From Adineta ricciae (lineage: Eukaryota > Rotifera > Eurotatoria > Adinetida > Adinetidae), in assembly GCA_905250025.1 (NCBI GenBank), contig CAJNOJ010000017.1, forward strand, positions 1 through 64,000: 64,000 nucleotides of DNA, read 5' to 3'. A model generated the notes under the pieces. The model was not told where the DNA came from and ran no database searches. It saw only the letters and a list, made by a program, of their open reading frames with translations. Numbering within the stretch: position 1 is the first letter of the stretch; every line of letters begins with the position of its first letter. Of this stretch, positions 1-64,000 are shown in pieces. Position numbers and translations under genes: made by a program.

Positions 1-103
1 GTAGCACCACAGGAGTCTCATTTCCGACATTTTTTTCTTTTCCTTTCTTTCTTTCTTTTCATTAAAAATACTATGATTGGATGTATGTATTTAACTTACC
101 AAT
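1..103 (-). repeat. Inverted copy of ZIC intron 2 sequence
   Basis: These first 103 bases are, base for base, the reverse complement of 1389-1491, which holds the end of ZIC exon 2, its splice donor and the first part of intron 2. The match stops abruptly at about 103, before the exon would have continued, so this is not a second inverted gene. It matches ZIC copy 1 exactly, whereas copy 2 has small differences in the purine tract. Confidence 0.9.
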
Positions 104-792
104 TCTCCAATCAGTGTATCGTCATTACTTCTCTCGACCTTTTCTAACGATCTTTTTTTCTTCTGTTTAGGAAAAAAGTGCACGGCTGGAGATGACACAG
201 ACATTTCCTTTTTTCGTATCTTTCTCTACTCGTTAGCCGTAATACAGCTAGACTTTCCTGGGTACACCTCAGGAGTTCCCTTTTCTCCCATAGTGTCTTA
301 ATCTAATACAAAACAGATATTGCAGGGAGAATAAATAAACAGGAGAAAAAAGTAAGACAGAATACAGTATTTTCTCTTTCTCCGTCTCCCTTTTTCCTAT
401 TGGTAGATTTATTTCTCTTCCTCTTTCTCTCTCTCTCTCTCTCTCGTTTTCTCTCACTTTTTTTCTCTAAGAACAACGACAAAAAAGTTCTACTACACTG
501 CTGTGTATGTGTCTGTGCTTGATAGGTTGCCTACTGGAGTCATTATTGCAGTATCAATAGCTAGATCCTGGTGAGCCTATAGGCACCGTACGACGCTCAC
601 CTCTCCCTTCAAGTTCTCAATCCTGTGGAGCATCGCAAAAAAACCGACAAGTGCCAACCCCTATCGAGTTTGTTGACAACAAAAAAAACGACAAATCGCA
701 CAGTAAGTCGTTCACGGCATGGGAGTAATTATTAAATTTATCTCTTTTAAATTTTTTTGAAAAAACTAGTCATCAATCTATTAATCACATCC
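104..792. other. Non-coding 5' flank of ZIC copy 1
   Basis: No convincing gene is visible. There is a CT-rich microsatellite at about 419-460. From 471 onward the sequence is shared with the region upstream of copy 2 (from 2998), so the shared 5' flank/5' UTR is about 320 bp. Short open frames here are low-complexity artefacts of the CT repeat. Confidence 0.6.
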
Positions 793-2664
793 ATGTTCGA
801 TCCAACGAGTCCATCGGCAGACCGAAATGGTTGTGCAGGTGAAAGTACCAACAACACGACAACGTCGTCGTACCCAAGTCCATATGCACCAGTTACATAT
901 CGACCGTTGACGTCAACACCTTCGTCATCTTCAATTTTTAATGTGCCCGGTTCGACCTCATTGAATTCATTGGATGACCAACAACAACGTCGAACGGACT
1001 TCTCATCCTATGCGGGAACATCGCCACCGTTCTCAACAACCCAAGATCCATTGGCCGCTTCGAGCTTCATGTAAGTCTACTAGTCTTCGTATAACATTTT
1101 CCCACCTAATCGAAACGCACGTATTTCAATAGGACATATCCTATGTTCGATCCGGAACAGTATGCCAATACACAATACTATTCACGTTATGTTACAGCCG
1201 GTTCGCATATTGATCCGAGCACGCAAACAGCGTTTTTACCTTATTTTCATCCATCATATCGACAAGGACTTGGTACAACATGTAATGTTAACAATATTCC
1301 AAATGGCAAAAATGATACATATATATGTAAATGGGTTGATCCTGATACACACCGAATATGCAATCGTGCATTTGGTTATATGCATGAGATTGGTAAGTTA
1401 AATACATACATCCAATCATAGTATTTTTAATGAAAAGAAAGAAAGAAAGGAAAAGAAAAAAATGTCGGAAATGAGACTCCTGTGGTGCTACTGAAATAAT
1501 GACGAGGTTAAACAGATGACAAAAATGTGTGTGTGTGTGTGTATGTATGTTCTGTTCACTATATAAATGAAGCTTGTTAGTAAAGACATAATAATCATGG
1601 CATTTTGTCCCTTGATTTGCTTCTTTTAGTCACTCATCTTACTGTTGAACATGTGGGCGGACCTGAACAATCAACACACACATGTTTATGGGTCGATTGT
1701 CCAAGACATGGCCGTGCATTTAAAGCAAAATACAAATTGGTCAATCATATTCGTGTGCATACCGGTGAAAAACCATTTGCATGTCCATTCGCTCGTTGTG
1801 GAAAAGTGTTCGCTCGATCAGAAAACTTGAAAATTCACAAACGAACGCATACAGGGTTAGTTGAAACTGCCGTTTTTTTTCTCTCATATTCAAACAGCAC
1901 TATATTTTACTTTTCAGAGAACGACCATTTCGATGTCAATATTGTGAAAGAAGTTTTGCTAATAGTTCCGATCGAAAAAAACATCAACATGTTCATACAT
2001 CCGATAAACCATATAATTGCCGTGTCAGTGGATGTGATAAAACTTACACTCATCCGTCATGTAAGAATTTTCGCGATTTTGTGCGTCCTAGTTTGGAATA
2101 ATTGTTTCATTCGTTACTTTAGCTTTACGCAAGCATATGAAAATGCATGAATCTCAAGGTCAAGATTCGACGTCCTCGACAGCAACGAATTCATCGTCTG
2201 GTTCGATTAATGATTCGTGTTTGAAACGAAATAATCTTCATCGGCGTGGTGGCGAGAACGAACGGTCGCCGTCACCATCCTCACGAATGCATCCTCATTC
2301 TCAGCGACGCCGTCGCTCGTCTCGAGACAGTATAAATACCCATCTTCATCATCAACACCCGCCACCACAACATCATCAACAACAACAATTACTCCAACCA
2401 AATCATTCATCAATGAATACCACAACAACTACAGATAGTTGTTCCGATTCACCCCCATCGTTTGAAAACTTAGCACCAATGAAAGCCGCTTTAGCACGTA
2501 TGCATCATCCTCAACAAGCACCAGCTCAATCTGCGACATCAACAGATTGGCCATTGCATATGCACACAATGAGTGCATACCATCATCCACACGTTTATCA
2601 TCCTCATCATGCTGCTGCTTTACAACAACATTATTATCATCGACAAACTGGACTTAATTTTTGA
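793..2664 (+). CDS. ZIC: ZIC-family C2H2 zinc-finger transcription factor, copy 1
   Basis: This is a nuclear DNA-binding regulator of the ZIC/odd-paired family, which acts in neural and muscle patterning. Five exons join in frame: 793-1070, 1133-1392, 1630-1855, 1918-2060 and 2123-2664, giving about 482 residues. The first two fingers show the tandem CWCH2 form typical of ZIC (CKWVD... then CLWVDCPR...). Canonical C2H2 fingers follow, with the linkers HTGEKPF, HTGERPF and HTSDKPY, ending in the basic stretch RKHMKMHE. The N-terminus is rich in Ser, Thr and Pro; the C-terminus is rich in His and Gln. The ATG at 793 is chosen because the frame upstream of it is not conserved in copy 2. Introns are 52-240 bp. 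Copy 2 starts 2.5 kb downstream and is nearly identical, and the duplication is probably an assembly effect. Confidence 0.93.
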
Positions 2665-2996
2665 CTAATTTTTTCCTAAATATTCTATGTATTTGTGTGT
2701 GTGTGTGTGTGTCGCATTGCTTGAACTTTTTTCTCTTTTTCGTTCGTTTGCTTTCATTTCAAAACACGTATTTTTTGCTTGTTATTACACGAAAAGTTTT
2801 ACGATATTAGAAACAAAATAAGAAAGAAAAAGAAAGGAAACATTCGCATTGTTCTTGAGATAATTTCATTCTATAGACATGTACAGACAAGTGGGAACGA
2901 TTATCAATCGGTTCATTTGACACGAAGACATTCGTTCATCTAAATCAACACTTTAATAACATGATGAGCTTAAACATTGAATGTCTCCACCCTCAA
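2665..2996 (+). other. 3' flank of ZIC copy 1
   Basis: This is the probable 3' UTR. It contains a GT microsatellite (about 2694-2712) and AT-rich sequence. Bases 2812-2996 recur at 5557-5741 with no differences that I found, and at about 5335-5519 with at least three. It ends at the N at 2997. Confidence 0.6.
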
Positions 2997-2997
2997 N
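2997..2997. other. Single-N join
   Basis: One ambiguous base separates the 3' flank of ZIC copy 1 from sequence equal to position 471 onward. It reads as a contig join rather than a true base. Confidence 0.85.
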
Positions 2998-3320
2998 GAA
3001 CAACGACAAAAAAGTTCTACTACACTGCTGTGTATGTGTCTGTGCTTGATAGGTTGCCTACTGGAGTCATTATTGCAGTATCAATAGCTAGATCCTGGTG
3101 AGCCTATAGGCACCGTACGACGCTCACCTCTCCCTTCAAGTTCTCAATCCTGTGGAGCATCGCAAAAAAACCGACAAGTGCCAACCCCTATCGAGTTTGT
3201 TGACAACAAAAAAAAACGACAAATCGCACAGTAAGTCGTTCACGGCATGAGAGTAATTATTAAATTTATCTCTTTTAAATTTTTTTTTAAAAACTAGTCA
3301 TCAATCTATTAACCACATCC
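2998..3320. other. 5' flank of ZIC copy 2
   Basis: This is the same sequence as 471-792 with a few substitutions and one or two homopolymer length differences. It is probable 5' UTR and promoter-proximal sequence. No separate gene is present. Confidence 0.6.
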
Positions 3321-5179
3321 ATGTTCGATCCAACGAGTCCATCGGCAGAGCGGAATGGTGGTGCAGGTGAAAGTACCAACAATACGACAACGTCGTCTTA
3401 CCCAAGTCCGTATGCACCAGTTACATATCGACCATTGACATCAACACCTTCGTCATCTTCAATTTTTAATGTACCCGGTTCGACCTCATTGAATTCACTG
3501 GATGATCAACAACGTCGAACGGACTTCTCATCCTATGCGGGAACATCACCACCGTTCTCAACAGCCCAAGATCCATTAGCCGCTTCGAGCTTCATGTAAG
3601 TCTGCTAGTCTTCGTATATCACTTTTCGACTAATCGAAACGCATGTACTTCAATAGGACATATCCTATGTTCGATCCGGAACAGTATGCCAATACACAAT
3701 ACTATTCACGTTATGTTACAGCCGGTTCGCATATTGATCCGAGCACGCAAACAGCGTTTTTACCTTATTTTCATCCATCATATCGACAAGGACTTGGTAC
3801 AACATGTAATGTTAACAATATTCCAAATGGTAAAAATGATACATATATATGTAAATGGGTTGATCCTGATACACACCGAATATGCAATCGTGCATTTGGT
3901 TATATGCACGAGATTGGTAAGTTAAATACATACATCCAATCATAGTATTTTTAATGAAAAGAAAGAAAGAAAGGAGAAGAAAAAATGTCGGAAATGAGAC
4001 TCCTGTGGTGCTACTGAAATAATGACGAGGTTAAACAGATGACAAAAATGTGTGTGTGTATGTTCTGTTCACTATATAAATGAAGCTTGTTAGCAAAGAC
4101 ATAATAATCATGGCATTTTGTCCTTTGATTTGCTTCTTTTAGTTACTCATCTTACTGTTGAACATGTGGGCGGTCCTGAACAATCAACACACACATGTTT
4201 ATGGGTCGATTGTCCAAGACATGGCCGTGCATTTAAAGCAAAATACAAATTGGTCAATCATATTCGTGTGCATACCGGTGAAAAACCATTTGCATGTCCG
4301 TTCGCTCGTTGTGGAAAAGTGTTCGCTCGATCAGAAAACTTGAAAATTCACAAACGAACACATACAGGGTTAGTTGAAACTACTGTTTTCTTTTCTCTCG
4401 TATTCAAACAACACTATATTTTGCTTTTTCAGAGAACGACCATTTCGATGTCAATATTGTGAAAGAAGTTTTGCTAATAGTTCCGATCGAAAGAAACATC
4501 AACATGTTCATACATCCGATAAACCATATAATTGTCGAGTCAGTGGATGTGATAAAACTTACACTCATCCATCATGTAAGAATTTTCACGATTTTCTGCG
4601 TTCTATTTTGGAACAATCGTTTCATTCGTTGCTTTAGCTTTACGTAAGCATATGAAAATGCATGAATCTCAAGGTCAGGATTCCACTTCCTCGACAGCAA
4701 CGAATTCATCATCTGGTTCGATCAATGATTCGTGTTTGAAACGGAATAATCTTCATCGGCGTGGTGGCGAGAACGAACGGTCGCCCTCACCATCCTCACG
4801 AATGCATCCTCATTCCCAGCGACGTCGTCGCTCGTCTCGAGACAGTATAAATACCCATCTTCATCACCAACATCCACCACCACAACATCATCAACAACAA
4901 CAATTACTCCAACCAAATCATTCATCAATGAATACCACAACAACTACAGATAGTTGTTCCGATTCACCCCCATCGTTTGAAAACTTAGCACCAATGAAAG
5001 CCGCTTTAGCACGTATGCATCATCCTCAGCAAGCACCAGCTCAATCTGCGACATCAACAGATTGGCCATTGCATATGCACACAATGAGTGCATACCATCA
5101 TCCACACGTTTATCATCCCCATCATGCTGCTGCTTTACAACAACATTATTATCATCGACAAACTGGACTTAATTTTTGA
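3321..5179 (+). CDS. ZIC: ZIC-family zinc-finger transcription factor, copy 2
   Basis: Same gene structure as the copy at 793-2664. Exons are 3321-3595, 3657-3916, 4143-4368, 4433-4575 and 4638-5179. Exons 2-5 have the same lengths as in copy 1, and exon 1 is 3 nt shorter (one Gln fewer). Protein differences seen are confined to the N-terminal low-complexity region (Asp to Glu, Cys to Gly, Thr to Ala). The five fingers and the last 175 residues are identical. Most substitutions are silent or intronic. This low divergence, together with the N joins on both sides, makes an allelic copy of the same locus more likely than a paralogue, although a recent true tandem duplication is not excluded from sequence alone. 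Confidence 0.9.
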
Positions 5180-6780
5180 CTCATTTTTTCCTAGATATTC
5201 TATGTATTTGTGTGTGTGTGTGTGTGTGTGTGTGTCGCATTGCTTGAACTTTTTTTTCTTTTTCGTTCGTTTGCTTTCATTTCAAAACACGTATTTTTTG
5301 CTTGTTATTACACGAAAAGTTTTACGATATTAGAAACAAAATAAGAAAGAAAAAGAAAGGAAACGTTCGCATTGTTCTTAAGATAATTTCATTCCATAGA
5401 CATGTACAGACAAGTGGGAACGATTATCAATCGGTTCATTTGACACGAAGACATTCGTTCATCTAAATCAACACTTTAATAACATGATGAGCTTAAACAT
5501 TGAATGTCTCCACCCTCAATCATCTACATGCCATCAACGACAATGACAACAACATNAACAAAATAAGAAAGAAAAAGAAAGGAAACATTCGCATTGTTCT
5601 TGAGATAATTTCATTCTATAGACATGTACAGACAAGTGGGAACGATTATCAATCGGTTCATTTGACACGAAGACATTCGTTCATCTAAATCAACACTTTA
5701 ATAACATGATGAGCTTAAACATTGAATGTCTCCACCCTCAATCATCTACATGCCATCAACGACAATGACAACAACATATTGCTGTTCGTTATTCTTGTGT
5801 TTTTCCATTCCAATTCAATGAATTGAATACAACACAACACATCCATCGCACGTTAATAATTACTTTCTCGATTCGATTTTCTATTTTATTCGATGCGAAC
5901 GGATCAAACATACAATCGAATATTGAAATAAAACTTTCTTCTTATCGGTAGCGAAAGGCCTCCTAGCGTGCATTTCTTTTCTTCTTTGCTCTCTCTCTCT
6001 TCCTCTCTTCGCACCTATTGATTTTCGTATGTATACATCGAATCTATTGTTCGTCGAACTGATCGTCACAGGGGATCTAAGTCTATACAGTTGACCGTTC
6101 AATTACTGAACGTTGCCATCGAAGAAGACGAGAACATACGAATATCTTATGTCATCCTTGACTGTAAATTGTATAGATGTCTTTCGATTCTACGCAATCA
6201 ATTTTTCAATTGTCTACTTATGTATCATCTATGTTTCATTTTCGAAAACAACTGGAATGTCATCGTTTATCGATAGCTCGAAGGAAGATGATCATCATCA
6301 TCATCATTTGCCACTGCAGGATGCGCTAATTGTTCAATTTGTCTGTCTACGTATGCATATGTGTGTGTGAGAAAAGCTCTTCACGAACACTAGGTGGTGA
6401 CAAAACTCAAATTAGAACCTCATTTACGCGAGGAAAAAAAGAGAACTTGTCTTATTTTCAACAATCAATCAATCCAATGCTCGACAGATGCCTTCTTACT
6501 TGTCGCAAAAGAAGAAACAAACATACTTTTCACACCTACTTCTGCAATGATGAAAGACCCCATATGTATCACACGTGAAATAAGTTTTTTCTTTTATTCA
6601 AATGAAACGCGTATATATATACACACACACAGAGAAGAAATGAAGCAATAGTATTGAGATTCGTTCGAAATAAATACAGACAAACAACACAAATAGATGA
6701 TTAATAAAGATGACCATTCCACGGTTTGACTATGGACATCTGACCCAAATAATAAATGAGATTAATGACTATTACCAGAT
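5180..6780. other. 3' flank of ZIC and gene-free spacer
   Basis: The left part is ZIC 3' UTR with a GT microsatellite (about 5211-5234). Bases 5335-5555 recur at 5557-5777 across the N at 5556. From about 5778 to 6780 the sequence is AT-rich, with short CT, CAT and AC tracts, and I see no supportable exon. The open frames there have no recognisable domain or clean splice signals. Confidence 0.5.
5335..5777. repeat. 222-bp direct repeat across an N
   Basis: Bases 5335-5555 and 5557-5777 are direct copies with an offset of 222 bp and the single N at 5556 between them. At least three substitutions distinguish the two. The right copy agrees with ZIC copy 1 (2812-2996) at those sites and the left copy does not. 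Confidence 0.85.
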
Positions 6781-7655
6781 TCAATTCTTTCCTCGACGAC
6801 TAAATGCAATTATAACTAAGAGAGAAAAACAACGAACGCACATGATCGTTTCAAAGTTGTTTAATCGAATTGACTTACTAATGATGAAGAGAATAACTCC
6901 AATAACAATACCAGCGATACAAATATTTGTCTAGAAAAGGAAAAATCAGTCGAAAGAAAATAGATCGATCGATTATGAGCTACTCGTGTGTTTTTCCACC
7001 AATACTTTCGTCGTAATTGTTTTGTTGTTTGATTATACGTTGATGCTGATGTTTCTAAGTCATCCGCACGCGTCATCAGATTGTTCAATGCAACATCACG
7101 ATCTAGTAATCGATCAATATTCTTTTTCATTACACCAACCACTTCTTGTACTTGACCATGAAGTCTACAAAAATAGAAATTACTCAAACGATCAGTGAAC
7201 AACTCGATTTACTTTTTAACACCGTCACCTGTTGACGATCGTATAATATCACTAAATCAAACGTACGACATACNTTCTAAGTCATCCGCACGCGTCATCA
7301 GATTGTTCAATGCAACATCACGATCTAGTAATCGATCAATATTCTTTTTCATTACACCAACCACTTCTTGTACTTGACCATGAAGTCTACAAAAATAGAA
7401 ATTACTCAAACGATCAGTGAACAACTCGATTTACTTTTTAACACCGTCACCTGTTGACGATCGTATAATATCACTAAATCAAACGTACGACATACTATTT
7501 GACAAAGGTCAACTTTTCTTACGATTCAATTTGAATATCCAATGCTTCATCATCATCATCTCGAATAGATGACTAAATACGAGGGTTTCGTCATTTACAA
7601 GGAAACTCATAAAACTTACGTAATTCTGAGGACGTGTGTAACCAGCAGTAGCCAT
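6781..7655 (-). CDS. Synaptobrevin/VAMP v-SNARE (exons duplicated by an assembly join)
   Basis: This is a tail-anchored vesicle R-SNARE that drives membrane fusion. From the ATG at 7655 the exons are 7620-7655, 7523-7572, one copy of the 39-nt exon (7213-7251, repeated at 7435-7473), 6984-7164, 6879-6930 and 6781-6815. Joined in frame with one copy of each, they give 130 residues. The N-terminus is short and acidic. The SNARE motif spans about 43-95 with the zero-layer Arg at about 74 (TRADDLE). The juxtamembrane RRKYWWKN precedes a C-terminal hydrophobic segment (about 103-122) ending SRRGKN. Whether it is closest to VAMP1-3 or VAMP8 is not clear. An exact 222-bp duplication around the N at 7274 repeats the small exon and part of the SNARE exon; automatic models may be garbled here. 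It is the last gene of the minus-strand cluster. Confidence 0.9.
7052..7495. repeat. 222-bp direct repeat across an N
   Basis: Bases 7053-7273 and 7275-7495 are direct copies offset by 222 bp, with N at 7274 standing where base 7052 would be. I saw no differences between the copies. The repeat contains part of the VAMP SNARE exon, an intron and the 39-nt exon. Confidence 0.9.
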
Positions 7656-7676
7656 TCGTTGTTTAACAGATATTAT

Positions 7677-7695
7677 CTATGAGAGAAAGTTCATA
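7677..7695 (-). promoter_or_regulatory. Splice acceptor just before the VAMP start
   Basis: On the minus strand a pyrimidine-rich tract ends in CAG/TAG-type acceptor TCATAG, 21 nt before the VAMP ATG, with no obvious upstream exon of its own. It is a candidate trans-splice acceptor or the end of a 5' UTR intron. Confidence 0.35.
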
Positions 7696-7804
7696 ATAAT
7701 CTAGAAAACGAAACAGCATAATAAAAACTTCAAGGTTAAAGAAACAAAAGCGAAGGTGGATAACGCAACATCACGATGTCTAGTTTCTGATTGAACTTTG
7801 TTCT

Positions 7805-8801
7805 TTAGAAGCCTGGCATTCCAGAATCATCACCACCACCACCACCACCAGTATTCATTTTCTCACGCGATTCGGTCCATGCTTTGGCAATGGTACGTTT
7901 CATTTCATCATCACCTGTTTCATACATATTCTTCATCAATTGCATTAATGAATCTCCGGGATCTTTGGTATCATCCATTTTTGGCAATGATCTATTGAGA
8001 GAAAGAAACGACGAATGGAAACGTGATGATGTATTAGTCAACTGACTTTTCGGGTGCTTTTTTCTCGTCTTGAAAGATGCATTCCCAAGTTTTTGATTCT
8101 GCTTTGGCTAAAAGCAAAACGATCATGTCTTTTTTCACCTAAAATAAGCATAAAGATATCGAACAAGAAAGATCATTTTCGTGTACCTTGTAGGATGATT
8201 GATCAGGTTTGATAGCATTTAATAAACGACCTCGTTTGAAAACGTAATTGATGTTTTTCAAGCCATTGATTTCTAATTGAAAACCTCTGAAGAAAAAAAC
8301 AGAAGAAAGAGCATTAAATACGCCACTTTGATAGCAAGCCTCTCTTTACCGTTCTTCGAATGAGCAGCGAACTTGCTCAGCTGGTAAATCTCCAACTCCA
8401 TCCAGATTTTGAACATAAATCTTAACAGATTTATCCGATTGGTCCCAGGCTAAACGACAAAAAGTTATTCTTGGATCCAGGTGAATTGATTTCGTTTACC
8501 ATAAAGTGTGATTTCTTTTGTATATGATCGAGCTGTCGATGAGGATAATGTAGTTGTTGCTGGTTTCTTTTCTGTTGATGGTGCAGAAGCTTGTTCTTGT
8601 TTTTCTTTCAATGCAATCAATTCTGTTTCAAAACGACGTTGTTGAATTTCCAGACATTGTTTAACTCGCGAACGAGTAGCTTGACCCAACAGTTGTTTAA
8701 TTTCACTGATGTCCGAGTTAATCTTCAACAGCAATCACGTACAAAGGCAATGACACTGGCAAATCACTTACGTCTTGCATTTGTTGTTCAATATTTGCCA
8801 T
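7805..8801 (-). CDS. CACYBP: Calcyclin-binding protein / Siah-1-interacting protein
   Basis: CACYBP/SIP is an adaptor that links Siah-type E3 ligase complexes to substrates and binds S100 proteins. The start at 8801 gives an N-terminal helical hairpin (MANIEQQMQD, then a spliced exon beginning INSDISEIKQLL and RSRVKQCLE), as in the family's dimerisation domain. The middle exons encode the CS (p23-like) domain, with segments such as YTKEITLYG, QNLDGVGDLPAEQV and GRLLNAIKPD. The C-terminal SGS region carries MKRTIAKAWTESREKM followed by a Gly-rich tail. About six short exons with small introns give roughly 230 residues, the usual family length. It lies 91 bp downstream of the Nudix-like stop and 150 bp upstream of the VAMP start. 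Confidence 0.92.
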
Positions 8802-8823
8802 TCTCGTTGATAAATGTCTTTGT

Positions 8824-8840
8824 CTACAAAAATAGAATTC
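8824..8840 (-). promoter_or_regulatory. Splice acceptor just before the CACYBP start
   Basis: On the minus strand the sequence ctatttttgtag ends 22 nt before the CACYBP ATG. It is a good 3' splice site with no evident upstream cis exon, and lies in the 91-bp gap to the preceding gene. It is a candidate trans-splice acceptor. Confidence 0.4.
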
Positions 8841-8891
8841 GCATTTATTACATAATTTCGAAAACAAATCAATGTCGTGCTTTTTATAATA

Positions 8892-9422
8892 TCACAATAA
8901 CTTTTGTTGTATTCCTTGCTTAATGACAGAAATAACTCGCCGATGTAAAGGACACTGCTGTCCAGACTGATCGCGTCCCATTGACGTCCGATCAATCATC
9001 TTCCACGGTTTCTTCTCGTGAAATTGCTTCAACGGAAAGAATCTCATTGAAGTAGTCTCAAGATACGAATGATCATTCGATAATTCCGTCAAATCAAACT
9101 GTTCGAATCGACTGCACACATCCCTATCACACGCTACTTTGTATATATAACAACGAAAGATTTCGTCAGAAAACTGTACGTCAACAAATGGGCAAGATGC
9201 CAAATGGTCTAAATCACAAGAGAAAAGAGTACGTGTTTCTTCGCGCAATTCTTCCTGTGCAGTTTTCTCTAAACATTTCGGTTCATCCAAATCGTATTTG
9301 ATATAACCGCCACAGCAATTGTAATTTTTCGTGTAATCAAACACCAAGAGTACAGACGAACTGATTGTGTCGACAATTAGTACACCTGATCCGGAATATT
9401 TCTCTGAAACGGACGAGGCCAT
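8892..9422 (-). CDS. Nudix-hydrolase-like protein, degenerate Nudix box
   Basis: A single uninterrupted exon of 176 residues. The segment around residues 38-67 resembles a Nudix box: GGY, then a loop, then AQEELREETRTLF, with the glutamates expected for metal binding at about 58, 61 and 62. The box is not canonical: the usual Arg before the first catalytic Glu is Glu, and the Gly after EET is Arg. Nudix enzymes hydrolyse nucleoside diphosphates linked to another moiety, but the substrate cannot be read here and activity is uncertain. The ATG directly follows a CAG splice acceptor, so a leader exon or trans-spliced leader is likely. Gaps to neighbours are 163 bp upstream and 91 bp downstream. 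Confidence 0.65.
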   Translation of the reverse strand: MASSVSEKYSGSGVLIVDTISSSVLLVFDYTKNYNCCGGYIKYDLDEPKCLEKTAQEELREETRTLFSCDLDHLASCPFVDVQFSDEIFRCYIYKVACDRDVCSRFEQFDLTELSNDHSYLETTSMRFFPLKQFHEKKPWKMIDRTSMGRDQSGQQCPLHRRVISVIKQGIQQKLL

Positions 9423-9440
9423 CTGAAAGAAAGAAAGAAA
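9423..9440 (-). promoter_or_regulatory. Splice acceptor directly at the Nudix-like start
   Basis: On the minus strand a CT-rich tract ending ttctttcag abuts the ATG with no intervening base. This fits a trans-spliced leader or a 5' UTR intron. Confidence 0.4.
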
Positions 9441-9584
9441 GAAAAAACAACGAGATACAGAATTAGATTCTTTTGTGTAGAAGCAAAAGAAAAGAGATCT
9501 ATTGAATTATTACGCAAAAAAGTTCGTGACTAAGTATTAAAACGAAACAAAATCTATCCTAGTCCATTGCTGGTCTTCGCGACT

Positions 9585-10209
9585 TCAATATAAGTTCGAA
9601 TTGTGCGGAAACAACGTGTTTAATCGAAACGGATCACAGTAACAACGCACAACCAACGCTGTTGGATTAGTTTCAGTACTAAACGAAATCAATTCATTAC
9701 AAAATCTTTCTTTCGCATAAACATACTCGTGATGTTTTGCACTGATTATCTCTGCTGATTTATTTGTTATCTCGGTTGTTTGTTGAACATCACTTTTGGT
9801 CGAAGTTGAGCCTTCACAAACCATCATTTCGCTCGTCTCTTCGTATTCCATGGTCGTTGATGAGAGTCGATCTGTTTCCATTGATTTGAGTTTTTTCGCA
9901 TTGCAGTTTGTTGGTATCTAAAGAGTCGATACTCGATTAGATTTCGTTGTAACAAACCGAGAAAAAGTCACAACACTACGTAATCCTTCGATCTGCTGAT
10001 TTCTATTCGATGAATGAATACGAATGCAAATGAAGCGTCGTCACAGAAGAAAGAGAGTAAGATTCATTCGGGTAGAGATAGAAGATATCTCGAGCGATTT
10101 TTCGTACCTGGTCGTTGAGAGACAAAAATCGAGCCGAAGAAGGATATCCTTCATCATCTGAAAGAAATTTTCGTTTGTTGTTAAGGAAATTTTCAATAGT
10201 TGTTGTCAT
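9585..10209 (-). CDS. Small unrecognised protein
   Basis: I do not recognise this gene. Two exons (10108-10209 and about 9585-9920) join in phase 0 across an intron with a GTACGA donor and a TTTAG acceptor, giving about 144 residues. The protein starts MTTTIENFLNNKRKFLSDDEG and has a central Ser/Thr/Glu-rich region. The end is more hydrophobic, with several Cys (VVRCYCDPF). No signal peptide or membrane segment is evident. It sits 64 bp downstream of the DDX56 stop, and a splice acceptor lies 28 nt before the ATG, so it may be co-transcribed with DDX56. The alternative is that the first open frame (10003-10209) ends without splicing. Confidence 0.5.
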
Positions 10210-10237
10210 GATTGTGATCTGCTCGGAAATTTTCTAT

Positions 10238-10255
10238 CTGAAACACACAAAACAA
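10238..10255 (-). promoter_or_regulatory. Splice acceptor before the small unknown gene
   Basis: On the minus strand gtgtgtttcag ends 28 nt before the ATG at 10209, inside the 64-bp gap after the DDX56 stop. This leaves little room for a conventional promoter and cis-spliced leader exon. Confidence 0.4.
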
Positions 10256-10272
10256 AGAGAGAACAAGTTTAT

Positions 10273-12247
10273 TTATTTTTTTCGTGCAATTTCTTTTTTC
10301 AAAGCAGTGACAGCATTTAATGAATTCGTCAACGGATTATTCCGTTTCATACGTTTGACATTATTATTAATCATCTCTGATTTTCTCTTGGTACTCATCG
10401 ATGTTTGCTGCTGTTGTTGTTGTTCAGAGTTGGTCGATGATGTTTTTTTCAATGAACTTGGAATGAGATAATCAGGCACGTGTTTGAGATGTTCTTTGAC
10501 TTTGACGATGTGCAATGCTGAGTCATGTCGAAGTAATTGCAATTCTTTTTTATTGTCATTGAAATAGGTTTTTAACTTTTTCGAATTGAAGATTTCTGCT
10601 TTGATTTCTTTTAAGCGAGCTTCACGAATTGATATACGAGTTATTGCTCGTAATGCATCTAAAACTCGATAGCGAAAGCCATCAACTTGCTCCGATTTGA
10701 ACCGATACAAATGGAACATGTCTTCACCGTACTCATCTTCTAATTCCGTACGAACAAGTTCGAAATGCTCCATCTCTTTCTGAGACACTAACGACAGTGC
10801 CAAACCTAGAATTGAAAGTGACTATTACCATGATGAAATTTCGGTTGACTCGAACCTTTTTGATCGACACGAGCAGTTCGCCCTACACGATGAACATACG
10901 CATCGAAATCCGTCGGAAAATCGAAATTGACTATATTCGCTACTCGATAGAAATCGATACCACGCGAAACACCGTATTCTTTATCACCTTTTCGATCATC
11001 TGTCTTCTTCTTCTTCTCTGAAATACGAATAAAAATCTTTCAACAACAAATGCACAAATTCACGATTCATACTCTTCTTCGATGATTCTTCTTCTTGAGT
11101 TTCATCTTGTTCTTCACCGTCTCCTTCCTGCTCCGGTACAGCATTCGGTGCATCTGTTGCAATCATGATGTCATACAACCCATCATTCTAAAGCATAATG
11201 ATACAAAAAAAAGAAAGTAACTATTGATCTCAAATAGAATTGAACACTTACATATTGTTGAACAATATGCAAACGTGAGTCCATGGGTAGTTCACTATTT
11301 AACAAACACGTTTTTATATGAAATTGTTCCATTAATAACTTCAATCGATACGCTTGTTCCACAGAATTCACGAAGAGAATGGTTCGTCCAACTAATAACT
11401 GTAATTTGAATATTGTCACAACTAAAACGAATTTTTGGTCCTGTTCACAATAAATGTAGTACTGTAGTAATTGTTTATTATCTGGTAGAATGGTTGAATA
11501 ATCATCGTTTTGGTTGATTTTCACGGGATTATGAAGAAACAATTGTTTTAGTTGTGCAATATCATCGTTAAGTGTGGCTGATATAAGAAAACATTGATAG
11601 GATTTCGATTTTGATGGAAGATATTTCGATATTTTTTTCATATCATTCGCATAACCAAGTGAGTAGAGAATATCAGCTTCGTCTAGGATAAACAATTCCA
11701 ATGTATTCAAATTCAACGGTGACGTATGATCTTTCAAATGTTCGAGTAGTTTCGTTGGTGTTGAGATGATAATTTCTGGTAAAGCATTACTATTCGAAAC
11801 AAGAGATTGTTTTTGAATTTGTGTAGATAATGAATTCGACAAATCATAAAGATTGATCTCTCGACGACAATAACTCGTTAGTTTCATCAAGACAGATGCA
11901 ATCTGATGACATAGTTCCTTCGTTGGTGAAAGAATCAACACTCGAACATTACGATTTGTCGTTTGTTGCTTTGTTAGCAGATGTTGGATGGCGGCGAGTG
12001 CATAGACACCGGTTTTACCACTACCAGTACGAGCTTTGACAAGAAGATCTTTACCCGCTAATGCGTATGGAATTGTTTCAGCTTGAATTGGCGTCGGTGA
12101 TGGCCATTGTAGATCAGCGATTGATTTCAATAGACGATTATCAAGACCGAAGTCATAGAACGAACGTGTTACAATTTCTTCATCGTCATTTTCTTCTTCT
12201 TCTTCACCGTCTTTGATTAGCTCGGGTTCGGCAAAACGAACAGACAT
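10273..12247 (-). CDS. DDX56: DEAD-box RNA helicase DDX56/Dbp9-type
   Basis: An ATP-dependent RNA helicase of the DDX56 (yeast Dbp9) group, which acts in nucleolar large-subunit ribosome assembly. Exons 11252-12247, 11073-11187, 10856-11017 and 10273-10805 join in frame to about 601 residues, slightly longer than I recall for the human protein. Visible motifs in order are the Q motif ([10 protein letters not shown]), motif I (ARTGSGKT), PTKEL, the TPTK of motif Ib, the DEAD box (LDEADILYS), motif III (SAT), then [20 protein letters not shown] and HRVGRTAR. A Lys-rich acidic insert lies between IATDA and SRGIDF, and the C-terminus is Gln-rich then basic. The ATG immediately follows a CAG acceptor. 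It is divergent from RIC1 and first in the five-gene minus-strand cluster. Confidence 0.95.
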
Positions 12248-12262
12248 CTGAAATCTTGAAAT
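12248..12262 (-). promoter_or_regulatory. Splice acceptor directly at the DDX56 start
   Basis: On the minus strand aagatttcag abuts the DDX56 ATG. It implies a leader exon or trans-spliced leader upstream. Confidence 0.4.
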
Positions 12263-13281
12263 AAATAGGTTTTTTTTCTATTCGTAATGTCATCGGAAAT
12301 TTCTATCGACAATGAGAGACTTTTCTATTGAATTCAATGTGTTTCTCCAAGTATATGTAAATGCGTTCAAGGAAGTCTCACCATCTTACAATAATAAATA
12401 AAAACGAACGAATGTAAGTACATCCAATCAAACGTATCAGTTGATGGTCATTGGAGTGAACTAGTCCAATAGAATCTTCAACTTTTATTCAATCTAGTTT
12501 ATTAATATTTTAAAATCATTTAGTTTATAGTTAGTTTTCTTTGATTTATTCTGTTTGTTAAACTGAAATTTATCGGCAATTATCGCTTTTGGATTTTACT
12601 GCCATCTTTTGAAATCATGTTATATATCAATCAACCATAAGACGCGTAAATCAGGTAACGGTATTAAAATAGTAAATGATTTATATATCACACACACACT
12701 ATTCTCATTCTACGTCAAAATTTTCAATCGGATTCGTCTGTACAGAATTTATTATTTGCCAAGAATAGGTTTGCCACCAACAGCAGACCTCTTGACGACA
12801 CACAGACACACACGCACTCTCTCTGTCTTCTTTGTTCGATAGTTTCGTTCTAATGCAAATAGTGTACATTTAGTGTTTGCTTTCATTTTCAATAAATCAA
12901 CTGTAAAATATCTATAGGCATCAGTCGCCGCGAACTTAAAGGCTGTGTAGTAGATTCTGAACGATGCGCGTAGCTGCAACAAGTGACATCTATGACGAAT
13001 AAAAAATAAATAAAAACGCTCGTTGTATTGATATTTTGAAAATTTCTCCATTGGAAACTTGAGCGAACACCTGGTTGCATAAAATGAATAACGCACTAAA
13101 TCTTTAGATGATCTAATCATTTATACCAATCAAAAAGGATTCTTTGCGATCAGATGTCGTTGTTCTTTTTTTGGTGAAAAAAGTTTGTTTTTATCGAAAA
13201 TCTATCTCACAATATGTTGCCCTAATTACCTAAATAAAACCTCAGACAGTCGACTTGCGTTTCAGATAGATGAAATGAAAG
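12263..13281. other. Divergent spacer between DDX56 and RIC1
   Basis: About 1 kb of AT-rich sequence separates the two divergent starts. It should hold both promoters, but I can name no specific element. A 122-codon open frame on the minus strand (12752-13120) has no recognisable domain and is probably chance. Confidence 0.5.
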
Positions 13282-16200
13282 ATGTATTTTCCAATCGGTT
13301 CGTTTCGAAGTTTTTCATTACCCATAGAAGAACCCTACGAGATTATTTTTCTCCGAACTACGCGTGATCGTCTTAAACTTGTTCTACTCACACCTACTAT
13401 TATCAGCGTTTGGTTGACAAAGGTAACGAACAAAAACATGTTCAATACGAATTGATATTCTTTGATGAATTGTTCTTCTAGCCAACGACGTTAGTTGGTC
13501 TTGTTCGACGCTCAGAAAATTCCATTGCAGTTCACGGGCAAAACGTTTCTGCTGAATGGCGAAATGATACTCAAAAACTAGCTGTTGCAACAAACAAAGG
13601 TTATTTGATATATTACAAAGTTATCATCGATAGACCAAAGTCATCTTTCTTCGGATCAAATAACGATGAAGATCCTTGGTAATATTTAGACGTGAATTTT
13701 AGTCTCCTATTCTCGTTCATTCTGGTTTATTAGTGAGTTTCTCATTCGGATCAATACGGAAGCACAATTCACATTTCCTATGGTACGAATCAAGCTGATT
13801 CAAGATAGTGCTTTACATATTGGTTCTCACATTCAAGGGTATACCGTTGATGAAGTTCGAAATGAGTTCCAACAAATATCTTTTACGAATTTGTTTAGAA
13901 TTACCAATCTTGGACCTGATCTGTTGGTTGCTGATAATACAGGATACTTATATCGTATATCGTGGGATGGATCTATTCATCAACATTTAACGATATCGTT
14001 AAGTGCGATATCATACACGGTTTCATTGAATTCTGATCGAGGTCTGTTTGTATTTGTTATCGAAGGGGAAATTCATGTGAATTTTTCGTCTCTAGTCTAT
14101 AAAACGAACCAAGTTGATCGTTATGCAAAATATATTGAATTCTCTCCGTTATTGAATGGTATCGGAATTGTATTTAGCGATGGAACATCGGGTTTGATCA
14201 TTTGTGAAACAGCGAAATTCGAACCGCTGGTAGGAGAAAAAGAATCGATTGATATCGCATGCGAATGCCGATCTGCTTTTTATTTATCAGCAATGTCAAT
14301 GTATCGTCGTCCAATTAGGAGCCGACGAGAAGATCTGGAGAACTCATTGTTGTGTGGCATTAAATGCTATCTATCAATTGTTAGCATTTGGGTCGACAAG
14401 GTTTGTGTCTAACGTTGCTGTCGATCATTTTGATTGTTGTACTTTGCAGTGGACAAGGCGCTGTCTATTACATTGATGAATTGACAGCATCGTTACAATT
14501 AGCATTTAAGATACAGTTATCTGTAGAGAACTTTCCCGGTACGAAAGAATGACTGTTGAATGAAGATGATGTCATTGTGACCTCTATTTTCGTAGATTTA
14601 ATCGAAACTGTCGGTGCATTGTGTTCGATGAAATGGAGTCCTGATTATCGTGTTCTTTGTACTCTGTGGGAGAATGGTGCATTTGCTATATGGACTGTAT
14701 TTGGTATTCTTCTCCATTGTTCATATTCATCAGAACAATCACTGTAAGATTTATTTTCTCTCGATCAAATCTCGTCAACTGATTTCATGTCCGTAGAAAT
14801 CCGATGCATTCATATGGTTTGTGTCGAGTCATTGTAAGTCTAATTCATCCGAACAGAATGAATGATCGATGAACAATGCAATTCTTTAGGAATGGGGTCC
14901 TGATGGGTATACTCTATGGGTAGCATCCGAAAAGTTCACTTCTAGCTCACCCACTGACTCGCATATGAAGGCAATAAGAGAGAATAGCAATCAATTGATA
15001 CTGTTAAGTTTTTTAAAATCAGCTGTGATCAATAATCCTCATTCGGTTTGTTTTCGAATTGGTTATCATCTTCACTTGTTCGTAATCAACGATATTTTAG
15101 GGAAGCATTGAACATTTATTATTGCAATCAGAAGACAAAGTTTATCTGTACTTAAGTGGAAATCAACAATCCGGAAATAGTAACGGCTTGTCAATATCGG
15201 TTGGTTCGGATGTTGGTTGGCAAGTGATTCAATTACCACAGTTATATATTCATAACAATTGGCCGATTAAAGTAAATATCTAGTTTTTGCTTAGCGAAAA
15301 TAATTTCGATGTTTAGTTCGCTTGTATTGATAATACGGGCCAATATTTGGCTGTCGCTGGTCAACATGGCTTTGTGCATTTTTCATTATTCACTCGAAAA
15401 TGGAAGTTATTCGGCAATGCTGGCCAAGTGAGTTCATCCAGAACTTATCTATGAGATACACATTCGTTTTTGAAGGAACGTGATATACGTATTGTTGGTG
15501 GTTTATTATGGTGGAAAGAATTTATCGTCTGTGGGTGTACCTCAACGAGTGAAAACCGTGACGAAGTGAGATATAACGCTTATTCCTGGATATTTTACTA
15601 AATGCAATGTCTCTATATCTATATATGTATGTATTTAGCACGTTCCGAGATATGAAGTAAGAGACAGAGATACAGATCAAAACAAATGACTAATAAAGGA
15701 AAAAGAAGCAGAGATTCAGCTCATTATACTAGCATGTATTTGCAGATCTTCTGTTGAGTTTTGAACTTGTTTTTTGGTTTATCTAACTAACAATTTTGCA
15801 TGGTTATTTTCTTCTATCATTTGGGATATTACGGTTGACTATTACAAACAGACAACAAAAGCTGAGCAGCTTTTCTTAACACAATAATTCCTAATCAATT
15901 AAGAACTGATTTGCATTAACATATATTATCAACTACACTTTAGATACGTCTCTACTCACGATTGACAAATTTGGATAATCAATTTTCGTACGTCACTCGT
16001 CTACAGTCACCAATCATATGTTTAAATATCTACGATGACACATTGATCGTCTTCTCGTAAGAACAACTCATCAGTAGTTCTGTCTAGCGGAGTCTAAATA
16101 TCCTTTGTGTTTAGGTATGATCTACATATTATGATATATGGATTGGAGCAAAAGGAAGGTAAACCAGGTAGGTGAAGAGTTAAATCAATATCATTCTTCA

Positions 16201-19200
16201 CCGCCTTCATTCCATTTAGTTCCTACTGCGTCAATGGTTAAATTACATGAGATATCTGTCGAATCCTATGTTCCACATGCTGTTTTCGTTCCATTTATTG
16301 GTTTGACATCTCTTCGAACTGATTCAGGTACACCACCGTCATTTTTGAACTTCTTTCATTTTCTAAATTGAAACAGGCTTACCACAATCCAATACTTCTA
16401 CATCCAATGATAATGCACCCCAGAGTATCCTTCTCAATGTGTGCGGTCGTCTTCTTCTTTTGCAACAGGAGCGAGGCGGTTCATCGTTAGTACTACAGAA
16501 AACATCGAAAAAGAATTCGTCACAAACGGTGACATTTTTACCGCCTGTAATGATTGCGGCATGGGTCGAATGTATCTGGACGATTTCACATCAAAATTCA
16601 ACTAATCCGTATCTGTCGAATGCATTATGGCTGTGCTGTGGATTACACGGAATGAAAGTTTGGCTTCCTTTGTATCGAAAAGTCGATGAACCAATATTTC
16701 AATCGCATCGAATCATGTTGACATTTGGTTTGACTATATATCCATTAGGTAAGACGAGGGCTGTTCGAAAAAAAAAACATGTTTTTCTTGTTGGGTTTCA
16801 GCTGTGGTGGTAGAAGAAGCAGTTATTCTTGGTGCTATGTCGGAATTAGAAAATTACAATTCGAATACGTTTTGCTCAATTACAAAAACCGTATGTCTTA
16901 TCTTCTCTTGTAAATACATTCAATCGGCACGATTCTCTTTTAGACTCAAGTCTTTCTCAATCATGTCTTTCAAGAATTGATTCGTAAAAAGTAGGTTAAT
17001 ATCGTTCGTCACGAAAAACTTCTATCGAAAATCTGTTTAGTCTTGATTTCGATGCATTGCAAATTGCTCAAACATGCAAACGTATTCCCCATTTTTCTCA
17101 TGTACTTGAACTACTCTTACACAAAGTCCTAGAAGAAGAAGCAACTAGTACCCAGCCCATTCCAGGTAAGAATCATAAAATCTATCGGAATTTATTTAAT
17201 AACGAACACCCATAGATCCACTTTTACCACGTGTGACTAATTTCATCCAGCTGTTGCCTCAATTTTTACGTATTATTTCGCATTGTGCAAGGAAAACTGA
17301 AGTCGCACTTTGGCCATGTTTATTCTCAACGTCAATTATCGGTGATCCAAAGAAACTCTTTCAAGTAATAAAACATTTCTCTCATTCTTCCTTTTTCTTT
17401 TTATTGACTGAGTCGATTTTTGATTTAGCAATGTTTGACAGACAATGATTTAGAGACAGCAGCTTCATATCTCATCATATTACAAAATTTAGAGAAAAGT
17501 GAAATCAGTCAACAGGTAAATATGCAATGTTGTCTGTGATTCAAATACTTGAAGACAATCTTCATTCAGTTTGCACAAGTGTTGCTTGAGCATTCGTTAG
17601 AAAACGACAAATGGGAATTAGCTACAGATATTCTTCGATTCATTCGTTCTATAGGTAATGTTTAGACGAACGAGAGTTCAATCTCAACTCTTCGCGTGCT
17701 CTAGATCCACAAGATCTAAATAATGATGAATATATTCGTACATTGAACAGCCGATTTGCTCCATCAACAACCACAACAAAACGCGCTTCCAATCCACTCA
17801 ATCATAAATCTCCTCTGTCACCACATCGAGAGACATTAAAATTCACCTACGTCACCAACATACGACAGAGAACGGCGAGTGTTGCCAGCGGTTCTGTAAA
17901 TTCATCAGCAGTAACAACCGTTTCCGAACCACCGCCACCACTAGTACCATCATCATTGACACCGATCAAAGCGAAAGCATCATGGTCAGCAGCATCAGCG
18001 GCAGTCGGTCCCACTCAACCGAACACAACTACTTCAAATAATCCATCTGATTCATCGAATACATCAACCCATGATACACGAGGTAGAAAAGCAAGTTCAT
18101 CAGATAGCAAATCACCGAGAAAAGACAATGAATCGCAACATCAACAACAACTACACCAGCAACCTTCACTCGAATCTACAGATAACTCCATGCCACAGGT
18201 GCCAATCACGTCATCAGTACATTTTATTCAACGTACTTTAAATCAACATGCTTTGCAAAATATTGCCAGAGGTCGTCTAAGGCACATAGGCTATATGGCA
18301 GCTAACATAACAGATTTCGATCTACTTAATTGGCTTAGAACACACAAGTATGAGGAATGTCGTATCGATTCAAATTTAAGATCCCTATTTCAGACATGAA
18401 TCGGCATTGATCATTTCCAATTATCCTGCAACACTGAAAGCACTACATAAAGAATTCGACTGGCCATTCCCGGTTGTCTCTTCACCCAATGTTTATTTCA
18501 ATCCGTTATACCGTCTGTTGAATGCTGTCTATTCGAAAACCAAATATAATCATGTTCTTTTTTTTTCAGGAGATAAAGATTCGACAACATCGAGCACGGA
18601 TAACAACGGTCATCATTCGGATTCGGGCCTTGGACCCAATGATCGTAATGGCGAACATGGTAACAAGGCCGAGTTTCGAAAGAATTGATGAACTATTTCT
18701 GTTTCAGATGAGAAATATTATACACAAGTATCACGAGCTACGTCGAAAGATGAAATGAACGTTAATCTAACGCCGAAAAGGCAGAAAGATTTTTGTAAGT
18801 ATCCATGCCTCGCATGATTTGATACTATATGTTTTATTTTCTCGTCCTAGTGGATACACTAAGTTTAACATCTGAAGCGAGCTCAATGCCTGTTGATAAT
18901 GAATTCGATGATCTTGTTCATAATCGTGACATCGAAAGTCTTACTCAAGAACTAGCTAATCGTGGACCACCATTGTGTGAAAAACAACTTAAGTAAATTC
19001 AGGAATTCTTCTTTTTCCTACTAAGAAATGATTTATCTCACTGTAGATATCTTTATGAAATATTTCTAACGGCCGACTGTTACGATTGGGCATTTCTCTT
19101 TTCTTTGATTCTAAAAAGCCAGGCGATGATATCACAAGTGCTCAACGCTATTCGAATACAAGACTTGTCAACTCAAATGTTCGGTTTACAACGTGGTTTG

Positions 19201-20109
19201 ACAGAGTTGGAAACATGGGCAGATATTGAATGGTGATTATTTAGTTTCTAGTTCGTTCATTGTTTATTGATCATGTTCCTGTTTCAGTCCTGGCTATAGA
19301 GCTTTGCTATCATTCGTACGTAACCAAGCTCAAACACTAATGAATCAACGTCGAACAGTTTTTCTTCCGTCGACAGCCAAGAAAAAGGCATCGGTAGACT
19401 CAAGTAAATCGAATTTTAAATTTCTAAGATTTTCTCTTGTTATTCAACCAACGTTTTCATTATTTTCATAGGCGATGACGTATTTTTAACAAAACATCCA
19501 ACTACAGATAACAGCCAACATCAGGCATTACGTAAGAAGAGTTCTTCACGTAATCGTACAATTTCAGCTGCGGATCTTGACCCACCCGCATCCACGTTTG
19601 AAACATTGACCATCAATACCCAAATTCCAGATAATGGAAAGGGTCGTGAGATGTCACCGAGCTCACGCGCACGTCGTTTCAGTGGTGATATCGTTCTTCC
19701 TTCATCATCGTCAACATCGGAACCGATTGAACCATCGCTTTTCTCGCCCGGTTCAGTTCGCGCACGAACAGCCAGTTCTCTTCAAGACAAGAAGGATCCG
19801 CCATCATCATCGTTCAAATATCAAAATTCTCTTCCGTCAGCTGCCGACGAGTCTTCGCCCCCACCATCACCATCAAAACGCTTGGATATTCGTTTGAGTT
19901 CTGGTAAAACCCTTCAGACAAGTGATTTCATTCATTCGGACCAACAACAGAATCCAGCATCGAACGACACGGCGCGGAATAAACTCCTACAAACTGTCTA
20001 CATCAAAAATGCAAATTCTAATCCTACCTCTCTCTCAGAATCGCTAACCAATGGTACCAATTCTCATACTCATCCAACTGACTCCTCTTCTAATTGTGTT
20101 GTCTCTTAA
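13282..20109 (+). CDS. RIC1: RIC1 homologue, Rab6 GEF subunit
   Basis: RIC1 pairs with RGP1 as the nucleotide exchange factor for Rab6 at the Golgi and supports retrograde traffic and secretion. The start at 13282 is chosen because it gives MYFPIG, like the conserved MYF start of the family. The N-terminal WD40-like half is spread over many short exons (for example [17 protein letters not shown] and LLAFGS joined to GQGAVYYID). The RIC1 domain follows, with [61 protein letters not shown] and [16 protein letters not shown]. The C-terminal third is Ser/Pro-rich and low complexity. Around twenty introns are mostly 50-65 bp; one at about 15567-15944 is longer. An intron between the LRTHK and HESALIIS segments restores frame. 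Its 3' end is convergent with SPAG17. Confidence 0.93.
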
Positions 20110-20871
20110 CACAAATATTCATATTCGTTGTGAAGCAGAAAAGAATCAACACATGTACACATCTATTAATAGAGGTGTTTTCTTTTCGTTTGTACGTGTG
20201 TCAATGTGCAATAGAACTTTCTTTTGATTTTTATTGGATTTTATTTTTTGTTCTTGTTCGTTTGTCACGATCTGAGTACGCTCTTTCTTTTCTTAATCAA
20301 TTTCTTTCTTTCACTCTATATAACACACGTTCACTAACGGGTTAATTTATGAAACAAGTGAAATATACATGTGTGTGAATTTGTGTGTGTGTGCGTGTGT
20401 TCGATGATTTCTATATTTAAAAGAAGAAATTAAGGGCGAAAGACCGCACACAGTTCTGTAGAGAAGAGACAGTAATTACGGAATGTGTTTTTCTTCTTTG
20501 TCTATGCCTTTTAATTGTTGTTATCCAAGCATTTATCTATCTATTGATAGCGATTGTGTTCTGTATGCGATTCAATTAGCAATTGTTACATTTATTCTGT
20601 TAACTTATTTTCGAAAATCGTATCTTCTCAAAAAAAAATACATTGAAAGTTATTCTGATATATTTTTCTTAGAATAGATATCGTTATTTAGTTGTCTTAC
20701 ATCGGAATGATATGCCACATAGACTTGTCTTCTCTAATGATAATGTTTCTAATCCTTGAAACGAGTCCAACATGAAATAACCAACAGACAGCGTAAAAAG
20801 TCAAATATATGTGTGTTTTATTGGAAAAAGAAAGTCGAATTCGCATAAAATACAGTACTATAGTGTCAAAT
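20110..20871. other. Convergent 3' spacer between RIC1 and SPAG17
   Basis: AT-rich sequence with GT-rich tracts near 20371-20400. It probably contains both 3' UTRs. No gene or RNA is recognisable. Confidence 0.5.
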
Positions 20872-23800
20872 TCACTCATTCTTTGTCTCATTCGTGGGAT
20901 CTTTACTCGCAGTAGGATACCAGTCATTCACATTTGAGCTTTTACGTGCAAGAAGACGAACTGATTTACTCATTCCAGCAGTACCATCATTGTTAACATA
21001 CATAACATCATATTGTTCTTCTGTAGCAATCTTAGCGCGAATGGGAAAATGCATGATATCAGTTTCGGTTATAATTTCAATCGACTGATCGAGTTGATAG
21101 AGACCTTGCGATTGCTGTTCTTGCTGTTGAGGGTGATGATGATTTTGTTTAATAATCGCATACAGTTCAATCGTTAAAGATCGATTCATACCAGCAGCAA
21201 GCTTTAAATCGAAAGATTATCTTGTTTTTTTAAGAGAAACAGAGTAGAAAATTGTGTACGTACTACACCCGGTTGAAAAACAACACGCAATCCAGTGCCC
21301 AACGGTGGCTGGCGAACACGAAAACGACATGAATCGATACCAACATTCTTAATATCGACTTCTGCTCCATAAGTGACACCTGGAATAATTCATTCATTTA
21401 GTTTTTTACTCAACTTTTAGTTCTACTGATAGTTTACCTTCTTTCAAAATACCGAAATCAACTTTATCGGGAAGTAGTTCGCAACCACGTCTGGCTCTCA
21501 ATGGTCGATTATTAAGCGTGGCAGCGCCAATCGATGCATTATTTGGTCGAACCATGACCGGCTCTTCCATGTCGAGAAACTAAACATCTCATTTATGACT
21601 CGTGTTTTTCTTTCAATTCAATGCACTTACACGTGAGTGCGGTTGGGCATTTGGTCGTGAACCTTTCAATGAATTAGGTAAACGAATTGGATTTGCTCGT
21701 TTATTGCCAAGTGCATCATATTGAACTGTGTTTCGCGGTGATTGAAACGGTTTCACCGGACGATATGTGCTATCTTGATTGTGTTCGTCTGAGCCGTTCA
21801 TTGTTTTGCTTCCTGCGACTTCTACAATGCATCTCAGTGTAATAGTGAACAGAAAAGCCTTCGTTACCTTACCTGTACTAATACTGCGGGTTAATAGAGG
21901 TTTTCGAATTTCTGACAGTCGATTGTGTTGATCAGTTGGCGAAGTTGGAGGAGATCTGATGATTCTCTCCTGTGCATTGAACGTTTCTAAACAGATGGAA
22001 TGTTTCCGAAATCTCAAATCGAGTGTACCTGGGAAATTACTTGTAGGTTCCGCACTCCTTGATTCTCGTCGTGTGACAGTTTCTGTATATTGTTCTTCTT
22101 GTTGTTGTTGTCGTTGTTGTGTATATGCAATACCCCATTCAGTTTGAAAGTAGGGCATGGCGATGCCCCGGCTAATATCATATTTTAACTTTTTATTCAT
22201 TTTTTCTTGTCGAAGTTCATCGTTTATATGGCTAAGATTGAATTTCTTCGCCAATGGAATGACTGATTGATGAGTTGCTGGGTTTTGTTTATCAGGATGA
22301 AGAGTTTTGAGGTACAATAAGGCTAAATCATCTAGAGGCAAGCAAAGGAGAAATCGTCAGAAGGCAATACATCAAGAGATGCGAGCAAGTACCTTTTGTT
22401 GTGCCATGTGGTCGAGCATTTTTCCATATTTTATTTGCTTGTTCTCTTTCAAATCGATTACGATGATCTTTTGGAAGTAGTTTTGTATGATAATCAGCTC
22501 GATTCGTTACATATTCAATGTAGGCTCTGATGCAAGATATACAATAGCGAAAGATGAGAAAAAGACTTTCGAAAACGTACTTCAATGAATTAAATAACTT
22601 GAAACGAATATCATCGTGAAGTCGTGGAAATTCCATAAAGTTACGGTAATCGAGTGCTTTGGGCATTTCAAGTATAGGCTGTTGAGTAATGAAACCAGTA
22701 GAAAATGTTCCCGACTGATTGCATTTATCTGTTTGTCGAAAGGAACCATTGTCTTGTGAATCTAGATGTATAGGACAATTTTAAAGCATTCTTTTCGCGT
22801 TATGTGCAAATGTGTCATTACCCGTTGTCGCTGTATTTGCTGTATGAGAACGAAGACTGGCAGGAACAATCGAATCATCCTCGAATACTGTTGACCATCG
22901 ACGATGAACCTCATCTGTGGATTTTATTGCATAAATATCAAGAAATTAGCGAAATAAAAGATTTTCTACCTTGAAACGGTCGCATGACTGTAGCACCAGT
23001 CACCTTTGGATTACTTGACAATGGTTCACGAACAACGGCAGTACTTGGATCGAGATCCATTGTTCGTAAATATGAATAAAGATCTTTAAAGCGAAGTAAT
23101 TCAGTTCCACTTCCATCTTCGTGAGCAATGAAGAATCTAAGAATAGTGAACGCATTTTGTTAAGACTGACTTCTGAAGATAACATTTGATTTCACTCATT
23201 TTATTCACCTTGGTACATGTAGTTCCAAAGGTAAGCTCCTTTTCGGTTTTTGTTGTTGTTGTTCATCATTCTCTTTCGAATAAGTTTCTCCGGATGATTC
23301 CACGCAGTATAGGGTTTGCTCGTAATCCACTGCATCAAAAATGATATCACCATTCTGTGACATAATACATTTACTCGGTTCAATATTAGGTAAAAGTTCT
23401 TGGACACGTTTGCCATAAATTGATCTAAATCAAAGCAGCAATCCAAAGCTCTTTCATTAGGCAAGAAAAAATCGCGTTACTGTTGAAAATCAAAGAGTAT
23501 ATCACCATTGTCGTTGATATCAAATTTCTCTCCGTCGCTTTCATAGATCGAGTATGTGCCATTGGAGAATACGTCAATTGAACTACCATCACTGAATACT
23601 GTTCGACAGTCAGTAGTTTGGCTATTAAAGGCAACTGTAGCATAACCAAATGCTTCGACTTTGACATGTGGAATTCTTTGAAAACTCGATGAGGAATTAT
23701 TGAATTCACCTATTTCATTCAATAATAACTTTTATGACGAACATGCATCAACGATATTTACCTGTTTCTTGATCATTGAGGCTTTGTTTTTGTTCAAGAG

Positions 23801-26800
23801 CTTCATATGATGTTATTCTAATCGAATGAAAATACAAGACAATCACAACACGTCGATCGCGAGAAATTCGGATATGTTTCTACCTTGTTCCATCCGCAAA
23901 GCTGACGACACGAGATCCATCACTGCGGAAAACAACCACAACTTTATCCTCGCGATGGATAACTTGCTAGAGAAATAAGCCAAAATGATGTTCATAATCG
24001 AATTAGTTTCTCTTCTCTTACTTCAGATGTTTTGGGATTGGTTTCCAGAATTAATCTTAATTGATCGATCTTGTCGTATTCATTTGTTGTTGGATTTTGT
24101 TTGTATACTTGACCATCTACTGTTACACATTTCCATTCAAAAACAGGTGGTTTCACTTCTTCATTGACAGTTGTTACGTCCGTTCCTGGTTTCGAATCGG
24201 GCTTCTTCTTTCCTCGGCTATCACTTCGCGCGCCGCCTTTTTTCGTTGTTTGAGTATTCTCAGCTGGCAATTCTATTTCCGGTTCATTCTGATACACGAT
24301 TGTTTTGCTGAATATTCCGCCATCAGGTTGGAGAATCTATCGAAACGGAACAATTTGTTAATTATTGAATTGAAAAGAGCAGTACATGGACATACAATTA
24401 ATTCTCCATTACGTTTGAATATCATGACATGACCTTCACCATCGATTATACGTGAAGATTCTTCATAAGCATTCAAACGTGATTGTTCACATGTATGAAA
24501 ACCTTTCGATTGACACGCATAGTATTGTTTAACCGCTAGTCGATGCGGTTGTTTCTCTTGAGTCGGTTTGACACCTAGAATGTGGTTGATATTGTATTAA
24601 AAGGCTTTCGATTAATGCCAAACGGCATCTTACCAAGGAATGTTTCAGGATAATATGTAACGACCAGACCAGTGGGAATAGAAATGGTTAAACGTTGAAA
24701 CGGTTCAGGTTCGTACTGTGGTTCTGGAGGTGGTTTTTCCTGTTGAATAAAAATGCAATAAAGATTTCTGAGCACAGTTGCTGTTGTCGATATTATCGAT
24801 CAAAATGCTAATGAATTGTGTAGAATCAAAATTACTTAGACAGCTACATCACTGTAGAAGAGGAGAAATAGAATCACAGACTAAGTGGATGGAGAAAAAG
24901 AAGATAAGAATGAATCACTACCTCATCGACCGACTCGGATACCTATACAATGAGGAATATTTGGTTGTGAATATATGTACATAACAGTAGTATTTAGATT
25001 TAGAATCAAGGATTAAGAGTTGGATCCTACCACGAGCGGAACTTCAACTTCGACTGGTTTAACTTTCTTCTTGCCCTTAGCCGCATGAGAATCTTTCTTT
25101 TTCTCTTCGATGACTTCCGAATTGGCATGTTCAAGTGGAGCTGGTACAGGTGGTGGAGGAGGAGCAGCAACAGCAGGTGCTTCAACTAAAATTCAAAAAT
25201 CGAATTCTAACCATCCAATCGAAAATGATGACTTTCACTTTTAGGAGCCTTCGTATCATAATTGCTGCAAGAGACAATCATTCCCGAATTCAATATAGCT
25301 GTAAATACACCATATTGAGCAACACGTTTTTCTTCTGTTGAGTCAGTTGCATTGTCTATAACAAATAGAAAGATTGCATGTCTATCTAATTTGAATTACG
25401 GTACAGACTCTCTTTTCGTTGACTAGTTTCATTAGCGTTGATTAGCTCTGATGATTGGGATTGGCCTTGATGCTGACTGTCGATATGCGACGATTTGTTC
25501 GGATTAATCAATTGTACTGTGTACGCACTTTTGTTTCGATACAAACTGAAGAGAAACGAACTGTCAATGTTGATCCATGTAAATGAGTGAATAGTACCTT
25601 GCTGAAACACAAGTTGATCCTCGTTTGAGTGAGTCGACATGTGTACGAACGAAGCATCCATCTGGAAGAAGCAGATGGGTTGTGTTGCATTGAGCACTAA
25701 GAAGATGGTTGCCCAAACTGTAACCAGTAAACTTTCGCAGGAAGGAAAACAAAAACTGATTAGAGAAAAAATGAAAATAAAACTATTAGAATTACGCGTT
25801 CAACGGGTTCTTCCGCGATCGTTGGTGGTGGTGGTGGTTGAGTTTCCTTTGAAAACAAAAACACGTGCTCGATTATTTTGATTCGATTTGACAATCGATA
25901 CATACAGGCGGTTTGTCAATGGATGCTGTGTTCGTTTGTTGCTTCAATTTACTGTCTTTGGAAGATTTGTCATGTGGTGATGCTTCTTTGCCTGGCTTTT
26001 CAGAACCACGAGGTGTTTTTGTTTTTCCTCGTTTAGTAGCTGATTCTGCTCGCTTTGCTTTAGCTAGTTCTTCTTCTTGAATTTCTTTATCACGTTTCTG
26101 TTTCCATGCTTTCAATGATGTTGGATGCGCATAGTCGTCACGAATAGTTTGTTCATCTTCTGCTGTTGTATTTCCTGCTTCGGAACTAACACTTGTGGAT
26201 CGAGATCGAGCAGGCGGGGTTTCTAAAATCAAAATACTTCATCACCAAAAGTTTTACTAGAATATCCAATTACTTTTCCCCGCTCCTTTTCCCTTCTTTC
26301 CAGCGCCTGCAGCAGGTTTGCCTGCATCCGGTGTTGGTGTTGTTTCGCGAACGTACGTCTGCACTTCTTTTGCAAGCACATCAGCATGATATTTCGCTTC
26401 TTCGTCTCGAAGCCAATCGACAATTTCGTAAGATATTTCGTCGAGAAAATTTCTATAAAATACCGTTCTCCGCCACGCAAACAACAACTTGCAAAGAACC
26501 TACCTAAATCCTACATCAGAAAATAGTTTCTTGCTTGTTGTTTGGTGCCCGATCGTTTTATCGGTTGGAATAGGCAACGAAAGTACTATCATGTGCGTTT
26601 GATCCCGTCGATTGTAGTAGACATCCACATGTGAGTGGGTGAACAACGCTTGTTCAATGATCTACGAGAACAATAGCGTTAAGGTTCTTTTTGATAGACG
26701 AAAGTATGAATATATACTTGTAGAAATATGTCTGGTTCGAAGTGTTCAGCAAAATTCCAATCGTTCAAATTTCGTTTATGATGTTGTAAAACTGCTTGGA

Positions 26801-29800
26801 TAGTTCCATCGACATGAACATTGCCAATTGGTGGTAGGATATGTGGTAACTGTTGCTGGAGGTTATTGTCTGAATTATTAACATCAAAACAAAGAGTATA
26901 GACTAGCGAAATCAAATTGTAATTTTTAGTGATTAGGGCAGATCAATCAAAATAAGCTGCACATGGTCTCTGTTATAAATTTCTATCGATTTACCTTGTG
27001 ATTTCGGTGATTGAGTACGACTTCGACGAGTTGATCCATTCGATGCTAGAATAAGAAATTACACGTGCTTATGTCAATATTCGAATGTTTAACATACAAT
27101 GGCTGGACGCGCTGGACGGTCGCACTAACGATTCAAGGCCGATTCTTCCTGTTTCTTGATTGGTTCTCAATAGTTCATACGGATCATCCCAGACAATTGG
27201 CTGAATGATATTCGATGATTGACTCTCATCATCGTTGAGATATGTCAAACGTTTTTCCAAATCGTATTGATCATCCTCTTGAAGGCTGCCAGCTGATGAT
27301 GGACGACTTGCTTGTTGTTCATTTTTGCCTTCTTTCATCGGATTCAATGAAATACATTCGAAGACAAATTGTTTCAAAATATGATCCACATCTAAATGAA
27401 TAGTAGGCTTTGGTACAAAAATGTTTACTTTTCTCTGGTAAACCTGTTGGAAGGAGTTCATCGTCAACACAGAATTGAAGAAATTGATTCATTCGAGTCT
27501 GCCGTTCTTTTTCATCAGGATCATATGGTTTTCGTTGTGCCATTTCAGGTAAATTGACAAGACGTGAATGTGCCATCAATGAATCACGTTCGACTTTAAT
27601 CGGATCAAACAGAGCTAGGCAATTTAATGTTGTTAAACGTTGTTTAATCTCATCACCGTAGTAAACCATTTTTGGACCTGATCCGCTTGGCTTTGAAAAT
27701 GGAGATTTTGGAACAAGATTTTCAATTTCCTATTTGAGAACTTCATATACACTGTTTTCGTCCTGTTCCGTAATTCTTACTTTCTGCTGTTGTTTTCCCA
27801 TGGATAGCGACATCAATCTGTCACGTAAGTATCGTCCGACGCCTTCACTCGGATTCGATGCATTGGAATTGTTATTCGTTGAAACGACAAGTTTCGCTTC
27901 GACCTGAAAGTTCATTTTCGGATGGTTAAAAAACAGCGTTTATCATTTCTGCTATGGAAACAAACTTGTTCAAGAATGCCGTGTAGAATAAGTGGCACGC
28001 TAATTGATTCTGGTGGAATGACTGTTGTTATCTCAGTGTAGATTTGTGCGTCCAATGTTGATTTTGATGTTTTCTCTTCTAGAAACGAAACATCTCGACT
28101 TTTCATAAGAAAAAGTATTCTAACACGAACCAATCACTGGAATTGCTACGACTTTCATCTGTTCGTTAAATGATTTAAATTGTCTTTTACGAACATTCAA
28201 ACGAAAACTATTATCCACGACATTTTCACAGAGAGAATCAGCCAATCGAAACTGAAAATGACCGAAAATCGAGTAGATCAAGTATCAACATTGACAGATT
28301 CCTTTGACTTACTTTCTGTTCTGTGTTAATCCATGAATCGGGTAACTGCTCGTATGGAACTTTTAAAGTTGTAACAATTACATCTTGTAACATTGATTGA
28401 TCAGGTGCATTGTCTAAGATCGGCATTAAACTGCTCCAGAAAGTGTTCAATACTTGGTCATTCTTTTGGTTTTGTTCAGCGATTTGTTCTGGCGTAGCTA
28501 AAAGACAGCAAATATAGAATCTTTTGTTAACAATCAATTGTAAAACACAACATTTTCTAGGTAGTACAAGACAAGTTAGTTCAGTCACTCAAATGAAAAG
28601 GAGAAAACACTGGTTAAATCAGAACAAATCTATCTGGAGGTTTGTCACTGATTCACACACGGTTGTCATTCAAATCTCATTAGTTAGTCTTTTACTGGAA
28701 CAAAACATCTCTTACGTATTGAATCTTTTTCTAAAAACGATCAACAAAAAATGTTTCTTTGATCTAAAAGACGAACTCCCTACGTACGTATTTCTTTCAA
28801 AACATCGGATTTCAATGTTTGTTCTTGTCGATCGCGTCGAATCATTTCTTCGAATAGATTATTAGTTTCATCGAGATTATCACTGGACACATTCGTAATT
28901 GTATCAATACGAATGCTAACATCATCCAATGCATGTAAAAGACCAATGGAATAGAATCCACTTAAGTATATATACTGATTTGGTCCATCATTTGGTTCAT
29001 CATCTAAATATACGCATGATGTAAGAAAACAAGAGAGAAATGAAAAGATTGACGAATAAATGAGGAGAGCAAGAATCGGATAGCTGAGAGAGAGGTTTAC
29101 TTTTTCGTGCTAAAGTTTTCGAATAAAATTAGATAAAGATGAAAGTTGTTCGAAGAATGAAAATCTCTTTCTCACCGACATATTTCGTCTCGTCAGTAAT
29201 TTGATCGCGTGTTTTAACACCAGGCGGCTTTTCAATATGTGTATCAGATACGGGTGGTGGAGCGGCGACAGCAGCCTGCTTTTTTTTATCGACTTTTGGA
29301 GATTTTTTGCCACCTTTACCCTTTTCGGGTTTAGCTGGTGCTGCTGCAGCTTGTGCTCCTGACTAGAATCATCAGACAAATGCATCATTTAGAAGATTTA
29401 GTGGATTTTACGAACTGTTTTTGTGACTGTTCGCGCTTGAACTTCCTTTTTCAAATCAAGTATACGACATTTGATTAATTTCGCCCATAGTTGATCGTCG
29501 ATTTCACTTCCTGCTTCGAGTAAAGTTTTGGCATGATCATATGCTGAGACAAAGGCGGAATTATTTAGACTATCGACAAATGAATTCGTGGAAACTGATT
29601 TCGCCGCATTCTTCGTTTGCTTTTCCACTTTTTTAATCTAGATTACAATGATTCGTACAAGAAATATATGGAAAAGTCCAGACGTACAGCTTCGATGAAG
29701 TCTCGTTTGGAAATCAAGTCGAACCGTCGACGAATATTATGCTGCATGGCTTTTTCAATTAAATCAACATAGATCTGATTGATCGCACAATCCGGCATGA

Positions 29801-29991
29801 GAAAACAAACAAAAGTTGTCCAATTATCCTATGAAGATCCATGTGTAACATTTCGTATACAGTTTAAACGAGCTTTGTCTTACTTGATTTATGGAACTAG
29901 CTGTTACTAGCGTTTCCCAAGCGATTCCTGCATCTCCTTTGGCATTCTTCGGACTTTTATTTCGCGGACTCTTTGATCCTTTGCCCGGCAT
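20872..29991 (-). CDS. SPAG17: SPAG17/PF6-type central-pair protein of motile cilia
   Basis: A very large axonemal protein of the central-pair apparatus, needed for ciliary motility. It starts at 29991 (MPGKGSKSPRNKS, then a Trp-containing motif ending INQ) and runs through about thirty exons with mostly 50-70 bp introns to a stop at 20872. The N-terminal region has NWTTFVCFLMPDCAIN and Lys-rich KGKKSPK-like stretches. The middle has Pro/Glu/Lys-rich linkers and repeated SDGS/FADGTR-type segments. The C-terminus carries an ASH/HYDIN-like beta domain with VDIKNVGIDSCRFRV, RQPPLGTGLRVVFQPG and LAAGMNRSLTIELYA. That last segment and the central FSDGSSIDVFSNGTYSI support the family call. An intron of about 120 bp (28980-29110) and another of about 230 bp near 24780-25030 are long for the locus. 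Exact exon edges in the middle were not all checked. Confidence 0.85.
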
Positions 29992-30939
29992 TCGATATAT
30001 TTCTATCTAAAGCCTAAAATTGACATGACATTCTCTGATTTTCTTGACAATTTCAGTTTATTTAGTTAGTTAATATCTTATATCTCGATGGTATTGATAT
30101 ATTCAATAAAACAAGGTCTCAAAACATCATTTATACAATGTCCTCGATATGTTAGATATTTTTCTACCACGTGTGACTCATATTACACAGCATAATGATT
30201 CTTTTTCTTGCTGCTAGCGCACAACCGATCAAAATAAGCAGCAATCAATCGCAAGTTACCGATATTGATGAAATCTAACGATCTGTTTCTTTTCAAGAGA
30301 ACATTTTCTATGGTATTTTATCGACCTATATCTTTCTCATTTCAATTCCCATCAGTTTTTCAGTAGCAAATCTCGCGCGCAAAAGTGAAACTAAACGACA
30401 AATTTTCAGCTTTATCTGCTGCATCTCGATAATCATACAGTAAATAATGACGTGACGTTTTGTCATGTTTTATTCACGCTTCACTAGTAAACAACAAACA
30501 TGTCCTCTGTACAGTCACTTTTCAATGCTTTTTCTCTTCTCTTCTCCACTCGCTTTGTCAACAACCGGTCACCTATCAAAAGAATGACAATGTTTGGTAT
30601 TCCGTTGATCGATCTTATTCATCTCTGCCGATATCACATGAGAAAGTTTTGTTTTTACTACGGACAGGTGTTGTTTGTATGAAGAGAAAACGAAGAAAAA
30701 ATAATTACAGGTAACATGTCGACGTCAGATAAATGGTCACATGTTATTTTTTCATCGATCGTCAGTGTTCGATACGATCAGACGCACAACACGTAGAGAG
30801 ATAGAAAAATGCAGAGAGAGAAAAGCAGAGGTAGAGAGAAAAGAGAAGCAATGCAACGCTTGTTACGCATAAAAATAATATAAAGAGGAAACTATTTAAA
30901 ATATTTCTGCACCTACGCCTGTATCAACGCATTCAGTCA
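29992..30939. other. Divergent spacer between SPAG17 and LSM14
   Basis: No supportable gene. It contains a purine-rich AG tract at about 30790-30860 just upstream of LSM14. It should hold both promoters. The 84-codon frame at 30460-30714 looks accidental. Confidence 0.5.
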
Positions 30940-33020
30940 ATGCAGGTTGAAGAGCAACAGCAAAAGAAGTTAGGCGCCATTACACACAGTCCTTATTATG
31001 GTTGTACAGTACGAGTGTTATCCAAAGTTCATGTTTCCTACGAAGGTGTTCTCGATGGAATTAGTGCCAATAAAGACCGCATATTTCTAAAAGATGTTCA
31101 TGTCAACGCAAATTTAGCAACATCACCTGATCGAAGTAAGAAAAGTAGCATGCTCGACGTATAGTACATTGATAAAAATCTTTGTTGTTTAGATAAACCT
31201 ACGGACACATTGGAGAAAAGCAGTACGAGCGATACATTGAATGCGGTGATGATTGATCATCTAACAACGGACATTCACATATACGAACATGTATGTTTGA
31301 ATGTTCGGGATATAAAGGAGTTAAGATTAATACAACTGCCATCGACATTTAACGAGTCGAAAGCGAAGTTACGTGAAATTGATCCATGTCTTGTTGACAT
31401 TCGTTTATCATCATCCGATGACTATGAGAGGCAGTCAAACGGCTCGCCGACTAATCAATCAGTACGCGCACCTATCGCACGCCAACGTCGAGGCGAATCA
31501 TTGGGTAGTACTGGCGATAATTTATTAGTTTCTTCGAGTTCCAATGAATCATCATCACCCTCGTACGGTCGCCGACGATCTTCGGAAAATGTTGCTGACG
31601 AAAGTAATGATGAATCCATTGATGAACAAATTGAGAAATTTAATCGACTAACAACATCAAATTCTAGTGCAAAACCTGTGACTTTGTTGGCAAAAAAGAT
31701 TTTACCGAAGAAAATTGAGCGGCGAACAGACATGCCAGCCATTGTTACTTCCAACAGTAATCTTTCCGGTAACCAGCAAGTGATTGATGATTCAACTCGA
31801 ACAAATGATACTACGATGACTAATAGTAGCAGTACTGTTGCAGCAAAAAAGGACTCAACTCGTAAAGAATCACCCGTACGAGTGACGATCACCAGTCAAT
31901 TGAATCCTAATGCAATTCCATTCTATGCTCAACATCCAAAATTACCTGCGCTACAAAACCCTTCTTTCACGTTTTATGAAAGACCGCGCTTTCGACCACG
32001 TCTACCAACAGTTGTCTCGCCGGATCGTGCACAGACCGTACCATATGGAAGAAATGTCGCGACTAACAACAATCAACAGCGAAGACCACCGCAGCACCAA
32101 CAACAACCGAACTCATATCAAAGATTTGTTCCTTTACGTCAAATGGCGATCAAGAAAAATGTGACACAAAACAGTTCACCGAGAACAAATACAAGATCAA
32201 CTCGAGCACCACCACCTCCTATTGCTAAATATCGTTTCCATCCTACAAATTCGCCGAATAAGCAAGCCTATCCTCAACAACAACAACAGCAACAACAGCA
32301 GAAACCGCCGAACAACATCCACGGCCCAGGTAAGTTTAATTCAGGTAGCTTCTATGATACTTATATTATGTTTCCTTAGAACTTATGCGTCAAACATCAT
32401 TACCACCGGAAAATCAGCTACTTCTAATACCAGCAGGTCAATCAAATCTTTTCCAACAACGTAAAAATCCAATTCACCAATCTAACACAAGTATTCATTC
32501 AACTACCAGTTTACCTTATCACTACGGTAGTTCAGTCGATCATAATCAACGGCTAACACCCGTCTCAGTTGGAGAACCTATCGGTTCACGCCGCTATCAA
32601 CGCACATGCTCGATGGCAAGTAGTTGTAGTAGTGTTAGCGTCGACATTGGTCCTCACTCGATCGTTCAATTCGATTCATCATCACCGAAAGTCCTGCCCT
32701 CATTCGACGAGCAATACGATTTCGAAAAGGCTAACGAAGAATTCCGTCGTTATCTCGAATTAGAAGAATTAGTTACACGCCGTTCATCATCGCATTGTTC
32801 AATGGGCTCATCAACGGATATCAACGCAAGCCAACAGCAAGCACAAGCACATTCATATAAGAAGGATATTTCCTTTTTCGATCATATTTCTTGTACGGCT
32901 ACAACTGGCACCGCGGTAGGTTATACGGAAATGGATGAAACAGAAAAAAATCTCGAAACATTCGGTGATGACGCTCTTCTCCTAGCTTCGAAATCTACTG
33001 ATAATGAATGGGAAATATAA
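30940..33020 (+). CDS. LSM14: LSM14/Scd6/Trailer-hitch family mRNP protein
   Basis: A cytoplasmic P-body protein that binds mRNA and decapping/translation-repression factors. Exons 30940-31135, 31193-32329 and 32380-33020 give 657 residues, longer than typical LSM14. The N-terminal Sm-like domain starts with YYGCTVRVLSKVHVSYEGVL and closes with CLNVRDIKELRLIQLPS; an insert of about 40 residues lies between its strands. A long Ser/Asn/Gln/Pro-rich linker follows, with a poly-Gln run before exon 2 ends. The C-terminal FDF-type segment (YDFEKANEEFRRYLELEEL), the FFD-like motif (KKDISFFDHISC) and the TFG-like box (EKNLETFG) are present in the family order. No RGG-rich tail is seen after the TFG box, unlike vertebrate LSM14. 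EDC3 is less likely because no YjeF-like domain is present. Confidence 0.88.
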
Positions 33021-33614
33021 TCTAAAATAAAACAAACCAATAACTTACTTCGACTTCTAAACGTATATTTGCCTTACACTATAATCAACATATAATTCTA
33101 CCATTGACATAAACCAGCAGCTAAGCAACGCTCACGATTTCATTTTATTTTTGCTGTTTGTAAATTTTGTTTAGTAATCCTCAACGAGGATCTTCAATAC
33201 AACACAACTAGTTTTTCAACACTCCAGTTTTTTATAAAAAAAATCGCTTTTCAATATATTTCTCAATAAACACCACGTTGCAATCTAATTGTTAGCTTCT
33301 ACCGCCATCTGTTACCAATCTCATGTATGAAATTGGTAAATCTACAGTACTCGAGTAACTAAAAATACTCTTCTAATCAGTGTGAAGAAACGAGATGAAT
33401 AATTGTAACTAATGTTGTTTTCCATAAGCAACATTATCATCATATACGCCGTTCTCTCATACTACCCACGTGTGTCATCTACGAATAGTGGCAGAATGTC
33501 TTGAGATTTTATCAAATTTTCTTCTCTCCGTGTTCGTCAAACAATATCGTTATCTTATCTAATTCTTCATATGAGTTCTTATTGAATATAATTCTTAAGA
33601 CAGCAGTACGAAGT
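33021..33614. other. Spacer between LSM14 and secreted protein
   Basis: LSM14 3' UTR and the upstream region of the next gene. AT-rich. A frame opens upstream at 33501, but the conserved-looking start is the signal-peptide ATG at 33615. Nothing else is recognised. Confidence 0.45.
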
Positions 33615-34839
33615 ATGTCTTCCACGTCTTTACTTTTACTTAGTATAACTCTACTCGCTTTCATTCGAACAGTTGATTCTGTTCATAAACTCTATTCATA
33701 CGATGACGGAAACGGTGGAGACGAACATTGTTGTATTGCACGAATTGACAAGAATTACTGTTTGGCAACACCAGTCACACGTAGTTTGATACAAGTAAAT
33801 AAACAATGCCATCAGTTCGATGGACATAAACATCGCCGTATGAATGGCAAGCAGAAAAACGATGCCTATGAAAACAAAATTGTCCGCCAATTAGAAGTTC
33901 AATCGTCTGCAGAGGTTGGCGATAGACTGCTCTTCCATTTGCAAACTCCACTGGAAACCAACTTGTTAAGAAGAGATCTTGCTTGTCTATCATCGAAAAA
34001 ACCTGCCATAAGCTTCGATAAATGCTACCTGGAATTAGCGGATGATTTAGATAATAGCATTGACACCATCGACGAACAAGATAAGTCAAGCAAACGACAT
34101 AGTAAGAAAGGAAGTTTTTCTGATGATTTAATGTTCTTTGATGATTTCAGAACGACACCGTCAATCCAAGAATAAAAAACGTGCTGACGGTGATAGTAAT
34201 GAAGTCGACGAAGTACACGAAGAGGCAAATCATGAAGAAAAGCTAGCGGAGAAAGAAATACGTCGCAGTGAACTTCATCAAGTAGTTCATATTCGTGAAG
34301 GCGAAGGTTTATCGATTGTTCAAAACTATGCAATCAATGTAACAAGTCTTCAGCAAACTCTCGATGAACACGACCGATGTCTATCATGGTACCGCAAACA
34401 AATGCGTAAAATGCGACACAATTCAAAATTGACCAAAATTTGCCGAAAAGTCAACGATCATATCGAACATTGTCTAAGCAAACTTCTGTTTCGTGATACA
34501 GAAATAGAACATCACTCTCACAATACAATCGTTTCACTCGCTATCGGATCTAAACTGTATTGCGAAGATCAGGCTGGTACACATAAATTTCTTGGTGTTC
34601 ACCGTCGAGGTAGCGTATGTTTACACGCAAATCATGCAGTGACCATCGAACAAAAGTTCAGTGACATTGCTGGTTTATCCAATGTGGACAAAAATGAAGA
34701 CATTCTTGCCTTTATCAAAGAAAATCCGAAGTATCAAGCCGAATTAGAACACGATTGTTACGATGGCAAGACGTTAGTCGAAGTTGAGCTGCACGATAAG
34801 GAAAATCAAGTGAAAAAGCACGCTACAACGTCGAAATAA
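33615..34839 (+). CDS. Unrecognised secreted protein
   Basis: I do not recognise this family. Exons 33615-34101 and 34151-34839 join in frame (phase 1, intron 49 bp) to 391 residues. The N-terminus MSSTSLLLLSITLLAFIRTVDS is a clear signal peptide and decides the start over the in-frame ATG at 33501. The mature part has scattered cysteines (HCCIARIDKNYC near the start, then about ten more), at least one N-glycosylation sequon (NVTS), and a charged Lys/Glu/His-rich middle around the intron. No membrane anchor is seen after the signal peptide. It probably acts in the extracellular space or secretory lumen. It reads in the same direction as LSM14, about 600 bp downstream. Confidence 0.7.
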
Positions 34840-35159
34840 GAATAAACGAAAGGAATGACATTGATGAGTGATTTCTATTTTTCAAGCCTTGTTTTTCGGA
34901 TTTTTAGTTAAAATAAACGGAAAATGAAACATACGTAGTTCGAAGAGTAGTTGTAATTATGATACATGTTGACAAAGATACGTGAGAAAAAAAGCACGAC
35001 ATGAACAGAAGTAAAAATACGAAGTTCGTGGTCAGAAAGAAAAACAAATGTTTTGTATTATTCACACAGGACTGTTTTCGAGGCGACAAGAAGAATAAAA
35101 ACAAATATAGAATAAGACGACGACATAAGCAAACAGGATGGAGCTAAATAGAAAATAGA
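34840..35159. other. Convergent 3' spacer
   Basis: About 320 bp between the stop of the secreted protein (+) and the stop of the chitin-binding protein (-). AT-rich with AATAAA-like hexamers on both strands. No gene is seen. Confidence 0.5.
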
Positions 35160-37145
35160 TCATGTCGAGTCAGAAACTTCACTTACTGTGCACTCACCTC
35201 GACAAGGTACTTGATCTGCCGGTGCACATCGACCAATATTTCTATTGAATCGGTATCCATGCCCACAGCGACTATGATTTACTACACGATTATCTAAGCA
35301 GTGAACATACGATTGACAATTTGGTTTTGTTCGATCCAAATAGTATCCATCACTATGTCCAGTACAAGATGGGACGAAATCACATAAACTTTTCCCGACG
35401 TCATAATTCGATAGATAATGGCCTTTAATGAAAAGAACGATCAGCATAGCGAGATGATTTGTTTGTCAATAAGCTCGATTCTTACATTTACTCAGACATT
35501 CTCGACGACCATCACATTTGACTCGTTTATACGGTAAACATGTACGAGTTTGAATATCAAATGAATTCGGATGTGTACATGTTTGAGGTATTAATTTACC
35601 TGATATACATTCGTAAAAATGACAGCAACTTGTCAAATCAACAAATCGAGCACCTTCATTATTCGGTGTACAACGATTTCTACCTAAATAATAAGCAGAG
35701 ATGTGTAAATTGCAACAAATCTTTCCTTGCATTACATTGCACTTGTTGCGGGTAATCACAACGTTCAGTTTCACGATTGTACAATAGTTGAGCAGGACAA
35801 AAAGTAACCATCGGAGTACCTTGTAAACATTCATGGTAAAGCGAACAATCGTATGGATCAGGTACACGGGTAGGTTGAGTCGATGGACATTGAACTTGGG
35901 CTCGAAATAGATGTGACAGAGGAGTTACACGTGATTTATCTGTTGGGCCATAGTATGGAGGATATGTGGAGCCGCGTGGCAACCATGGAGTAACTTCAAG
36001 TGATGGATCTGGAAAATTGGAATCGAGATTTTTTCCTGGACCTGAAAAATTACTGTTTTTTCCGCGATTAAAGTGCATGTGCAAAAACTCACAATCGGAT
36101 TGCACAGGCCATACACACATTCGTTGCTTTTGTGACCAAAGGAGACTTTTCGTACAGATTTTCACTTGGGGTACGCCTAAGATTATAAAAATTCAATCTT
36201 TGTCTATTGAACTCGTTCTGTTCTTCTGTTTTCCTCTAAGTAAATATTAATTAAACAACGCCGATGAACATAACATTCTAATACTCAACACGACTAGACT
36301 TTTTCTCCTTCTCGTTTCTTTCCTTTAGCAAATAATCATTCTGAAGCTTTCTTTTCTTTTCTTGCTTTCGATGAGAATCAAGATTAATTGTTCACGAATG
36401 TAGACAAGACAAGATATTATACTTGATCTATTGACTCGATGTCCACGTCTGTTGTTCGAATGGGAAGATGACACGTATTTCTCTTACCGTTTGCACAATA
36501 AGCATATCGTTTACAATCAGCTGGATGAGCGATATAATCGTTATCAACTGACCGACATAGATATTCGAACATTGAATCACTTGTTCCTGAGTAACGTGGA
36601 GGATATTCTCCACGGTTGGGAGTATCACCGGCTACTGACGAAGGATATGCAACAGGATAATCTAATTAATAGAGCACAACAAAATCGGCTTGACTTTCTC
36701 GAACTAACAAATGATAATCTTACCTGGTGGATAGCGAACATGTGTTGGCACCGTCCCCGGAAGGATATCTTCATAGGATCGCTTAGAGCAATTAACCTGA
36801 AAAGTAAAGGAAAAACTTCTTCGATTTCTTTGCAGAACGAATGATTGGTCAGCATTTACATTCATCGCCCAGTCGCACTCATTTTTCTCGGGATTGAACA
36901 AAAGCTCTTCTTTACAAGCTTTCACTGAGTGTGAATTTCCTACGCAGATGTGATAGATCCAACAATCTTTTTTATCCGGATAGAAGCCATCTTTAACACA
37001 TCGGAATGTTTCTGATGCGGTTAGGTGAAGAATAAAACCTATCGAAAAGAAAAACAAACCCATTCTGTTTTGCTCCACCAAAGGGCGGAATTTACTTACA
37101 AAGTTTTAGAAAATAAAATAAACGTCGATGTGACTGAGTGAACAT
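35160..37145 (-). CDS. Secreted protein with five chitin-binding (peritrophin-A/CBM14) domains
   Basis: A predicted extracellular chitin-binding protein, as in cuticle, egg-shell or gut-lining matrices. The short first exon (ATG at 37145) and the next one together encode a signal peptide (LKL joined to CFILHLTASETF). Five six-Cys CBM14 domains follow: about FRCVKDGFYPDKKDC...; DNDYIAHPADCKRYAYC...; QCPSTQPTRVPDPYDCSLYHEC...; RCTPNN...CCHFYEC...; and SDGYYLDRTKPNCQSYVHC.... Each has the aromatic/Cys spacing of the family. A Pro/Gly/Asn-rich linker separates domains 2 and 3. An intron of about 310 bp (36180-36490) splits domain 2. The end after VPCRGECTVSEV is uncertain: a GTGAGT donor lies just there, so a further exon could replace the stop at 35160. 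Confidence 0.85.
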
Positions 37146-38547
37146 GGTGCTAATCTAACACTCATTGTGTTCATTCTTAAAATAGCATTTTCCTTTATTG
37201 TTGTTCAATTTGAACACATATTCGAAGCATTGCCATTCTGATCAATGTTACATTAACCATAGACTAGAAGATAGAATGTGGAGATAAATTATTGTGTAGT
37301 AGAAGCAGATGCAAAAAAAAACGAACATCAAACACATTTGTTTCATTCTCTCTTCTCTCTCTCGCTTTTCGTTCTCTTTGCGTTGGTCGTATGAACAAAC
37401 AAATGAACGAAACGACGAGAAAAAGAAAAAGTTATTTAAATAAATGTTAATACCCGCACCAACACCGATCAGGAAGTAGGAAGAAGAAGAAGAAGGGCGA
37501 TGACCTAAATTGTATGAGAAAGAGCAGAAAAGTATCGTTGAACCTCGAAAAACGACAAGAAGATCAGAGGAAGAATTGATAATCAATTGAAGACGATCTT
37601 GACAATAATCTTCCAGTTCAATTCTCTAAAAAGAAGAATCTTCATTAACAAAGGATAGATGTGTGTATTGAAAAGTAAAGTATTTTCGTCGAAAGAAAGA
37701 GGGAATTTGTATTCGAAATATAAAACAAAAGATTGCGTTAAAAGAAGGACGACAAGTGCGTGATTAGTCAAAGGTCGATTACGTAAAATTCTTCTTCTTT
37801 TAGCTCTAAAAATCACTTACGTGTGTATATATGTCCTCTTTATGTCATTTCAAACACATTCTCTTGTGATTATAATGACAATTTCTTTGTTCACCAAACT
37901 ATGGGTCAACGTTTTGCTCCTCTTCTTCGGTTTTTTTTTTGTAAAGTATCACGCCCAAGGATTAAATCTCTTCTATGGACATAATTAATCAATGTATATT
38001 CGATCATTAGCCAGTTTACTTCAATTTGAAATCGAACAAATATCTTTCAATGCAATTTGTAGAATAACCTTCATGTGATAAAGCTTATGTGAGAAGAATT
38101 CAAGCTAAACAGTCTGTTGTTTATTTCTTTGATCATCTTTCGCATTTTGATGACGAACAGATCGTTTGTTTTTCTTCGAATCAGTTCGCTTTCGAGAAAT
38201 TTGAAGGATAGTCTTACGTCAATATCATAAGCGGTTTAAAGCTGCTCTTTTTTTCTCTTCGAGATTGAAGGATACTGTGTTCGTTGAATTTGACTTACAT
38301 TGCATCATCATTATCATCATTTGTGTTCTTTTCAGAGGAACTAAATTGTTTTTATGCAAATTACATCTGCTTATATAATGACACGTAAACTTCACCTTCG
38401 CATTTCGTTTGATAAGCAAATCAACATTCGTTTTTGCGTTCAAACATGTTTATGAAAAAAAAAATGGGAGAAAACAACAAGCAAAAGCACACTATGTTCG
38501 AGAATAAGGCGACTATACAAAGTAGGGCATTGCGACTATCGGGTGTG
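37146..38547. other. Gene-free spacer
   Basis: About 1.4 kb between two minus-strand genes. It includes a CT-rich tract near 37340-37375 and short open frames on the minus strand with hydrophobic, AT-driven composition. None has domain or splice support. Confidence 0.5.
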
Positions 38548-41500
38548 TTAATCTGAACTACTACTATCGTTACTAAGTTCACATAATTTTTCCATGGTAT
38601 TCATCAATTGACGTTGCATTGATTGGTATTCACGATTCGATAGAGTCATTCGTTCAAGGCGAGATTCCAATTGATCTCTAAAAAAGATCGGTTCGGGTAT
38701 ACTATGGGAAGATTTCATATGTACTTGTGTGATTTGAGAAGAGCAATCTTCGATTGTTTATTTTTTTCAATGGATTTCTTGCTTTCCATAGAAAAATAAT
38801 TCTAAACAGCACAGATACTCTCTCGTTGAGTTGGAAAAGCACATGAAACTAACTTGTTGTGATGTGGATGTTTCCCAGAAATCCGAATCCTCTTTCATTT
38901 CGGCTTCACGACCTTCATCCAGTCGTTCGAACAGGAATTCATTATCAAATCGATGATTCAGTAATAATTTTCTCACACAATCAATACTATACAAAGCAAT
39001 CTTCGTTTCGTAGCCATGAGATAACGGCTTTGCATCATAATTAACTAATGGCATACATTTTTCTAAATGAGCATAAAGCACAGCATTTGTCAATGGAGTT
39101 ATCATTACAGGCGAGAATTTGTAAAGTATCGCCTAGAACGAATCAATAGAATATCGTTGGACATAGAGAGCAATTCAGACACATACGAATCTTTCGATGG
39201 TGCTTTCAGACAGTGGTGGTTCGAAGAGACTACTAATGCAAAACCATGGAATCATCACCCATTTGTTGTATCGGGCAAAGATAAGTTTTTTCGGTGTTGA
39301 GGAGAATATATCGATAATCCGTACACAAGGTAAACGGCAATTCGATTGACGTTGTTGTTCTTCCTCATATTTCTTTTTTTGTTCCTCCTTTTGTTTCAAT
39401 TGGTTGGCTTCGATTTCTTCGGCTAGTAGTCTGTTCAAAATAAACAAATATGTTGAATGAAATACATCCTCTTCATTTCTCTTACTCTCCTTGAAGATTG
39501 AATTCATAGATGATCGCTAATAATGGTTTATGTGTAACCGGGTCTAATTCTTCGGGCTAAATATAGCAGCAATAAAATCTTTGTATATTGATATAAATGT
39601 ACGGTTTTTACTTTCAATGTTTTACAATCATCGATAGGTATAGCAATTTTATGATAGAGCAGAAAATCATTTACACAGACGAATGTTTCATGTGTAACGA
39701 ATAGGTTGACAAAATAGGATCCATTGGGTGAACGATCGAGAACTTCGACTTCAGTGGGAACGTTATCAATAACATTTCGAAATGTTTTGATGGCATCTGG
39801 AATGCTGGGTCAAAAGATAACCATATAGAGAATTCGAACTGAATATAGTAGTCAGGGTCTGTCAAACTCACATTCATTCCATAAACCATTCTTCTCCGGC
39901 TTAGCCGGCGCGATACCGGCTAATCGACATGGCACACTACGAACGCATTCATTACGGAATGGTACCAATATATGGCGTAAATTTGCGCGCGGTACACATT
40001 CTTGCCATGTGCCTAAATCAACAAGAAGTAAGCTACATTGATCTGTTTCTCGATGATATTCCAATAGCTGTGCTCGATTCCAAACATCCGGATAAGTCTC
40101 ATCACGTGCTACACAGCATAAGTTTGCACGTAGAGCGGCTTTGGATATTGCCAGGCGTTGAGCATCGAAACAACGATTGTAGAACTCACTAAAACCAAAC
40201 GGATGCAGTAATCGTTGCTTTGGACGATGAAAACATACTTCATCTTGGAGAAAAAGTTGTCACCATGAGTGAGGTCATCGACCGTTTGCAAGAAGAAACT
40301 ATGTGGATGTCTAGCGGATACAACGATGACATTCTTACAGGATCGACCCAGATGAGATTCATAGATGAATTCGTGGGAGAAGTCATCAACTAAACAGAAG
40401 ATTGTCAGTTAGCGCCTTCATTCGCACAAGAAATATTCTTTACTAGGGATGAAATCATCGCTGTAGAGTGATGACTTGTTTTGTTTCTAAATAGAAAATA
40501 GAATAATACATTTGAGTAAAAAAAGGCTCATCTCCTACTGATTGAGTTTCTCTTGTATTAGGTTCGACAATTGAAACATGAGTTTCCCTAACGCGCGAAG
40601 AGAACTGTGATCGTTCTTGACGGAACATTACACCTGCTGAACAAAACTAGACGTGGCCGTTTGAGTCGTAAGAAAATACGAACTGTCCGAGATTGGTATA
40701 TTGATATTTGGTTGCGATAGATTAGGAGCGAATTGATTGACTAGGATCTGAAATAGAATAAACAAAGGTGTGAAATTGTGATTAATTCTATTTTTATTGA
40801 ATAAATATGAAAAGAAAATTCTATAGTTAACAAATTAACCTTTTTTTAAAAAGACACAGAAATAAATAATAATTTCAACATTTTCCTATCATACAAATCA
40901 AGATACGAAAAGATGAGTTACATATTTTATCAGTATTTATACGGGATTAGCAAGCTCGACTTGTCTTACAGGACGTTGAGCACGTCGACATGGATAACGA
41001 CTTGGTTTCTTTGTTCGTGGTTTAAGTAGCTGCGATTCACTACTAGTACTATGCGAATCGGAAGCTTCAAAGTAAACAATTTTATCATTCAATACCTATT
41101 TGGAAGAAAGTTAGGAGTATTTACTCGTTGCACTACTATCCGATGTCACGCTTCTTGATGATGGGAATAACTTTTGTCCGGCATCTCTTTCCGCTGCGAT
41201 TGGTTGATCGATTAAAGGACTGGCTTGCGTGACAGTGACCATTGGTAAATGGTTTTTATCTATAAAGTAGTGAGTGATAGTAGAAGAAATATGAGAAAAT
41301 GATGATTAACTCGTTTGGCTTGATTTTAAAGATTTCTTCTTTCGATTCAACGAAGGATTGTCACTGTCATTCTGCAATAAAAAGATCGTTGAGTGAAGTC
41401 AGTTGATCTTCTTTATCTAAATTGAATACTTCTTTGTTTTTCGATAATTTCTTTACAACTTTCGTTTGATGTTCACTTGAGCTACTCGTTCTACTAGCAG

Positions 41501-42749
41501 ATGATTCAGTTCGATCTCGAGTTTTTCGTTTAGGTCGTTTCGTTTCCACATGTTCATCCTAAATCATCTCTCAAAAAAACACATCACTCTATCAAATTTA
41601 TTCATACTTACAAAATCTCGGTCTCCTATTCGTTGACTAGGCCATTCCTTGTCATTTGTATCTTTGGTTGGTATCAAGGAAACATCGTTGTTATTTGCCT
41701 TGTGCATAGCAAGCATTTCGATTTGTAATGCGTCATATCGCATATGAATCGATTTTAATTCTTGCCGAAGTTGAATTAGATCTTGTTGCATTTTTTTGTT
41801 TCCTGCTTGTTCAGTTATCAATTTCTCGTCATAATAGCGCACCTTTCTTTCGGCTTCTTGTTTACGGTATTCTTCTAAGACGAGATCACGTTTGATTCGT
41901 TCGATTTCATCCATCAATGATTCGATTTGTTCGTTGGCTTCTTGTTCGAAGCAATGCGTTTCTTCGAGCTTTTTATTATACTCCACAGTAAGACGTTCAC
42001 ATTTCTGCTCGACTAATCGAAATTGAACACGCAAGAATTCATTATCACGAATAAGTTCATCACGATCATGAAGTCTATCATCTAAGATCTTCAACCGTTC
42101 GTCCCTAGTACGTAATTCATCACGTAATGTTTCATACGACTGAGAGATCTGAATACGAGCAGAACAGTAAAATTTTCGATACCAATGAATAAATCTCTTA
42201 CAGAATGATACTTTTCGGATAGCATACGGATCTGCTGCCGTTGTTGAAGCACGCATTTTATACAATCAATGCGTTCTTGGCTGAAATTCGTTTCGAATGG
42301 AGAAAGTTGTATGTAATATACACTGAGTTCAATGAACTTACTGTCTTTCAATGAACAATTTTCGCCGATTCGATGCTTGTCTTTCCAGAAGATCCATTGC
42401 TTTCTTCGTACACGTTTTCCAATACTATACGGTCATCATACATATCATTCCTTTTTGTATACAAATATATCTTACCGATATTTCATCCATCCTTCACGAT
42501 TNTGTAGGAACATTATCCGGTATTGATCTCTCGGTTGTTAATGACCCGTTGTCTAAACAGTTCAGAAAGAAAACGAACATGTCTCATGTCTTTCACCATC
42601 ATATTACCGGTTGTTGAGATGTGTTCAGTTTCGTTTTTTTCTGTATCATTCTCGACTGGTTTGTTCTTCCGACGCAATCGTTTTGGTGCTTTATTTTTTA
42701 TTTTCCGTTTTCCATTTGATTCATTAGTACTCAGAATTTCCGATGGCAT
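38548..42749 (-). CDS. Coiled-coil and tudor-domain protein (possibly two genes)
   Basis: Read as one gene with its start at 42749. The basic N-terminus (KRKIKNKAPKRLRRKNK) is followed by a Lys/Arg-rich exon, then a long coiled coil at about 41610-42200 (heptad-rich, for example DELIRDNEFLRVQFRLVEQ and QEANEQIESLMDEIERIKRD), then Ser/Lys-rich exons. A tudor domain lies at about 39850-40180, with LLLVDLGTWQECVPRANLR and CRLAGIAPA matching the aromatic-cage region and flanking staphylococcal-nuclease-like parts. A Glu/Lys/Gln-rich helix and a C-terminal coiled coil end SNDSSSSD. Tudor domains bind dimethylarginine, often on Piwi proteins. The joining intron (about 40748-40972) links a GTAAGA donor to an exon without ATG in phase 0. 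If it is not used, the first gene would stop at 40937. The N at 42503 must be ignored to keep the frame. Confidence 0.65.
42503..42503. other. Single-N join that breaks a coding frame
   Basis: On the minus strand the exon reads ...DNVPT, then the N. With the N counted, TGA follows two codons later. Without it the frame continues NREGWMKYRIGKRVRRK to a clean GTAAG donor. The N therefore behaves as an extra base. Confidence 0.75.
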
Positions 42750-43035
42750 GGTTTCAAACGTAACAAATCACGAAATTTCTACTAAGAAAACGTTTGTTTG
42801 AAAGATATACAGTACAATCAGAGAAGTGAATTGTGTTTGTTCATAACCAATCGAAAACGGTGGACAATTACCGATATGAGTGCATTACATATTCAGTTCT
42901 CCACTTTCGTTATGTTTTTATTGGCTTAATCCAACGAATACTGGAAACTATAATGAATCATGGTAAGTCCTACTGAACTAGATTTATATTCGATCTTAGA
43001 CTTATATATTCTCTAAAATCAAATTCGAATTTCTT

Positions 43036-45174
43036 TTATTCATAAACTGCGCCATTAGGGATAACATTAATTAATGTTTTACGTCTCAATTTCTTTAGAT
43101 AGTTTTGGTACAATCGCACATCATCGTGATCGGATCCAAACGCATGACGAGCGATATTCACCGCTTGAGACGCATGCTCAATAGCTTCTTTATGATACAA
43201 TAAGCCCGACAATGTTCGGGCGAGGTTATAATTCGTTGCAGCTAATGATGAATGATTTGGTGCGAGGGTTTTCTTTTGAATTTCCAATGTTTTATCAAAG
43301 TATGACAATGCGGACGAATAATCTTCCGTTCGATAGAACATTTCTCCAATTGTGCTGTAGGTTTTGGCTATGGATGAATGATGTAATGGAAAATGATGAA
43401 GTTCACTCTCGAGAGCTGATTGATAATGTTGAATTGCGTCGAGAAAGGTCCCATCGTGCTCGTAGACTTTTGCTAGATGATGATGAAGACTAGATATCTG
43501 TATGTGATCCAGCGGATGCGAATGGACGGCAATGTTCAACGCACATTTTAGATGTTTGATTGCATCATTCGATTGATTCACTTCGAAAAAAAGAATTCCA
43601 ATGTTAAGATAAATTGGCAGCAGACTAGAATCGCTAGACGGAAGATAATTTAGATAATATTTCAAAGCTTTTTTGTAATGTATTAAAGAGTTGTTTATGT
43701 CGTGTCGATGATGATGAATGAATCCGAGTTGTTCGTGAAGTAATGCTAATTGTTTAGAATCTTTGATTGTATTCGATTGAATCAATGCTTGGTAGAGTTC
43801 TTCAGCTTTGATGAATTGCTTTAATTCGATGAGATAACAGCCTAGTTTTTGCCAAAGTGTATCGCCTTCGATTTGTTCGAGATAATCTTTAATTTGCAAA
43901 TCATCTTCAGTTATTAACGTTAAATCGATTTGCCAGAGTTGCTCTTCCAGTTTCTTGACTTCACCAATACGAAAAAATGAATCGATAGAGAAAAGAATAT
44001 CGTTTTTGGAATTTAAATAATAACTGAATTTTTCCAGAGATATCAACTTTGTTGACGTCGGGACTTCAATTCGAAATAGAACACCACATAGATGACGTGT
44101 GTCTCGAGCCAATTGTGCCAGATTTAACGAGGAATCTTTATCTGTCGTTGCCCAGAGGAAGTTTTTGAATGTGAAAAACTCACTATAGTGTTTTCGCATT
44201 CGATGCAAATCGTTTTCCAATATACCTTGGCCATGATAAACGAACTTCAGATTTATAAGAACCGATTCGTCGTCGTGGTGATTCAATTGTTGATGAACAT
44301 CTCGAATAAATGAGCCAAAGAGAAAGAGTTCTTCGAAATTCTCACTACGAAACGCTTGGTTTAAAGCATGATAAAGAAAACACTTTCTTGTGTACCACCA
44401 AATTGCATTCGAACGCGTATAATTATCCTTAAAATCTTCGATAATATACAACTCGTTTGGATATTTCCGACGAACGTAGTTAAGAAAATGATTTCGAGAT
44501 TCTTTCCACTCGCTAGTTTCATTCAAGAGGATTTGTTTAGTTAAATATTGTACAATCATTCTTGACGAATTCAGAATTTCGTACAGAATGGTGTTATATT
44601 CGGAGAGTTGGAGTTTGTATCGAATACTTTCGCATACGGATTGAATGGTGACGAATATACCTTGAAATTTCTCGTATTGAATTATCCATCGTTCATTGTG
44701 AGATTTGTTCGTGGAAAGAACATAGATTGCAACAAGTTGACTTGTTTCATGGATAAATGAAAGAATTTTCTCAGCGAATGATTCCGAAAGTATTAGAAAT
44801 ACTTTTTCTTCTTTGATTTGAAGAATAAATGCGAAAAATTCATCAATGTTCGTAAAAATTCGCGAAGAACGAAATGTACTCTGCAGATAATTAATTTCAT
44901 TCGAATTGTCATCAAGACTTGCTGTTAACCAAATGATGATGTAATTTCGAATTAACGAACGTCTTGGATATTGACGTAAATTATTCGACGGTCTTCTTTC
45001 AACCAATGACACCGATCGACGCTTCGATTCCAAGCTAATGTCATGTGCGATCGTTTTCAGAACTAGTTGAGATGTGTTGCGCGATGTTGTTCCAACTTTC
45101 TGATAGGTTATTAACGCAGGTACAGAACCCGCATAATCTCTTGGCGATGATGATTTAAGACAGTGATTCCCCAT
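43036..45174 (-). CDS. ART-like/TPR (kinesin-light-chain-like) protein with degenerate active site
   Basis: A single-exon gene of 712 residues. Residues about 75-185 form a receiver-like alpha/beta domain (IIIWLTASLDD, EKVFLILSESF, AIYVLST). About 225-425 resembles the R-S-E class of arginine ADP-ribosyltransferases (YHGQGI, then FKNFLWATTDKDSSLNLA, then GVLFRIEV, then ILFSIDSFFRI). About 440-700 contains about six TPRs of kinesin-light-chain type (for example AKTYSTIGEMFYRTEDYSSA). The expected ART residues are missing: the Arg of YRG is His 314, the STS motif is Ala-Thr-Thr 342-344, and no Glu stands before ILF where E-x-E is expected. It is probably catalytically inactive. The start MGNHC could be myristoylated and palmitoylated. 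I recall many proteins of this architecture from bdelloid rotifers. It is flanked by spacers of 286 and 536 bp. Confidence 0.8.
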   Translation of the reverse strand: MGNHCLKSSSPRDYAGSVPALITYQKVGTTSRNTSQLVLKTIAHDISLESKRRSVSLVERRPSNNLRQYPRRSLIRNYIIIWLTASLDDNSNEINYLQSTFRSSRIFTNIDEFFAFILQIKEEKVFLILSESFAEKILSFIHETSQLVAIYVLSTNKSHNERWIIQYEKFQGIFVTIQSVCESIRYKLQLSEYNTILYEILNSSRMIVQYLTKQILLNETSEWKESRNHFLNYVRRKYPNELYIIEDFKDNYTRSNAIWWYTRKCFLYHALNQAFRSENFEELFLFGSFIRDVHQQLNHHDDESVLINLKFVYHGQGILENDLHRMRKHYSEFFTFKNFLWATTDKDSSLNLAQLARDTRHLCGVLFRIEVPTSTKLISLEKFSYYLNSKNDILFSIDSFFRIGEVKKLEEQLWQIDLTLITEDDLQIKDYLEQIEGDTLWQKLGCYLIELKQFIKAEELYQALIQSNTIKDSKQLALLHEQLGFIHHHRHDINNSLIHYKKALKYYLNYLPSSDSSLLPIYLNIGILFFEVNQSNDAIKHLKCALNIAVHSHPLDHIQISSLHHHLAKVYEHDGTFLDAIQHYQSALESELHHFPLHHSSIAKTYSTIGEMFYRTEDYSSALSYFDKTLEIQKKTLAPNHSSLAATNYNLARTLSGLLYHKEAIEHASQAVNIARHAFGSDHDDVRLYQNYLKKLRRKTLINVIPNGAVYE

Positions 45175-45710
45175 TGCATAGAAGTATTAAGTAAAATTTA
45201 TCTACTAGTGATATCAGTTACTTTGTTCTCATTTTCAGGGGTAAAATATTCTTATACTTCGTTTATCACAGTAAGAATTCATTGTGTAGATGATAACAGA
45301 AATATTGTAACGCGAAATTTTGATTATCTTTTTCTCACGTGGTGCTTGTATGTACGTGTATGTATACATAGGTAAAGAGAATGGAAGAAAGAAATGAATG
45401 ATTGTAAGATTTATTGGTGGAAAAATATGAAATTCATTATTTCGCGTTTGCTCAATCTTGACAGTTTGGTTATTAGAATAATTTTAACTCATTTTCTTAT
45501 GTAACATTCATCAAGGGAAAAAAACATCGAGTGCAGAATGAAATACTTTTCCCGCTCTATATTCCAAGCGGGAGAAATATACACTCAAGATGGTACTTTC
45601 TTTTTGAGTGTTTAAAAGTTTGTTTATGTTGATTTTCTGTTTTCAACTTAAATGAACATGTTGTGCACTATTTCTATTTGAATATACGTATGTTGCAAAA
45701 AAAAGCGAAG
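45175..45710. other. Spacer between oxidase 3' end and ART-like/TPR start
   Basis: AT-rich. Presumably contains the oxidase 3' UTR and the promoter of the ART-like gene. No specific element is recognised. Confidence 0.5.
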
Positions 45711-49845
<4,135 letters not shown>

Positions 49846-52800
49846 ATGTTCCTTCGCCTGTTGTTTGTTACCTGTTTGATTCTTACTGCACTTGCGAAAA
49901 AATCGAGGGTTAACGATGAAACTGAGCAAGTAGCAGAAAAACCCGTTTCACCTCGGTAAGTGAAAACAATTTTACCGTGAGCAATATTCATCTCACTTCC
50001 TTTTTATAGGCAACCAATATCAACAGCGCTTGCTGATAGCGATGAATGTAAGGTTGATGTTGAACGTCATTGTGCGAAAGGTGGAACGAAACTTATCCCT
50101 AATTTGAAAGTACTGGAATGTATTGACGATCTTGATAATGTAAGTTTGTAAAATTATCGCTGATTTTCTGTTTTTAATCATTGTATATACAGGCTGTTAA
50201 TCTGATCAGTAAAGAATGCCAAAATGTAAGTAGAAATTGACATTTATCGTACTTGAGAATACATATTCCGTTTAGCGAATCTATGAATTTAAATACAACA
50301 TGACACGCGATGTACGTTTTGATGATGCAGCAAATCGACTTTGTTCCAAAGATATTAAGTTGTTGGATGTCTGTAACGAGGAGACAGACGAACGCGGGAC
50401 TGGTCGTTTGATAACGTGCTTATACGAACTGCTGAAAAATATCACGGAACCAACTTGTCGAAATTTCATTCAACAAATACATTCGGTTATATTGACTGAT
50501 TGGCGTTTATCCGAAGGATTCACTCAGAGTTGCATGAAAGATATTGTCGAACAGAAATGTGGCCGATTAGATGACGAGAACGAAACAGTATGTATTCATG
50601 AGAATTTTCCATAGGAAAAACAAAACGATGTATTGTTGACTTTTAGCTTCCACATGATCAAGGTGCTGTTATTTCGTGTTTAGCAAAAAGTCAAAAGAAA
50701 ATATCTCCAGCATGTTCAAAAGAGATTTCACGTTTAACTGAGATGCAATCGGATGATTATCATCTCGATCGAGCATTGTATCTTGCTTGTCGAGGGGATC
50801 GTGAACGTCTATGCCCGCAAATTGCTAGTGGAAACGGACGAATCTATCGATGTTTATTTGAACAGAAGTTTAACACAATGATGTCACGCGATGTCAGTTA
50901 CAAAACACTGCTTTTTCCAGTTCTAAATCGAAAATTTTTTTTTAGTGTCGAAAGGAAGTTGATCGCCGGCAAAAAACGATAACTTCCAATGCTCTTCTGG
51001 ATGTACCATTACTCACTGGTAGGGTTTGAAGATATTAACTGCAATTTAGTAAGAACTATGTTTGCTTGTAGCATGTCGTAAAGAAATGACTGAACATAAG
51101 TGTACCGCTGACATGGATAGTCCTGACAAACAACTGACACTGATTAATTTACTGTTGTGTCTCGAAGATCGTATTAAAAAAGGTAAATTCAGCTACGGAC
51201 GCTAATCAAAATTTATCGATTGGTATTGTTCATTGATAAAAACTAGGTAACCTAATCAAAGAACAATGTCAACGTGAGATGCTTACCTATCGTCGTATGC
51301 TGATGTCTGATTATGCACTTTCACCTGAAATCATCTCGCAGTGTAAAACCGAAATGACCGAACATTGTCCCGCATTCTATCAGAAAGGTGCAAGTGGTTC
51401 CATCGATCAACGCGGTGGCCGAATGCTGCATTGTTTAATGGGTGCGGCAAAAAAACAAAAAGATTTTAGTCCGGAATGCGAAGGTTCTATCAAATCCTTA
51501 CTACGTGCAGCTGATCCAGGTAACGACATACGAGCTGATCCGTTACTTGAAACAACTTGTCGACCTGTGATTGAAACCTTGTGTCAAAAAATAAAACCTG
51601 GTGACTCAAATATTATCATGTGCTTGTTGGATCATTTAAAACATACGCGGATGTCAGCGGAATGCGAAGAACGTCTAATGGAAGTTGCCTATTTCATGGC
51701 TCGAGATTGGAGGTAAGGCACAGGAGAAAGTATAGCCAACGGAAATAAAGCATAATCTAAATAGATTGACACCTAAACTATTACAATCATGTCGAAGGAA
51801 TCTAAAGGCACAATGTAATCTTCCGTCCAATTGGACCATGCAAAGTAAAATAGACGATGCAACTGTAGGAACCTATCTAAGTTGTTTGTATCGACAAAAG
51901 CAACAAGTAATTGTTGGACAACGTTGTGAAAACATTCATAGATCATCTTTTCGTAGCTTGATAGAGAATGTCGCGATGAGCTATTACGATTGATGCGTAT
52001 TCGAAGTCAAACAATTGGTCTTATGCCTGAAATTGAAGATAAATGCATGACGGATTTAGCAACATGTCAAAATCCCGAAGTGAAAGGCGAGGTAACTTAT
52101 TTGTTTCTATTAAATTAGAAATAGTATATTGACCATTACTTTAGGAGATGAAATGTTTGCAAAAGAAATATGAGAAATTAGAACTGGAGTGTCAAAATGC
52201 CGTGCGAGAGTTTACGAAAATAACGATGTTGGATCCCGCTCTCGATTCCATTCTTACAAAAGCCTGTGAACCAATGATTAGTACATTCTGTCCAGTAAGT
52301 AAATGATTTATTCATGTAAGAATGACACGTAATATTTTAGAACCTTGGCGAGGGGAAAGAAAATGAATTGATTCGCTGCTTGATCAAAAATAAGAACAAT
52401 CCAAAGATGAATTTTCGCTGTAAAGCTGGAATCGAACATCATCAAATAGTAGGAACCGCCAAGATAGAATACATCAGCTAAGATTAATCATGTTTTTATT
52501 CTATTCTAGCTAAGCCTGAAGGACAAAGCCTTTCTCAGTAATCAATTTAACGAAAAATGCCAAAAGGAAATCACCGAGCACTGTTCGGACAAGAGAACCA
52601 AGTATGGTCTCTCATGTTTTGTATCAAAAGTGATATATTTGATTCTTAATTACATAGAGCAACGATCATTCAATGTCTGGCCAATTTAGCTCTTCAAGAT
52701 GATTTACAGAAGAAGAACCGAATCAAAGAAACATGCCGTGAAGAATTGAAATTCGAACTTCTCCAACGAGTTTGTAGAAGTTGCTTGCGTTAACTTTGGA

Positions 52801-54964
52801 AGTGATTTGCTTGTCTTAGAGTGAAAGTATCAATGTTGACCCTTCGCTAGCTAAAGCCTGTCAAGTTGATATCGGTAAATTCTGTAAGGAGCTGACTCCC
52901 GGAAATGCTGAAGTAATTATCCATGATTCTAATCGAAAAAAAAATCATTTTCTGGTATTTTTAATAGATTCTTGATTGTTTGAAAAGAAATCATCGAAAG
53001 TTATCGCCATTGTGTTTTGTAAAATTGAAAAAACGTGAAAAAATCGATGTTATCTTGCCGGGCAACGACTTTAGTCTAACGAGCAAATGTGGCGAAGTGA
53101 TACAGGTAAACGAAGCTAATAAAACTACCAGGTAGAAGAACAAAATTTTCCTAGAAACATTGTTCAAATGAGAAAAAGCAAAAAATTTTGTTATGTCTCC
53201 GACGACATACTAATGAAGAATCAATGACTGTTGCCTGTCGACAAGTGTTATACCATCGTCTTATGGTTTTAAACACCGGTAAGTTGAATATCATTCGAAT
53301 TAATGGAATGTAATTCTCCGTAACCTTCAATTTCAATGGCTCATCTAATTGATGCTTGCGCACAAGTGAGAATATTCAAGGTATCCTATCGAATTATCGT
53401 ACATAGTATAACCTTGATTGAAAAATCGAGTCTTTTGTTTCGATATACGCGATAATCAATGTACTCGATCCATTTCGCAACTAATTTAATTTTCCTTTTA
53501 TTGTTGAAGGTCATGAACAGAAGAGGAGGAGAACGATAGTATCTCTTCTCAAACAATAATCCAATTGCTGGAAGGTTTATTGAGCATCTGTAGAGAGTAA
53601 TCTATTTATGATTAAACGATTTGCATTTTTTGTCTATTCAGCATGACATCGAAACATCATTCGTTAGTTGGTAGTCAAGGCCGAGCTATAGAAAGGATTT
53701 GCATGATAAAGAATAAATTAGACAAGTTCCATTGATCAGATAAATGAGAAAACCTATCATAGTGTTTTGGATAATCGTATTCTTAAACGTTTTTCTCCCT
53801 CGCTCTCGATAGCCATTTAGTCTGGAAAAGAAATATTAGTAATGAAGACAGCGAAAATAATAAGAAAGAAAAACATTATTCTCCAAGGGTGGGAGTCTTC
53901 TGCGATCTAATTAGTAGAAGAAGACGACGAAAGAAAACAAGTCCCGCTGGTTGTTTCCATTTCGTGTGATCTTGCTTCGAGTGCTTCATGATTCTCTTTC
54001 AAATTTAGATGTGCGATTCAACAAAGCGTTGATTGATAATTGTAGAAATGATATAACGAAATACTGCGGCAAAGCCTTCACTGATAAAACCGAGGATAAC
54101 GATGAATCAAATGATGAAGACGAAAACAATGGTAAAAGCGATGTTCTACTCGTCAGACAGTATTTGCAAAGAATATTTTCAATGTAGACGAAGCAGGGGA
54201 TAACACAGTCATCGACCGTGATATGGGCGGTCGAGTGATCGAATGTTTACGTGCATCGTATGCGAACACAGTGATTCAATTAGAACCGCAATGTCGAACA
54301 GAGTTAATTGATATTATTCAAACATCAAAAGTTGACGTTCAAATCGATGTGCAACTCTATCAAGCATGCAAGGATATCATTCGGAATCGTTGTGCAGGCT
54401 CCGAAAAGGAAGATTGTTTGAAAATCGAATATCAAAAGAAAGCTATTTCGGATAAAGCATGTATAGCTCAAATTACGCGTATAATTAAAGAAGGCAAAGC
54501 AGATATACATGTGGATCCGGTTCTCTTCGTTTCTTGTCAAGCTGATGTTGCCAAATTTTGTAGTGATATTCCAATAGGTAAAAGAAAAAGTGCTTTTTCA
54601 TTTCTTTTTCTCTGTACGGTATATTTCAGGAAGTGGTAAATTATTACAATGCCTTTTGAAAAAGCAGAAATCGGTAACGAAACAATGCAAAGAAACATTA
54701 AAGAAACGACAGGAGTTATGGGAAACGGTAAGCTGAATACCTATGATAGGCAATGATTGAATAATAGCGTCAAATTTATTTGTTTAGGTTTCTGATGTGG
54801 AAGATTTCAATGATTTGACTCATCATATCATCAACTCAAAAAATAATCGATATTTGTATACAATAATTTCAGTAGGATTAATAATTATATTTCTGGCTGG
54901 ATGTATTTGTCGCCCATGTGTTCGATGTCGTCGTGGAAATCGGTATAAACAAGTAAAATCATGA
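49846..54964 (+). CDS. GLG1: Golgi apparatus protein 1 (cysteine-rich FGF receptor/ESL-1)
   Basis: A type I Golgi membrane glycoprotein that binds growth factors and selectin ligands in vertebrates. The start at 49846 gives a signal peptide (FLRLLFVTCLILTALA). The luminal part is built of many cysteine-rich GLG1 repeats of about 60 residues over roughly sixteen exons. Examples are DECKVDVERHC, LACRGDRERLCPQI, CKTEMTEHCPAFYQ, CRPVIETLCQKIKPGD, CQADVAKFCSDIPIG and CRNDITKYCGKAF. The C-terminus has a single membrane span (about YTIISVGLIIIFLAGCIC), then a short cytosolic tail CRRGNRYKQVKS. An acidic insert (EDNDESNDEDENNG) interrupts one late repeat. Most introns are 50-70 bp, but the one from about 53281 to 54008 is about 730 bp. 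The phase-1 join after NT into DVRFNKALIDNC supports it as an intron. Confidence 0.9.
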
Positions 54965-55258
54965 AGCGGAAGAATTGAACTGAACTCGCAATAAGAAAAA
55001 GTAGTTTGAAGAAATCTTTTCGGACGTACGCTATTTTTTGATATCGATATCAACGAACGTTGCGAATCGATCTTTTTCCTCTAGTATATTTATTAATCTC
55101 GTACAAAGTTTTGTTTAAACTAACAACAGCAAATAAATAAAGCGTTTTCTCTTTACGAAATCGACAAAAATGAGAAGAATGATAGAGGAAGACTAGATGG
55201 TATACGTAGTTACACGAGTAGAGAAAAAGGAAGTAGCTTGTTATTGTTCTCCTGTTCA
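54965..55258. other. Convergent 3' spacer
   Basis: About 290 bp between the GLG1 stop (+) and the stop of the acidic-tailed protein (-). AT-rich, no gene. Confidence 0.5.
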
Positions 55259-56189
55259 TTACAAAAGACTCTGCATCTCCTTCTGATTATCTTCAACATC
55301 GTCATCATTATCGGGCTCGTCTAATCGATTATCACTGATGATACTCAGTTGTGTCGGAGGTATCGATGGACTTGTCTGCCATTCTAAGAATCGAACAGAT
55401 TTTCATCGACAAGCAAATATCGGTATATTTTGTTCCTTACCACCAAAACTATCATCGGGTTGTTCATCTTCGGATTCTTCTTCGTGATCACTTTCGCCAT
55501 ATGCTACAACACTGCAATCGCACTGATCTTCTCCTTCGAAATAACCACACGAATCAATCTGGGTATCAGCACAATATAAGATTTCATCTTGACTTTGAAT
55601 ACCTATGTACAATAAATCTTAATTGATCATTTCCTAACGAACGTCACATCTTACCTTCTTCGTCCATAAGCATATACTGATCGTTGTGACGTGTTCGCGA
55701 ATGTTGGAAACAATGATGTTGTTCATGCTCAACTGTAGTAACAGGTATTAGCGTTTGTCGGATACCAACTGGAACATCCTGACTTCGAATAATGTCACAA
55801 ACTGTAAACAGAAGCGCCCGAAAGTGCACATTGACTTAACTTTGTAGTCTTACCAACAGTATCACAGAGTCCAATACGTTCTAATTGTCGATATACAAGC
55901 AGATGACTGTTATTCAATGCAAACCATTGATTATTATGTGCACAGATTTGTAACTTTGGCGGACAATCACTTTCCATTAATTTCGTCGATATGTCGATCA
56001 TTAATTTTTCATCGATGACTGAATGTTTTAAATCACCCAGACTGGAACTTGTAAAATTAATATTTGATGGTGCTAATGTTAACGTTCGCGAATGACAAGA
56101 ATTGCTCGATGATTTCCAAAACGGCTTCCACGAAGAAAAATAGCTCTTCATGTTCTGCATGTCGTTAATATCAATATCAGACGATCGAT
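55259..56189 (-). CDS. Unrecognised protein with acidic C-terminus
   Basis: I cannot name this family. At least four exons join in frame from an exon that opens at an acceptor at 56190. The first visible Met is at 56160 (MQNMKSYFSSW). An upstream first exon ending at a GTAAGC donor near 56514 is possible, so the 5' end may be incomplete. The central part has a conserved look (QICAHNNQWFALNNSHLLVY, RQLERIGLCDTV, QDVPVGIRQTLIPVT). The next exons are acidic (HEEESEDEQPDD). The last exon, read in the frame EWQTSPSIPPTQLS, ends DDDVEDNQKEMQSLL. Another frame of that exon stops early, so the stop at 55259 is chosen because it stays open and matches the donor phase. No signal peptide or membrane span is seen. 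Confidence 0.6.
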
Positions 56190-59100
56190 CTAAATAAAGG
56201 AGGAAATCATCTGATCAGATTCTGACGCACTCGATCGAAATTACAACTGATAGGCTCGGTCTATTTACAAACAATTGTCAATCATCAATATAATTCTACT
56301 ATGCAATTGACTGTGAAATTGTCTGTTCGACAGCAAATAGTACCGATCGAATCGAGTTCGTCATAGACATCGAATGGAATGCAAGACAGAGTTATTAATT
56401 ATCCCGCTTTTTCTCTTTCTTTGCAATCAATGTTTTTATTTTGACTATCTTCTAACCATTTCCTAATCGTCTTTCTCATTAAGTTTACATAGGAATAACA
56501 TCCAATGCTTACCGAATATAGACTGTCGCGTCTATCAAACTTCTCGTTATTTATTTGATGATCAAATGACTTGTATTGATAATTTTTGCTTGTCTGACGA
56601 ATATATGCGGGTCATATAAATAGAAGAGTCTCCCTCTCTCTGTCTCTGTCTCTCTTTCTCTTCCTCTCATATAATTGTTGTCGCTGGTACTATCATTCTT
56701 AGTAAAGCGCGTTTGCACTAAGAAAAAAAATGCCATGGAACGACAATTCACTAGAGAGAAGCAGAAGACGAAGACGACGATGACAAGTTCTACGCATCAT
56801 TCTCTCTTTTCTTTCCCTCTTCATACTATCTCTCATTCCTTCTCTCACATTATTATAAATTCAATATAAATATTTGGGAGAACTGAACCTCAATGATGAT
56901 ATAGAAAAGGAAAAAAACGGTTCTATCACATTCTTCTTATGAATAAAAAGAAGAACTCATTCAATAAGTTCGTATTTCGAATGATCATATATTCTTTTTC
57001 TTCTTTTCCTTGATTGATCATGTTTATTTCAATTGTTCATCATTCGAAAAAGAAGAACTGCCGATCGCTGTACTGACTCTCTACAGATAAATACATAAAT
57101 TAATAATTAGTCATGATATGTGAATACATCCAGATCAATGTTCTTACATCGTAAACTTGTCTTCAGCTTCTTTTTTTCTCTCTTCTTCTTCTTTCCAATT
57201 GTCACACATCGTCATTTTCCCTTTTTTGTTGTAACCAGATGAATTCATCGAACGAATGTGATTAATCAATGCAAATATATTCTGCTCGAGTGAGCGTCGT
57301 CGTTACAGCCAAGGATCCTTCAATAATCATCCTGATAGTCACTGATGAAATGTTGATTTTGCCAGAACGATTTTCTTTCCTTTTTCTTTGACACAAACTA
57401 ATGCACGTGCAATCAGATTTATTTGATATACACTCCAGAAATTCATGGCCATGATGGCATCAGCCAATTGACACAAACGACGCTGAGTACTGAACTTTCC
57501 GAATAGACAAAGAAGAAGACATTCTTCGAATAATACATTTTGACTAATAGATTTTTCCGATTTTCGTCGTTCGTATTTGATCTATGCCAGCAAGTGCACT
57601 TTATGAACGAGTGTGCATATGTGTCTGATGTCAGATACGCTAAACAAACTCCTAATCAAATTTGTTCCCGCATCGAAAAGCTGCTCATCGGCATTTTTTC
57701 TCCTTCTCACTGAAGTTTGTCAGAGACAACAAAGGAAAACACGAATATTCGATGTCGAACCATTCACAAATGTACATCGAAAGAAAAACATTGCAGACGT
57801 AACGATAATGTCATCGATGTCACTCGAATCATAAATTGAGATAGACAGGAAATCAACAAGCGTGTCAGATAGTCTTGTCTATACGACTGTCACTACTGAC
57901 CGCAACTGGCTAGCAGCTTGCTTCTCCTTTCCAGCCTGAACATAAGAAGATTGATAATGATAATCTAATTTTTGACATACTCTCTTCATTCGCATTTTTT
58001 TTCTCTCTCTGTGGACAAGCACGTACATAGAACATGACATCAAATGATACAAGAGCAGAGAAGAGGGAGCCAAATGTGTACTCATACATCAATAGATGAA
58101 CTGACACGCATTATTATCAAATACATATCTATACTGTTAGAGAAGAGATGAAACAAAATGTCATATTGTGTAACAAACGGAAATGAATTTGGATTCTGTA
58201 AAGACTCTTTCTTCGCATTTTCTATATCAGCTATTCTAACTCAGTTGTTTATGATACATCGAAATTAATTACTAGGAAATATGTGATGCTTAATTCAATT
58301 TGATATTTCATGTTGTAAATCCTTTACCTTTCCTATGAATAATCAAGTTTTTGTTTTTGTCAATCGACAACCATCGGCAGACGAATTCTTTATTAATAGT
58401 AAATGAAATTGATTCACTATGTACAAAGATGCTGGTACTGTTCGACAGCAAGTACTTATGCACAATTCTCGCGATTGAAACGGTAACGTTATAAAAAATG
58501 AAATACAAAGCAGCTTTACAAGGCTAAGAAATGTAAACCTTCATCGACGATTAAGCAATACTACGACGAATGAAATCAAACGTGTCTTTAGTAATATTAA
58601 CAATGTTTTATATGTAAAAAAAACTAAATATACTTGGCCATTTTCCTTGAGTTTAACACACGCATATGTTAACCTTTCATTCACCAGGAAAAGAACTATT
58701 TGCATTTTTTTAGTTTCATTCAGTGCCTACCTTTTCCCTTGTCTTTGTCATAGACAATCGTCGTTCATAATGCTTAGATAACCCGATAGAGGTTTAATTT
58801 TGATTTAACATAGAATATTGATGTGTATGCCAACAAAATTGCATGACATTTTGGTAGAGTTAATTTGCAAAATATAAGATTTGCTGAGTCATTTGAAAAA
58901 GGTAATATTTAACTTTTGATTAAATTATGAATATACTGCTCGCAATTTGAACTTTATGTATTTATTCTTTCACGGATAGCATTTCAATGTCGTAGAACGG
59001 GAAAAATCCGTTAGCGTTCTATTCTATCCTTGATATTTCGAGTATCACATGTTGTTAATCAAGAAGAAACTGTTAACAACTCCTGTTCTTCGGTATTTAA

Positions 59101-59674
59101 CATCATAAATCATGACTTGAATGTCTGTATGTATTTTTTTTTCAGTTCTGCATACCTGTCTTTTATGTAAAGGACATCTCGATGTAGTTGAGTTGTACCC
59201 TTGCGGCAAAAATCTATTAGAAAAAAAAGAGAAGGAACCTGGGGAATCACTAATTGGTGTATTTACAATTCTTCATTTTCATTTCATTTCTAAGCTCGAG
59301 CAAATCGATTTTCAAACGATATTGACTCTCCTGACAGATCGAGGACGGATTGAAACAGCTACAGAGTGTGGCGAGATGTCGTATTCTGATTTTGAAAGTT
59401 GTTCCAGTGGAAAAGAGTACATCCTCTCATTATGTACAAAGAAATCAAATGAAATGCTGTTGAAAGCTTAGAGAATAATACAGGACATGATGTGAAACTA
59501 AATATTGACTATTGATTTATGAATTCTCTTATGCTTTGCTATGTTTTAGATAAAGACAAGGTGAATACGACATACTACTCAATTTTAAATGAAAATGATC
59601 GATGATTTCATATTATGCATCATGGAGTTTACTCGTAGCGCTCTCATTTAAATTACTCGGAAACGAAATTTAAC
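56190..59674. other. Longest gene-free stretch, 3.5 kb
   Basis: It holds CT-rich microsatellites (about 56627-56667), short A/T-rich tracts and scattered short frames without domain or splice support. The best of these (59121-59471, +) is listed separately. No tRNA-like box pair, transposase remnant or terminal repeat was recognised. Confidence 0.5.
59121..59471 (+). other. Doubtful open frame
   Basis: A 116-codon frame whose second half (from about LEQIDFQTILTLLTDRGR to KEYILSLC) has a more protein-like composition than neighbouring chance frames. It has no recognisable domain, and its first part is hydrophobic and AT-driven. It could be a terminal exon of an unseen gene or chance. Confidence 0.2.
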
Positions 59675-61149
59675 ATGAAATTTTTTTCGTTCTCTCTCGT
59701 TGCTTCATCGCGATTTGTTCGTCGAATAGTTATATTTTTTCTTATTGTGATCTTAGCCATTATCGTGTGTACAACAGGTTTTCAAATGGTCTTCTACCGA
59801 TCGATAACACCGATTAAAAATGTTGTAACTCAATTGCCGACATTGAAAATCGAGAAGTCGACGGCGAATGAGAAGAGTAAAACCATTGCAGTGGACTTAC
59901 CGTTAATTTATCAACCTCCGTTGGAATCTATTGTTTCAAGAGCTCTCCTTCTTTTCTATCCAAATGATCAGCAATCAGCATTTCTTCCTGAATTCCGTTG
60001 GTTCTATCGTTCGTGGATCGAAATGATGAAGAACGAATCGACTCTATGGAGAACGGACATCATTGTCTACGCGAATGAATACACATCTGTATTCAAACAA
60101 CTCGGCTGCGTATACGAGAGAATTCGTTTAGATCGAAAAGAAAACGCACAATGTCGAGTCTTTCCCTATATCCGTATTAAAGATCGTTCATCTAAACACA
60201 AGATGTCCAGTCAATATCAAATTATCGATCAACAGCGTTCACAAAGAATGTATCAATATTTACGAGGCTATGGTTATATTGATTCGATAAATACTGTTTT
60301 CGAATTTAATTCGACTTTTCTCATGTATGACCACGTACTTCGCACGGATATGGATTGTTTTCTGACTGAAAATTTTGCTCGATATATTCCTTATAATAAT
60401 TCGGTACTTGTCGGTCATGGTGGTTATTCGACCGAGTTTAATAGTAATCGTTTGAAACGTATCGCCCGAGATATGGATTGGAAATATGCCGATAAGAATG
60501 GTCTTGGATCTACTTGGTAAGACATTTTTAAAGACAGGCGTTGTGAATTGTATTGATTGTCGTGTTTCTTAGGTATGGATCACCATCGATTATCTATCAT
60601 ATGTCGGATTATACAATCCAAGCGATGTTACATTTAGTCAGAAATGAATTTACTACACCGGAACGAGAACACAAACTTGGTGTAATGGTTTGTATCGATT
60701 TTCGCCGAGCTGAAACAGCGATATTTCTTCTACTATATATTTAGCTTTGGCCGGAATGGCATTTCGGCGTTCTTTTGCTCTATGGTGGTCACTTAGCTAT
60801 TAATCACATAATAGCGAACGAAAATCTCCGAATACTCCTGGCAAGTAAACTCTTAGATCAAGGTGTGACATCCAAAGATCAAACAGACATCAAGAAAAAT
60901 CTCCGTTTACATCTACATTGTTGGCATGGAGATGATCCATTTTCAAAATTCCATTTCAAAGCAGGAAGATACAAAGCAATCGATCCGTCGAAATTAATTT
61001 CAGACACTTCAGCATCCGGTTATGTAAGAAATTGATGAATTTAATAATTCCATATTGAAATTGCTTTCTAGGCTATGCGAATGGCATTGGAATCGAACGC
61101 AATGACTCTAGACGAATTGAGGCAGAACTTGTTAAGTATCAAGAAATGA
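59675..61149 (+). CDS. Type II membrane glycosyltransferase-like protein
   Basis: Exons 59675-60516, 60573-60687, 60745-61023 and 61072-61149 join cleanly to about 437 residues. A short cytosolic N-terminus with Arg residues precedes one hydrophobic span (about 20-40, IVIFFLIVILAIIVCTTGF), then a stem and a luminal domain, the layout of Golgi enzymes. The segment VLRTDMDCFLTENF contains a DxD motif in the usual hydrophobic context, typical of nucleotide-sugar-binding transferases. WYGSPSIIYHMSDYTIQAML and LWPEWHFGVLLLYGGHLAINH follow. I believe this belongs to an uncharacterised family (the DUF7164 name is from memory and unverified). Donor and acceptor sugars are unknown. At least two N-glycosylation sequons are present. 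DEPDC5 starts 320 bp downstream on the same strand. Confidence 0.75.
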
Positions 61150-61469
61150 ACGGTTCACTCCTACATTATCTGTTTTTGCTTATTTTGTTATCTTGTTATC
61201 CATTGAATTTTCATGCTTAAATAAACAATGAAAAATATATATAGTCTGTCTATATACATATGGAATGTATCCGTACCGCAATTCTACATTTTCCAGAGGT
61301 CACTGGTTATCACATACTGGCAGTGCTGTTCGCTGATTGGCTCGTTTAGATGATAAATATTTTCGAATATCAAGATTAATATGCATGCATTGCATGTGCG
61401 CATATAAAACCTCAAATTCTATCAATCTACCTCGATGTGTATTAGAAAATCTATCTATTAACGTTTAGC
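61150..61469. other. Spacer upstream of DEPDC5
   Basis: Contains the 3' end of the glycosyltransferase-like gene, with an AATAAA-like hexamer near 61221, and a short GCATGCAT-rich patch at about 61381-61395 ahead of a TATA-like element. Confidence 0.5.
61403..61409 (+). promoter_or_regulatory. TATA-like element upstream of DEPDC5
   Basis: TATAAAA lies 60 nt before the DEPDC5 ATG, at a plausible core-promoter distance. In AT-rich DNA such a heptamer can occur by chance. Confidence 0.3.
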
Positions 61470-64000
61470 ATGACGTTAGTATCAGTACCCGATACCGATG
61501 AACCTTTAGAGGAAAACGTATTCGAAGGAGATCGGTAAGGAGTATGAAGTCAGATGACCGGACTTCCGCTTGTAATTGCCACTTTACATTTAGACTCAAA
61601 TGTCGAGCTGTGTTCGTACGTGGTCCAAGTTTGTATTTGATGATTGACTCAGTTTTTCGATGTTATTTCTCAACATTTAGATTCCAGTGCACCAACAATC
61701 GTTAGTCCGAAAATAAATTTAGCCAAAGGTGATCTTTTCGTCATGAATTTATATGACAATAATGACACGCAGAAACTTCTTATGCAAGTTGATCGCGTCG
61801 ATGATGAACGAGCGATTCAGTCAGCCAATTTCGGTATGGAAAAGCTCACAATTCGATTGAGATCTATGTTGTTTCTTAGATATTTATATTGACGACACCA
61901 TCAAAAGAACATTTTCAATCAATACTTTACTGGTGAATTATAATATAATACAAAAAGTTGCGAAGAAAGAGGTTTATTGAGCTCTTTTGAGATACAGCGA
62001 ACACATGTTTTCTTTCATTACTTAGGCGTTTGCACTATATCTAGTCGAAATTCAAGTTAAAGAACAATATTTCAGTCGTGGTGATATGTGGCGCTTTACA
62101 CGTAAATTAGTAAATACCGCTGTTTATTTGAAGAAAGCACTAGAAATATTTGGCATGAGGTAAGGAATGAAATTCGACGAACTTTTCCGTAGAAGACGAA
62201 ATCGAAACATGTAGAGCGACGGTGTATGGTTTATGGATAGCAAATCATCCATTTCGCGTTTCTTCCGGTTATATCACAAAAGATACAAAAGTAAGATGCG
62301 ATATACTGACTTTGCTATCACTAAAATCTTCTTTTAGATTGTTTTTCGTTCGTTGAGTGCATGTTGTACAATATTTCTACAGATGTCGAAGGAGATGTGG
62401 GATTTCGATGAACAAGGTGACACGTATTATGAAAAAGCTGTGGATGGATTTCTTATGGATTTATTCACACGATGGAAGGTACGTCTCGTAATGTAGTTCA
62501 TTGAATATGAAAACTGTTTTTCATCCAGTCAATGAGTTGCCAACATGATGTGACAATGACGTTATTTTCTCGAGTTTTCTACGATGCAAAATCACTGGAA
62601 GATTTTCCAGCATCTTTAAGACAAGATATCAACATAGATCATCGCGGAAAATTTTATGAAGATTTCTATCGGTAAGGGAATGTCGAAGATGTGTTATTTG
62701 TGACATTTTCGTTTCTAGTGTAATCTATCAAAATGAACGTTATGACGATTGGACACCGCGCCTAGCTAAAATCAAACAAGTACTGGTGAACTATAAGGAA
62801 GATCTGGTGACATATCATAAAAAACAACTACCCAAAGAGGAAGCAGATAAGATGCCAAATGGAACGATTTCATGTGCAGCTGATGGGAATTTTCTCGAGA
62901 CTTTGAACTTATCGTCTAGTAGTAAGTGAAGAGGAGAGTAGAAGAAACGAAAGCGTACTCTTTTGTCTAGTTTTTGAACGGCATTTTATTGATCGTCCAT
63001 TCGATCGTCTGGGTCAAATGTCGCTAGTAATTACACCGGGTGGTGGCATTTTCGAAGTTGACCGTGAATTAACAAACATGACTAAGCAACGTGTATTAGA
63101 TAATGGTATCGGCAGTGATCTTGTGTGTCTGGGAGAACAACCATTGTTTGCCGTACCATTGTTTAAATTTTTCAAAGAAAATCCAAATACCGCAGATGAC
63201 TATCAGATTCCACACTGGATCAATTTAAGGTTTTCATCTAGATTTGCAAGATGTATCTGTTAGAAAGTGTTCTGATTGTTTGTAGTTACTATAGAAGTTC
63301 AACTGCTCCATCATGCTTTAAACGTTTTATTCCGCGTGTACCATTTGATAAACAACGAATACAAGGCGGCTTATTAGGTATAGAATTCTTGTTCTTCGAG
63401 AAGTATTTCATTGACTTTTTATGTAAAACAGATGTGAAAACTGTAATGAATTCAATTACCGAAGAGTTTTTTATCAAACCGTATCAGCCATCGATGGAAG
63501 AATTTGATGCTCAAGTATTCAAAACAACAACAAAAGCGTAATTAAAAAGAAAAATCTTCTTTAAACAAGACAAATTCGAATATGATGTTTTTCGTATCAA
63601 TAGACCAACTGAACAAGGATCGACGGTTGACAGAAGTGCCCGAAGTGATGTTCGTATAGCCAGACGACGACACATAACAATGGGTCCTTCACGTAGGATC
63701 AATTTCAGGGAAAATCTCAATATTCATTCCACTATTTTAGAGCCAGTAGTTATGGAAGAAGGCGATCCCATTCAAGAACCTACAGGCATGTTAATTGTAA
63801 ATAATAAAGCTCCAGTATCATCAGGCACAAATGATGATCCGCGCCTCTTCAATGCTAATGTCAAAGATGATATCGTGCTTTCAACATCCCATGCAACATC
63901 AGCAAATATATCAGCATATATTCAGGCATACAATACATATAACCAGTCCGCACAGGTTTTGTTCTATAATCAACATAGTTTCTCACGTGCCGCTCAGAGT
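61470..64000 (+). CDS. DEPDC5: DEPDC5/Iml1, GATOR1 subunit (5' part, runs off the window)
   Basis: DEPDC5 is the largest subunit of GATOR1, the GTPase-activating complex for RagA/B that restrains TORC1 when amino acids are low; it acts at lysosomes. The N-terminal half is present. The first exon at 61470 is short; later exons carry [83 protein letters not shown]-like [15 protein letters not shown] and [17 protein letters not shown]. The conserved core [40 protein letters not shown] and [11 protein letters not shown] follows. This matches family order through the N-terminal and SABA domains. The right end, with an FNANVKDD region, is linker-like. The DEP domain and C-terminus lie beyond 64000. 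Confidence 0.93.

Follow-up and report, generated by a model that had tools for sequence, protein, structure and literature searches.

A candidate five-gene operon with putative trans-splice acceptors in the bdelloid rotifer Adineta ricciae

It is proposed that five genes lying head to tail on the minus strand of a 64,000-nucleotide stretch of the Adineta ricciae genome (the window) probably form an operon of a kind known from other animals, in which spliced-leader (SL) trans-splicing resolves a shared transcript into separate messages. The preliminary description had put forward this reading, and it is largely supported where sequence can test it: by the SL genes, the gaps, the acceptors, the conservation around VAMP and similar junctions elsewhere. 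A single promoter would lie upstream of DDX56, between 12250 and a divergent gene at 13780, from which the five genes would be co-transcribed as one long precursor. The upstream message would be cleaved and polyadenylated within each gap, and the SL ribonucleoprotein would give its 22-nt leader to the acceptor before each downstream ATG, an addition that would provide each message with its own cap.

Gene content and spacing of the cluster

The order along the minus strand is DDX56, a small gene of unknown family, a weakly Nudix-like ORF, CACYBP and VAMP; the five same-strand reading frames initially claimed are all present.

10273..12247, minus strand: gene 1, a 601-aa DEAD-box RNA helicase taken to be DDX56 (gene model, Pfam)
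12247-11252, 11187-11073, 11017-10856 and 10805-10273, minus strand: exons of DDX56 (gene model)
9585..10209, minus strand: gene 2, family unknown, two or three exons, about 128-144 aa
8892..9422, minus strand: gene 3, single exon, 176-aa ORF with a degenerate Nudix-like box read by eye
7805..8801, minus strand: gene 4, CACYBP/Siah-interacting protein, 243 aa, several introns (Pfam, PDB)
6781..7655, minus strand: gene 5, VAMP/synaptobrevin (Pfam Synaptobrevin, 2.6e-25)

Pfam assigns genes 1, 4 and 5 to families, and genes 2 and 3 have no such support in Pfam or NCBIfam. Gene 1 carries Pfam DEAD (3.5e-37) and Helicase_C domains, and we take it to be DDX56 from a comparison of its C-terminal half with the human protein; its first exon matches the genome at 100% in a single place, and the runner-up is 31% identical. 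Gene 2 gave no Pfam match over the cut-off (one weak, 0.017) and NCBIfam matches that were weak and far below it, and is confined to one place in the genome. Its last exon may hide another in-frame intron of about 50 nt. The label "Nudix-like" for gene 3, also a single-copy gene, proved to be a motif reading without profile or structure support: Pfam and NCBIfam gave no match, and the best PDB match had an E-value of 0.65, with none named as a Nudix protein. A predicted fold of gene 3 (model mean pLDDT 31.8) was discarded. CACYBP is identified by Pfam Siah-Interact_N (6.3e-15) and CS (1.6e-12) and by calcyclin-binding protein in the PDB (3.2e-19). In VAMP a block with an exon occurs twice, on either side of an N. 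Searches of the genome by DNA, and with the protein sequences of the small gene, the Nudix-like gene and exon 1 of DDX56, revealed no duplicate of the complete cluster.

The ATGs of genes 1 to 5 lie at 12247, 10209, 9422, 8801 and 7655, and the gaps from the last stop base to the next ATG measure 63, 162, 90 and 149 nt (464 nt in total); the 64, 163, 91 and 150 bp given before are the same distances under a counting convention that adds 1 nt to each. This spacing bears on an alternative in which the genes are compact but independent, each with its own promoter in the upstream gene or the gap and with the leader added to a short outron. We consider it unlikely, since in the 63- and 90-nt gaps a promoter could hardly fit, if at all, without overlapping coding sequence, and since five genes in a row, together with further tight pairs, are what an operon would lead one to expect.

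Splice sites and poly(A) signals at the gene junctions

Acceptors were scored with a matrix built from 271 predicted introns, and the cluster sites all fall outside this training set. The gene finder made for the analysis predicted only DDX56 correctly among the five cluster genes, merging or cutting the others, and it also split long genes; its tandem-pair counts were therefore left unused, and its splice-site matrices were kept, with 90 kb of extra sequence serving for training only. The following acceptors precede the five starts.

12248..12249, minus strand: gene 1 acceptor AG, score 5.0, directly at the ATG
10238..10239, minus strand: gene 2 acceptor AG, score 7.3, at -28, 35 nt past the DDX56 stop
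9423..9424, minus strand: gene 3 acceptor AG, score 9.0, directly at the ATG
8824..8825, minus strand: gene 4 acceptor AG, score 6.7, at -22
7701..7702, minus strand: gene 5 probable main acceptor, score 7.0, at -45, in a block conserved with a second copy
7677..7678, minus strand: gene 5 second acceptor, score 5.2, at -21, the one seen in the preliminary description

The positions 12248, 10238, 9423, 8824 and 7677 that had been singled out are indeed the last bases of acceptor AGs, and an acceptor does stand 0 to 28 nt before every ATG as claimed, but the better and conserved VAMP acceptor at -45 had been missed. The DDX56 site is the weakest of the cluster, barely reaching 5 (5.002). As background, a score of at least 5 occurs within 30 nt of 6.1% of the 2805 ATGs in the window and within 50 nt of 8.8%. 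When the gaps were dinucleotide-shuffled, the observed acceptor score was matched with p = 0.021, 0.0185, 0.012 and 0.0425 for gaps 1-4 and, in the 120 nt leading up to DDX56, with p = 0.07. Each acceptor is modest singly and their joint occurrence is unlikely by chance, though the cluster was chosen for its looks. An origin by chance, from pyrimidine-rich and AT-rich spacers between compact genes with short unspliced 5ˊ UTRs, could draw on these single-site values of p 0.012-0.07; we regard it as the least probable of the explanations considered, given acceptors at five of five starts, the conserved acceptor block of VAMP and the excess of acceptors in the LSM family described below.

The same acceptors would also be expected of ordinary cis-spliced introns in the 5ˊ UTRs, with leader exons located within the upstream genes. 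A scan of all four gaps (464 nt) gave no donor above 2.5, the cut-off required by the gene finder itself, below which weaker donors can be present; among random 464-nt stretches of the window, 2.1% of 4000 draws lacked such a donor, a modest statistic. Leader exons would consequently have to fall in upstream coding sequence, and three of the four upstream genes do have donors above 2.5 within their terminal portions, where such donors may simply serve those genes' own introns. Since the smallest predicted intron is 46 nt and the distance from stop to the end of the AG is 35 nt in gap 1 and 68 nt in gap 3, a leader exon plus intron does not fit in the former and hardly in the latter. Upstream of DDX56 itself, GTAAGA at -142 and GTGAGA at -134 are possible cis donors, and a cis 5ˊ UTR intron is possible for this gene. 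The earlier remark that no cis leader exon is obvious thus holds for the four gaps at this cut-off and fails for DDX56. As an account of the whole cluster, cis-splicing appears very improbable; acceptors lacking a donor above the cut-off would instead be the signature of outrons, as expected for trans-splicing.

Canonical poly(A) signals are found in two of the gaps and downstream of the cluster; gaps 2 and 4 contain neither AATAAA nor ATTAAA, which speaks against the operon reading.

10268..10277, minus strand: two overlapping AATAAA, over and just past the DDX56 stop codon
8844..8849, minus strand: AATAAA in gap 3, some 20 nt upstream of the acceptor of gene 4
6593..6598, minus strand: AATAAA beyond the last gene

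Spliced-leader RNA genes and similar junctions in the genome

SL trans-splicing is scattered across animals; among rotifers, a monogonont is reported to have shown no leader (PMC1925144). It was reportedly described in bdelloids by Pouchkina-Stantcheva and Tunnacliffe in 2005, in a paper that is also said to contain, perhaps, a hint of polycistronic messages. The A. ricciae genome agrees with the statement that bdelloids trans-splice, as it holds a family of SL RNA genes with leader, donor and structured body. A genome search with the bdelloid leader returned 44 matches, of which 41 are exact over 22 nt and three have one more change, and the reversed leader, used as a control, returned none. 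All 44 places have T at the position of the first base in the published 23-mer; the leader as encoded may therefore comprise 22 nt. Twenty leader loci were examined and yielded 21 distinct copies, each continuing into a GTAAA donor and an RNA body. Across 20 distinct copies selected for the GTAAA donor, a TACC/GGTA pairing is invariant and the 3ˊ stem shows compensatory changes, although a few cells are broken. A search with the RNA body gave 40 matches, including places absent from the leader matches. Departures from the common form include four copies with a 24-nt leader variant (C99:113.5-115 kb), one short of a single leader base (C8:256.9 kb), one that has lost its leader (C8:344.7 kb), one in which leader and body are both changed (C112:289.3 kb) and a body match without leader (C99:23.15 kb). 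Partial body matches also occur at C43:404760 and C6:241748. The Rotifera leader entry, in the available part of its source (PMC3795323), matches 41 of the 44 places in 22 of 23 nt, and the published leader has 23 nt where this genome also has the 24-nt variant.

Of 22 LSM-family genes found, 14 were examined, and in 12 of these an acceptor lies no more than 50 nt from the ATG, against the 8.8% background of the 2805 ATGs; at least four of the 14 lie close behind another gene. Acceptors alone are therefore no mark of an operon, because 12 of 14 genes possess them and a close upstream gene is established for four only, which is a point in favour of independent genes with short outrons. Four tight junctions combine an acceptor with no usable donor, namely AGPAT-like to RPS27A (140 nt), RPS27A to SNRPF (166 nt), IGBP1 to LSM2 (98 nt) and NOP56 to LSM6 (168 nt), and both partners in each have family support. 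Among seven tandem pairs examined beyond the cluster, the 184-nt junction from LSM2 to a PCC-domain gene is a misfit, with donors present and no acceptor of at least 4 within 60 nt; in the pair ahead of a NAA38-like gene the donor is weak (2.9) and the upstream partner is without assigned identity. On sequence grounds, the LSM-family acceptors and tight pairs would support a function for such sites.

A second VAMP copy lies on contig C1 behind a different gene, THOC7, for which C1 is the only place found; this pair, another of the seven, is separated by 296 nt in which a donor scores 2.6, and it too fits the operon pattern less well. The VAMP acceptor block is identical at 19 of 21 positions between the copies, compared with 30/88 upstream, 15/40 on the other flank and 27/38 in coding exon 1, and this conservation supports, at the level of sequence comparison, a functional acceptor. 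Within this genome, the VAMP end of the cluster therefore recurs once more, there preceded by a different gene. A CACYBP paralogue (C608/C590) stands outside the tandem arrangement and may carry a conventional intron in its 5ˊ UTR, a case that would speak for cis-splicing, though its acceptor scores only about 1; the occurrence of a VAMP copy and CACYBP paralogues outside the cluster also fits independent genes.

Relation to known operons and significance

Like the SL-resolved operons of C. elegans, the A. ricciae cluster combines short same-strand gaps with acceptors before the downstream genes; the nematode, however, reserves SL2 for downstream genes, and the rotifer cluster has no demonstrated reserved leader. 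The median C. elegans operon gap is given as 99 bp in the available text of PMC7986045. In gaps 1 and 3 AATAAA stands about 20-30 nt before the acceptor, which appears nearer the layout of the minority SL1-type operons or of Ciona, where poly(A) site and acceptor adjoin according to the accessible portion of PMC12582326. For chaetognaths, the part of PMC12460157 at hand uses less than 250 bp between genes as the operon criterion and reports that no operon-specific leader was found. Tunicate, flatworm and chaetognath operons share with A. ricciae the close same-strand genes and differ in leader sequence; they were found through leader-bearing RNA reads, whereas the present cluster is known from genomic sequence. 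As far as the available sections go, a 2021 methods paper gives rotifer operons and polycistronic mRNAs as unreported (PMC7986045), and a 2008 table enters rotifer operons as "not determined" (PMC2481426). No report of rotifer operons appeared among the literature matches listed, judged by title and the start of the abstract.

We tentatively suggest, at somewhat less than even chance, that bdelloids have many SL-resolved operons and that the one proposed here predates the genome doubling, a larger ancestor having been split by gene loss between the copies while selection kept the acceptors. DDX56, the small gene, the Nudix-like gene and CACYBP would then have been retained on C17 and THOC7 on C1; VAMP would have stayed at the end of the row in both copies, facing the same ZIC-like gene in each. 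The five-gene case and the tight housekeeping pairs offer precisely located junctions at which RNA can be tested directly, and such genes may be wrongly joined or cut short in bdelloid gene models. If the operons are older than the genome doubling, bdelloids would show how operons break up through gene loss.

The five-gene cluster and its gaps

The window opens contig C17 of a genome assembled to 130.5 Mb in 1033 contigs. The five genes that the preliminary description had named on one strand are all present, in the following order:

12247-10273, minus strand: gene 1, DDX56 (DEAD and helicase C domains)
10209-9585, minus strand: gene 2, a small gene without family support, at a single place in the genome
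9422-8892, minus strand: gene 3, Nudix-like, without family support, at a single place in the genome
8801-7805, minus strand: gene 4, CACYBP (Siah-Interact_N and CS domains)
7655-6781, minus strand: gene 5, VAMP (synaptobrevin, Pfam)

The name DDX56 is our reading, based on a C-terminal half that resembles human DDX56; against the PDB, gene 1 matches DEAD-box helicases in general and receives no finer naming. For CACYBP there are further matches to calcyclin-binding protein chains of solved structure in the PDB, and the predicted fold of the Nudix-like gene failed as evidence of its family. Part of the VAMP exon sequence lies in a 221-base block that occurs twice (7053-7273 and 7275-7495, 100% identical, with a single N at 7274), most likely an assembly join and not a real duplication. 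The ZIC-like zinc finger gene of the window is doubled (465-2996 and 2992-5519, 96% identity), a further block pair lies in its region (5335-5555 and 5557-5777), and single Ns mark the joins (2997 and 5556), as if two alleles had been set in a row by the assembler.

Intergenic gaps 1 to 4 measure 63, 162, 90 and 149 nt. They were scanned with splice matrices built on 271 predicted introns, whose median length is 56 nt and whose minimum is 46 nt; this training set included none of the tested cluster acceptors. Genes 2-5 each carry an acceptor scoring 6.7 to 9.0 within 45 nt of the ATG, and the DDX56 acceptor scores 5.0; the proposal of an acceptor close before every ATG holds for all five genes, with the VAMP site now put at -45. 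No donor above 2.5 was found in any of the four gaps, in line with the earlier remark that no cis leader exon is obvious there; all 271 training donors pass 2.5 by construction, so weaker donors, invisible to the scan, may still lie in the gaps. Among 4000 random draws of 464-nt stretches of the window, 2.1% were without such a donor. From the stop to the end of the acceptor AG, gap 1 has 35 nt and gap 3 has 68 nt (smallest predicted intron, 46 nt). Judged from sequence, a partnerless acceptor has the look of a trans-spliced outron. For DDX56, with donors upstream at -142 and -134 and an acceptor score of 5.0, both trans-splicing and a cis-spliced 5' UTR are possible.

Across 2805 ATGs on both window strands, an acceptor of at least 5 lies within 30 nt in 6.1% and within 50 nt in 8.8%; for ATGs lying in frame inside predicted coding sequence (n = 375), the value within 50 nt is 0.8%. 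The five of five in the cluster, which was chosen for its looks, are far outside the ATG background. Shuffling gave p = 0.021, 0.0185, 0.012 and 0.0425 for gaps 1 to 4; for the 120-nt stretch ahead of DDX56 the value was 0.07.

We consider it probable that the five genes form an operon resolved by a spliced leader (SL). A single transcript would start upstream of DDX56 and span all five genes; in each gap the upstream message would be cleaved and polyadenylated, and at each acceptor the leader would be added to the downstream message. The motif AATAAA overlaps the DDX56 stop and also occurs ahead of CACYBP and downstream of VAMP; it is absent from gaps 2 and 4. Co-transcription has the least support of these steps: at gaps 2 and 4, compact trans-spliced genes with a promoter each would closely resemble an operon, whereas gaps 1 and 3 would hardly look as they do under separate promoters.

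Related junctions in the genome

A second VAMP lies on contig C1 (341-349 kb), where the 204 nt that match are 76% identical in DNA. Its tail-to-tail neighbour is a ZIC-like zinc finger gene (Pfam zf_ZIC), the same layout as in the window. The two zinc finger genes are identical at 63 of 70 positions in protein, and the window one matches zf_ZIC too, just above the cut-off. Alignment of the two VAMP upstream regions revealed a block with the acceptor TTTTcTAG/ATTAT that is identical at 19 of 21 positions, compared with 30/88 upstream of the block, 15/40 downstream of it, 27/38 for coding exon 1 and 21/47 for the intron. That the acceptor is kept better than coding exon 1 argues that it is used, and the conserved block places it at -45 (window 7702-7701) rather than at the -21 of the preliminary description. 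A THOC7-like gene precedes the C1 VAMP on its strand at a distance of 296 nt; its Pfam match (1.7e-6) reaches 28.8 bits where the cut-off is 28.7. The THOC7-like gene has donors upstream and an acceptor at -6 that scores 5.0. In this genome THOC7 occurs on C1 only, and DDX56, the small gene and the Nudix-like gene on C17 only. The simplest history would be one larger ancestral cluster divided by gene loss between C17 and C1; rearrangement instead of loss would explain the difference too.

The LSM domain family served as a test set picked without regard to neighbours; 14 of its 22 matches (the ten best and four more) were examined. An acceptor of at least 5 lies within 50 nt of the ATG in 12 of the 14, the misses being one SNRPB copy (locus L064) and SNRPD2 (L068); eight are four copy pairs, so the 14 are not independent. 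Most of these genes have donors within 200 nt, which makes cis 5' UTR introns possible in this family. A close same-strand upstream gene was found for at least four of the 14; for the remaining ten, the sequence upstream was viewed as open frames or bare translations only.

Close gene pairs around LSM-family genes (upstream gene, downstream gene, distance)
RPS27A, SNRPF: 166 nt, same strand
IGBP1, LSM2: 98 nt, same strand
NOP56, LSM6: 168 nt, same strand, on C17 as the cluster
Gene without Pfam match, NAA38-like gene: 135 nt, same strand, weak donor (2.9)
Acyltransferase gene, RPS27A: 140 nt

SNRPF, SNRPE, IGBP1, NOP56 and NAA38 are our own readings, Pfam giving LSM, TAP42 and Nop. In the SNRPF, LSM2, LSM6 and acyltransferase-RPS27A pairs both genes have family support, the acceptors score 5.6 to 7.9 and there is no usable donor, the sole donor in the NOP56-LSM6 gap sitting downstream of the acceptor. 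Counting against the pattern, the 184-nt junction from LSM2 to a PCC-domain gene contains donors, and no acceptor within 60 nt scores 4 or more. This PCC-domain gene (L069, contig C15; Pfam 1.4e-25), whose domain is named for plants and prokaryotes, was possibly acquired from outside animals. The CACYBP paralogue (L043/L044, on C590 and C608, contigs very similar by eye) is a lone gene, and its neighbour in head-to-head orientation encodes a membrane protein. A cis-spliced 5' UTR is possible for the paralogue, with an intron of ~44 nt whose donor scores 4.4 and whose acceptor scores only about 1.

Spliced-leader RNA genes

The rotifer leader is given as a 23-mer starting with G in the available text of PMC3795323. 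It matches 44 places in the genome with one or two mismatches; the reversed pattern, as control, had no match in the same genome. The first base is T, not G, at all 44, and the other 22 nt are exact in 41, with one more change in three; the published G may be cap-derived or a species difference. GTAAA and a conserved RNA body directly follow the leader in all 21 distinct copies, which come from 20 of the 44 places, cut out as loci. In 20 distinct copies chosen with the GTAAA donor, from these and further fetched loci, an invariant TACC/GGTA stem takes in the donor in the predicted fold, and the long 3' stem has several pairs changed on both sides and a few broken cells; the second stem is broken in one divergent copy. 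These leader places with donor and RNA body, together with the available part of PMC1925144 (over half of the transcripts of two bdelloid species bear one and the same leader), indicate that the trans-splicing machinery is present in this genome, as expected from the trans-splicing known in bdelloid rotifers.

In the fetched loci the SL copies are head-to-head pairs 132 nt apart, one pair being 348 nt apart. Divergent pairs occur on contigs C6, C8, C43, C77, C79, C99 and C146, match coordinates on C79 and C146 suggest wider pairs, and common promoters are possible. A 24-nt variant with two extra bases, in four copies forming two head-to-head pairs (L055, C99:113500-115000), is possibly a second leader. 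A full-length U2 snRNA gene lies near an SL RNA gene pair on C8 (L021, 1037-1232).

A probable rotifer operon and earlier reports

Nematodes, tunicates, flatworms and chaetognaths are known to have SL-resolved operons. As for rotifers, PMC7986045 has none reported as of 2021, PMC2481426 enters them as not determined, and PMC12460157 mentions the group in one sentence about trans-splicing and operonic transcription, with no data in the portion available. Our literature search contained no report of rotifer operons among the matches listed. An SL operon in rotifers would thus seem new for the phylum, if RNA confirms it.
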